Assembly (NCBI RefSeq): GCF_024713945.1
Contig: NC_134680.1
Span: forward strand, 67,001 to 131,000
Direction of reading: 5' to 3'
Source: Dermatophagoides farinae
Lineage: Eukaryota; Arthropoda; Arachnida; Sarcoptiformes; Pyroglyphidae
DNA: 64,000 nt
The position numbers and the translations under genes were made by a program. Positions 1-64,000 of this stretch are shown piece by piece (positions within the stretch are counted from its first letter, which is position 1; the number at the start of each line of letters is the position of its first letter). A model generated the notes under the pieces. That model was not told where the DNA came from, did no database searches, and saw only the letters and a list, made by a program, of their open reading frames with translations.

Positions 1-576
1 TTTTTGTTCATATTTGTCCACAATTTGATCATTACATTCGTTGGCAAGATCCACGGTGATTTTCGTGCCATTCTTGAATCGAATAACGTGTGTTTTTAAT
101 TGCTGTAAACAATGTTCAGTTCTGGCTGTGACCTTCGATAATGGCCATATGAATCGATGTTTATTCGGTACCGGAATCGGATCATGATGATCACAATATC
201 TGACCCATTCAATTTGACGGCATAATGTTTGCTGTATTTGTTGATATCGAAGCTTTGCATACCAAATAACTTGTAATGCTAATGATGGTGAACACCAACG
301 TCGGGCATTCAATTGATAGCATTGTAATTGTTCCCAAATGATGCAACATGTTTGCCATAATGTTGATATCCATGTATGACGGCCAAATGGACTGAAATCA
401 CCGGCTGCATGCTGTTGACATTGCTGGATCAGATCCAATTGTCCATTAAAACATTTTAGAACCAAATCATTTGGCTGTTCTATCGATGCTGGTAATGATG
501 ATGCCTTGATAATGATCATCATCATCATCATGATTATGCATGTGAAACATGAAGAAATTATTCGCTTCGATTGCAT
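1..576 (-). CDS. Secreted Cys-rich protein, CC-x2-W family member 1 (C-terminus outside window)
   Basis: An uninterrupted minus-strand frame of 192 codons runs from the ATG at 576 to the window edge, so the C-terminus is missing. The N-terminus looks like a signal peptide: basic start MQSKR, then a hydrophobic stretch (about residues 7-23) whose core is five Met codons from a CAT/ATG microsatellite, ending near KASS. The mature part has Cys at 42, 53, 77, 78, 86, 95, 119 and 128, giving C-x10-C-x23-CC-x2-W-x4-C-x8-C-x23-C-x8-C, then further Cys at 156 and 181. The CC-x2-W-x4-C-x8-C-x23-C core matches the protein at 11208-12476 exactly in spacing and the one at 6017-9902 in part, so I group the three as paralogues. 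Unlike those two, no membrane segment follows the last core Cys within the window. I do not recognise the family; an extracellular role is inferred from signal peptide and cysteines only. Confidence 0.75.
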   Translation of the reverse strand, partial: MQSKRIISSCFTCIIMMMMMIIIKASSLPASIEQPNDLVLKCFNGQLDLIQQCQQHAAGDFSPFGRHTWISTLWQTCCIIWEQLQCYQLNARRWCSPSLALQVIWYAKLRYQQIQQTLCRQIEWVRYCDHHDPIPVPNKHRFIWPLSKVTARTEHCLQQLKTHVIRFKNGTKITVDLANECNDQIVDKYEQK

Positions 577-1864
577 ATTTCGAATGTTTTGATTAGTTTC
601 TCAGATCAACAAATAGTTTGATTTATCACCATGTATCATCATTGGCTTTTGATCAAATCAATTGTTTGCTCCACTATGCAATAAAGCAATAACACCCCCC
701 ATTTCCAAGTAACAGATTCGTTATCATTTTGACTTTGTTTTTTAAATAAAATTTTAACTTATCCATTCGAAAACACAGGTCCACAAGACAGCCGACATAA
801 TGCAGAACAAATCAATCAATCAATCAATAAATGAAAAGCATCAGACTAATAAACAAACAGATCAATCATTCAACAATCAGATTTGTGTCTTTTTTCAACA
901 ATTTTCCGAAGAAAAGTCGGATAACTGTGCATAATGAAAATTGTGAATTTGTCCAGATTTTCATTCATTTCCGATTTGACACCTTAAATAATACGATACG
1001 ACTTGGTTGTTTATTTTGACACTATCCGAATGAATGATAAAGTTTCATATCACTCGAGAACGAATCAAGATGGGTTCAGTGTAACAACAGAGTGATAACT
1101 TGATTCGAAGGACAAACCGCCAGACGTATTCGATATGATGATGGTGATATTAATTTGATTAATGCAACCACACATACACTAATCATCATTGAATTGAATC
1201 TCTTTTTTCAGTACATTTCTATGAAGAAGAACCCTTTCATCATCCATTGATCGCATGATGGATTAATATATCAGTATATCAGTATATCGATGATCAAATG
1301 AATGAATCACAAAACGATAACGAAAACAACATCATTATCATTCTTTCATTCATTCATTGAATTGTTTTTCACAAAAACGAAAACAGATCAAACATTGTGT
1401 TACATGTGTCATTTCAGTGAGATAATAATCTACCATCGAAACATGCAAGCAATTCGAACATTCCAACACATACACACACACATACGCAGATATGGAAATC
1501 AAATTTCAAAAAATGGAAATCTGAAAACCATGATCAAATAACGGACGTGACCATCATCGCGTCCCACTCTTGAATCCTTACCACATACCATACTCACTGT
1601 TGTAATTGACGACAAATTTATCAACACAGAGGTCTCCGCCCTGTTGTTGTCGTTGTTGTCGTATCTACATATCTGTATATCCGATTTCAGATTACGAATC
1701 GGGTTGCTTCATTCTCAGTCTCTATAAATATCGACGCATTTTCCAGTTTGTGCTTCATACGGTAACCATTCACCGAATAATAAATAACAGTCTTCTCGTG
1801 CCCACCATAAATTTTTCGACTTTGATTTTTGATTTGCTTTCATCCGAAACAACAAACGACAACA
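577..1864. other. Divergent intergenic region with FABP promoter
   Basis: About 1.3 kb separates the start codons of the minus-strand Cys-rich gene and the plus-strand FABP gene. Only AT-rich sequence with short ATC/GAT runs and a tandem ATATCAGT-type repeat near 1265-1290 is visible. Short open frames here have no conserved character. The promoter-like element at 1722 is listed separately. Confidence 0.6.
1722..1729 (+). promoter_or_regulatory. TATA box of the FABP gene
   Basis: The motif CTATAAAT lies about 140 bp upstream of the FABP start codon, a normal distance for a TATA box with a roughly 110-base 5' UTR. It is the clearest TATA-like element in the spacer. Inference from motif and position only. 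Confidence 0.5.
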
Positions 1865-2325
1865 ATGGCCATCGAAGGAAAATATCAAATGGAATCTTCG
1901 GAACATTTCGAAGAATTTGTCAAAGAAATGGGTAAGTACAAGTAGTGATTTGTCGGATGTGGCTTCAAATTTGGTTAATGTGTTTGTGTTTAGGCCTTGA
2001 CGTCGACATGACCAACGTTGATCTCTCGAAAACTTCGACCATGGAAATCTGCAAAGATGGTGACGTGTATCACATCAAAAGCGAAACGGCCGGCATTGCT
2101 CATGAGATCAAATTCAAAGTGGGCGAAGAATTCGAAGACGACATGAATGGACATAAATTCAAGAATGTCGTCACCATGGAATGTGATAACAAAATGGTGC
2201 AGAAGAAAACATCGGCCGATGGTGGCAAAGTGGTGAATGTTGTGAGAGAATTCACTGATGCCGGTTGTACAGTGAAATCCACCTACAACACTGTCACTTG
2301 GACTCGTGTCTATAAACGCATGTAG
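1865..2325 (+). CDS. Cytosolic fatty-acid-binding protein (FABP, mite group-13 type)
   Basis: Two exons, 1865-1931 and 1994-2325, joined across a 62-bp GT-AG intron (phase 1), give 132 residues, the usual FABP length. The start MAIEGKYQMESSEHFEEF is the classical FABP N-terminus, and the helix-turn-helix follows across the splice. Lipid-carboxylate ligands of the family are in place: Arg107 (VVREF) and the R-x-Y pair Arg127/Tyr129 in TRVYKRM. Members bind long-chain fatty acids inside the beta-barrel and carry them in the cytosol; in dust mites this family is allergen group 13. The middle of the protein carries extra Asp and Thr in the helical lid region and is clearly diverged, so it may be a paralogue rather than the canonical group-13 protein. 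A TATA box lies upstream and AATAAA at 2431 downstream. Confidence 0.93.
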
Positions 2326-2390
2326 ATCATGATGATGGCACATTAATCGAGCCATCATTGGCTTATTATTTGATTTGGGATTTTAAGATT

Positions 2391-2395
<5 letters not shown>

Positions 2396-2423
<28 letters not shown>
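2396..2423. repeat. (CT)n microsatellite
   Basis: Fourteen uninterrupted CT units lie in the FABP 3' UTR just before the polyadenylation signal. Seen directly. Confidence 0.95.
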
Positions 2424-2427
<4 letters not shown>

Positions 2428-2430
2428 GAG

Positions 2431-2436
2431 AATAAA
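2431..2436 (+). terminator. Polyadenylation signal of the FABP gene
   Basis: AATAAA lies 106 bases after the FABP stop codon, directly after the CT microsatellite. First canonical signal downstream. Confidence 0.6.
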
Positions 2437-5400
2437 ATTTTTCGTTCGAATTTCAAAAATTCAATTGCATTCGCCACCGTCAGATGGCGAATTTGATTTT
2501 TACTTTATTTTTTTCGGCAAACGAAATTATTTATTAATTGAAAAAACTAGTAGATTTAAATTGTATAACAAAACAATGAATAATATCATGATGAACAATG
2601 GATGTGTGGAAATTGACACAGCAATGTGAATTTAACACCATAATGCACATATCCGAATTGTCATCCCATGATCAAACATTGAACATCAAACAATAATCAA
2701 TCAAAAGATGTAGGTATGGCGATTGCCATTCATTCTCAGTGTTGGGTTTGGCCATCAATCTATCTCTGTCTCGATGTTCTGGAACATTCACTCGATGCAA
2801 ACAACAACATCAACAACAACATCATCAACAACAAAAACAATGCCATTTCCAATTGTTGTTTGCGTGTTCATTGTTAATTAACGAGTTGGCATCTGAGATG
2901 AATAAATAATTTCTTCGCCATTTCATTGTCAGGGTACAATCGAATCCACTTTCGTCATCACCATACTAATGATGATCATTCATTCATTCATTCATGATGG
3001 TGGTGGTGGTGGTGGTTCATAACAAAACAAAAACCGAAATGGAAATTGTTCACGTAATCCAGCAATCAATAAAGTAATCAACAGGTCTATGTTTATGTGA
3101 AAAAGGGAAATTTAGAAAGTTGTGAAAATCACACAAGACCAACACACCCTGATAATAATAATGATTGGTAATCATTCTCAACCACAACGATTACAATCGA
3201 TCCATGTTGATTGTGTTTTAACCCTTAAATCAAATATACCCATTCAGCACTGGTTAAAACATTTTGCTTTGGGCTCTTTCGGTTTGTTTGGTCAACGCAC
3301 TGATCATCACATCAATCAGGCAAAATTCACATCAAGTTTTTTTTGGGAAAAAAATGTAGAAAACCAACAATAATTATCGAGCTGGTGACGACATTTCATT
3401 TCATTCATTACCAACAACAAGTTGAATCAAAATTAATCACACACACACACAATTAACGTTGATGATGATGATAATAATGAATGATAATTTGCCAGTTTGA
3501 TTCCAGCCATCCAAGGTCGGATGTATTCAATGTGTGTGTGTGTTCGGAATTGTGAAAGTAAAATATTTTTCCCTTTCTTCTCTACGATTCTTTAGTTTAT
3601 GACATATTGACTAATTATATTGAGTAATTATCGAGTGATTGATTGATTGACCGATGCAGTCCACGTTTGTTGCATGATATGCAAATATGAATGATCCACC
3701 TGCCCAAATTGTGACACATGACGATGAATCATATCCATACGGTAACAGAGAAGAAAACTTGATCCTAGAAAATGAAACAAGTTTAGATTGGCGAATATTT
3801 AGTGATAATGATGACGACTGGCCTTTCACAATATCCATCGACATTGGCCCATTCCAGTTTGGATAATTAATTCATTGCTCATTCATTTAGAGGCTTCTGT
3901 TGTTACACTTACCAATCAATATGTCTCACTAACAACAAGCTCATTCCGAACATGAATGCAGTAAATCAAATGGCAAATCATCATATAGTTAATAGTTAAT
4001 GTATCCAATGGATAATTTCGTTTCCAAATTAGCTTTTTTATGGCACACAAATATAAACTGAATAGACTGAATCCATCAAATATGTGTTTATTACAGCCCA
4101 ATATCGACTAATACAATAGTCGTCGATTAATGTCAATGCAAACATCATCATCATCATTTCCACCATGATTGTTGACTATGATGATGACAAGCAATAAACA
4201 ACATGTGTCATTAAAGATGAATTCAGATGACAATCATTCAATCAAATCAGAAATCAGAAAAAATCAGCAGTTTTTTATTATCATCACCACTCAAGTCAAC
4301 AAGGTTATCTAAAAAATGGCAATACCGATTCAGTCGGTTGGATCATTCAAGTGAAAAAGGCGGAAAAGGAATGCTCAGCAAGGATCATGCGTCGTAATTT
4401 TTCCAAAAATCCGAACCAATTTTTTTCTCCCAAAGAAAACGATTGATTAATTAAACCTGCGGGGTGAAACAAAAACAAAAAAAAAAACAGAAATAATAGA
4501 CTCGTCCAACATTTCTTATCTTTGTCTTGATATTTTTTCAATATTTATCACCACTGGCCATCTTCAAACTTGATTTATGATAGCCACCACCGCACAACAA
4601 CAATCGTTCAATCCATCAATGGATTTAAATATACAGTGGTTGGGTCAAAGTTTATGGATGGGCGTTCTCATTTTTGGTAGCAGTACCTGACCTTGATGGT
4701 GGTGGTGGTAGGCAGTGTACTGTCAATATAGCAACAACAATAGCAGTAACTCAGATAAAGAATTGTTTTGCCTCGCAAAAAACCGTTGTTTCATTATCCT
4801 CTGTTGAATGGCAGGCCCTGTCAAAAAAATTCTTGGGCAACCTGCAGGTGATAGCCATAGATTGTAAATGTCTACAAGTGGTAGAACATTCGACAATTTT
4901 CTAATCCATAACACACTCGGTTTTCGACGAAAAAAATTCAATTTAAATTGAGAGCTCCCACGCAAAAGTGTGTGTAGTGTTGTGCATGTGCTTGCTGCTG
5001 TTGCTGTTTTGGTGCAAGTGTCTCAAAGTCGAGATCAACAAAATTAAAAAAATCAAATAAAAAACGAAACAAATCAAACATACTTTCTCTCCTCACATTT
5101 TTAGCCTTCGAGATCAGGCGACTACCATCCATTTATCCATTTATTAATTCATCCATCCGACTATCAATTTTTTTTTCTTTATAGCTGCGCCTGTTTTTTC
5201 TCTTTCTTCTTCTTCTACTTCACAAACAACAACAACAACAACAACACATAAATGCAATTTGGTCATCATCATGAACAGAACGCATTTCACATATATTGAA
5301 TTGTTGATCCTTTTTCTTTCTATTTTTCGTTTCGTTTCGTTCGTTCGTTAGTAGTGCTGCACAGCCTAAATAAAATAAAAAAATTTCGATCGCTGCTGAT

Positions 5401-6016
5401 CTGATCTGTTGATCTGTCTGAAATGTTTGAAAAAATGTTTTAATCACACTCAACTTGTGTTCAGTCATCATCAATCCAAATATCTCGAATCGTTCGTTTG
5501 GTCGGTAGTAGTCTGCTTTTCATTTGGAAATTGTTGCCAGTTCGAATTTCCATCACCATTATCATCATTAACAACCACCATCATCATCATTGTTATTATA
5601 ATCAAACAACAATCGGTCGTATCCAGACCGCCAAACTGATTTTTTTGTTTTGTTTTGTTTTATTTCCCCAACGCCACGCCAACTCTTTTTTGACAATCTC
5701 TCTGTGATCGTTGTAGTTGTAGTTGTATATAACGGTGGTGACTCTTTTTTTTCTCGGCTTTAATTTTGAATTTATTCATCGGTTGATGATTTTCTTCTGG
5801 AGACACGGTGACAAAATTCTTTTCTGTGAATATCGAAAATCGTCAAATTCAAAAAAACACTTGTCACTTGAATAATAAAGAAAAGAGATAGTAAATAAAA
5901 AAAGTAAAGTGAGAAAACATTGCCATTCGAATTTCTCATGTCCCACCAATATATAAAGTGACAATCGAATGGAATTATCGATTTGAACGACTGCTGCTAA
6001 TGCTGCTGCATCCATA
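2437..6016. other. Gene-free spacer of 3.6 kb
   Basis: No convincing gene is visible between the FABP 3' end and the next Cys-rich gene. The stretch holds GGT, CA and ATC/GAT microsatellites and AT-rich filler. The only faintly protein-like segment is the minus strand at about 3615-3790, a short frame preceded by a splice-acceptor-like TTTCTAG. It resembles no family I know, and I do not call it. Confidence 0.5.
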
Positions 6017-9000
6017 ATGTGTGCAAATATCGGAATGAAATTTTCATTAAATTATTTTTGGCCACTGTGTTTGTGTTGGCTATTGATGAATCAATCATTT
6101 TCATACGCCACATGCCATCATCATGATGATAATCAATCATCGATACATTTCACTAGTCTCAATTCAAGTTCACAACATAATCAACGATCACAACGATCGG
6201 TACCAGAATTCGAGGCCACATTGAATGCGATGAAATGTGCTCTACGAATCGTTGGACTTCAAGTTTCAGGTATGTCTTTTTCGTTAGTTGATGCAATATT
6301 AACAAATTTAACAAATCCAACCATGTAAATTTTCAACATTTTGTTTTATCAAGCCATAGATCATTATGCTAGAAAGAAACAGTTTCATTGACCTCTCTCT
6401 CTATATATCTCAACACATTCAAAATCTGATCATAATCATTACTGATGGCCGGGTTATGAATTTTGTTTTTTGAATTTCAAATTCAATTTTTTTTTCATTC
6501 ATTTGAATTTCGATTTCAGCATTTCTACACACACATGTGTCATGTGTCTGATCAATGAACCCTTCAAAATCACTTGTTGGATGTGAATTTTCCTTTAAAA
6601 TTCAAGTGTTTTTTTATTTCATATAAGGGCAACATATTGAAATGTCAGTCTGAAGTCGATGATCGGATGCGGAACCACACAATTGATGATCACCAATTAG
6701 GATGTGCTAAACAAACAATTGACAAACAGACCATCCACAGACAAGTTCATCAATGATGATGATAATTGAAGGCAAGTGACAATCATTTGATTGTCTCAAC
6801 ACTTGATTTTTTCTTCAATTTGACCAAATCGTTTATTGACCATGGTGATGATTGCGTTCTATCACGCAAACCTATCTATCATATTTTGATTGTCATAGAT
6901 TTGTCTATAAATTGGCTATTTCCTCTCTCTTTCTCTTCACATCCAAATTTGGACATTTACAGCAAACAAATGTGCCATCAGAAACTATTTGTATCAACAC
7001 AAGCCATATAGATTGGATAATTATCTGGCATAGTTTGTTTCTTTTTCTTTTTCTTTTTTTTGAGAAATTCAGATCATATCCAAATCTATGTGGTTTCTGT
7101 GTCATAATGTGTTTTATTTTCCCTGTTGTTGATGATGTTAAATGATGATGATTGGATCGAATGGATCATTTGATGTTTAAATTAGTCACATATTTAAACG
7201 ATGACATTTTCTCTACATATACAGGAAAATGGTGAACTTTTGGAGAAAAAATGCAAATCAATCCATGTGTGTTTCAATGTTTCAATGTTTCAGTGTTTCA
7301 ATGTACTTTATTTTCCTTGATGAATGAAATATGAAATGGCAATTTGATTATTGATCATAATTAATATTCATCTGGCTCTTTTTTTATCGACCATTAATGA
7401 TCGCCTGATGATCGTTGCAATAATTGAAATTTCGTTATTTTAGTCAATTAATCGAGGGAAATTGTGTGTGTGTAAACGGTGAATTAATCAACGAGATTTA
7501 CATTTTTTTTCTGTAATTAATAACCAAGGTTTTGAACAAATTAATTTCGTTCTCACTCCAATTTCTTATGGCTGAACAACATTCTAATCCATTCTATTTG
7601 AATCAATGCGGATATAGTATTTATTTATTTGATCATCAGTCAAATTTGTATTGCCTTTTGGCATATTTCATCATCGTATCGATTGTGGCATAAACAAAGC
7701 AACAGGATGTCCATTATCATTGGCAGTAATAATTGGTGGTTTTTTTCAGAATTGATATTACCACACTGGTGAATATATTATTATATTCTATTACTATGGT
7801 AGTAATATATCAATTTTGTCTACCAACATTGCAACCTGTCAAGCAAACTATTTAGTGGTGAATGAAAACAAAACACGAAAACACCAAGTATGCTTCGATT
7901 CCATATATTGATGACATGTGATGGAATGGAAAATTATAAATTCCACATACCACTTGCTGTCAATTAATTAACGTGTTGCTACGTGTTGCTAACGATAACT
8001 ATGCCAGTACACCAAATTCAAGGTTATCATTGATCTTGATTTGGAATTTTAATTTTTTCAACCATTTTCTCTGAATAACCATAATGATAAAACACATCAT
8101 TGGTGATGATATGAAGAATTCAATTTTCGTTAGAACCAATAATAATCACACACACACACACACACTGGACAGTTTTATTGATTATTATTCGATAACAAAC
8201 ATCTATTAAATTGATGGTTTTGTTTTTCAAGTGAATGTGCAATAGTTGCGTGAACAAAAAACAAAACAACAACAACAACAGATTTCGATCCATAATCGTG
8301 ATGATCATCTTCTAGTGGCATCCAGTAGCTAGGAGAGAGAGAGAGAGAGAGAGAGAGCTATATTAATATTAATATTAAAATAACAATAATGATGATGGCC
8401 AATGGCCACGTGATAATGATGATGCACCTGCAATGTTGCAAATCGTTTCATCACTCATCACAACAATACCAATTCATTGTCAAGGATTTTCTTTTTCTTG
8501 GATTCATTCATTTATGCAAATTCTTTTGTCTTGCCTGGCGGATGCTTGGCGCTGTGTTGTAATTATATGTTGATCATTCTCTAGTTATATGATGTCCTCC
8601 TTCGATCATGTTGATGATGACAATTGGATTTTGATGATCCAAAATAAAAGTAATTTTTTCGCTTTCTATTAGGATATTTTGTTGAAAATGAATTGGTGTG
8701 AATTAGCTAAATTGACGGCATCGAATTTTTTTTGAAAAAAAATTTGTTTCGATTGCATTTTGATTTGATTTGTGTGTGTATGATTGCATTGACCCTGTTT
8801 TTGTCAATTTTTTGTAATTGGGCAAAAAGTTATTTTCTCTGACACAAAATTGATGGACAGAAACAACGTGCTGCCAATGGAAATGTGTGAAGAACCAAAT
8901 TATCATTTTATGATTCTGTTGTGGATTTTTTCTGTCTTGTTTGGTGGTTGTTTGTTTGAATAGAAATTAGCTCCTGGTTTCTCCGATTTCTCTGATTTCT

Positions 9001-9902
9001 CCGACAATAAAAATATGATGACCAAATGCTAATAAATAAAAATCAAACAGGTTTTCGATGAGCATGCAATAAGTGTAAGAATTTCGTATCCATGTTGATG
9101 ACCAGAAAAAAACAATCAAATTGAAATGGCTGTTAAATAGCTAGAGAAAAGCAAACTGAAACTGACCTTTTTTCAATTAATTCAGCATTATGATTATGAT
9201 TTTTTCATTTTAATTAATTTTTTTCTTTGTTTCCAATCGAATGTAGAACACCATAACAACATGTTCATGTGTTGCGGCTTATGGAAAATGAAAACATTCA
9301 TGAAGGACACGGCTGATCGTGTGTGTGAAAATGCCCATGAATCGAAACGTGTATTCGATGATTTCATGACCGACGAGCTTATCTATGGCAAATTCACACA
9401 TTCCATTCTAGGTGATGATACATTGGATTGTAAAAAATATCCGGAAGGATCACCTGCCTGTGAACGTTTGTTTGCCTTCATAACATTCATCGTGGTCATG
9501 ATCATTCTGTTGATATTGCTGTTGGTTATGGGTTGTTGTATGGCCACCGTTTGTTGGCATCGATCACGTCGTCAATATCAACAATTATTACGGCTCAAAT
9601 TAACCAATCTGGATTCAGACGAAAAGAATGTCTTTCTGCAGGACCATTATGATGCAATAGAGAAAGCACATTCGACGAAGCGAAGAAACTGGACCAATAA
9701 TCTCAAGGTATTGATTCCAGGTCGACGACTAGAAATGAAACAACGTCCCATTGATCGACTCAATCAATCACAAGTGGATTCATCCGGGAAATCTAGTCCC
9801 GATTCGGCTGTACCACCATCAACAAATTCAACGACAACATCGCGTAACACATCCACCTTGACGTTGAATGAAAATCATCACCAAGAGAAACCTAAACAAT
9901 GA
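6017..9902 (+). CDS. Single-pass membrane protein, CC-x2-W family member 2 (two exons)
   Basis: Exons 6017-6269 and 9247-9902 join in phase 1 across a 2977-bp intron (CAG/GTATGT donor, TGTAG acceptor), giving 302 residues. Residues 7-29 form a signal peptide (MKFSLNYFWPLCLCWLLM core; Met1 or Met7 could be the start). The ectodomain has Cys 33 and 74, then the family core CC-x2-W-x4-F-x8-C at 93-109, then C-x34-C-x9-C. The position that is Cys in both paralogues (four residues after Trp) is Phe here. A strong transmembrane helix begins at about residue 159, right after the last ectodomain Cys, and is followed by a Cys/Arg-rich stop-transfer segment and a roughly 115-residue Ser/Thr/Asn-rich cytoplasmic tail. 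This predicts type I topology. Function unknown. An additional small exon inside the long intron cannot be excluded. AATAAA lies at 10220. Confidence 0.78.
7271..7304. repeat. Short tandem repeat of a 9-mer (GTTTCAAT-type)
   Basis: About four copies of GTTTCAATG-like units in a row, one with an A-to-G change, inside the intron. Seen directly. Confidence 0.8.
8147..8165. repeat. (CA)n microsatellite
   Basis: Uninterrupted CA run inside the long intron. Seen directly. Confidence 0.9.
8332..8357. repeat. (GA)n microsatellite
   Basis: Uninterrupted GA run inside the long intron. Seen directly. Confidence 0.9.
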
Positions 9903-10219
9903 TGGTCACATTCCATTCAACCATTTGCTCAACACCTTTAGTGAGAGCTCTAATTTATCATTCTCTCTCTCTCATTCTCATTTATTTGTACTTTTTTCGT
10001 GGATCTCGAATTTCTCATCATCAAATCAATCAATCAATTATCGATACAACAACACACACACACACACACATAATATCCATAACTAGAAGTGCCAAATATC
10101 ACCCATTTACACACTCACGCACACAAACACACAATGTGATTCTTTGTATTGACCTTTGTAAATCAAATTGTGGTATATAATAATCTGTATTTGGATATAA
10201 TCGTCATCATAACATAACA

Positions 10220-10225
10220 AATAAA
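10220..10225 (+). terminator. Polyadenylation signal, CC-x2-W member 2
   Basis: AATAAA, overlapping a second copy, about 320 bases after the stop codon at 9902. Confidence 0.5.
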
Positions 10226-10854
10226 TAAATAGTAAAGCTTTTTTTTGTTTCGTATAAAAAAATCTCCCAAAAATCGTCTTTCCATTGTTGTCAACACAAC
10301 AATGGTCGTTGTTTGACCTCATGGGATTTGATTGTTCGAATGTTGTTCTCCGTTTGTCAAACACAGATTCGTTTTTGATCGATATTCGATTGATTCAAGG
10401 TTTAGTTTTGAAATGGGCACCACTTATTAACTTGATTATGACAAGTCAAGAATATTGCACGACCAAAGATTAGAAATTGAACACTACTACCATACATACA
10501 AACGAATGAATCAAATCAAATCAATTGATTGCATTTCAAATCGCACAGCGATGAATGATTGTATGACATTTTCACTTTCACTATTATCATCATCCAATCA
10601 TTCAATTGTATCGTCGTTTCCAAGCAAAGAATGGCAACACTTTTAGTTGATGTGCCGGCAATCCATAATCATTATTCATGATGTGAATGAATAAATGTTC
10701 TATTCGATGATCATCATCATTATATTATAATTGGGTTATTATTATTATACATACAAAACATGCAACATTTCCCCATTTCTCGAATTGGTTCATTTCACAT
10801 CCATTCACAATTGGCAATCAAAATGAAATTTACTCGTTGTCAATGTTTTTGTAG

Positions 10855-10878
10855 CATCATCATCATCATCATCATCAT
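10855..10878. repeat. (CAT)8 microsatellite
   Basis: Eight uninterrupted CAT units. Seen directly; typical of the whole window. Confidence 0.95.
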
Positions 10879-11207
10879 AGACAGTTTTGTTCCAATTCGA
10901 ACAATTCAACAAACAAGCCAATAATAAAACAATATGTCAATGTGATTGGTGCACACCTGGTTAAACGATTGATGACGATAAAGAGAAATCGAATGCACAC
11001 TCTTAATGAATTCGGGTTTTCAATTGTTCAGCCTGTGAGTGCGTGTGTCTGTGATCATAATAGGAAAAATGATTTCTGCTGCTGCTGCCTGTATAGACAC
11101 GACTGGTGATGCGGTGTGGCAATCATTTGGAACTTTCGATTCGACGATGACATCATTACATCTGCATCTGGTATAGTTTCACCTTTTCAACCCTTTTTCG
11201 TATCAGA

Positions 11208-12476
11208 ATGACAATGTTATTGGCGAGTAAAACATCATTGATTCTATTTCTGATTGGTCTACTAAATCAGAATCGAACATCTGAATCGCTTTATCCATAT
11301 AAATTATCCAACAACAACAACAACAACAATCCATATTATGCACGTTCATTGACGGAAAATTTACTTGCATCATTGGCCGGAATGACATCGACAACAGCCA
11401 ACAACCATCTGTTGAATGGCCATCATTACGATAAGAATTCCATTATCTACACCAACCAATATGTATCGGATCCATTTCGATTATTAACCATGAAACAAAT
11501 GCCCTTTATAACGGCTCAATCCTCACCATCATCGTGGATGTATCAACTGCCATTCGCCACTGGTAGTGCTCAGTGTGATCAATCATTGATGTTGGAGCCA
11601 GAATTTCATCGTTGTCGTTCGAATGCAGCCGTTTATTGGCATCAAGGTTTGGCTAATCCTCAATATCAACAATCGTCGTCATCCTCATCCTCATCATCAT
11701 CATCATCATCGGTATCGACCAAGCATACATGTTGTTTTCTTTGGGATCTTGTCGATTGTATGGAAGAAGCAATACGAAGACGATGTAGTTATTCATTCGA
11801 CATATTTCGTCGTAACCGAGTGGACTATGTAGCACGTATTCAATCGAATCCATTATGCTATAATCATCTGTACGGAAGTTTTAGTTGCATGCAGGAGAAT
11901 TGGATTCTTCTTCTCGCTTTCATCATACTGGCCATCTTCATTGCAGTTACAATTTGTGTTGCTTGTTGGACATTGGTCTGCAGGAAAAAATGGAGAAACA
12001 AAAATGATAAAGGATCTGATTATAATGCAAATGTTTTACCTACTGCTATCGGTGGCAGTAGTGGATATGTTGATTATGATCTTGAACGACGTGACACTCA
12101 ACAACAACTGAATCGATCTCGTCGACGATCATCGCCTAGAACATCAACACGTCGAGTGTCGAATGGTCATGGTCGAAATGTTGAATCCAACACTCGTATC
12201 AAACACATTGATTCCGATGTTGATGATAATGATGACGGTGTCAACATGGATCAAATCTCAGCATCACATACACAGGCATCACCACCATTCAAAGATTATG
12301 AACCTCCAAGACGATTTCATTTCCACCAACATCGATCCCAGTCGCCTCCAGTAGCAGCCACCACAACTAGGCATCACTATTCAATTTCAAACAAACATAG
12401 AACACGATCACCATCAGCGACCGATTATTCACCTCGACCAACATCAGTTGTTTCTGTTCGACAGATTGAAATTTAA
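11208..12476 (+). CDS. Single-pass membrane protein, CC-x2-W family member 3
   Basis: One exon of 422 codons. Residues 1-27 look like a signal peptide (start at Met1 or Met3). A long Asn/Ser-rich ectodomain follows, including a run of 13 Ser at about residues 157-169. The family core is CC-x2-W-x4-C-x8-C from residue 175, then C-x23-C-x9-C, and two earlier Cys match those of the protein at 1-576. A transmembrane helix starts at Trp232, a few residues after the last Cys. The cytoplasmic tail of about 165 residues is rich in RS/SR and basic motifs (RSRRRSSPRTSTRR, HRSQSPP), suggesting phosphorylation. It shares layout (signal peptide, Cys core, helix, tail) with the gene upstream on the same strand and exact Cys spacing with the minus-strand gene at the window start. 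Function unknown; receptor- or adhesion-like topology is inference. Confidence 0.8.
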   Translation: MTMLLASKTSLILFLIGLLNQNRTSESLYPYKLSNNNNNNNPYYARSLTENLLASLAGMTSTTANNHLLNGHHYDKNSIIYTNQYVSDPFRLLTMKQMPFITAQSSPSSWMYQLPFATGSAQCDQSLMLEPEFHRCRSNAAVYWHQGLANPQYQQSSSSSSSSSSSSSVSTKHTCCFLWDLVDCMEEAIRRRCSYSFDIFRRNRVDYVARIQSNPLCYNHLYGSFSCMQENWILLLAFIILAIFIAVTICVACWTLVCRKKWRNKNDKGSDYNANVLPTAIGGSSGYVDYDLERRDTQQQLNRSRRRSSPRTSTRRVSNGHGRNVESNTRIKHIDSDVDDNDDGVNMDQISASHTQASPPFKDYEPPRRFHFHQHRSQSPPVAATTTRHHYSISNKHRTRSPSATDYSPRPTSVVSVRQIEI

Positions 12477-12542
12477 TGCTAAACACGCTAGAATGATGCG
12501 CCATCTAATGATTGAGAAGTTTACGAATTTTCTGATTTCTGA

Positions 12543-12548
12543 TTTATT
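12543..12548 (-). terminator. Polyadenylation signal of the minus-strand gene at 12632
   Basis: AATAAA on the minus strand, about 85 bases past the stop codon. It lies in the 155-bp spacer between two converging genes, so the 3' UTRs probably come close or overlap. Confidence 0.5.
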
Positions 12549-12558
12549 TATATTTGAT

Positions 12559-12559
<1 letters not shown>

Positions 12560-12595
<36 letters not shown>
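12560..12595. repeat. (GAT)n microsatellite
   Basis: Twelve uninterrupted GAT units between the converging genes. Seen directly. Confidence 0.95.
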
Positions 12596-12631
12596 AATAA
12601 TAATAGTCTGAATCGAATTGATTGATTCCAT

Positions 12632-13996
12632 TCAATATTCAGACATAGTCTGTGACAAGCGAAACAATTCCAATACTTCGCGATTATATTCCTGCAAGAT
12701 TAATTCGACAATGGCAGCCAATTCTTGTATCTGTTGACGCCAACGATTAAATTGGCCATAGGTAACTTTATTATTGTCATAGATTTCTCGTTTCAATGTT
12801 CCATCGGGCGTGAAAGCCGAACGAAATTGTTCCGTTTCATAACGAATTCGATCAACACGTTGAAAAAGCTGATTGAATGATTCATTACGTGTAGCGGGAT
12901 TCATGTACGGCTCAAGCGTTGGTGGCTGCTGATGATTTTCAGTTTTCATTGATTCTTTTTTCTGTTTCGATTCGCCACCACCACCACTTTCAGCATCACA
13001 CACGGGCAATAGTTGTGGCTGTTTAGTGATCGTTATCATCATTCGATTGCTATTGGTCGTTTTACGGTGGCGATTGTTTTTCTGTATCGATATCAATGAT
13101 TGAACAATTTCCTGATATGAACTGTGTACTGTGTTTATATGGCCGAAAAGTTCAATCATTTCGGCATTCAATTCTTCAAGTTCATCCTTATCTTCCATTG
13201 GTAATTGTTCACGTGTTGCCAATGTCGCTGATGGTAGCGGTGTTGGTGGTTCTGATTCTGGTTGTATTTTCGGCTGATAGCTGATATTCTTCAGGAAACT
13301 TTTGAACAATTCAATCATTTGATTCTCATCCATTACATACATAGGATTCTCGGCTGTCGTTCTTGTTGATGCTGGATCCATCGATTCTGTATGATGTGTG
13401 GCCACAGCTGCTTGTTTCTTGCCTGGTTGTTGTTGTTTTGATTTTGTTGTTGCTGTTCTCTCTGCGGTCCGGTGTTGTTTGGAATCATCTCGCTGTTGTT
13501 TCGATTTCATCCGACTATTCTCTTCATCAGTTTTGATGACTGTGGTTTTTGTCACCACACCCATCGATTGAATCGGTTTGTTTCTCATGGTCATTGTCGA
13601 TATTTTTTTCATCGGCATTTTTTTATGTGAATAATCATTTGGTGAGGGCGAAAGTGGACGTGATTCAAATCCAGATTTCACTGTCGATTGACGGCGTTTT
13701 GTCAACAATTTTACGGTCGAATTTTTCACCGATTTTTTCCGCAATAGTTGTGGATGGCACTGATGCTTTGCCATTTTGATCGTCATGGTCGGTTGTCGTT
13801 TGGCTAATCGTGGATGCGTTGGCTGTTGTTTTCGCATGATTCGTGATGATTTCTCCGATTTATGGATGGTCATCGATTTTTCCTCCATTTCATCGGCAGA
13901 AGGAGAAGTCCTTTTGTCGGATTTTTCCACCGTCGGTGACAATGGTGGTAGTGAGTGTCGACGAATACTCTTTACTTTTGAATGTTTTCGTGACAT
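12632..13996 (-). CDS. Unrecognised basic protein with C-terminal helical region
   Basis: A 454-codon single-exon frame. The first half is strongly basic and disordered-looking, with many RRxS, KKS and SP motifs (for example SIRRHSLPPLSP, RRQSTVKS), and Gln/Thr-rich linkers follow. The second half has acidic, helix-forming segments (EELNAEMIELFGHINTV and a stretch near residues 380-450 rich in Glu, Gln, Arg and Leu) with coiled-coil potential. There is no signal peptide, membrane helix or enzymatic motif. The pattern could suit a cytoskeletal, centrosomal or chromatin scaffold, but I cannot assign a family. It is head-to-head with MAK16 (234 bp between start codons) and tail-to-tail with the membrane protein gene at 11208. 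Lack of stops over 1.36 kb and a clean codon pattern support a real gene. Confidence 0.7.
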   Translation of the reverse strand: MSRKHSKVKSIRRHSLPPLSPTVEKSDKRTSPSADEMEEKSMTIHKSEKSSRIMRKQQPTHPRLAKRQPTMTIKMAKHQCHPQLLRKKSVKNSTVKLLTKRRQSTVKSGFESRPLSPSPNDYSHKKMPMKKISTMTMRNKPIQSMGVVTKTTVIKTDEENSRMKSKQQRDDSKQHRTAERTATTKSKQQQPGKKQAAVATHHTESMDPASTRTTAENPMYVMDENQMIELFKSFLKNISYQPKIQPESEPPTPLPSATLATREQLPMEDKDELEELNAEMIELFGHINTVHSSYQEIVQSLISIQKNNRHRKTTNSNRMMITITKQPQLLPVCDAESGGGGESKQKKESMKTENHQQPPTLEPYMNPATRNESFNQLFQRVDRIRYETEQFRSAFTPDGTLKREIYDNNKVTYGQFNRWRQQIQELAAIVELILQEYNREVLELFRLSQTMSEY

Positions 13997-14230
13997 TCTA
14001 TATCACCAAAAAAAGGAATGGACATCTAATCAAACATTTTATTGCTAGTTATGGCCCAATTCATGGCCATTGTTTCTTTTCGTCAATTAAATTTTCGAAT
14101 GATCCAGTAATTTTGGCCATCAGAGGGCAGCACCGTCAACAACATTGTGCACGTGTTATTTTTTTTTGCACACTTTTCATTTACAATCTTGTTGTTTCTC
14201 AATAACTTTTTCAAGCAAAAAACTACCAAA
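13997..14230. promoter_or_regulatory. Short divergent promoter region
   Basis: Only 234 bp separate the start codons of the unrecognised minus-strand gene and MAK16, so both promoters must share it. No TATA box is evident, in keeping with a housekeeping gene such as MAK16. Inference from spacing. Confidence 0.5.
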
Positions 14231-15163
14231 ATGCAAAACGACGATGTAATCTGGAGCGTATTAACATCTTCACTTTGTTCATATCAGATCAAGTAAGTGA
14301 AAAAAATCAAAAGTTTTGGTTTGTATTTAAATTTTGACGCTATCAGGACGAAAACACAGAATTTCTGCCGCAATGAGTACAATGTATCGGGACTTTGTGG
14401 CCGTAAAACATGTCCATTAGCCAATAGTCAATATGCTACTGTACGCGAAGAGCAAGGACAATGTTTCCTTTACATCAAAACCATTGAACGGGCAGCATTT
14501 CCATCGAAACTATGGGAAAAAGTGAAATTATCTCGACAATATGGAAAAGCTCTAGAGCAAATCGATGAACAGCTGATGTATTGGCCGAAACATCAGATTC
14601 ATAAATGTAAACAACGACTCACGAAAATCACTCAATATTTGATACGTATGAGAAAATTGGAGCTACAAAGTCCAAAAAAACTTGTCCCATTGGCATCGAA
14701 AATCGAACGTCGAGATAGACGTCGTGAAGTGAAAGCATTGATTGCTGCTAGGCTTGAGAATTGTATCGAAAAAGAACTGTTGGAACGATTGAAAAAAGGA
14801 ACCTATGGTGATATCTATAATTTCCACCAGAAAGCGTTCGAACAAGCCTTAAGTCATGATGTTGAACAAATGCAAGATGATGGGGAAACTGAACGTGAAC
14901 TCGAATTGGAACTAATGTCCGATGATGATGAACAAGAAGAACCAGCGACTGAAACAGTTGAATATGTAGCAGCCGATGATTTTGATGAAAGCAGTGATGA
15001 TGATGACATTGAAGATCTAGAAGCAACGACAATGGCATCGAAAAAGAAGCCCAAAACACCGTCGATATTGTCAAAATCGACGAAAAGGAAAAAACCACAT
15101 GTTGAAATTGAATATGAAAATGAATTCGATAGACCATCCACATCAAAACAACGATTACATTGA
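14231..15163 (+). CDS. MAK16: MAK16 ribosome-biogenesis factor
   Basis: Exons 14231-14292 and 14347-15163 joined over a 54-bp GT-AG intron give 292 residues. Exon 1 supplies the family start (MQNDDVIW) and the splice rebuilds [19 protein letters not shown]. The four Cys of the N-terminal zinc-type motif are present (NFC, GLC, KTC, GQC region), followed by [42 protein letters not shown] and [19 protein letters not shown], all family hallmarks. The C-terminus is acidic (runs of Asp/Glu), then ends in a Lys-rich nuclear-localisation-like segment. MAK16 acts in the nucleolus in maturation of the 60S subunit. A start inside the intron is inferior because it loses the conserved N-terminus. AATAAA lies at 15292. 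Confidence 0.97.
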
Positions 15164-15291
15164 AACAATATATAATTTTATTATTATCATTATTATTACT
15201 TGCTCATTACACATTAAATTTTTATATAAAAATAATTTCATTGGAAGTAATAAGTAATAAGTGATTTATATTATTAAATTAAATATATAAA

Positions 15292-15297
15292 AATAAA
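15292..15297 (+). terminator. Polyadenylation signal of MAK16
   Basis: AATAAA about 130 bases after the MAK16 stop codon, in the 291-bp spacer shared with the convergent alpha-catenin 3' end. Confidence 0.55.
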
Positions 15298-15454
15298 ATA
15301 CCAAAGTCATCAGGCACATAGTTGTTGAGCGACATCATTCATCCATTCTATGTGTGTTTTAGTTTTGATTACATTCGAAATTTAGTGGCTAAAAAAAGGC
15401 ATAGTAGTAGCAGTAGTAGTGGAGGGATTGGGTTGATTATGTCCATTTGTCCAT

Positions 15455-18400
15455 TTAAACTCGATCAGAATTACTTTGAAATTCAGATAACGCTTTGATT
15501 GGTGCAATGTTTCGTTTCTGTGATCCACGACGCACTTTTGCCCGAATTTCATCAGGTCGTTCACGACGTACTAACGGTTTCTTTTCCGGTGCTTTCATTT
15601 TCCACACAAATATTGGATACTGATAGAAAAGTCAAATGCAAACTTTTAAATGAGAATAAAAAACATGTCAAAATCACTCACATTAAGTTGTCCATTGATA
15701 CGTGGATATTTAGTGGATGCAACATACGATGATTTCACTGTCAATACAACGGCATTCATGAGATTTTTGGCCGCCTGAATAAGACTTGTTGCGCTATCAA
15801 GCTGCAAAAAAAGAACATGAAAACAATGTTCATTGGATTCAGATAAACTCAAATTCAAAAAAAACTTACACCAGATACGATTAAATTTCCGGAAATATTC
15901 TGTACATCTGCTTTGACTTTGGACGTAATATTCAACTGATGACAATATAAATTGATCATCTGTAGATAGGCGATCAAATCTTTTTTCGTACTAGATTCAG
16001 GACATTGTTCGGCAATTTGACGGGCAAACTTGTCCAATTTGGTGCCATATTCGGAAATTTTTTTCGCTGCATTTATAACATCCATCGTTGTTTTCAATGG
16101 ACCTTTACCACGTGTGAAATCTGTCATTTCCATCATAATCATGCACATTTGTTTGGCTATCACTATGATATCGTTTCCAGTATCATCCCATTTCGCTACT
16201 TCTTTATCGAATTTATTCTTTTCTGTACGGAATGTTTCTACTTGTTGGGCAATTTTTTCTTTTTCCTCTTGCGGTACCAATCGATATGCGTCACGAGCAT
16301 TATTAATACCATGTATCTCGGGATATTCATCGAAATCCGTATGTATGCTTGCTGTATGATGTGAGAAAATAAAACAAAATTAAACAAAACAGAGCAATCT
16401 GAATAGAAAAACTTACATTTCGAACGTGTTTCATATGTATTATTGTCTTCATATTCAATTTCGGTTTCAGAATCCAATTCTTCCACGGTTCGATTCAATA
16501 GGACTGTTCGACGAATTTCTCGTACACCATCATAAACGAGACGTGATGCATCGATAAATTCATTTTCATCCACAACGGGTTTATCGCCATTTTGATTATT
16601 GGAAGCAGTGGCAGCAGCATTTTTCAATATATCCACAGCCATTGAAACACGTTCAGCGAAATTGGTCATTATTTGATCACGAAGACAATTGACTGCTTCG
16701 AGTACACGTTCAGTATAAACACCTGGTTCATAATTATCCATTTCGGCTGTTACGACATTACAAACTCTTGCTGAACGTCCTCGTATAGCACCGGCTGTAC
16801 GATCCAATGTGTCGGCATCACTTTCCTGTAATGCCAACACACATTTGTTAACATCTTCCAGTATGTGGTTTTCTGATACGGCCAGAAAATCATCAATGGT
16901 GGTAATATCATCAACAGCCTCGGTTAATATGCGAACATGATTATTCCATGAATCACGGAATGAGTCCATATTTTCTTGCGCTACTTTCGACTTCGGACGT
17001 ATAGCAAGTATTCGTGCAGCATTTATAACTTGGGGACAAATCGTTTCAATTTGACTGGCTGCAAATCGTACCATTTTCACACCTTCTTCATTATTCGACA
17101 TTGAACAGGCTAGATTGGCAACTTCTACCAATTTTCCAGCATGTTCGTTGAATACGATGGCCAATTCTTCCACTTCGTTTATGTCACCTTTACGTGCTGC
17201 TTCGATCAACACCAATAGTGGTACATTCGTTTCCAAAAATGAATCCGACACATGATCTATAACGGCTTTACGTAGCTGTCGTCGTAAATCTTTTGTTTTC
17301 TGCGTCATATGGTCAATTGCTTTATTCAACGACTCGGATGGTTGTTTTTTCGATGCCTTTGCCATGTATTCCGAAAGGAGATCCTGTAATGCTTGTCGTA
17401 CGGCATTACATTCGGCAACGATACGTTCACGACGTTCATCACGGGTACACGACGAATCTGCCATTAATGCTGCACCGCTTATGATGGATTCTAGACGTTC
17501 TTCCAATGCTGGTCTTGTTTTGGCCTCATTATAAGCCAACGGATCCATAAAGATGGAATCATCAAATTCATCCAATGCTGAGGCCAGTTCTCCTGGACCA
17601 TCATAGATTGAATTGACGATATTGTTTGGACCGGATTTTCCTTGAGCAACATCACTAATAGTAGTGACTGCCTCACAAACTTGACGGAAAACAAAATCAC
17701 GATTTTCACGTGCGGCAGGAATTTCTGGATGTCGTACATATACTTTGGATGCGGTCAATAGCATCATACAATTCTTTTTGAGCACAGCACGTGCAGCAGC
17801 TAGATCTTCTTTTAGTTTGGGATCTTTCAATTCAGCTTGACGTTTAGCGGCCAGATTAATCAATTCGGCTGTATTACGACCAAATTGTCGAAATGATTCG
17901 ACCAATTCGGCTTGGCTAGAGGCATTTTTCACTTTATCCAAATCATTCTCAACAATTTCCAATGATTTCATCAGACGATGTACATCGACCATATCGGCAA
18001 AGATCAACAGGCGTGTAACTGCCGACAATAGATTTCGTGCAGCTTTAACCATACTGTTTCGTTTGATTGATGAACATGGTTCTTCGGCAAATTCTCTCGA
18101 TGCTTGACTCATGATTTCACCTGCTTTACGTACCTCTTCAACAGCGCCCAACATGTCCATTTTGATGTCGGGATTTTCCAAAGCAATTTCTTCACCACGA
18201 ACAATAAAATTTTCCGTTGCTTTTTCAACGGCTGCCACCAATACATGTGCACGTTTTGATCGACCTTTTTTCTTTTTCGATGGACCTTTTGTGTTTACCA
18301 ATGTCGTCACTTGCATAACCAATGGTTCAAGTGTTTTCTCCACCGAATGTGTACGAATTTCCAGATTTTTTGGATCCCATTTCACGTTGAATTGATGAGA

Positions 18401-18469
18401 TTGTGGCGGTTGATGATAATGATGATTGTTGTTGTTAAGAATGGCTTGCATGTTTAATAAGTTTTGCAA
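15455..18469 (-). CDS. alpha-Cat: Alpha-catenin
   Basis: Four exons (18469-16417, 16351-15870, 15801-15682, 15619-15455) give 939 residues; introns are 65, 68 and 62 bp and all phases match. After a short Asn/His/Gln-rich N-terminus comes FNVKWDPKNLEIRT, then the vinculin-family helical bundles with the beta-catenin-binding/dimerisation region, the M region (ESIISGAALMADSSCTRDER, RQLRKAVIDHVSDSFLETN) and the C-terminal actin-binding domain (KWDDTGNDIIVIAKQMCMIM, MTDFTRGKGPLK, LIQAAKNLMNAV, SYVASTKY). It ends with the Lys/Arg-rich tail (KMKAPEKKPLVRRER, IKALSEF). Alpha-catenin links the cadherin-beta-catenin complex to F-actin at adherens junctions. Almost 75% of the protein is in one exon. 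Met1 at 18469 or Met7 at 18451 could start. It is divergent from the ATP synthase delta gene. Confidence 0.97.
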
Positions 18470-19061
18470 TATTGCAATTGTAATTTCAATAATAGGAATG
18501 ATGAAACAAAAACAGAAAAAAATCTAAATGGAATTCAAACTCGAATAACAATTGAGCACATATAGCTAACGTAGCAATTTTGTTGTTACGTTGTACAGCC
18601 ATATCATCACATCATGGCAATACAAAACACAAAATATAAAAAAACCGATCGACCAATAATAACAAGTATCCCGCGGGACCAGGTCAGATGTGAGATAAAT
18701 GAAATAATAAAAAAGAGAAAGATACAGTGGCGCAGTTCAGTTTTCAGTTCAATTTTGGTCCAAATTTCATCTCACAAACGAAATAGGGAATAGAGAGAGA
18801 ACCTGTTATATTGCCACGATGTACTGTCATTGATGTTGGATAATGAGTCGAGGCATGAATAATAAGCGGGTGTGAACTATTCGTGATGAGTATATTCAGT
18901 CAACTATTTTCACAGCTGGTCGACAACGTCAAGTGTATATAGTTGATCAATGTGTCTCAACATTTTTGTCCAAAGGACATTTCTTTTTGTTTATTTGTGC
19001 GTTTCGTTTCGGCTTTTTTTGCATTTTTCCAAATTTTTTTCTGGCTTGAATTATTGAAAAA
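18470..19061. promoter_or_regulatory. Divergent promoter region, alpha-catenin / ATP synthase delta
   Basis: 592 bp between the two divergent start codons. It includes a GC-rich palindromic patch (CCCGCGGG near 18670) that stands out in AT-rich surroundings and a poly-T tract before the delta start. No clear TATA box. Inference from position. Confidence 0.4.
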
Positions 19062-19654
19062 ATGAATCATCTAATTCGTCAAAGTTCGATGCTAGCACGG
19101 CAATCATTTGGTGCGATTTCACGACGAAATTTGGCTGCTGCTACAAGCGGTATGCCATTAACCTTCACAACACCAAATGAGGTATGTCGAATTTATTCAT
19201 CATAACATTGTGTCTAATTGAATTCTTTCAATATTCAGGTATTTTATAATGTTGCCGATGTTCGACAAGTTGATGTTCCATCCTTTAGCGGTAGTATCGG
19301 TATCCTACCTAAACATGTGCCATTGTTGGCCGTATTGAAACCTGGTGTCGTTACCGTATTCGAAAATGATGGTGCAGCTAAACGATTTTTCGGTAATTAT
19401 TGATCACCTAATTGTTTCCAATAAATTAATGTCTATTTTCAGTGAGCAGTGGCATATTATCAATCAATGATGATTCATCCGTTCAGTTGTTGGCTGAAGA
19501 AGCCGTACCGGTTGAAAATATTGATGGACAAGCTGCTCGTGAAACATTAAATAAAGCTCAACAGCAATTATCATCAGCATCGGACGAAGTAGCACGTGCC
19601 GAAGCACAGATTGCCGTTGAAGTTAGCGAAGCTATTGTTGCTGCCTCAGCATAA
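19062..19654 (+). CDS. ATP5F1D: Mitochondrial ATP synthase subunit delta (F1 delta)
   Basis: Exons 19062-19181, 19239-19392 and 19443-19654 (introns 57 and 50 bp) give 161 residues. An Arg-rich, acid-poor N-terminus (LIRQSSMLARQSFGAISRRN) is a mitochondrial presequence. The family beta-sandwich follows (FYNVADVRQVDVPSFSGSIG, ILPKHVPLLAVLKPGVV, SSGILSINDDSSVQLLAEEA), then the two-helix C-terminal hairpin (ARETLNKAQQQLSSA, ARAEAQIAVEVSEA). The subunit is part of the central rotor stalk linking F1 to the c-ring in the inner membrane. Length and order match the family. AATAAA at 19782. Confidence 0.96.
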
Positions 19655-19781
19655 AATCTATGTCAGAATCGTTTGTTGCCAATTGTATCAATTTAATAAT
19701 GATTCTTAGATTATCATAATTAATTAATCAATTGATTGATTGATTAATTCAGAATTTTGTAAAATTTTAAATCCAAATTTG

Positions 19782-19787
19782 AATAAA
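19782..19787 (+). terminator. Polyadenylation signal, ATP synthase delta
   Basis: AATAAA about 130 bases after the stop and about 120 bases before the MTMR9 start codon, so the two same-strand genes are closely packed. Confidence 0.5.
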
Positions 19788-19904
19788 ATTGAAAAAATTG
19801 GAAAAATTGAAAAAAGTATCAATATGACTTGGGTTGATTCGTTCCTGTTGAAATAGTCAATTTTGTTTGATTCGATCAGATAAATATTTTTTTTCTCTCC
19901 AAAA

Positions 19905-21700
19905 ATGGAATTTTTCGATTTGATAAAAACGCCCAAATTGGATGGAGTTGTTATGTATGATACGTTTCAGAATAAAATCGAAGGAACCTTGTGTATCACT
20001 AGTCATCATTTAATCATTTCATCTCGAAAAAATGATTTAAACGAATTGTTTGTGAGTGTTTGTTTTGAAAATTTAAAAATTTAAATTTACAATGTGTTTG
20101 TATCCACCCCAATCAAAAAAATGTAGCTACTACATTCGATGATTGATGTGGTCGAACGAAGACCAAATTCCATTGCAACCGGTGGTGTTCTCGTGCTTAA
20201 ATGTAAAAATTTTCGCATTCTAACAATCGAAATTGTTGGCTGGACAGAATTCATAAATATCGCCACATCAATTGAATTATTGTCGAATCTAAATGAACCA
20301 CGATTATTGTATCCATATTTTTATAACCCTGAATTTACATTCGTTGAAAATGGATGGTATCAATTCAATATTGAACAGGAATTTACCAATCTGACACATT
20401 CCAGTGATGAGTGGCGTTTGTCGACGGTGAATAAAAATTTTGAAGTTTGTCGTACCTATCCAGAAACGGTTATTGTGCCCAAATCAATAACCGATGATTG
20501 TATCCGATCGATTGCACAGTTTCGTTGTTTGGGTCGATTTCCTGTGCTGAGCTATTATCATAAACCGACTAAAGTGAGTGATTATTTTTTGTTTTTTGTT
20601 TTTTTTTTGAATCGAAATTTGCTCATTCATTTTGCAATTAGAAAGTATTACTTCGTAGTGGACAGCCGATGGTTGGTACGAATTCAAAACGATGTAAAGA
20701 TGATGAAAAACTTATCAATACTGTACTGGGTGCTGGAAAACGTGGATTCATCATTGAAACACGGACACAAAACCTAGCACAATTAGCTCGTAATAAAGGT
20801 GGTGGTTTTGAACTGGAAATGCATTATCCACTATGGAAACGTGTACATCGTCCTATTGATCGTCATTCAACGTTGTTGGATTCTCTTAGCAAGCTGATTG
20901 AAGCTTGTAATGATACAACATTATCGATGGATAAATGGCTATCAAAACTGGAAACATCCGGTTGGTTATCACATGTAAAAGATGTTCTAAGCAGTGCCTG
21001 TCTGGTTGCACAATGTTTAGACCAGGATAATGTGTCCGTATTGGTACATGGATCCGAAGGAATGGACTCGACACTTCAAGTTTGTTCATTAACCCAGATC
21101 ATATTGAATCCTGATTGTCGTAATGTTCATGGATTTGAAGCGCTAATTGAACGTGAATGGTTACAGGCTGGTCATCCATTTGCAACACGTTGTAAACATA
21201 GTGCATATACGATGCCAAGTGCACGTACACGTGAACAATCGCCAATATTTCTCGTGTTTTTGGACTGTGTCTATCAAATCTATCAACAATTTCCATGTTC
21301 ATTTGAATTTAATGAAAAATTTCTAATATTTTTGTTCGAAAATGCCTATTCATCGCAATTCGGCACATTTCTGGGCGATTGTATTCGTGAACGTAATGAA
21401 ATGAATTTTGCCAAAAAAACCGTTTCACTGTGGTCATATGTGAATCGTCCAGCGATACTTGCAGATTTTCTAAATCCTCTATATGAACCAAATAGCGCAG
21501 TATTATGGCCATCGGTTGCACCACAATCGTTGGAATTATGGAAAGGAATGTATCTACGTTGGGTGATGGAACCAACCATCACCGAAGAATATCTCGATCG
21601 TATTGCAACATTGATTCAAGAAGAATCTACATTGAAACATCGTGCAACAAAACTTCGTCGTATGTTGGAGAATTTAAAGCAATCTCAACAACAGAATTGA
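19905..21700 (+). CDS. MTMR9: Myotubularin-related protein 9 (catalytically inactive phosphatase)
   Basis: Exons 19905-20051, 20127-20573 and 20642-21700 give 550 residues, essentially the length of animal MTMR9. The PH-GRAM region opens with MEFFDLIKTPKLDGVV and GTLCITSHHLIISSR. The myotubularin fold has RFPVLSYYHKPTK, RSGQP, KDDEKLINTVLGAGKRG, ACNDTTLSMDKWLSKLE and GFEALIEREWLQAGHPF, ending in a coiled coil (LKHRATKLRRMLENLKQ). The signature loop reads VHGSEGMDST: the catalytic Cys is Gly and the Arg is Ser, so it cannot hydrolyse phosphoinositides. MTMR9 proteins bind and activate active partners (MTMR6/7/8 class) that act on PI3P and PI(3,5)P2. It is tail-to-tail with mL40, about 100 bp apart. 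Confidence 0.96.
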
Positions 21701-21740
21701 TTGATGATCTACTAGTCTACTAGTATTTAATAATTTTATA

Positions 21741-21746
21741 AATAAA
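21741..21746 (+). terminator. Polyadenylation signal of MTMR9
   Basis: AATAAA about 40 bases after the MTMR9 stop codon, in the 100-bp spacer with the convergent mL40 gene. Confidence 0.6.
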
Positions 21747-21800
21747 TTTTACATGAATCATTATTAACAATAAAAAAACTGATTATCATTCATATCATTG

Positions 21801-22361
21801 CTAAAGACGCCATTCTTTTGTTGTATCTTGTTCACGACCATCTGGACATTGATAGGATGGATTAGGTGCTGTATGTTTTTTGACATTCATCACCTGATAT
21901 GGAATCAAATTCGGATCAATTTCGATTGCCTTTTTGTATAGGTCCGGATAATCACGTTCAAGTATATCCATTGCTTTCTGTTGTGCATCCACTACCGATT
22001 TAATACGCCGCATTTCTTCACGGGTTTCCAGACCTTTATAGATGGACCAGATTTTATTTAGATAAATTATCATTCTATGCAATTCGGTCCGTTCTTCGGC
22101 CGTTATTGATCGTTGTCGTTGATCTAATTCACGTACAACATGTGGTGGCAATTGTTGTTCAAGAATCGGTTTCAACTTCAATGGGACCGCTTGCAATCGA
22201 TTGATTTCACGTTCCAAACGGCGTACTTTACGTTCGAATTGTTTTTTTGTTGTCAATGGATTGATGATTTTTTTCTTTCGTAATGGTTCAGCATATGATA
22301 TGGCTGATAAATGAATTGATCGTGATGATGCTAATAATGATCGTTGAATTATGGACAACAT
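21801..22361 (-). CDS. mRpL40: Mitochondrial large-subunit ribosomal protein mL40
   Basis: Single exon, 186 residues. The N-terminus is basic and Ser-rich (IIQRSLLASSRSIHLSA), a mitochondrial targeting sequence. The family hallmark EPLRKKK follows the presequence, then charged helices (FERKVRRLEREINRLQ), then RRIKSVVDAQQKAMDILERD, EIDPNLIPYQ and the C-terminal TAPNPSYQCPDGREQDTTKEW block typical of mL40. It is a structural protein of the 39S mitoribosomal subunit. It converges with MTMR9 and lies head-to-head, at 0.87 kb, with the Trio gene. Identification is from motif order and size. Confidence 0.92.
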   Translation of the reverse strand: MLSIIQRSLLASSRSIHLSAISYAEPLRKKKIINPLTTKKQFERKVRRLEREINRLQAVPLKLKPILEQQLPPHVVRELDQRQRSITAEERTELHRMIIYLNKIWSIYKGLETREEMRRIKSVVDAQQKAMDILERDYPDLYKKAIEIDPNLIPYQVMNVKKHTAPNPSYQCPDGREQDTTKEWRL

Positions 22362-23233
22362 CGTTTTGTGATTGAATCAAAATTCTACAAAACAACAACC
22401 AGAACCATAGATTCCCAAAATAGAATCCAAAGAAAAAAATAACAAAATAACCTGGGAGGAGGCTACATGCGGAGCGAATAAAAAAAACAAAAAATTACCA
22501 ATCTAGTCACAATCAATATACGTTTTATCATAGAAGTATGAATTATTGTTAAAAGTTACAGAATATTTTTAGTAGTAGTAGCATTAATTACTGAAACAAG
22601 TGGATATTATGGCCAAAAGTTCATTGTGCTATTGAGACTACAAAGGTATATAGCCAATATCACGTATATATGAGGGGGCCGGTAATATTGGAGTTTTGCT
22701 GAAGTATAAAGAGAAGAAAAAAATTGTTCGTCGAACACAGTGAAAAACATACATAGCAAATCCAGTTATATAAGCAAAAGTTAGAATGGGTTTTTTCTGT
22801 ATGTGTCTGTTTGTGTGTTTACATGTCGAATGTGAACAAAAATTGATCATCATCATTGAATTAAATTCAATCAACAAAATGGTAATTAGAAATGGAAAAT
22901 ACTCGACCAAGAATCTTCTCCAGGTGTGAACAAAAAAAAATGTAATTGTGATTGAATCATCCGTGATATGATGATGATGGTTAATTATCATTCAATCATT
23001 CAATTTATTCGATGAAAACATTGTAATTGTATGAATCATCGTTCATGACGAATTTCACCTGGAATTTGTTTTGTTACTTTCCAATGAAACTATCTGTGTG
23101 TGTGTGCGTGTGTGTGTGTGAAATAATAATACTCATTCTTTTTCTTGTGTTCTGTTCTGTACCACCGATTAATAATAAATTATCAAATTCATTTTTGTCG
23201 AATAACGTATTTTTTTTGTTATAAGATAGAAAA
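22362..23233. other. Divergent spacer, mL40 / Trio
   Basis: 872 bp with the 5' regions of both genes. AT-rich, with a GT microsatellite near 23092-23120 and ATG/ATC runs. No further gene visible; an upstream non-coding Trio exon could lie here. Confidence 0.5.
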
Positions 23234-25083
23234 ATGGACAATTGGAATTTGGATTGTCCAATCGATTCGAATGATTCATATGAATGTCGCAACATATTGG
23301 GTAAGTAACAAGTTCAATGATTGATGGTTTTGAACATTTTTTCATTTTTCCCACTTGACAACAACTGAATTTTGTTCAGAGTGTTTTCGTAAACAAACGA
23401 TTAAAGCTTACGATATAAAATCATTGCTTGAAGAACGATATGCCATCCTGTCCGGTAAGTTATGATAATGATTTTTCTTTTGTGTTAATTCAATTCAATT
23501 ATTTTGAACAACCACAAACCAACTGATGACCTAAATGATGATAATAGGAGGCCGAGATATACGAGGTGGACCAATCATATTTTTTCCATCACGTCAACCA
23601 TCAAGTGAAAAATTTAATATTGAAAATCTGAAAATAATACTCAATTATTTTGCCTCGATACCAAGGTAATGATCATTCGATTAACCTCGAAAGTAATGAC
23701 CATTTTTCTCTCTCTCTCTCACACACACAGTGATGAATCAAAAGCATTAGAATTTTGTGTCATAATTGATATGCGTGGATCAACATGGTCAACCGTCAAA
23801 CCTATCTTGAAAGTATTGGACGAAAACTTTCCCGTCAAAATTCATACGACATATATCATAAAACCGGATAATTTTTGGCAAAAACAACGAACATCATTGG
23901 GCACGACTAAATATAAATTTGAAACCGTGCTCATATCGGTCGAATCATTGGCCAAATACATTCAACTGAATCAGCTGACAAATGATGTCGAAAATGGTAG
24001 CTATCCATATGATCACATCAATTGGATACAATCACGCATTGTTATCGAACAATTCATGGAACGTATTGCAAAAGTCTATTGTATAATGCTCGGCATGAAG
24101 GAAGAATTGAAAAAGATAACATTCTCCAATGACAGTCAAGTGATAAACAGTATTATTGAGGAACATAAAATGATGAAAAAGAAAATATCAGAAATACCTG
24201 TCGATGATGTCGATCTTGAAGTACAACAATTGTTAGCAAAATTGAGCTATTTCATGCACGATACAAATATGATCCATTTGAAACAATCATATAGCCGGGA
24301 ATTGATCATTAACAAATTCTTCAATCCAGATATTGAAACAGCGATTGCAAGAATATTTCAAATCGTAAATGAAATTCATCATTGTCGACAGAATCTTCTC
24401 AGACTTTGGAATCAAAAACGTGTTAAATATGAACAACACCTTCAGCTATTATTATATGAATCGGATGCAAATAAAATGCTCGAATGGTTACGCAACAATA
24501 AGGAAATATTTATGCGTAGTTTCATCATTATCGGAACAACATTGGCCGACATCAAAGAACTGCAGGAAAAACATGGCGAATTTGCTAATGCATCTGTCAA
24601 TGTTTATGTGAATATCACCAAATTACAACATGTTGCCAGTAATATGATTGAAAATGGCCATACATCCGTACAGCTTATACAACAGATTACTGGACAGCTA
24701 GATCGTTCATGGAAAGAATTTGCATCCATTCTGGATCAACGAAATCTGTTATTATCCATTGCATTAGCATTCTATAATAATGTTGAGGAATATACACAAC
24801 AACTGCAGAATTTCTCCACATTTTGTGATAATCATCAAAATCTTCTTCAACAATCATCATCATCATCGACCACAACGACCACGACCACGACGAATATATC
24901 ACCATCATCACCAGCATATCATCAGCAACAACAAAAAGTCAACGAATTAGAAAGCCTAGTGAAAAAGATGCAATCATTTTATGAGAAAATTGTTTATCTT
25001 TATAATGAATGTCATTCAAGTAGTAAGAAATTAATTACACAATTAGAACATTTGTATAAAAAATATTCGGGTGATATTGCTAG

Positions 25084-25115
<32 letters not shown>

Positions 25116-28100
25116 TTCCTCATCAAGATTCGAATACATTTTTACATCAATTCTACCGTGATTATAATGACAGTATGACAAATATCATGTCCTTGTTGCA
25201 AACATTAGTAATGAATCAACAGAATATTGATTCAAAGTGGCATTATCTAAAGATTAAACTACATCAACGTCTAGCATTGGCATTGTTTCAGGATGATGTA
25301 CGCCAGGTACTCGATTGGATCAATGTTCATGGTAACGGGTTTTTGAATAAAAATCCTGGTATTGGAAAAAATTATGCAAAAGCAAAAATTCTACAAAAAA
25401 GTCATATTCACTTTGAAACCGTTGCACAGAACACCTATACGAATGCTGAGAAACTTTTGGCAGCAGCTGATGAATTAGCCCGTACTGGTGAATGTAATGC
25501 CGATGAAATATCCGACGTAGCTCGGCAATTGCAATCACACATATCAACATTTGCTAAACGTGTGGAAAATCGTCGAACCATATTGAATTTGGCCGTCGCT
25601 TTCTATACGCTTGAAAAAGACATCAATAATTATGTATCCGAACTACGGAATCAGGTGAATGGAACACCATTGGATATGCCTGAAAATAAGGATTTGATAG
25701 AAAAAATCATCAATAATTACCTCATGCAACGTAAATCTGTCCATACACTAATTACGAATGCAATCGGAAAAGGACAGCTACTATTGAACGAATTGAAAAA
25801 TTATTCGACATTTCACCAGGAAAATTATGACTATTCAGAAGAATCATTTCACTCATTGTCATCATCCATTACAACCATACAAACATCGTGTGATAAACTT
25901 AAATGTCTTGTACAAGAATTCGAAGATCTTTGGAATAGCCAACAATATAAACACGAAATTTGCCTCAAAATTCGTCTATTTGAAACAGATTCAATCAATA
26001 TTACTTCACAAGTTGATGTTTGGATTGAAAACATTCAAAGTGCAATCTACATGGATGAATCCAAACAACAACAACAACAACAACAATCTCAACAAATGCA
26101 ACAATTGACTCTTGCTGATCTTCAACAATATGAATCTAAATTGGCAGCCACAAATGAAAAATTTACCCAATTACAATCGATAATATTTGAATCGGTTCAT
26201 TATGGAAAAGAATTGGACCAGCTTTTAGAATCCTGTCCATTTCGTTTGATTGTCAATAAAGGCGGTAATAATAATGAACAAACTGGACATGATCTAGTGA
26301 AAAAGATAACGACATTTTTAAATGAAAAAATTATCGACCTTGAAGACATCTATGAAGTGCGTAGAAAACAATTGGAACAAATGATACAATTCGGTCATTT
26401 CCAATTGAATGCCGAACAAATTTTCAATTTGGATACGTAATGGCGATTCAATGCTTAAAAGTTCATTCTATATACCTACTTCATTGAAAACTGCCGAAAA
26501 TCTCCGTTCCGATCATGAACAATTTCAGGATGCAATCGAAAAGACACATTGTCGTGCCATCTATCTACATCAAAAGGCTGATTCGTTGATTCAATGTGGC
26601 CACTATAATTGTTCGGCAATCGAACAAATCTCGAATGAATTATCAAAACGATGGCAAAATCTGATGACACATGCTGAAGATCGTCATAAATTGGTGTTGG
26701 CATCCATAAATTTTTTCAAAACAATCGAACAAGTTTGTTCGGTCGTTAGTAGCCTGCAAAATGAATATAAACACGATGAAGATTTTTGTGGTGCAAGTCG
26801 ATTAACGGTGATTACGCCGGAAACGATACGAAACCTGGACAATAATGATGAATATGCATTAAGTTGTCAGATCAGTAAACATCATGAACAAAAAGAAGCA
26901 TTTCTCAAAGCATGTACACATGCACGTAGAAATGCGGAAAATTTTCTCAAATACATTCAACGCTGCATACAATATTATTCGGCAAATTATCCCAATCAAA
27001 CCTACACGAATGCCGAGAATCGTATCAAGACAATAATGGACGATCTACTAACCCAAGAGAATCGTGTATTGGAATATTGGGCTGAAAAGAAAAAACGTCT
27101 GGATCATTGTAAACAATACATATTGGTGGAACATAGTTCCAAACAAGCATTGAAATGGATCAATGAAAATGGTCTCACATTCATACAAACTAAACAATCC
27201 TACCTTGATGATCAAAACCAACAACAATCGTTTGATCGCGAAAAATTGGAATCACTTTGTATTGAATTCAATAATTTTAACCATTATCTTGGTGAATGTC
27301 GTGAGAAAGTATCACTACTGTCGCAGCTATCACAGAATCTAATACAAAAACGACATACACACGAAGTTGCTATCAAAAAATGGGTCCAATTCGTCGAACA
27401 ATCATATAAAGATTTCTATAAACAACTGGATCTATTTAAACAACGATTAAATGAAAAACAAACATTGTTCAATATTGAATCAGCTGCTGCATCTGCATCT
27501 GCATCATCAGCAACAGCAGCCACTATGATTATCAAAGATCCATCACCATCAATTAGTGCTAATCAACAGTCATCAACACCAACAACAAATCTAGTCAAAG
27601 ATATTATTAGCAGCGCTAGTAGTAGCACTAGTGGTGGTAATGTTCGGAGATCGATAAGGAAGAAAGATTATATTATGGAAGAATTACTACGCACCGAACG
27701 TACCTATGTGGAAGATCTTAAGCTCTGTATCGATACATATCTACGAGAATTTCGTTTAGCTGGTGACAATCATTTGCCACCGTTTCTTCAGGGCAAAGAA
27801 CGGTTACTATTTGGTAATATTGAACAAATCCATGATTTCCATAAACGGGTTTTCTTACGTGAATTGGAGAAATATGAACAAATACCGGAAGATGTTGGTC
27901 ATTGTTTCGTAACATGGTCATCATCATTTGATATCTACGTGGAGTATTGCAAAAATAAACCCGATTCCAATCTATTGCTTGTACAATATCAGGGTAGTTT
28001 TTTCGATGAAATCAAACAACGATATTCGATTCTACATCCAATCGATGCCTATCTGATTAAAACCGGTGCAACGAATAACTAAATATCAGCTATTACTTAA

Positions 28101-31100
28101 GGATTTACTCAGCTGTTCGGATCCAGGCCAAGAAGGCGAAATTAAAGATGGATTAGATGTCATGTTGAATGTGCCGAAAAAAGCAAATGATGCAATGCAT
28201 TTCTCAATGCTCGAAGGATATGATGTAACAATGGATCAATTGGGTGAAGTCTTACTGCAAGACGTAATGACCGTGTTTGATTCGAAATCACTATTCAAAA
28301 AAGGACGTGAACGTCGTTTATTTTTGTTTGAAAAATTGTTGATATTTTCCAAAGAAATCCGCGATTCAAGTGGTAAATCCAAATATCTATACAAAAATAA
28401 ATTAATGGCAAACGAAATCAATATCAACGAAACACTGGACGATTCGGAATTGAAATTTTCCATTTGGACTGGCAAATTATCATCAATGTCTGACTATAAA
28501 ATCACACTGAAAGCATCAACATTGGAAACAAAACAAAATTGGATTCGCAAATTGAATCAGCTAAAAACGGATACATTTTTGTATTCAACGTTTTTCAAAT
28601 CCAAATCTAATCAACAGAAATTGTTAAATTCAACATCATCCTCCTCGATCAATAATAACCACAATAATCGCTCAAGCCGGTGAGCATATTTTTTTATTAT
28701 TTTTCTGTGTTTTCAAATTTTTTGTTTAATTGAAAAATATAGTGATTTTAATACTGATGATGATGAATGTTTGAATGTCGTTTCTAATTCAATTTCGACA
28801 AATGGCAGCAATAGTGATACTCATCATCATCAAAAACATCAGCCACTGCCATCCTCATCATCATCATCGACAACAATGACGGATGAAAATACATCATTAA
28901 TATCGACTACAAGTTCGGGTTATAAAACTGATACTAGTGACAAGGTATGTGTTTTTGTTGTTCAATCATCATCAATGTGTGATTATCTTTCTATGTGTTT
29001 GTGTGTGTGTGTGTGTGTGTGTTTATAAAATTCAATCGAAGCATGTAATTCCTGGTTCCAAAATGATCCAAGCAATTATATTATACACATGACCGACAGA
29101 TAGAAATAAGCCAAGATTATATTAAATTGTCCTTTGCTTGAATGTTGAATTTTCCATTCTCTTTCTCTACACCAATACACAGTGGCCGTGGTCGTTTGTT
29201 ATTTCTGAATTCCAGGAACGCCTGTAGCTTAATTCTTAATATATAATATTATTCTACGAAAATGCCATTCTTTCTTGTTATTTAGATAGCAATTTGAAAT
29301 TGCAAGAAATGGTGATGAATATATTTACATCCAAATTTGCCCATGTTGCTGCTGCTAGTTGTTTTGGTTTGAATTATCGTCTCAAATATAACATTTTAGA
29401 AATAGAAATAGAAACAGAAATAGAAATGATATATATACAACTCAGTATGATACAATTGTTGTATGCATATTTGATGGTCATGATGATGATGAATGAGAAT
29501 AGGAAAAGCATTCATTATGACGCCGAATCAGTCACTTTCTGAAAAGAAAAAATTGATATAAGAATTCTCTCGTTTTCTTTTCTATTTTATCGGTTTTTCC
29601 GTTTTTCAATTTGTCGTCAGTCTGTCTTTCAATCATTTTAGAGAAACATTCATATACCCTGAATACCGGAGAAAAACAACAAAGAGGCAATAGGAATGTG
29701 AATTTTTTTCTTTTTGATACATAACTTTTACTCTGAATAATTCACATACAGAGTGATGATCGTCAAAAATAGTGAAACAAAAAAGTAGTAGCAGAAAAAT
29801 TAGATCAAAATGTTCACCAAACGCGCACAGCTCACACATTACAGTAGCCATTTATTCCTTTTGCTCCTGATTGTAAATCGTCTATCTCCAGTTCTCTCAA
29901 TTTGATCCAGAAACCAGCGAACGAGAGATTGGCAAAAAAAGTTTTTATACTTTATCAGTGATGATATTAAAATTTCAATGATGATTATCTTTCAATCTGA
30001 TTTTGTTTTGTGTTTTTGTTTTTCTTTTTTGGACCACAATCTTTGAAATTGTGATATTTATTCATTATTGTTCAGGTATTTGTTTGCGTGTGTGTATGTG
30101 TGTGGGTGGGTGGCTCAGCCATCAAAATCATCATCGTCGTCGTTGAGGTATTTTTGATTTTTTGATTGAATCTCATTGAATATTGATTTGTATCTCTCTG
30201 TTGATACCATTCACACACATGCTCTATTTTAGTGACAAATCACTTTTGTAACTAAGCAGCAGCAGGTAATGCACACATCTGATTGATAGAATTTTTATTT
30301 TTCAATTCGAAAGAATCCTGGTCCAAGTTGATAATGAACACAGAAACAACAACAATGCTGAACTATGAATTTCAACTTGTTTTCGGTTTGCAATGTTGTT
30401 CTTGTTGACGTATGATGTAGTATGATGTATTGTTTTTCATTTTTTGTTTTGTTTCAATGCAATTGTTGTCATTATTAATGATAACCATAATAATTCATGA
30501 TCATCATCATCATGATTGTTGTTGTTGTTGTTGTTGTTGTTTTGAGAGAAAAAATGACAACTACACTGCATTGCATTTCATTTCATTTCATTTTGTTTTG
30601 TTTCGTTTTTTGTTTATGTTGATTTTTGTTCTGTGAACATGATTGATTAAATGTTTGAAATTTTTTCGTTTTCTTTCTTTTTGCCCATTTTACATTAACA
30701 AATGAAACAGACAATCCATGATTATGCATGGATAAAAGAAGATTTCAGTGAGCAAAAAATTTCATCATATGATCATCAACGGCAACAATGGCCATTCTTA
30801 TCAGTACGAATTGGACAAAAAGTAGAAATTATTGAACAACGTATACATTCCTCACCAACAACACATTTGGGTGATTTTTGTCTTGTCAAAACGATTCAAA
30901 ACGAATTGAATGATAATCACCATCAACATCAACAATTGCAAGAAGGTCTTGTACCAATCAATATATTACGATTTCCTTTGCAAAAACAACAATCATTATC
31001 ATCAACATCCTCATCATCGATAAATCATCAATTACAACAACCTCAACAACGTCCATCGATTATGTCAACGATGACAACGGCCCAACCAACATTCGAATCA

Positions 31101-34100
31101 TCATCACAATCACCAACAACAACTGGTGAAGGTAAATATAGTTGCCGTTCTTGTTTTTTCTATTATTTCTCAGTTATTTTTACTAAAGTGATATTTAGCA
31201 TTCGAATTTTGCAAACATTTTCGTTTTTTTCTCTGGAAAAGTTTGTTTTTTCAGCAATTTTAAAATGAATTTCATTTATTTTTTTATGTCACTATGCTCA
31301 CATTGCTTGATTGCATTGTGCAAACATTTCTGTCGATTGATTGGGAATGGAATTTTTCTTTTCTATATCTCTAGTTTGTTGACATTAAATGTCATGATGT
31401 TTGTGTGTGTTTTCGAAATTTTTTCTTAGTCCTGAATATTCTTTGTCTGTCTATCACAATTGTTGATGTTTAGTTTTCTCCCTCTGTCCAATCGACTAAA
31501 TTATTCTAGCCCAAACAAAACAAAAATGAAATCTCAACTGCTCAAAAACATTATCATTTTCATCATTTCATCAATTGAAAATACAGGGAATGAGGAATAC
31601 AGAAGGCAAAAAACAATTTTCATTCACAATTTTTCACGATTAACCATTTGCTATTAAGGGTAGATTCTCTCTCTCTCTTTTATTTTCGTCAACAAATTCT
31701 TTTTTCTCATAATTATTAATGGTATGGCTTGCATATGACGAACAATTTATTCGCTCGACTGATCTTCGGTCGATTTGTGTTGTTGATAACAACCACGAAT
31801 GATGATTGCCATTTTTTTTAAATGTCCACATATCATATAGAAGCATAGCATACTTGATAATGACGGCGTCTACTATCGTGTTTTCTTCTCTCTCCGCATA
31901 TATAATCAGTATTCACACACACACGCACACACTCGGGTTTTGAAATTTTATTTTATTTTCACCACACTGAAACTTGATCCAATTGGATTCACATATGACG
32001 ATGATGATGATGGTGGCATATGAAATTGAAACGAAAAACATTCATTTACCACCATCTCGATTCTGTTGCTGTTACTGTCTAGGGTTGTTTTTTGCTATAT
32101 GTGTGTGTGTGTGTGTATGTTTGGAATGCCAAGATTCTGGTTCTTTTTTCAAAGGAAACCTCATTTTTCAGGGATTTTGCTTGTTTCCTTTCCTTTGAAT
32201 GATGATGATGATGATGAGCGCTATACTTTTTTTCATAAGAAGAATTCATTTTCTTTTCTTTTTTTGGTTGTTGTTCTGGACCAAAATTCTGTTTTTTTTG
32301 TTCTTGTCTTGCGTCTTTGAGTTTCATTTTTTCTTCCCCATCATCATCATATTCGGTTAGTGTGCGTCTTTTTTTTCTATTTGTTGTTGTCGTTGTTTTT
32401 TGTTGTTTGTGGTATTGCTGCAATTGCTGCTGGTGGTATGTTATATGTGTGTGAGTGTTTGTGTTTGTGTTTAAACCAGCGAAAAATGACAAAGTCAAGA
32501 GAAAAATGAAATAAAATTTTCGGTTTGCTGTCCGGTGTGTCTGTGTGTTTGATTAAATTTGATTGAATTTTGTCCATTCCTTTGTGGATTTCATTTTTTG
32601 CCGATCAAATTTTAGTGATTTTTATTTTTTGGTTATTGCTGTGGTTTTTGAGCCACTTGAGTGTGTTTCCAGCCATTTTCACTTTTGATCTGATTCAATT
32701 TGATAATCATATTTTTTCTCTCTTATAAATGTGTCGTGGCCGATCAGTCAGAATCAATAAAATGATAAGATTGGTGATGATCATTACAATCGATATTGAC
32801 AGCAATGGTTTTCTTAAATTAAATTTATTGATCAAATTATTGATGATGTTGATGATAATTGTCATGTGAATGATTGACACCAAATTGCACCTCTGTGAAT
32901 CACGAGATATTGATGATCAAAATTTCTTTTGTTAAAAGTGCCTTAACCAGATTTTTCCATTTCACTTCAATTAGTAATCACTTGGCTTAGTTTTCAAACG
33001 ACAAAATGATGATAATCGCATTTAATAATAGTCATTATCATTATTCATCATTGACAAAAATTCTTTTTAGTTCCTGGTGGTTGAATCAATTCCAGTACAT
33101 TGTCATCGTTAAAATAACGACAACGACGACGATTGCCTGATAATCCTGTAAAGTTTCTTTTTTGTTGAGAAAAAAGCACAAATTTTTCTTTTGAAATCTG
33201 ATGAAAGTTGGAATAACAAATCCCGAAAAAAATGAGAACAATAAATGTGGTGCACCATGGTTTTCAATGTGTTTGTTTGTGAACACGAAAACGTTTGACA
33301 ACAAACTAATCTTCAGATTCTCGTTTTTTTCCATCCATAGTTGATCATAGTCATCAAAGTTGCTCGAATTACAGCATTTCTTCATCTTGTTTGTCTGTTT
33401 GCTGTCGTTGTCGTCTTCGTTCAAATCAATGAAGTTTGTTGCATGATCTATGACTTTTTTCTTTCTTTCTTGTTTGTGTTTGTGTTCAAAAAAAAAGAAT
33501 TTCCAACGTCATAATTATTTTTCGGTTCTGGTTGACAAAAAAAAACGAAAAAAATTTGTTTCAATTCTGCCAATACACGCACAACCAATACGCCTACTCA
33601 ATGTTTTGCTCTCGTTGTTGTTGTTGTTCTTCAAGTAGTGGTGATAATGATATTGGTTACCATAATAATACTGATGATGATGATTTAGTTGATTCAAAGT
33701 TGAATACTATAATAACATCACAACAACCATCATCGAATTTTATTCAGAAAACGAATGGTACAAAATTTTTGAATGATGATCATGTTTCCTATCATCATCA
33801 TCCTCTTCATCATCGTTTCAATGTTGTTTGTAAGAAGAGATTTTGATTTTTTTTCCTGGGAAATTTTTTTTTCTGAATTTGAATCTGAAATTTTGTTTTT
33901 TTTTTTGTTCTGGTAGTAATTGAAAGTTTGTTTTTTTTCATTCATTAGCTGATTCTTCCACATCCGTATTATTCCATGATCATCAACATCAGCAACGACA
34001 ACAACAAATGAATCATTCAACAACCACAACGGTCACAATGGCCGAATCAAATAGCAATACGAGTGGTGGTGGCGCAAGTGGTCAGAATAAAAAACGCGGC

Positions 34101-37100
34101 GTATTAAAATGGATTACAAATCCGGTACGAAAATTAAGTCAAGGTAGTAATAAACAGCAACAACAACCAGTAGACAAATCAGCAATTAATCATCATAATA
34201 ATGATAATGATAATAAACCGACTACGACCATGTCTACATTATCGAATACAAATAATGTGACCATAATTACACATTCCCCTACTGCTAATAATAAACAAGT
34301 ATGTACACGTACATATTACATGGGTCATCATCATTTATTGATTGGTTTTTGGTTACTTTATTCTAAACTTTTAGATTCTACCATTATCACCAAATTCATC
34401 TTCATCATCGTCATCATTATCATCGACAATGATACCAACTAATCAAAATGAAATTCTCATCGATCCGACTGTATCGACGACAATGATTGTTGTCAATACA
34501 ACAATAGCTAGTAATACTAATGATGATAATAATCATGTGAATAACGCATCACCAGCTATAATAAGTGATATTAATGTCATTGGTGGTGGTGGTGGTGGTG
34601 GCACCGGTGAAGAGGATTGTGATTTAACTGAAATTGAAATACCACCACCAATGGCTGTTATACAGGAACATAATTATCAAACAATTATGTCGTCATCACA
34701 AGCAGCACAAGATTCAACAGTAATGACGATCGATAATGAACAGCCTTCATTACCAGCAACAAAACAGCAGCAACAACAAGGATCAAATGCAAGTCTTTAC
34801 TTTTAGGATTATCTTGATAGAATCCATTAATTTCATTTCATTCTATTTTCTCTTATTGGTTGAATGTTTTGATTAGATTGAACAAATGATGAATAGGATT
34901 AGCCTTGACGATAGTCAAACACAACAACAACAACAACAACAACAAGAATATTCTGGTCGTGACGACGACGATGGCGATGATGTAACGAACAAAACAATCA
35001 ATGAACAAAATAGCAATACATTGGACGAAGAAAAAGATCGAGCATTAGAAAAAAGAAAATTTGTTTTGCTTGAATTAATCGATACAGAAAGAGATTATGT
35101 ACAGCATTTAGGCATGATTGTCGATGGCTATATACAAATGTTTCGCAATACAGACAACGATACTATGATACAGATCCCAGATGATCTTAAAGGTGGTAAA
35201 TATAAAATTGTTTTCGGCAATCTAGAAAATATTTATGAATGGCACAAAGAGTAAGTTGTTTCGTTGATTGATGGAATCACATTTTTTAAAAATTGCATCC
35301 TCATTAGTTACTTTCTACCCGAATTGGATAAATGTATTGAACAACCAGCTAGATTGGGGAAAATTTTCCGTAAATATGAACGACGTTTGAATATGTATGT
35401 TGTGTATTGCCAGAACAAACCTCTGTCCGAAGCTGTCGTTTCCGATCATTTTGATTTTTTCGAGGTATGTTTGTTTGTTAAAGATTTACCATTCTGACTG
35501 ATTGTTTGTTTCATAAAGGATGTACGATTAAAACTTGGCCACAAATTACATTTGAGTGATTTATTAATCAAACCAGTTCAACGTATTATGAAATATCAAT
35601 TGTTATTGAAAGACGTGTTACGTTGCACCGAAAAGGCCGGTATCACTGGTGAAGAGATTGATGATCTGAAAAAAGTTGTCCAAATTATGATTGTCGTACC
35701 GAAAACAGCCAATGATATGATGATGGTATCAAGGTTACAAAATTTTGATGGAAAAATATCTGCTCAAGGAAAATTGCTACAACAAGGTCAACTGTTAGTT
35801 GCCGATGTCGTTATACATTATGGAACGAATCTAAACCTACAAACGGTCAAGCTCAAAGAACGACAAGTGTTTCTGTTTGAACAAATTATTATATTCAGTG
35901 AACAAGTGGGCCAAAAAACACAATTTTCGAATCCGAATTATCTTTATAAAAATCATTTACAAGTGAACAAAATGTCACTGACGGAAAAATCATCATCATT
36001 GGATTCGAAGCAATTCTTGTTGAAATCAAAAGATCCTCAACAAGATGGTCTTGCATTTCTGTGTGAAGGCCTCACAAAAGAGGATTCAATCGAATGGGTA
36101 TCCAATATACGTGCCATACTTGACACACAACAAGATTTTCTACGTGCACTTCAATCGCCTATTGCATATCAAAAAGAGCTGACCAAAGAAATGTGAGCAA
36201 TTTGAAATGCCAATTCAAATGCCTAAAAATATTGTCCTTGTTTTTTGTTTGCAATGATATGAAACAAACATGAAATTGATTGTTGATTGTAATGAAACCA
36301 GAAACCGAAATAGTGAATGAAATACCAGATTTCAGAAGTCAGATCAAGAACCTGAATGTTTTCGGGGACCCCTTTCAATCATTCGTTCGTTCGTTCGTTT
36401 TGGTTGATTGATTATTTCTCCCCATTTATAATCCTGAAATTATTATGAAAAGAAAATTCCATCATTACCACCACCACCAACACCACCACTGCCACAATCA
36501 CCAACAAACCTTTGCCACAAACAAACATCCGGTGTGTTTGTCTGGACAATCAGATACATCACGCACTAAACACACAGAGACACAAATTACATCAGTTTTC
36601 GAGTTTTTTCTCTTTTTTGGTTGTCATGTTCCATCCATTTATATAAATAATGTCAATCTGTCCATTTATGCGCGTGTGTCTAGTGTGTGTGATGTTTGAT
36701 TTTCTTTACTGGTTTTGATTTTCGTTCATTCATTCCGTTGAAATCATAATAATTCCAATGAAATTCATTCATTTATGGTAATTTTTTCCCTTGATTTTCT
36801 TTCAATATTTGCATTATGTATGAATTTTTTTTCCTCACCCATCATTCATCCATTTTATGATTTAACCCCTATTCCGTTTCATTTTCACTCTTTCAATTTT
36901 TTATCTCTTTTCGATTTACATGTGTGTGTGTGTTTGTGTGTCTGTGTGTCTAATTCATTCATTTTTTCCTCTTTCGTTTACTTTTTCTTTTACTTCTATA
37001 AATATGTTTTTTTTTGCTGCGTGTGTTATTTACTTTGACATGAATTAGTTCTGCGCCGGAACTATGTTCATTGTGGAATCCTTCATTGAGAAAAACCTTA

Positions 37101-37736
37101 TCACATCCACCAGCTCATATTGCTGCCAATCGAGAGAAATCAAAATCATCAACATCATCGTCATCAACAACGACACCAACAACGACGACGACAATATCGA
37201 CAAATGGAAAATCAATAAAAACATCATCATCGACACTTGGTCCGACACAAACATCTAAATCCGTGCGGATTACATCCAATACAAAAATTAAACATGAAAA
37301 ACACCAACTACCACGAATACATAATCACCATAATGGTTCATCCAACATTGATAAATCGATAATGAATCAAAATGGTGATCCAACATCATCATCATCTTCA
37401 TCATCATCGATTATACAAAAACAGCCTAGTCCATTCAAAGAAAAGAAACGTTCGATTATTGATGGATTCAAAAAATCATTCAAAAGTAAACGTAATGATC
37501 TACTTGGTGGCGGTTGTGGTGGATTCGATAAATTATCATCTGATCATACAACATCTAGTCATAGTTTTGATGCTACAGCCATTGCTAAGAAAACATCATT
37601 AACAAATGAATATCTTGCCAAAATGAATCCATCAATAAGACGTTGGTCTGAACAGACCACTACTACTACTACTACATCATCATCATCATCATCTAAATCG
37701 TCCAAATGCACATCATCGAATGCACAGAACAAATAA
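23234..37736 (+). CDS. trio: Trio/Kalirin-family double Rho guanine-nucleotide exchange factor
   Basis: Twelve exons: 23234-23300, 23380-23454, 23548-23665, 23731-28679, 28743-28944, 30711-31131, 33949-34298, 34375-34788, 34877-35250, 35308-35464, 35519-36192, 37049-37736. Domain order: Sec14/CRAL-TRIO ([24 protein letters not shown]); a long run of spectrin repeats with recurring W(I/L)xxNG motifs; DH1 ([20 protein letters not shown]) from about residue 1396; PH1; SH3 from about 1804; DH2 ([18 protein letters not shown]) from about 2258; PH2; and a Ser/Lys-rich tail. No Ig or kinase domain follows, like insect Trio. Trio activates Rac/RhoG through DH1 and Rho through DH2 in axon guidance and cell migration. 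Single extra bases at 26428-26430 and 28059-28062 break the frame; without them the exons sum to 2829 codons. The exon 8/9 boundary uses a likely GC-AG intron. His10 and poly-Gln tracts are present. Confidence 0.95.
25085..25114 (+). repeat. Coding (CAT)10 microsatellite in Trio (His10)
   Basis: Ten CAT units in frame within a spectrin-repeat linker encode ten histidines. Seen directly. Confidence 0.9.
28945..30710 (+). other. Trio intron between PH1 and SH3 exons
   Basis: 1766-bp GT-AG intron with a GT microsatellite (29001-29022) and GTT repeats near 30520. No coding sequence supported. Confidence 0.7.
29001..29022. repeat. (GT)n microsatellite
   Basis: Eleven GT units just inside the Trio intron. 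Seen directly. Confidence 0.95.
31132..33948 (+). other. Trio intron after the SH3 exon
   Basis: 2817-bp intron, T-rich, with CA/GT and GAT repeats. Open frames here, on both strands, are microsatellite products. A Ser/His-rich plus-strand frame at 33601-33845 (in the form of an alternative exon) is possible but unsupported. Confidence 0.6.
34789..34876 (+). other. trio: Probable GC-AG intron in Trio
   Basis: The donor GCAAGT at 34789 and the acceptor GATTAG ending at 34876 join two exons in phase 0, between a poly-Gln stretch (ending GGSN-type residues) and [12 protein letters not shown]. The GT two bases further on (34793) gives the wrong phase. Another GT at 34720 would keep frame but discard 23 codons. 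GC donors normally carry this strong AAGT context. Confidence 0.6.
36193..37048 (+). other. Last Trio intron
   Basis: 856-bp GT-AG intron, phase 2, separating PH2 from the basic tail exon. CA/CAC and GT-rich repeats; nothing else seen. Confidence 0.7.
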
Positions 37737-38475
37737 TGATGATTTGCCTAATTTTTTTTTAAATATTTCAACCGTGTAGTGTCGAACAACGCAAAACAAA
37801 TTGGGTTAATTCACTTGTTATATAAACCTTTTTTTCTGATCTCATGATCTCACATCTCTCATATAGAATGATAATTCCTATATACAGAATGCAAAATACC
37901 AAGATTATGATTAACACCTACACACACACAAAGATGAATCATATTTTTCTATATTTATCAACCAATTTCAATTCATCAATCAAATGTGCAACAAGACAAA
38001 AATCATTTATAAATTTATGAACATTGAACAAAACAAAAACAACTAGACAAACACACACTAACACACAGACAGATATTCCAGCTGCCAAAAATGAATGAGA
38101 AAAAGGACTTAACCCTATCATCATCATCATCATCATCATGATCATCACCCTCTAATCTTTCGATTACCGAATGTAAATATCATATCATCAACCTCTATCC
38201 GAATCGAAATGAATATAACAGATCTGGCCAGCAAATTTATCTGGTTTGTTTTTTTTCTTCAAGTTTTTTATGTTTGTTTTCTTTTGCTTCAATTGTTAGC
38301 ATGGGACTTTGTTCTATTTTTTTCACTTTTAATTTTCTGACACAAAAAAAACAAAATGAAATTTTTTTTTTCGAAACGTAACGCTCTCTTAATTCCTGTG
38401 ATGTGATGCAAATGACGATTCAAATTAAATACATCGAAAAATTGATTCAATTAAATAATGGCTTACAAATTTTTC

Positions 38476-38481
38476 AATAAA
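38476..38481 (+). terminator. Candidate polyadenylation signal of Trio
   Basis: AATAAA 740 bases after the Trio stop. Earlier non-canonical signals are possible. Confidence 0.35.
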
Positions 38482-38698
38482 ATTTAAACCAAAAAATTCA
38501 TATTCATACAAATCTGTATATTTTCAAATTTTCAAACAAAATTAAATAAATCAATTTAATTGTCGGTCTTTTCTATTACTGTTAATTCATGGAAGTCAAC
38601 AGAGAAAAGAGTATCTCGTCTATTCTAATGATAAATTGTTTTCAAAAAATCATGTTTAGCCATTTATCATTTATATTCAACAACAACACCAAAGCTTT

Positions 38699-38704
38699 TT
38701 TATT
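38699..38704 (-). terminator. Candidate polyadenylation signal of WNK
   Basis: AATAAA on the minus strand about 900 bases after the WNK stop codon. Confidence 0.3.
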
Positions 38705-39610
38705 CGATTTTCATGTGAGTGTGTTGGAACAATATTCCAGTGAATGAGAAGATATTAATAATAATAAAGATAAAGAAATATATGAATATCAATATAAATA
38801 GAGCAAATTAGAAATTAAAGAAAGAGACACAAAGTGCGAGAAAGTTATCATTTTCCATTTCTCAGATAGGTTTTGTCTTTTTTCAAACGACAAATACAAT
38901 CGACTTACAGATCACAGATGTCAAAATAATAGAGGAAAAATGTATGATTCGTGTTTACGTAAGTGTTTCAATATTAATGGAAGAAAACATTGATGAAAGC
39001 AAAGCAAAAGTTGTTTGTTGTTGTTGTTACAACTAATTTTAAATTGAATTCCTTTTTCCATTAAAATTCAGAATTTTCATCTTTCTTTACAATTTCAGTT
39101 GTATGGTGTGTGTGTGTTGTTAATAAATTATTTTTGCAAACATTTTTCTTCATTTGCAAAATTGTTTTAAAAAACCACAATGAATGAATATCTTCACTTA
39201 AAAAAACACGAAAATGCAATGCATAATAATGGATAAAAATGATCAAAAATACAAATATGTGTGTGAATTGAATGAATGTTGATGAATCAGTGAAAAATTA
39301 ATAATAATGACAATAAGAATAAATAAGACAAGTGAAACAATGTTTGTGTTTGTTGTTGTTGTTGAACTGGTGGCCATGTTTTTCTTATGTAGAAATGATG
39401 AAACGAATGAAATGTTATTATTATAATGGATAAAAAAATTTTGCCGATTGCAATCATCACAATCTTAAATCATGAGTAAATGTTAGGCATTTTCTTAAAT
39501 TGTAATGCAAAAGATGATGGATGGGTCTCGATGAAGGATGAATAGAATGAATGTGGATAATGTTTTTCATGAAAAGAATCCTCAGCTTCATTCAATTAAA
39601 AAATTTAACT

Positions 39611-42600
39611 TCATGTGCTGGATGTCGTCGTACTGTTATTAGCAGTTTGTGGTTGTTGTTGTTGTTGTTGGATTGTCGATTGTTGATTGGAATGTTGTTG
39701 GGACGATTGATTATTGTTATTGGTTGAAGTTGAATTGCGTGCACCATTTCCATTATTATTAACCATATTAACCGTATTTGAAGATCGAGTCTGTTTCAAT
39801 GCAGTTCGTTGGGCTAAATTATTGCTGCTGCCGGTCATATTCAATTGTTGTTGTTGTTGTTGTTGTGGTTGCGATTGTGAATTTGATTGAGCCAAAGCAA
39901 CAGCATTGGTCAAACTAACTGTACGTTTTATCGGTGATGATGATGCCGATGATGATGATGATGATATGACATTATTGGTCGTTGTTATCGGTGTTGCCGT
40001 TCCCGATGGTGAATTCATCCATTTTTTATTCTGTTCTTCACGTATCTGATTCAATGTAAATGCTGTTGGTTGAGTTTGTTGTAATACCTGTGTTCCGGTT
40101 GGATTTGAATTCATCGTAAATTTTTGCAACATTCTCATCAATAATTCATCATTCATAAGGTTGTTATTGTTATTATTATTTGTAATGCTTGCATTAGAAT
40201 TCGATACAGATGCAGTTGTCGTCATAGATCCAGAATTCGGACTATTTATACCAGATTGTTGTTGTTGTTGTTGCTGTTGTGGTGGTGTTGATGATTTCGA
40301 TGATGACGTCAAAGCCGATTGCTGTTGTTGAGTTCCCGATGGTGGTTTCTTACTAACTTCCCCTGCTGGTTGTTGTTGTTGTTGCTGGTGATTAAGTTGT
40401 TTATGTTGTAGATTTTTTAGTTTGTCAATCTCATCCTGTTGTCGTTGTTGCATTTCTTTACGCTCCAATTCATGTCTAAAATCCAGATAAATAATCACCA
40501 TTCAATGATAATCATCAATTTTTTTTTACCTTTTGACAAGATAATCAAACTCCGAATCAAGAGAATCGGTTTGATTTGGAGCCATATTTGTTGATGACTA
40601 TTCAAGAATAAAAATCAAATATAAACATACATCAAAGATTTCTATCAATTTTCATACCTTTAAACCGGAAAAATCAAATGTTCCATTAATCACAGCTGAT
40701 GTGGTTGATGAATCTGGCCATGAATTGACAAAATTTTCCAATCCTATGGATCGATTCGTCGTTTGTGGTTGAGTATTTATCAATTGTGGTTGCTGCTGCT
40801 GCTGTTGTTGTTGTTGTTGAAGCTGTTGCCAAATTTGATGTGCATTCTTGCTTAATTGGCCATTATCAACAGAAACTGATCGATTTTGTTTAGCCGCATT
40901 CGAATCCGACAATAATTGATGATCTATTGTCGAGGTAGTAGGCACCATAGATGCTGATGAAGTTTTTTGTAATGAAATTTTTTGTTGCTGCTGTTGAGCG
41001 TTAGCCAAGAGTTGTGGTGCTAAGAATCCCATATTCTGTTGTAGACTCATCAATACATATTGTACAGCTTGATGTAACAGAAATTGTTGATCTTTCACTG
41101 ATAATTGCGACAATGTTAGTGTCGTTGGTGGTTGTGGATTAGTTTCATTATCATAATGATCAGTTATGGTTCCTATATCTTGTAGATTGTTTCCAACGAT
41201 AGATTTACTATTATCAAGATCAACTTGAATACCAACATCTTTGACAGGAATACGTATGAAAACTCGAGTTGGTTGATGAAGGCCGCTAGCCAATTGTGAT
41301 GCTAATGCTAATTGACTTGGTGCGAAATTTGTCGATGGACGTCGTGATGATGGTAACGACGACGACGATGATGATGATTGCTGTTGCTGACAATCGGCCA
41401 ACATTGGTGTAGGTTTTGCCGTTTGTTGTATTAATTTATCTTTATTTGGTGTTGATTCAGTCACCACATTTGCTGGATCAATGTAATTCTGATAATCTAA
41501 ATATAATATAATATAATTATAATAAATAAATCATAAATATAAATCATTAAACTCTTATAACATACTGGTCAAATATTGTTGTAAAACTTCATTTTGATTC
41601 GAAACGACCGGTGTTGATGGTGCCACAATTGATGATTTCATTGGTGTCTTTACCAGTGTAGGTGCACCATTCTCATCAACAACGACAACAACATCGTTTT
41701 GTTTGGAAAGATCCAATGCCGAAGCATAACGTCGAAGTGAAACATATGGATATGTATTATAGCTACTATCACCAGTTGAATTGGTCATTTCAGGACTGAC
41801 ATTTGGATCAAGAGATGCACCATTATTGTTAGAACCACCGGTTGTACCGCTAAGACAACCATCAGAATGATGACCATCATCTTCTTCATCTTCATCCGAT
41901 GTTAATGATGATGCCGTTGTAACTGGTAAGGATGGTACATTCGGTTGACCAAATGGTTTTACCGGTTCATTAGCCGTTGGTGAACATGGACAACCACCAT
42001 CAGCATTTTCCGATAATGCTGAACTAGCAGATTCATATGAACCAGAACTAAGTGAACATTTACTATCCGAATGGCTAACTTCATTCACTAATGGTTGCTG
42101 TTGAGCATCAGCGTCCGTTAAATTCGGTACTTTCTTTTCATTCTAAATAAAAAAAACAAAACAAAACAAAACGAAATCAAATCTACATTGTTATAAATCA
42201 GATTTGAAAATACCTTGAGTAAACCGGGTGAGGTTTGTGAACAAGAATCTTTGTAATTTGAGTCAACAACATTCGTTGTTGATGACACTATTGTTGTTGT
42301 TGGTAATTGAACTTCGGCTGGTGTTACAATAAAACGTGATGTACGATGTGCCGATGTTGTTGGTGGTACAAGATTAGTGTCATTAACACCGGTTGGTGTC
42401 GGTGACGATGATGAGGATGATGTTGTGGATGAACTGTCACCACCACCACCATTAGTTATCATAGTGGATGTAGAATCAATTTTATTCGAATCAACGACCA
42501 GTGATTGTGGCTGTTGTTGTGTTTGTGTGTGACTAGCTGGCATTTGTTGAGATGTCATCATATCGAAAGACGGTGATTTTGAAAGCATATGTGGTAATTG

Positions 42601-45600
42601 TGATGGCTGTGCTTGTATTGCTTGTATTGGTACTGGTTCCGTTACCGGTGTAACGGAAAATCTTGAAAATCTTTTAGTAGCTACAGAATTATTAGTTTGG
42701 CCATTATCAATTGCAGTTGATAATGATGATGATGTTGTTGTTGATGTTGTTGTTGTTAGACTAGCTGTTATGTTATTAGCTTGTTGATTATTACCATTCT
42801 GACCAGATTGCATTGTATTATTGGGCAGTGTATTATTTATCGTAGCCATCGTTGTTATTGTTTTATTTATAGCCGCAGTTGTTTTCGTCGTTGAAATAAT
42901 ACTGGCTAACGATTGTTCCAATGCTATTGATGATGTTGGTACTGTTGTTGTGGTTGTAGCTGCGCTAACCGAAGTAGCGGTGGATGTTATTGTAACTGGA
43001 TTTGATACAGCGGCAATTATCTGTTGTTGTTGGGCGACTAAAGATGGTCGCAATGATTCGGTATCTGAATGACCTAATGAATTCGATTGTTGTTGTTGTT
43101 GTGGTTGTTGATTGGTAGGAGGAGGTGGATGTTGAAGTTGTTGTTGTTGTTGTTGTTGCTGCTGCTGCTGCTGCAGCTGTTGTTGTTGTTGTTGTTGTAA
43201 TTGTGTCAATGAATGTTGTTGTTGTTGTTGTTGTGATGGTGTTGGCTGTACATTCATCAGATGAGCATTCAATTGATTTGTTAATTGATTACTATTAACT
43301 GGTGGTGCAGTAGCCGGTGCAGGTGTTGGTGCTGCTGAATGTGAATGCATTTCTGATGTTCGAACAAGATTAGCCGATGATGATGATGCCAATGTTGGAG
43401 CGAAAATTTCTGTTAATTTAGATTCTAGATTCGATTGAATATGATCTTGATCTTCTATGCGTGAATGGATTTAATGAATAATTTAAAATTTGAAACATTA
43501 TACAGCATAAAATGTGTCATACTTTTAGTGGATGGCAATTTGGAACCGGCTGCAGCTGTCAATGATGAAGTTGATGTTAATGGCTGTTTAGTTTGTCCAA
43601 CAACAATTGCCGATGATTGTTGTTGATTAGCCATTTGCTGTGATACCGATATTGTCGATGCTTGTGCAGTAGCAGCAGCTATCATATTGCTCTGGCTGGA
43701 ATTATTTGACTGTTTAGTGAAAAAAATACAATTTCAAAAGATTAGACAAGCCGATCAATTCGATGATTAAAATGAAACAAAAAAGAATCATGCAACAAAA
43801 ACAAAAAAGCAAAATGAAAAAAAAACTAAATCTCAAAGTTTACCAATCCAATCGGATGATTAGAATCCGTTGTTGGCTGTTGTGGTTGATTCGACGAAGA
43901 TGTTGGTGATGGAGGTCTCGATAGATTAGCAGCCGTATTCATTGTGGGTGTACCCGGTACCGAAGATGTCGTTGTTGAAAACGATTGCTGACCTGTTGTC
44001 ACAGCAGATGTAAATGTTTGTCCACTTGATGATGGTGGCATCGATAATGTTGGCGATAAAGTCGTTTGTGTAGGTTGCTGTTGTTGAGTTCCATTTGGAA
44101 CCGATGATGTTGTTGTCGTTGATGATGATATGATCGGATATGATGCAACGCTTGTAAGCGGTAATTTAAGCTTTTTGTTTTAGAATTCAAATTACAATAA
44201 AAAAAATAGGACAGAGAAAGAGAGAGAGAGACAATACAAATAGAAAACATTCGAAAACAATTATACACACACACAGAATCAACGTAGGAAAATGGACAAA
44301 AACATAAAAGAGTTAGGAAAAAACATTAATTCGAGATGAAAAAAATATTCTTACCTCATTTTGATTTAAAAAAGGTTGCTGTTGTTGATTGTAAATGGCA
44401 CTAGAATTGCCCACAACAGCCGTAGTTGATAATAATGTCGATTCGGCTGACGTTGATGATTGTTCCCTCGATGGAATCGAACCAACCGATGATGATGTTG
44501 TTTGTGATTCACCTACGGCTACGGTAGTATTGGTCGAAAAATTTGATTCTGGAATAGTCGATGTAACAGGTGATGAGTCAGTTGCTGATGATTGTGTTGT
44601 TTGCTGTTGTTGTTGTTGTTGATTATTAGTGCATGTCGCTGCTTGTGATTGATTCAACTGTAGATCTTGATTCACTTGGACATTGACCACCGAATTAGCA
44701 GCTGAATTAACAGCAGATTGTTGACCAGGTACCACTGTATTCTCTGGTGAACCTTCTACTGTGACATGAAAAAAATGTAAGATCAAAAGTGCAAAATTCT
44801 AGAAATAACACTCACCATTACCGGGTGCAAAAACGGCAACCGACTCTTCCATCAGATTTACAGGTATTTCCGTGTGTTTATATTGTTTCTGTTGTTTTTG
44901 TATCATTTCGAAACGAATATTTGTTTCGGCAGCTGTCATTGCTGTTGTATCAGCATCGTCTGTGCCTTCTTTGCCATTAGCCTGGTTTGCTTGTTGCTGT
45001 TGCGATAGCAACATTTGTTGTCGATCCTTCAATAGCAATGAAATCTGATTTTTAATTAACAGGCATACGATGCGTACATCTTCTTCGGCCAAGAATCCAT
45101 TATCGACCTTAGAGATTAGAGAAAATAAAAAAACAATTAATCAATTAAAAATCAATGAAAAAAATGTGAAAAATTCAAAACAAAAACTTACCAATGCTTT
45201 AGCAACAACTTCAACAGCTTCTTTATCGAAATTGAATCCAAACTCCAATCCTTCATTTTGCTTATATTTATCTTTACGCTTTTTAGCATCAGTAATGAAT
45301 ATTCGTAGTTCAACTTGTGTTTCATAACTAGCGACTGCTTCTTCACGGTTGACGAATTCCACCTTGAATCCAGTATCTTCTTGAAAGAAATCATGCTGCA
45401 ACAATTCCTTAACAGTGGGACGATCTTCTTTTTTCAATTTGATACACATTTCAATTATTTGCCTAACTTCGGATTGTTCAACTTTCGCCAATGAATTTGG
45501 TGGCACACCAGATGATACTTTACGATAGATTTGTGCTGCACTTGAACATTCCGAATATGGATATTCACCGGTTGCCATTTCCAACATGCACATACCGAAT

Positions 45601-48600
45601 GCATAGACATCGACACTTTCATCATAATGTTCATCATACATTTCAGGGGCCATAAATTCCGGCGTACCAATTACTGATTTAGCAAACGAACGATTTTTCA
45701 ATGTAGCCAAACCAAGATCACCAATTTTGACTGAACCAGTTGTACCGGTAATGAAAATATTGTCACATTTAAGATCACGGTGGATTATAGGTGGTGTTCG
45801 CGAATGAAGGAAATTCAATCCTTTCAATATTTGTCGACACCATGATTTCAATACTTTAAGATTTATTTTCTTGAAACGTCGTAGATAACTGAATTATAAA
45901 ATGGTGATTGTCATTAGTTAATTTATTAAACAAACAGACAATGAGGTTGATGACCGAATAAAGAAAATAAAATCCGTTCCGGTATGAAGATCATCATTCT
46001 CATAATCATAATCAGCATTTCAATTGTCTATGACTGTGTTTCAAACAATTCCAAACAACGGTTATTCGTTAGTCTATTTTTTTCTTCCTCCCCCACCACT
46101 ATTCATCACACACACACACAATCATCATCTTGAAAAAAATTTATTCATCCTTAATCATCATCCGAAAAAAACGGGAATTTAACCAGAAGAAAAAACAAAT
46201 CAAGGAAGCAGACTGCAGCCAGAATGAGGAAAAAATCATTACAATTAAATAACTATGTGTTTTGTTTTCTGCATGTCTGAAATGGAGTTTTTTTCATAAT
46301 CAAAAATCAGAGTGAAAAAAGAACAAGTTCACAATGAATTGACTAACTAACTGACTTGTCTATAACTATAGGGCAAAACAACAGCCTATTACTGAGAAAA
46401 AGAAAACAAAATGTTTCGAATGGAAATTTTTTTCTTCATTTGATTGACAGACACATGCATACACACAAACAAACAGACAACAACAGCAACAACAACAACA
46501 AAAAGACATCTCAACACAAATTATGATATAGACGCCAGACTTGCAACAAAACGCCAACGCCCACTACAAAATCTAAAAACATCTAAAGAGAGAAAAAAGG
46601 GTTAAATCATCACACACTTCAACCATCGTCATTCATAATTCCATCAATCCATATAATAAATTGGTCATTGGCCATTGATAGGGAGACCGGTTTTTCTGTT
46701 TCAGGTCCCGGATAAATATTTACAAAACCCTTGACAACAAATGATTGTTGTTGGAAAGGGAAGGCCAATGACCATTTTCATTGACCTGTATGGAATATAT
46801 AATAAACACACACACACACTACCCTGTTGAGAGTTGTGTAGTCTGGCTTTCTATTGCTGCTGCTGTTGTTGTTGTTGTCTTGACACATAATATCATCATC
46901 ATGATCATCTCATATTTATAACCCATTTGAATTTCGACATTCATTCATTCATACAAATCGATTGAGCTTGTCGACCTCATAACCTGAAAATTTGATTGAT
47001 GGATGAATGAAAATAAATAAAAAGAAAAAATGGGGTAAAAGCACACCGAAAGGGATTTCATAATCAAAAATAAACCGAAAAAATACATCTGTATGAATGC
47101 CGCATGGGGTACCGTTATTAAAATTAATCAACCGAAAAGTTGTGTGAGTGCTCAGACAGATATTTTCGGTAATTAGTCAATGAGGGAAAATTGAAATGAG
47201 ATTATCGAAATCATACCGGATTCTTCAATCAGAAACAGAATATCATTCAATGCAAAAACGAAAAAATCAAATTTTACTTACGTTTTTAGCGTCCCCGATG
47301 TCATTAATTCAGTAATGAGTACGAGGTATTTACGTTTCGGTGTATTGACTTCCCAATAATCATAAAAACGTACAATATTTGAATGCTGTAGACCTTTGAG
47401 CATTTCAACTTCTTCACGAAAACGTTGTCGTTCATTTTTATTCAATCGTTCCTGCTTTTTTTCCCAAAAAAAAGAAAAACAATCAAGATTAAGACAAAAA
47501 TTCCAACATTTTGATGGATTATTGAGACAAAAAGAATTTAAAATTATAATACGAAAATCAACAATAGATAAACACAAAAAAGACGAAAGAATTCCATTAT
47601 CAAACAACAAGAAAAAAAATCACATGCTATGACATATGATATGTTAATCCGTCATATGATCTTTTTCATTTGAAAGTGAAAAATTCATTCATTCACTCAT
47701 TCATTCATTCATATTCATAGTCAATTCCATCATTTATTATGGCCAATTTATTATTAACTAAATGACAATTTTTCCCATTTCCTCACACAAAATATTTGCA
47801 CAAAAAGCAGGAAAAAATAACGAAAACAAATTGTCATCATTTCTGTATATTATTATTATATATATTAAGTTACAGTTATAATCAAGTACGTACATCTAAC
47901 ATTTAAAATTGATATTCAAGGTTTTTTAGATTGTCTACAACAACTACCACCATTCAAACACAGCACAACTTATTTACTTTTATTGATTAATTAGTGATAG
48001 AAAAAAAACCACAATCGATTTTCAAACGAAACATTATTTTCTTGTTTGTTCAAATTCACGATAAAAAAACTGAAAAATTTAAATGCTGAAAAAATTTAAT
48101 AGATTCAAAAGAAACAGAAAGAGAGATAAAGAGTTGATCAAGTGCAAATAACTACGACGACAACCAAAAATTGTATTATGATATCCCAAAAAATACAGAG
48201 TGTGACGAATATTATGATGTTTGATGTGGAATGATGGAAAAATTATAGGCATCATCATCATCATCATGAGGATCACTAGAGAATGCCAATTGTATATGAT
48301 GTTGGTGTTAAATTTAAAACAACAATGTCCTTGAATCGAAAAAAACAAAATTTTTTTGCTCTCTGTTTTGCAGCAGAAAGAAATTCATCATCATCAATAG
48401 TTGTTGTTGTTGTTATCCATTATTGTCTCGTTGTTATAATCTAAATCCAATGTTGAAAACTATATATATTTTCTTACACACATCAAATAAATACTAAAAA
48501 TAAAAATAAACAACAACGATAATGACGACGAAAAGTCTGATGCAACATTATATCTAATAATAAAAAATGGGCAAAAATTGATTGAAAATTTTTTCATAAA

Positions 48601-51600
48601 TTCAGAATTCACCGATTTGAATCCAACATCACCACTGTGAAATGATGTGCTCAATTAACCCGCTGGGGCAGAAAAATCTTTTCCAACTAGAACAAGCAAA
48701 AACTCCAGACACAGAAAAAATGAAAAAAAAAAAAAAATAAAACAAAGTTATCATCCGAAAAAAAGTGTCAAAATAAATCTGTTTGTTGGAAATAAACCAA
48801 ATAGGGCAATCTCACAAATGCAATATTCTGTGCAATCACAAAAGCGAAATTCATAACCATCGAACAAAAAATGATACATAAGCACACATCAATAATGTGT
48901 GACATCGTCAATTTCTTCTCTCCATCATCATCTGTGTGACGTGGTGGTGCTGATGGTAATGGGTGACAAATCTTTCGGGAAAAAAATGATGACATAATTG
49001 TCATTTCTATATGACACTATTGAAAAATCATAGTTTCTTCAGGTTATAATCATAATAATGAAATGATGATGATGATGATGAATAAAAAAAAGTGAAATAT
49101 CCTCACTACCACCATCGAGGAATGATGGTAAAAGTTATTATCGACAGATTAAATTAGAAATGAGGATGAAACATCGTAATCATCATCATCATCGATAGTT
49201 TTCTATATTGCAATTTTCATTAGTAATCTTGTGGTCTACAAATATCGATCTATCGATCATCATTTTGATTTTGTTAAAAACTAAATTTAGCAAAAAAGAA
49301 ATCATCATATGGGTTTCGATATATATTATATATTTTGTTTATTCTTATTAACCAAAAAAAAAAGTTCAGTTTGATTATCTGATAAACAGAAACAGAAACA
49401 GACAAAAAAGAAAAAGATCAACAGCCTATCCATACAAAAGGAAATTACCGATCAATTCATTCAAGTGCAAATGCTAGTACAAGTCAATCAATCAATCGGA
49501 TTGAATCGAATTGAAATGAATAACATTGTTTACATCTAAGAACAACATACACACACGCACATATGAAATGGCCATTATTATTAAACTTGTAAATATACAA
49601 AAGAAACGAAAATTTTCCTTTTTTATATGCTTCCACATAGGGCCGAGAATTGAATTCGTCGTCATCATCATCAATGGGAGAATGAGAGCAAAAAAACCAA
49701 ATAAATACATACTCTCCATAATTTCATTCAACCTATCCATGGATACAAATAGACAAACAAACGAAAAAAGAGCTTAAAGGTCATAAACATTTGCGATATT
49801 TTTTAAAGCTTGTAGCGACAAAAAAATTCATCCATCACATGGAAACGAAATAAACACACCGAAATAAAAAAAAAAAAAAAAACAAAAAACAAAAAGTTGA
49901 AGGTCATTTCGGTACAGAAATCACCACATTCATCAACAACCAAAACAAACCAGGAAACTCAAAGTTTTTTGTTAAACCAGAAATAGAAAATTTTTAAACA
50001 ACGAAAAAATGTTTCATTTCAATGTATGAACAACAAATCAACAAATCATCATATCAAATATCGATATCAACCAAGAAAAAAAAATCATAGGTTATGATCA
50101 GAGAAAAAACATGACTATATTTATAATTTATAAATATTTTTGTAATTGAAAAAAAATTTCACTGGAAATCCTGATTACATGGCTAATAATAATAATAATG
50201 ATGATGATGATGAAAACTAACATACACAGGATATATCCAGTTTAGTAAAAAAAAAATCATTCGCTTTCATTTCTCAATCATTTTATTTGTCTGGTTGGTT
50301 TCCCGATCACTCACCGATACTGACAACCAATAACACATTTGTTTACACTTATGTCTCAATATTTGATGATAATTACGTATAAAAACAATCATTATCAACA
50401 AAGAATGTGATGTGAAATCAACCTTGTGGCATGTACGGATGTTAGCATCATCATCATCATCATCATCGCCAATAAAACCAACTAAATAGATAACATAACA
50501 AAAAAATTATTATAAGAAGCAAGTAACAAAAGTCACAAGAAATGAAAAATTTTGATTGATTTGCACTCAACTCATATCTCATATGCATGCATCACATGTG
50601 CGTGGGTGGATGAATTGTCACAGACACAATTGATACATTTCATTCCATTTTTTATGATAGCAATCTCACATTCTCAAAAAGTAATGGGTGTGGGTGTGTG
50701 ATAAAGTCCAATTACACATCATAATCATAATAAATAATAAATAATAAATTTATGTAATGTAAATGGATACCTACTGTAACTGCAATATATAGTGTCTGTC
50801 TTTTGAAAATGAAATAAACTACTAACCTGAAGTTCACACCATGCAACAGCAACACCGCTAGCTGAATCTAATCCTTTATAGACAGTTTTAAATGAACCAC
50901 GACCAATCTCTTCTAATTTCAAATATCGACCATCCGATGATTGATCCAAAACATCTTCACTACAAACTGTTTTTGCTGTTTTCGATGAATTCGGTTGTTG
51001 TTGTTGTTCTGTTGTTGATTTATTCACTATAATATTTGATTTATTCGATTCTTGAACATTCGATAATGTTGAATCAGATTTATTATCACTTGTATGAGAA
51101 TTAACATCACATTTTGAAGATGATGATTCTTGTCGTTGTTTGTTGTTGTTGTTGTCTTGCTGTTCTTTTTGACGACAAGATGATGGTAATGACTCTAATG
51201 ATGAACCAGCTGATGATGACGATGATGATGATGCAGATTCTGTGGAAGACAATTTAGAATGACCACCATCATTATCATGATGTCGATGATGATGATGGTG
51301 ATGACGACGACCAGGTCGATGGCGAAGTTTTACATCTTCTTTGCCATTATCATCATTACGGCAACTGTTTGCTTCGAATACAATCCCTTGATCTTCACTA
51401 CTATCATTATCATTGCCAATGATATTGTTATCTTTCATTTGACATTCATAACAATGTTGATCACAATACATATTCTTCACATTATTATTATGACAATTTT
51501 TATCCATCATCATCGCTGTCGTCGATGTTATTGATCTTGTTTCATCAACACCAATCATTGATGATGATAATGGTTGTTGTTGTTGAGCATTCATCGTTTG

Positions 51601-54600
51601 ACAACACGAACAATTTGATTTTCGTTGTTGTTGTTGTTGTTGTTGCTGTTGAACATGATTATTACTATTATTTGTAGTAGTAATATTTGAATTTGAATTT
51701 GAATTTGAATTTATCACAGATTTTGTTGAACATGAACAACATGATGATGATGATGGTGAACATTGTTGTTGCTGTTGTTTATTGATCATTGATGATGATT
51801 CGTCGTCATCCATCATCATCTTCATTGTAGTTGTCGATATAGCAGCATTTGATGCCTGTTGTTGTTGGTGATGTATATTTGTCAATGTTCGACTTGTTGA
51901 TTGCTCATTATTATGATGATAATGGTGACAATTATGATTAGAATGAGAATGATAATGTCTTTGACAATTATTATTATTATTATTATTATTATGACCACTG
52001 GTCAATGTTGATGATGAAGAAGAAGAAGGTTGCTGGGTATCAACAACCACCATTGCTGATGATGCCATTAATGATGATGATGATGATTGTTGATTAATAA
52101 ATTTTTCGTTCCTAAAACTGTTGATTTTGTTTGATATATTTTGTTGTTGTTGATCAACACAAACAACACAATCACAATTCTGTTGTTTAATAAATCTATC
52201 GTTTTCTTCGTCTTCTTTAGTTGAATCATTCTTAATAATTTTTTGTCGTTGATGTTGATGGCTAATATTATGATTATGATTATGATGATGATCATCAAAT
52301 GACGATGGATTTTTATTTCGATTCGTTTCAATACAATTTATAATGGCTGATTGTTGCTGTTGATCATCAACATCATCATCATTATTACTAACATGATCGT
52401 TGTTCATAACCAAATGATGATTAGTACATTTATTATTTCGAACATTACTACCATCACCATCACCATCATCATCATTATTGTTGCCGATTATACTAGCATC
52501 CATACAATATTCACATTGATTATTACCACCACCACAACCACTATTACTATTACTATTACTACTACTTCTACTAATACCATTATCATCATTTGTAATACAT
52601 CTAGTTGTTGTTGTTGTTGTAGTAGTAGTGGTATTCATAGTATTACCAGTGTTAATTGGTTGGCGTCGTTGATATTTATTAATGGCTCCTTGATCCTGAT
52701 CATGAGGATGGCGATGATTACAACCACCACAAGTACCGCCATCACCACCACTACTACGACAATCATTATCGATTATTGGAATTATCATTTGATTCGATTC
52801 TTGATGATGATGGTGACTAATAAAAGATTCAATATTTTCATGGTTATGATCATTGATATCTTCACCACTACCACTATTATCTCCAGAAACATCCATCATG
52901 GAATAATCATCATCATCATTGTTTGCCATCATATATCGATTGTTGTTGAAGATATCTTTCTCACAATTTAATAATCGATGATGACAATGACTCGAAGGAC
53001 AATGTTGCTGCTGCTGGTGATAATGATGATTTTGGTGGCCACTATATGGATAATTCGTTGGTAATGTCAAATATTGTTGATATTGTTGCTGATAATGACC
53101 AAAATGTTGTGATTGTTGATAATGATGATGACCACCACCACCACCACCACTAAATGAATCAAATGGTGGTGATTTTGATGGTGATCGACTTAATGATGGT
53201 GAACGATTTGATGGTGATTTTGTACGTCGATTGTTTCTTACCAATAATGGTAAAGTCGGTGATGATGATATTCGTTTCGGTTGTGATGATAGTATTTGAT
53301 TTGTATTTCGTTGTGCTTCACAATAATCGGATTTTATAATCGATGGTATTATGGGATGATGATGATGATGATGATGTCCACTATTGATCGAAGGATTTGT
53401 TTGTTGTTTTTGTTGTATCAATGACAGCAATTCTTGTGGATCAGTTGTTGATCGTATCAATGGTGGTGGTTGTTGTTGATGTTGATAGTGAAATTGATTA
53501 TTATTAAAATCCAATTGGTGTTTGTTTTGAAATGATCGTACACGTGGTATCGATGATGATGATTGCTGTTGTTGTTGTTGTTGATATCGATCGTTTATAT
53601 TTTCATCTGAATGATTGATACAGGAACAGTTATTAACCAATGATTGCCTAGGTTTATGATGAATTTGCGGTGGTGATGACCGTCGAATCAACAATTTTTG
53701 CTGATGATGATCACAAGTTTGATTTGTTGGTTGTGTGGATCGTTGCTGTTGTTGTTGATTGTGTTCACGAATAAATTGTTCACGTAAACGATTTAGATTC
53801 GATACAAATGGCAATAGATTTGTTTCGACATAGCCAATACTGGCTGATCGTCTTCGTTGATATTTTGACAATGTCGATGATGGCGATGGAGATGGTGATG
53901 ATGGTGGTGAATCATTCAATATTAATGATGAATTTGAACTAATTGAATTTAAACGATCGCGATGATTACGAATCAATGTTTCGGTTAATAAACGTGTTGC
54001 TGATTGACGTCTACGTGGATTAAATTGTGGTATATGTTCTTGTTGTTCTAGATATTGATGTCCGTCCGATGAATGTATCGTATGATGATAGTTAACATTC
54101 GATAAATTTACATCAACATCATCATCGTCATCATCGTTGTCATGGTCATTATCATTAGATTCTTCAATGAATGTTGTTTCATTTAAATTTTGATTATTCG
54201 AACGCCACAAATCAGAATCAGCATTCAATAATGTTGACCGACTTCCATAGATTAAACCTGGATTATGTATTCGTATGATAGTTGGTTCGATGTGATGAAG
54301 ACTCTTGATTCAAATATAAATTCTGTTGCTCTTGATCATTTAAATTATAATAATCACCACCAAGTTGAAAACTACTATCCAAATTGGTTGTTGAATATTG
54401 TTCTTGACTTGTTGTTAATAAACCATCATCATAATAATCATCATCGTCATAGTCATAATCATTAGATTCATCTTCAGTTTGCGATGTTTGCCGTCGATTC
54501 TGTCGGTGCGGTTCATTAACAGTCTTTGTTGCTGTTCGCTGTTGTTGTTGTTGTTGTTGATAACGTCGTCGTCTTTTTTGTATTGGTATCAATGGATGAC

Positions 54601-54981
54601 TTGTACTATTATCACTACTTCCGGATAGTAACAATTCTTCATCATCATCTTCTTGTAGTTGTTTATCTTGATCTTGATCTTCTTTCCCACTTTTTTGTTG
54701 ATATGATGACCGTTGTTTATGATGATGATGCGTTGGTGTTATATACTTACTACCAGAATGTTGTTGCTGTAGTTGTCGTCGCTGTTGCTGTTGTTTTTGT
54801 TGTTGATAGGTCAAAAAGGTCGATGTTTGATGATGCCCACCAGCACTACTGTTATTACCGTTATTATCTAAAATAGACGATGATGGTGATGAATGTGGAG
54901 TTTGAGTTTGATGATTACTACCACCACCAGCAGAAGAACTACCTCCTACACCTTCAATGACAAATTGATAATAACCACTCA
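39611..54981 (-). CDS. WNK: WNK (with-no-lysine) serine/threonine kinase
   Basis: Exons on the minus strand: about 54981-54263 and 54262-50827 (junction unresolved), then 47451-47282, 45888-45192, 45107-44816, 44758-44355, 44170-43844, 43709-43523, 43454-42214, 42142-41566, 41496-40658, 40597-40530 and 40475-39611; all junctions from 50827 on match in phase. The kinase domain has [11 protein letters not shown], where the loop Lys replaces the usual one, and VAWCELQ with Cys at the normal Lys position, the WNK hallmark. [15 protein letters not shown] (chloride-site leucines), [11 protein letters not shown] and the APE follow. A PF2-like domain, two RFxV motifs (42652, 42325) and a C-terminal coiled coil ([14 protein letters not shown]) complete it. 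WNKs sense chloride and osmotic state and activate SPAK/OSR1 kinases. The roughly 1300-residue N-terminal extension is low complexity. The true 5' end is not found. Confidence 0.95.
42325..42336 (-). other. RFIV motif of WNK (SPAK/OSR1 docking)
   Basis: In-frame RFIVTPAE. RFxV motifs in WNKs dock the CCT domain of SPAK/OSR1 kinases (family knowledge); function here is inferred. Confidence 0.65.
42652..42663 (-). other. RFSV motif of WNK (SPAK/OSR1 docking)
   Basis: In-frame [11 protein letters not shown], an RFxV motif within an otherwise Thr/Ser/Gln-rich exon, which makes its conservation stand out. Confidence 0.65.
45889..47281 (-). other. WNK intron inside the kinase domain
   Basis: 1393-bp GT-AG intron, phase 2, between the [11 protein letters not shown] exon and the [16 protein letters not shown] exon. 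CA and GTT repeats only. Confidence 0.75.
47452..50826 (-). other. Large WNK intron inside the kinase domain
   Basis: 3375-bp intron, phase 0, directly after VAWCELQ. A-rich tracts near 48721 and 49868, CAT repeats near 50440. No gene seen on either strand. Confidence 0.75.
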
Positions 54982-57900
54982 CTAACACATATAAATTATT
55001 TAATAAAGCCAGCGAATTGAGAAAAAAGAAAATTTCCATATAACAAACAAGCGGAAATTAAATTGAAAAAATTCCAAGATTTCATGACGTAATTGACAAA
55101 ATGAAAAAAATTAATTAAAATTAATTTGGCCCAAAAAAAAAGAAAAACACAAAACCAACAAACAATACAGAGATATATAGTTACCAGGAAAAGTTTCCAA
55201 TGTCCAATGTTGAAATGGATGGAATTTTTTTTCCGTTTGTAGTTTCGTTGTAGTTCGGCGAGTTTCCAAAACATTTATAAATATGAAAAAAAGAGAAAAA
55301 AAAGAAAAAGAAAAATAGAAATGATTATTATTAGAACATTCGGGTGAGAAAAACCTTATTTTTAAAAAAATATCCGTTTCCACTTTATTCATTTCATTCA
55401 CAATTCTTTATATATCTAAGATTCCAAGGAATCAATTTTTTTCTAACAAAATTCTTCGATTCGGAATAATAAAATGAGATATGATGTAGCCACCACCTAC
55501 ACACACAAACACCTCTCATATGTACGAAATGAAAAAAACATAAACCACCAAAAAAAACCCAAGGGACAATGTCATATATCATTAAGCTAATCATTGTTAC
55601 TAACCACAAAAATATGACCAAGTTAGAAAAACATAAAAAAAAAAATTCAAAACAAATAAAAAATAAAAATATTACGCCACATGGTGGCCAAAACCGGAAA
55701 TAAAATACATTTTTCGAATAAATCAAACGAGAGAAAATCAAGGGCGCATCAACAAATCTTGCGACTAGTTGGTAAAACAGCAAATGTCCCTTGATATATA
55801 TCATTATTATTACATAAGAATTGCATTTATTCCGAAATGAATCAATTATTACTATTGCCATCATTGCTAAAACCACAATAATCACTAAAAGTAAATTGCT
55901 TGTATTCACATTTAATATAATTGAAAAGCCAAAAATAGATTCAACAAAAAACGACAGTCAAAGTATAGACAGATATTTAGATGAGTCGGAAAAAAATATG
56001 ACAAAATTCATCTCGATTACACACACAGATATATCAATGAGATTGAATTGTGTGGCAGAAAATTCATTCATTCCCACCCCCATTGATCCGTCATCGTCAT
56101 CATCATCATCATGCCAACCAGAAAAAACCATAGCAAAAAATAACAAAAAGAGATTATATCAAGCAAATAACTCCAGATTGTAGTGATTGTGGTGGTGATG
56201 GGGGGAATGATCAAAACTACAATACAGTATAGATAATGAAAAAACTTGAAAAGAAAAAACAAACAAAACCGACTAACCGTAATTTGAAATTCAACCGAAC
56301 AAAAAACACTCACACAAACGGTTGAAAATGTGGACGATAATTATTTGGTAAAATAAATTTGAAAATTAAAAAATTAAAAAATCACATTGATAAAATAATT
56401 ATCACACTGGAAATTAGTTTTGTTTTTGCTGTTGTTGTCGATGTTCCAAAATTTCCATTGAAGAAAATTTTTCAATTTTCCCGTTCGATTCAATATTGTA
56501 TGATGATGCCGACGATGATGATGTTTTGTGATGGAAAACAAAGCCTGTCTATTATGATTTGGACATTTAATCAATAATAATCGATTCAATATTGATGGAT
56601 TTAATAAAATGATGAGGATGAGGATGATAAATTCGTTTTGCTGTTCAATAATATTTAATAGATGAAAATTGTTGCCGTCGATATTCATCATGATTGCTTA
56701 TTTCCGTAAACATTGATGACAACAATTTGACAGACATGACACAGGCGTTGAAAAATGGTTGAAAAATAAAAAACTTTCTTGGTGTTCAATTCGCGGCTCG
56801 GAATCAATAATTCCAAAATGGTGCAATGACTAAACACAAAAACAAATTCAGATCAGTTTGGACAATCAGAATGACAATTTCCAATTCTTGCATTCGTTAT
56901 CATATGATATGATATGGGGGATCATTCATGAATTTTGTGCTTTTTTCGAACGACGCCCGTTGATATATTCAAATTCGAACCCCAAGATTCGATTTCCAGA
57001 TGATTTCAATCAATCAATCGGTTTTCGGGTGGTGGTGCTGATGGTGACGATATCACGTCAACAACGTCGATTAATTTCAATTATCAGATGGTGATGATTG
57101 TAGATCGAATTGAATCGAGACACACACCCAAAATATGACAATTTTGATTTCGAATTTCAACTGCAATCACAAGACAAACACACACACAAATAACCACTAA
57201 CCACTGGATATATGAAACGAATGTTTTTTCTCACTATGACCAACGAAACCAGAAAAATTAAATTCGAAAAATTTCCTAAACCTTTTTGTTTTCTAGTTCA
57301 CTATTATTCGTTGTCAAGCACAAGATTAAGATTTTCGAGATTCGAGATTAGTCGACAAAATGACAAAAATCATAATAATTTTTTGATCCTTATCACTGTT
57401 GGTTTGTCATTTCTTATAATAACATCAAACAAACAATTACCTGAAACAAAACAAAACAAAAAAATCCAGATAAGAATTGAATGATGAAACCAATTTACCG
57501 AATTGCAGATTGCAGACAACCATACACACATACATACACGCATCAAGATAGAAGTAGTAAAAAAAAAAAAAAAAAGTTTTATTCAGAAATCACATAAAAT
57601 ACGTAAAATAGTGTAGTAGTATTAATGGTAGTAGTAGTACCCGTACATGCCACATACATTGGTGAATAAAAGTAGTAGCAGCAAAGATTAAAGTAACGTT
57701 CGATAAACTTTTCTGAGTAGAAAAGTACAAGGGTAGTAGTATGTAGGGTTGTACATTGTATACATGTACCATGATCATATATGAAGCATGCGAATGAGAA
57801 ACGAAACGAAATTCGAACGGTTGTAGTGGTCGATCATAAATGACGTGTTTCAATTTGATCCAGAAACAATTTTTTTTCTGGGATTTACGACAAAAGGGGG

Positions 57901-60900
57901 ATGTGTTTCGTGTGACAAATACCGCACCCGTTTTATTATGTGGAGGAGAGGCGAAAAATATGTTTGTTTCACGATGATGGTGACACAATAAAATTCACAT
58001 CAACAGTCATGATACCCGTTGTTATTTTTACGACCGTTTATTTATTTGACATAATAACCGTATGAATCCGGTAATTTTTCTTTATTTCTTTACAATTATA
58101 ATGATATAATCATGATAACCGAACCAATCTCGTTATGCACCATCAACATGAAAAAAACCAATACTTTTTGGGGAATGCGCTTGCTTCATTTAATGCAGTC
58201 AAACAAAAAAAAATTCCCTCGTCATTCATCGGTGTAGCTGTAGTTCAGACAAAAAAATCCGGTCTGGCTGCTGTGGTTTTATTGTTCGATTCGACAACCA
58301 CCCCCGAACAACAAAACCGTTAGCGTCATTTAAGCGGAGAAAATTCTTTTAGAATTTTTATATAATTTATCTAATACAACACAACGCACAATTCCTAAAT
58401 AGCCTAGAATCTTTATCTGATTCTGTGATGTGTTTATTATGAATGATTCTCACACATAATTCATTCATTCTCTTTTCCGGAATTGCCTATTCGATTCAAA
58501 CATAAAAGATAAAATAAAATAAAGTAAAATTTGGCCAATTTTCCATTCATTCATTTTTCCACATTCATGTCTGGAAGAGACATAAGATCTATATAGATTA
58601 TAATCATCAATGTAGATTAGTGATATATGTGATATACATGATTTATGTGAAATCAAACTATATAGACAGACAGACTGACTGACTTAGAGAAAACTGACAG
58701 ACGACGATGATAATCGGATGATCAAAATCATTTTTGACTTGTTTTGATGTTCTCTCTCTCTCTCTCTCTGTCACTCATTCAGAAGAATGTACTGAAAAAC
58801 CCGGTTAACCCGACGATGTATACCAGTCATACAATGGATATTCGGGTTATAACCGTCATTCTGATTCTAAATTTAGTACCAGGAGTGAACAAGAAAGAGA
58901 AAGAAAAAACAGTGTTACAGAATGAAAATGTACAGGAAATACATTTATAGATAGGATTGATTGATTGATTGGTTGATTGGTTGAATGATCTATTCAGGTT
59001 AATCCAAGAGAATCAGAAAAATCATTAAAAAAATGACCAAAATTCTCTTGAATGAACCAACACCGGAATATCATCATCATCATCATCTTAATCGATAGAT
59101 TGATTGGATGAAGACTGTGTGAATTATTTTTATTTCTCTCTATAAATAAATTTAACCAGAAAAAACGTCATTCACAATATGTCAATGTTTCAATCTACTC
59201 CTACATGCACAGACATAGGTAAACAATGAATGAATGGATTAAATTAATCTATTCTTCACTATAGGATGATGGCAAAACATAAAAATAGCACGATATGATG
59301 TTCATGTTCATGTTTATATGTGTGCGTGTGTCTATGCATTAGATTACGATTGATGCTGATGATGATGAGTTTGACATTTACAACAAAACAGTCACAATCT
59401 TATCATTGACAATGAACGATTGATTCCGGATGATGGTTATATCAGATATATAGAATTGACCTTGAATACAAAAAAAAAATTCAGAAACCCGAATGATGAT
59501 GATTGAATTGAATCATTTGGAATCAATTTCCATTCTCGACTGCAATCATACATTGATACATTGAAACATAATGAATGAATATGGTGAATATGATGAATAT
59601 GATGATGATTTCAAACCACAACAACATGAATAGTTGGGCAAAATCAAAATGAGAAACTGTTACTCACTTTTTATCACGGTTTATTCACAATTCAATTTGA
59701 AACATTCGTATGATTCGAATGAATTGGTTATAGTAATAGTAATAATATATGACATATGAATATATGTTCAATGAAGAATATCCAGAGAAAATTTGATGAA
59801 AAAAAACAATCAAAATTTTTTATCACTAAATTTACATCACAAATATGTGGTCGTCGTATATAAGTTTGTGGACATGTGACAACAACAACAACCACCACAA
59901 CATACACATTTTGATGTTGATGTAAATAAATTATACCATCCTTTTCAGTGATCAACAATGGAAATCAAAATGAAAAATATATTTGATAGTCTGGCTTTTT
60001 TTATACAGTTGGCCATCAAACAAAACTTTGAACTTTTTCCAAGATAAACACAAATAAACAAACAAACAACAGTTTTTTGTTGTTCATCAAACCAATGTAC
60101 ACGAATCGAATGATATCTGATAATGATGAATCCTGATATATACCCCTGAAAACCAAGCACCAAACAACATCATACACAATGACTAACCAGAAAAATACAT
60201 TCGAATGTGTCTGTGTGCGTGTGTGTGTTGTTTTGATCATTAAATAACAACAATGATAATGATGTTGATGATGATGATGATAATTTGAAAATTACCCAAC
60301 CGACCAACCAAGGATGTGTTTATGATATTAACCAGATTACAATTGTAATTCGGGATACCACTACCACTACGACGACGATAAATATGATTGAAATCAATTT
60401 TTCTACAAACCAAACCAAACACCCTCTTTGATATTCGATTCGATTGATATCTATCTGGTATCCATATGGTATCCATATCCATGAGATCATGGTGATATTC
60501 CAATCGATTCCGATAATTCTCAAACATCTCGGAATGATCAGGCTCTTTCTATTCAACCCGATCTATTGTAAATTTTTTGCTAATGATCAAATCTCATTTA
60601 CAATCAATTTACAAAAAAGAAAAATTATCATCAATGTTAAACAAGACAATCGATTGTATGATAATGTAGCATCTGAACAAAAACGAGGTTACATATTGTC
60701 TTTCCTTTCTTCATTTCTAGATTATTCAATTTCATCATGTGATGATTGTGATGAAAGGAAAAACAGAAAAAAAAGAAAGCAAAGAACAAAGTTCTCAGAC
60801 ACGATATATTGCTCTTTCATTCTGTGAATGATCGGTAATATCATCATATCATTTTTTTTTGTTTGATTTGTTAGACATTTTCGTTGTTTGTAATCAGTGA

Positions 60901-62837
60901 AAAGATAACAACAAGACACTTATAAAGAAGAAGCTAATCAATCGATGCAATCATGATTTGCAATTTTTTCTCCATTCATTTCATGTATCGATGTTTTTGT
61001 TGTTTTGTTCGATGATCGGAAATTGTTATGATCATGTTAATCATCTATAATGACTCACATGGGCAATCAATCTTTGTGTGTGTGTGTGTGGAAATAGAAT
61101 CGAATGTTATTGAATAGCTATTCAGTTGGAAGGACGCCCCAAAAAAATTGATCAACAATTTATTGATTGATTGATCAAAGTGGATTGACATTCACTTGAC
61201 AAGAATGTTTGCTATGTTATTTATAAGATTATCAACATCATTTCGAATGTAACAAACGCTTTTTCTCTCTAATCGTTTGTGTTATCACTTACTTTATAAG
61301 TGATCAATCAATCATTCGATCGATCCAAGGATATCCACCACCAAAAAACACTGTGGTTATGGAATGTGCACTCAAATGATGAAAAACAACAACAATGACA
61401 AAATTAATGATTTATTGATCAATAACCGACAAAAAACTAAAATCAGATTGATGATGATTGGTTGACCTCGAAAATCCTGATTACCATGTAGCTGTTTTTT
61501 TATATTTTCACAGAAAATAAAACAAATAAATCGCAACGCAACAGTACTTGCACCAAAATGAAAGAATGTCATCATCAGTCGTCGTCATCATCATTTGTTG
61601 TTGTTTTTGATTTTTGATTTTCTTGGCAATAGAAACTAAGAATATTCTAGTCCTCGTCATCAAATGATTAATTCAAATTATCATGTTAATCACGTAAGAA
61701 TCGTAGGAAATTCTATCTATGTTGCTACTACTACACAGGTACATATAGAATTTTGTTTTGATTTTCTTGGCAATTTGTTTATTATTATAATTCAAAATAG
61801 ATGACGATGAGGATTGAAAAATAACGAAATATTCACGTAGACTGTCTATTTCATCCATCGGTAATAACAATGTATCAAAAACAACAACAACAACAAACAA
61901 TCATTTTCAATTCCCCATTCTTCAATGCCAAAAATCAGCTTGAGCAATCGCAATATATAGGTTCTAAGAAGAATCATATACCGTTGATTTGACAAAAAAC
62001 AACCAACCAATCATCCAACCGAACGAACGTTTACAAATCCCAAATTATCTTATTACTCGATAATAATTGGATATTAACCGAAAACAAAACAACAAAACTT
62101 TCTTTCACGAAATGCCATTGAATCTAATCATATGACGTTTATATATCACTCACAAACGTAAAGAGTGAAAAACATTAGAAATTCGAAACCAACGACAACG
62201 CGTAAACAAACACCGGAAGTTGATAATCTAATTGATCATCAAATCGAACACAACCTGACAACAACCATTAATAAATACATAATTCAGTACATTTTATCTA
62301 TCTAATCTATTTTTAGTTACATGATTTGTTCTTCGAAATCATCAGAAAAAAAAAGAAAAAATGAAACAATGAATTTCGAAATTGAATTAAATTGAAATCT
62401 GCACCCGACATCTATTATAATCATGGATGACTTGGCTGAAAATTAGACAAAAATGGAAAATTTTTTTACAACCTCATTTATTGGATCCATATGAGTGTGT
62501 GTGTATGGGTCCGGAAGTAGATGCTGTCATCATTGTCATCCTTTCATCAAATCACTTGGTTTATGATTTTGATTAATTCAAAATCATTATCAATCCAAAT
62601 AGATGTATAATCGCAATATGTGAACTACTTGAAATGAGTAGAAAACGCTTTCTCTTTCTCTAATCACGATGGTTAAGTGTAAAAAAGTCACGATATAAAC
62701 GCATGAATGAATGATAATCGTATTGATAATGACTTGTGTATGTGTGTGTCATTATAATAATAACGTCACCACAGGTAATATAATTTTTTCTTTTGTTTCC
62801 TTTTCGTTTGATAAATAATGATGCATTGTTTCAATTT
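54982..62837. other. Gene-poor region upstream of WNK
   Basis: Nearly 8 kb with no gene I can support. It holds poly-A tracts (near 57560), GT, CT and GAT microsatellites and scattered hydrophobic frames that result from T-rich strands. 5' exons and promoter of WNK probably lie here but leave no clear coding trace. Confidence 0.45.
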
Positions 62838-62843
62838 TTTATT
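62838..62843 (-). terminator. Candidate polyadenylation signal of the small minus-strand gene
   Basis: AATAAA on the minus strand about 10-25 bases past the TGA that would end the small gene. Confidence 0.35.
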
Positions 62844-62853
62844 TTATGGTTAT

Positions 62854-63182
62854 CACTCATTAGCCTGTCTGGTTTGCTTTTTTTCCACATGTTCAAGAAA
62901 TGTCTGATTCGGTATAACACGGGCCATGAACTTGTAACCATTTGACATTTAATGAGAAATGAGACACTTACATTCATATAGATGAAACGGTGGAATATTT
63001 CCATTACAATCAAATGGTATTAAGGAAATTGGTAAACCAGAACAACCGGAAGAAGAAGTTGTTGTCGATGTTGCCTGTTGTTGTTGTTGTTGTTGGGCTG
63101 TTTCAACAATCATCATCATCATAATAGCAGATGTTGTCGGCGATGATGATGTGGTTGTGGATGATTGATTCATCATCATTAT
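62854..63182 (-). CDS. Possible small two-exon protein (unrecognised)
   Basis: Minus-strand exon 63182-62972 starts MMMNQSSTTTSSS, has a Gln7 tract and a non-repetitive end (GLPISLIPFDCNGNIPPF, then HLYE) before a strong donor GTAAGT. The nearest acceptor, 41 bp on, would give FMARVIPNQTFLEHVEKK, then QTRQANE and TGA, followed at once by AATAAA. The end of exon 1 and all of exon 2 look like real protein, not repeat product. The implied intron is shorter than the 50-75 bp common here, so the exact acceptor is doubtful, and upstream exons beyond 63200 are possible. About 100 residues; function unknown. It could also be the 3' end of a gene starting outside the window. Confidence 0.35.
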
Positions 63183-64000
63183 TAGTATTGGAATAAACAA
63201 TGAATTTTTACAAAGAAAACAAACAAACCACACACACACACTGACAAAATCAATTCGTTTCAAGAATATCAAAACAAGTCGATTCTGTGGAAAAAACAAT
63301 TGAATGAAAATTTCTTTGTCTTTCTTTGTGTTTTATATATACGACCATAATTGTCAGATTGATACATTTTGCATCCATGGATTCCGATAATAATAATCGA
63401 TTTTTAGATAAACAAAAACACAGACAACGACGACAACGATCCATTTGTTTTAAAGGAATTCTTTTCTAAGGTAAATGTCATTCTCAATCACATTGTAGAA
63501 AAGAGAGAGAGAGAGAGCGTCATGACATCCACACGATGAAAACAAAATAAAACAATAAAATAACCACCAACAACAACAAGAAAATTTTTTGTCATCAGAC
63601 ATCATACACACCACACACATAAATCATAAACAACAACCAGCGACCAAATAATAATGAGTGCATATCAATCACCCGTTTTCTCCTCTCTACTTTCTTATCT
63701 ATCTTAATGTTTTTTTCTTGGATTTATATATGAGATATGAGATGGTTTTACCACACAAATTTTATCATAAAATTTATGAATCAAAATAAAACACTCACAT
63801 TTCACAAAATTGCAATCAATCCATTCAATTGTGTGTGTGTGTGTGTGTGTGATACAAATTATTTTTTCTCGAAAAAATTTTAAAAATTTTTCTCTACCTC
63901 CCGAGTGGTCTGTATCCAAATCGACATGTTTTACCATTCCCAAACAATCTAATACATTGCAATTCTTTTGGTTTGATTAAAATTTTTCAAACCAATCAAT
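63183..64000. other. Right-edge region without a supported gene
   Basis: AT-rich with GA (about 63500-63518) and GT (63831-63851) microsatellites. Upstream exons of the small minus-strand gene could lie here. Confidence 0.45.
63831..63851. repeat. (GT)n microsatellite
   Basis: Ten GT units. Seen directly. Confidence 0.95.

Follow-up and report, generated by a model that had tools for sequence, protein, structure and literature searches.

Three genes in a 64,000-nucleotide stretch of the Dermatophagoides farinae genome (the window) encode proteins with a common cysteine spacing. Do they belong to one protein family, and if so, what kind of proteins does it contain?

Gene structures and the eight-cysteine domain

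The features on which the analysis was built are listed below, in window positions unless stated otherwise. Transmembrane (TM) helices were predicted by hydropathy.

1..576, minus strand: gene 1, N-terminal 192 aa, with a signal-peptide-like start, domain 1 and the start of domain 2
193..453, minus strand: gene 1, domain 1, C-x10-C-x23-CC-x7-C-x8-C-x23-C-x8-C
C4:66635-67576 in contig coordinates (= L015:6635-7576): gene 1 as a whole, 313 aa, two domains and a C-terminal TM helix
6017..6269, plus strand: gene 2, exon 1, with a hydrophobic start, a Ser/His-rich spacer and a single N-terminal core Cys (codon 6236)
9247..9902, plus strand: gene 2, exon 2, CC-x2-W-x4-F-x8-C core (from 9270) to the last core Cys (9461)
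9429..9461, plus strand: gene 2, C7/C8 motif C-x2-Y-x3-S-x2-C (CKKYPEGSPAC)
about 9471-9527, plus strand: gene 2, TM helix in exon 2, followed by a 124-aa tail
11208..12476, plus strand: gene 3, one exon encoding 422 aa, with a signal-peptide-like start, a low-complexity spacer, the eight-Cys domain, a TM helix and a 171-aa tail
11574..11888, plus strand: gene 3, eight-Cys domain, C-x12-C, poly-Ser insert, CC-x2-W-x4-C-x8-C-x23-C-x9-C
11904..11960, plus strand: predicted TM helix of gene 3, starting 5 residues past the last core Cys

The initial annotation had described a CC-x2-W-x4-[CF]-x8-C core, followed by C-x23/34/23-C and C-x8/9/9-C (genes 1/2/3), and we found this spacing exactly in the three genes. 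The core motif occurred three times in the six frames of the window and in none of 200 windows simulated with a first-order Markov model. Two upstream cysteines, absent from the core as first described, also belong to the domain. The domain common to the window proteins thus has eight cysteines, C1-x10..24-C2-x~23-C3C4-x2-[WY]-x4-C5-x8-C6-x23..34-C7-x8..12-C8, and we gave it the working name CCW. From C3 onwards, with C5 allowed to be another residue, the pattern was present in genes 2 and 3 and in both copies of gene 1. Gene 2 lacked C5 and one of the N-terminal cysteines. The ending C7-x2-[YF]-x3-S-x2-C8 was found in 17 of 30 typed domains; among the four domains of the window, only gene 2 matched it strictly.

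In the 21 domains examined, C5 and the second N-terminal Cys were either jointly present (13/13) or jointly missing (8/8). This co-occurrence predicts a disulphide between C5 and one of the two N-terminal cysteines. The CCW fold is probably held by disulphides and mostly helical.

Gene 1 runs past the window edge to contig coordinate C4:66635. Its second domain copy (CC-x2-Y-x4-C-x8-C-x24-C-x12-C) follows the first in tandem, and the protein closes with a TM helix at the C-terminus plus a tail of 8 aa. Because the full-length frame includes this helix, gene 1 encodes a membrane protein, not a secreted one as had been considered.

Gene 2 has two exons, with splice sites read by eye and a predicted spliced product of 302 aa. 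Its phase-1 intron (6270-9246) has its acceptor 23 bases before the CC. An AG exactly 21 bases (7 codons) before the CC was found in 16 of 17 further members checked, the exception being L030, and in the three soluble genes modelled the introns split the CC. Grouping gene 2 with the gene arrays by intron position was therefore rejected.

Homology of the window genes and size of the family

We searched each window domain with HMMs trained without the protein's own subfamily, leaving out the poly-Ser run of gene 3. The E-values were 5e-4 and 4.1e-8 for domains 1 and 2 of gene 1, 3.6e-4 for gene 2 and 2.1e-7 for gene 3. For each domain, none of 200 full shuffles and none of 200 shuffles with fixed cysteines scored as high, with gene 1 domain 1 narrowly above its best Cys-fixed shuffle (19.6 vs 18.3 bits). 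For the first domain of a relative, L017D1, the score was equalled by 2 of 200 shuffles. In direct hhalign comparisons between the window subfamilies the probabilities were weak (6.4, 4.6 and 11.8), and via a further group, E, the subfamilies were joined at 97.1, 97.0 and 73.7. Protein searches of the genome paired gene 1 with L017 (7e-14), gene 2 with L021 (3.6e-30) and L022 (1.3e-9), and gene 3 with L029 (8.7e-5). These sequence comparisons support the three window proteins as homologous, diverged members of one family.

Cysteine spacing that arose convergently in unrelated proteins would agree with the weak direct hhalign results and with an identity to the gene 1 core of just 22 and 32%. 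It is nevertheless very improbable, given that all four window domains outscored every Cys-fixed shuffle, that intermediate genes join the groups, and that the simulated windows gave no chance match.

With E < 0.001 as the limit, a single family HMM recognized 38 separate gene loci; 26 of them had supplied training domains and 12 had not. The relatives were partly chosen via open frames holding the CC motif, so the motif is favoured in the family as defined here. The family tree had little resolution, with 4 of its 28 inner branches starred.

As anticipated, there was an additional copy to the left of the window: g0, a fourth relative, is soluble and lies 7.7 kb to the left of gene 1. The three window copies do not represent a recent local radiation, since their best matches elsewhere lie far off or on other contigs (gene 1 at C4:580 kb, gene 2 at C4:5.7 Mb, gene 3 on contigs C3 and C5). 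Fast evolution, suggested for the cluster, was not general either: in one recent array on contig C6, dN/dS was 0.14-0.29 in 9 of 10 pairs. Diversifying selection in this array was rejected; the odd pair has a dN/dS of 1.57, but on a dS of 0.020.

The window proteins had no Pfam match over the cut-off and no credible solved relative, in agreement with the initial annotation. Pfam scans of the window proteins, their spliced forms and relatives gave only sub-threshold matches, apparently driven by TM helices or biased composition. In the PDB, one match was listed for the window part of gene 1 (best E 0.026) and nine for g0 (best E 0.012), none a credible relative; they were unrelated large proteins or fell on a different stretch. 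Searching the PDB with a profile of 18 domains gave nothing at E values up to 10. One relative searched against phage records by tblastn gave no match, as expected. In the literature, we did not find a CC-x2-W-type motif, and none of the matches listed for gene families looked relevant. CCW is a domain family not described before and does not amount to a new mechanism.

Gene 2, which like tetraspanins has a CC near a membrane helix, gave a sub-threshold Pfam match to them (PF00335, 20.3 vs a cut-off of 32.1 bits), but a degenerate tetraspanin with a CCG motif is practically negligible as an explanation: the match spans residues 67-144 of the exon-2 frame (TM helix and tail, outside the CC core), gene 2 has one strong TM helix past its domain in place of four with a CCG loop, and the residue after CC is not G in most aligned relatives.

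Membrane layout and possible roles

Hydropathy placed a TM helix after C8 in 18 of 22 proteins tested, and just past it K+R exceeded D+E in 17 of 18. The helices proposed for genes 2 and 3 were confirmed, starting 3 and 5 residues past the last core Cys and leading into tails of 124 and 171 aa. Of the proposed signal peptides, the hydrophobic N-termini were recovered (best 15-residue mean 2.55/1.37/1.99 for genes 1/2/3), although hydropathy is the sole basis and the value for gene 2 is weak. Typically a single TM helix came soon after one copy of the domain (after two copies in gene 1), pointing to a type I membrane topology. The tails on the predicted cytoplasmic side varied greatly: those of L055b (4 aa), L017 (7 aa) and gene 1 (8 aa) were very short, and others reached 124, 171, 182 and 190 aa.

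We consider it probable (about 0.6) that the three genes are old paralogues carrying an undescribed CCW ectodomain on type I proteins, where it would act as a recognition or ligand-binding module. Receptor-like proteins would then display the CCW domain at the surface, and g0 and other soluble relatives would carry it free of the membrane, in the manner of the DUF1397 / 27-kDa haemolymph proteins, to which they may be distant kin.

By analogy with arthropod odorant-binding proteins (OBPs), the domain could instead carry hydrophobic ligands (lipids or odorants), mostly tethered to the membrane and soluble in g0-type proteins. This is a rather unlikely role. The disulphide-rich, probably helical domain, the soluble relatives and the large family with arrays would suit it, and OBP-like proteins of Varroa and other chelicerates are likewise small, disulphide-linked and extracellular, VdesOBP1 having five helices (PMC8222343). 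Varroa OBPs, however, have six cysteines paired C1-C6, C2-C3 and C4-C5 (PMC8222343). CCW domains depart from this six-Cys pattern, having eight cysteines including the CC pair, and OBPs are soluble. The lack of any PDB chain for the 18-domain profile also argues against a carrier, in a PDB copy that may lack the published Varroa OBP1 crystal structure.

That the members serve structure or adhesion at the surface of cells or eggs, in place of being receptors, seems to us similarly unlikely. The very short tails of gene 1, L017 and L055b, the low-complexity spacers of gene 3 and the purifying selection in one array are compatible with it, but the tails of 124-190 aa suggest cytoplasmic work.

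Soluble relatives and a possible link to DUF1397

The C-terminal half of g0 matched the CCW HMM (E 1.3e-8). Over the same eight-Cys half, g0 matched DUF1397 (PF07165; E 0.0012, profile 7-114), the 27-kDa haemolymph glycoprotein family of insect blood proteins; none of 10 Cys-fixed shuffles of g0 did so. DUF1397 was a weak top or near-top Pfam match for the soluble relatives, all below the curated cut-off of 25.7 bits: g0 with 15.1 (whole) and 18.7 (C-half), L078 with 15.2, L062 with 18.8 and an L076 exon with 23.7. The matches of L062, L078 and L076 fell in the other protein half than that of g0. None of 18 CCW domains scanned matched DUF1397 at E up to 1, and a genome search with DUF1397 gave no match over the cut-off, the places listed being L076, L077 (the L062 gene) and L078. 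Most CCW proteins differ from DUF1397 in adding a TM helix and a tail. From these matches, CCW may be distantly akin to DUF1397 through soluble intermediates.

A tandem duplication inside the soluble proteins, with the N-half as a second domain copy, is suggested by spacing, but the N-terminal halves had no significant match to the CCW HMM. As g0 keeps C5 and the second N-terminal Cys and groups with two soluble proteins lacking both (99/95), the pair was probably lost two or more times.

In a broader and more doubtful scenario, one ancient arthropod eight-Cys helical domain gave rise both to soluble proteins of body fluids (DUF1397/g0 type) and to a large family of single-pass surface receptors expanded in astigmatid mites, with the soluble forms possibly serving as ligands, decoys or carriers.

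The analysis unites 38 or more gene loci of this major allergenic mite in one family that can be defined by a profile (28 domains), and it predicts both a disulphide and a topology open to testing. The link to DUF1397 is a first one and still weak, and mite genomics would gain a new family of surface proteins.

Window genes and their surroundings

The window (C4:67001-131000, in a genome of 62,435,336 bases, of which contig C4 has 7,117,990) carries three genes with an eight-cysteine domain that we call CCW (cysteines C1 to C8, C3C4 being the CC pair). Reading of the sequence bore out both the positions and the spacing claimed for the three cores in the initial annotation. Across all six frames, the window held this spacing three times, versus none in 200 windows simulated with a first-order Markov model. 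Matches of a CCW profile HMM over the window were limited to genes 1, 2 and 3. The features are, in window positions unless a contig or locus is named:

C4:1-40000 (L009-L012), near-terminal: large direct duplication, L010/L011 8.8 kb at 96.6% and L009/L010 4.3 kb at 97% identity
C4:57964-58959: g0, a fourth family member, three exons, 292 aa
L015:4551-5087 (+), between g0 and gene 1: Chitin_bind_4 cuticle protein exon
1..576 (-): gene 1, part inside the window; the full gene has two domain copies (g1D1, g1D2)
1945-2325 (+), between genes 1 and 2: lipocalin/cytosolic fatty-acid-binding protein frame (PF00061, E 5.3e-5), in our view reminiscent of mite group 13 allergens
6017..9902 (+): gene 2, two exons, intron of 2,977 bases (splice sites by eye)
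11208..12476 (+): gene 3, single frame, 422 aa
14297-15163 (+): MAK16-like ribosome biogenesis gene (Ribosomal_L28e and Mak16 C-terminal region)
15855-16280 (-): Vinculin-family exon (PF01044, E 3.9e-68), which we take to be probably alpha-catenin

Gene 1 had its core as described at 1-576, but its frame extends beyond the window; the full frame of 313 aa includes the second domain copy and a C-terminal TM helix. The signal peptides assigned to all three genes are calls from hydropathy only, weak for gene 2.

A diverged family across the genome

In the 28-domain alignment there were eight cysteines, and three residues past CC stood a W/Y. Of 30 typed domains, 17 ended in C-x2-[YF]-x3-S-x2-C (21 if the first gap may be slightly longer); among the window's four domains, only that of gene 2 had this ending in its strict form. 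An HMM of the 28 domains recognized 38 separate gene loci at E < 0.001 in the fetched DNA, 26 with training domains and 12 without. Outside this count were four weak, unfetched places (C8:920561, C8:1712039, C8:1715068 and C4:1506479) and L040, whose sequence, over the stretch compared, is almost the same as that of L039. The open frames of L039 (C4:1142 kb) and L040 (C4:4952 kb), 3.8 Mb apart, are very long, at 906 and 1951 aa.

With HMMs trained without the domain's own subfamily (database size 10,709; gene 3 poly-Ser run removed), E values were 3.6e-4 for gene 2, 2.1e-7 for gene 3, 5e-4 for g1D1 and 4.1e-8 for g1D2. For each domain the score was equalled by none of 200 full shuffles and none of 200 shuffles keeping every cysteine in place (Cys-fixed), the g1D1 margin being small (19.6 vs 18.3 bits). 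Eight of nine other left-out relatives were likewise unmatched; for the ninth, L017 domain 1, two of 200 Cys-fixed shuffles reached its score. Profile-profile comparisons linked the subfamilies of gene 2 (A), gene 3 (B) and gene 1 (C) to group E (probabilities 97.1, 97.0 and 73.7), and only weakly to one another (6.4, 4.6 and 11.8); they are thus distant cousins rather than close paralogues.

Whole-genome protein searches yielded many relatives. Gene 1 matched L017 (E 7e-14), which has two domains; gene 2 matched L021 (E 3.6e-30), L022, L023, L024 and L026; and gene 3 matched L029 (E 8.7e-5) and L030 (E 1.9e-4). The best matches of all three genes lay outside the cluster, which therefore did not arise as a recent tandem array but is old or was assembled. 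Resolution of the tree was poor, with stars on 4 of its 28 inner branches; it placed gene 2 with L021 and g1D1 with L017 domain 1, both starred, and left gene 3 unplaced. In a rough, post hoc random scatter of 33 points (a rough count of separate places) over the genome, three fell in 12.5 kb in 14 of 20,000 trials and four in 21.5 kb in one of 20,000.

Further relatives were grouped in two arrays, one at C4:547-551 kb and the other at C6:4612-4622 kb. Sixteen array-type members had an AG exactly 21 bases 5' of CC, so this subfamily seems to have a common intron. The family as a whole is deeply diverged, as had been proposed, but the fast evolution proposed with it did not extend to the five C6 array copies, which are under purifying selection (dN/dS 0.14-0.29 in nine of ten pairs; 1.57 in one, with dS 0.020).

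In agreement with the earlier failure to match a known domain, no Pfam model scored above cut-off and no credible PDB relative was found. No paper on the family was found in the literature searched, most subscription journals being outside coverage. "Undescribed" here means absent from Pfam (above cut-off), PDB and this literature.

Soluble members and DUF1397

A search left of the window, suggested with the initial annotation, revealed a fourth member, g0, 7.7 kb from gene 1, whose protein begins with a hydrophobic stretch and lacks a TM helix past the domain. Its C-terminal half (C-x10-C-x23-CC-x7-C-x10-C-x23-C-x2-Y-x3-S-x2-C) has nearly the spacing of g1D1 and matched the CCW HMM, trained without g0, at E 1.3e-8. 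Two further soluble proteins, L062 and L078, matched at E 2.3e-5 and 4.2e-4. None of 500 Cys-fixed shuffles scored as well for any of the three, narrowly for L078 (19.9 vs 19.6 bits). Profile-profile probabilities of the soluble set were 95.7 with the whole family, 90.0 with group A and 88.7 with E, but poor with B (0.8), C (6.1) and D (2.8). In all three gene models an intron splits the second cysteine of CC. Upstream of the modelled L078 gene (C7:131 kb) lay a second soluble-type exon, ending CTEYTDDSDKC, so two genes of the g0 type may stand there in tandem.

Kinship of these soluble relatives with DUF1397 (PF07165) is plausible from sequence matches. The g0 C-terminal half matched at E 0.0012 (18.7 bits; whole protein E 0.015), L062 at E 0.0011, L078 at E 0.014 and one L076 exon at E 3.5e-5 (23.7 bits). 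A genome search with DUF1397 gave three places, L076, L077 (the L062 gene) and L078. Every score was below the 25.7-bit cut-off, and we do not assign the proteins to this family. None of 10 Cys-fixed shuffles of the g0 C-terminal half and none of 18 CCW domains matched DUF1397. The L062, L078 and L076 matches lay in the N-terminal halves, which gave no significant match to the CCW HMM. We take a 27-kDa haemolymph protein to be the DUF1397 prototype. One report describes that protein as up-regulated in Galleria after fungus challenge (PMC4224417), and DUF1397 proteins, function unknown, are named in a centipede venom review (PMC4379518) and in a later venom proteotranscriptomic paper (PMC6878950).

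Probable topology, predicted disulphide and putative role

A TM helix past C8 was found in 18 of 22 proteins examined; g0, L062, L029 and L072 had none by the cut-off used. The gap from C8 to the helix was 3-26 residues (3-15 except in gene 1 and L017), and the tails were 3 to 193 aa long. Just past the helix, K+R exceeded D+E in 17 of the 18, as in a type I protein.

Among 21 domains with a typed N-terminal part, 13 had C5 and two N-terminal cysteines, and eight had no C5 and a single one; this count leaves aside L029, L030 and the array members, as well as an extra upstream cysteine in the soluble proteins. Because g0 keeps C5 and the second N-terminal cysteine and its clade-mates L062 and L078 have neither (tree support 99/95), joint loss probably occurred at least twice, and such repeated loss predicts a disulphide from C5 to C1/C2. 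We read the Cys spacing, by eye rather than by computation, as that of a putatively helical domain. Our best guess is that the CCW domain may serve in cell-surface recognition or ligand binding.
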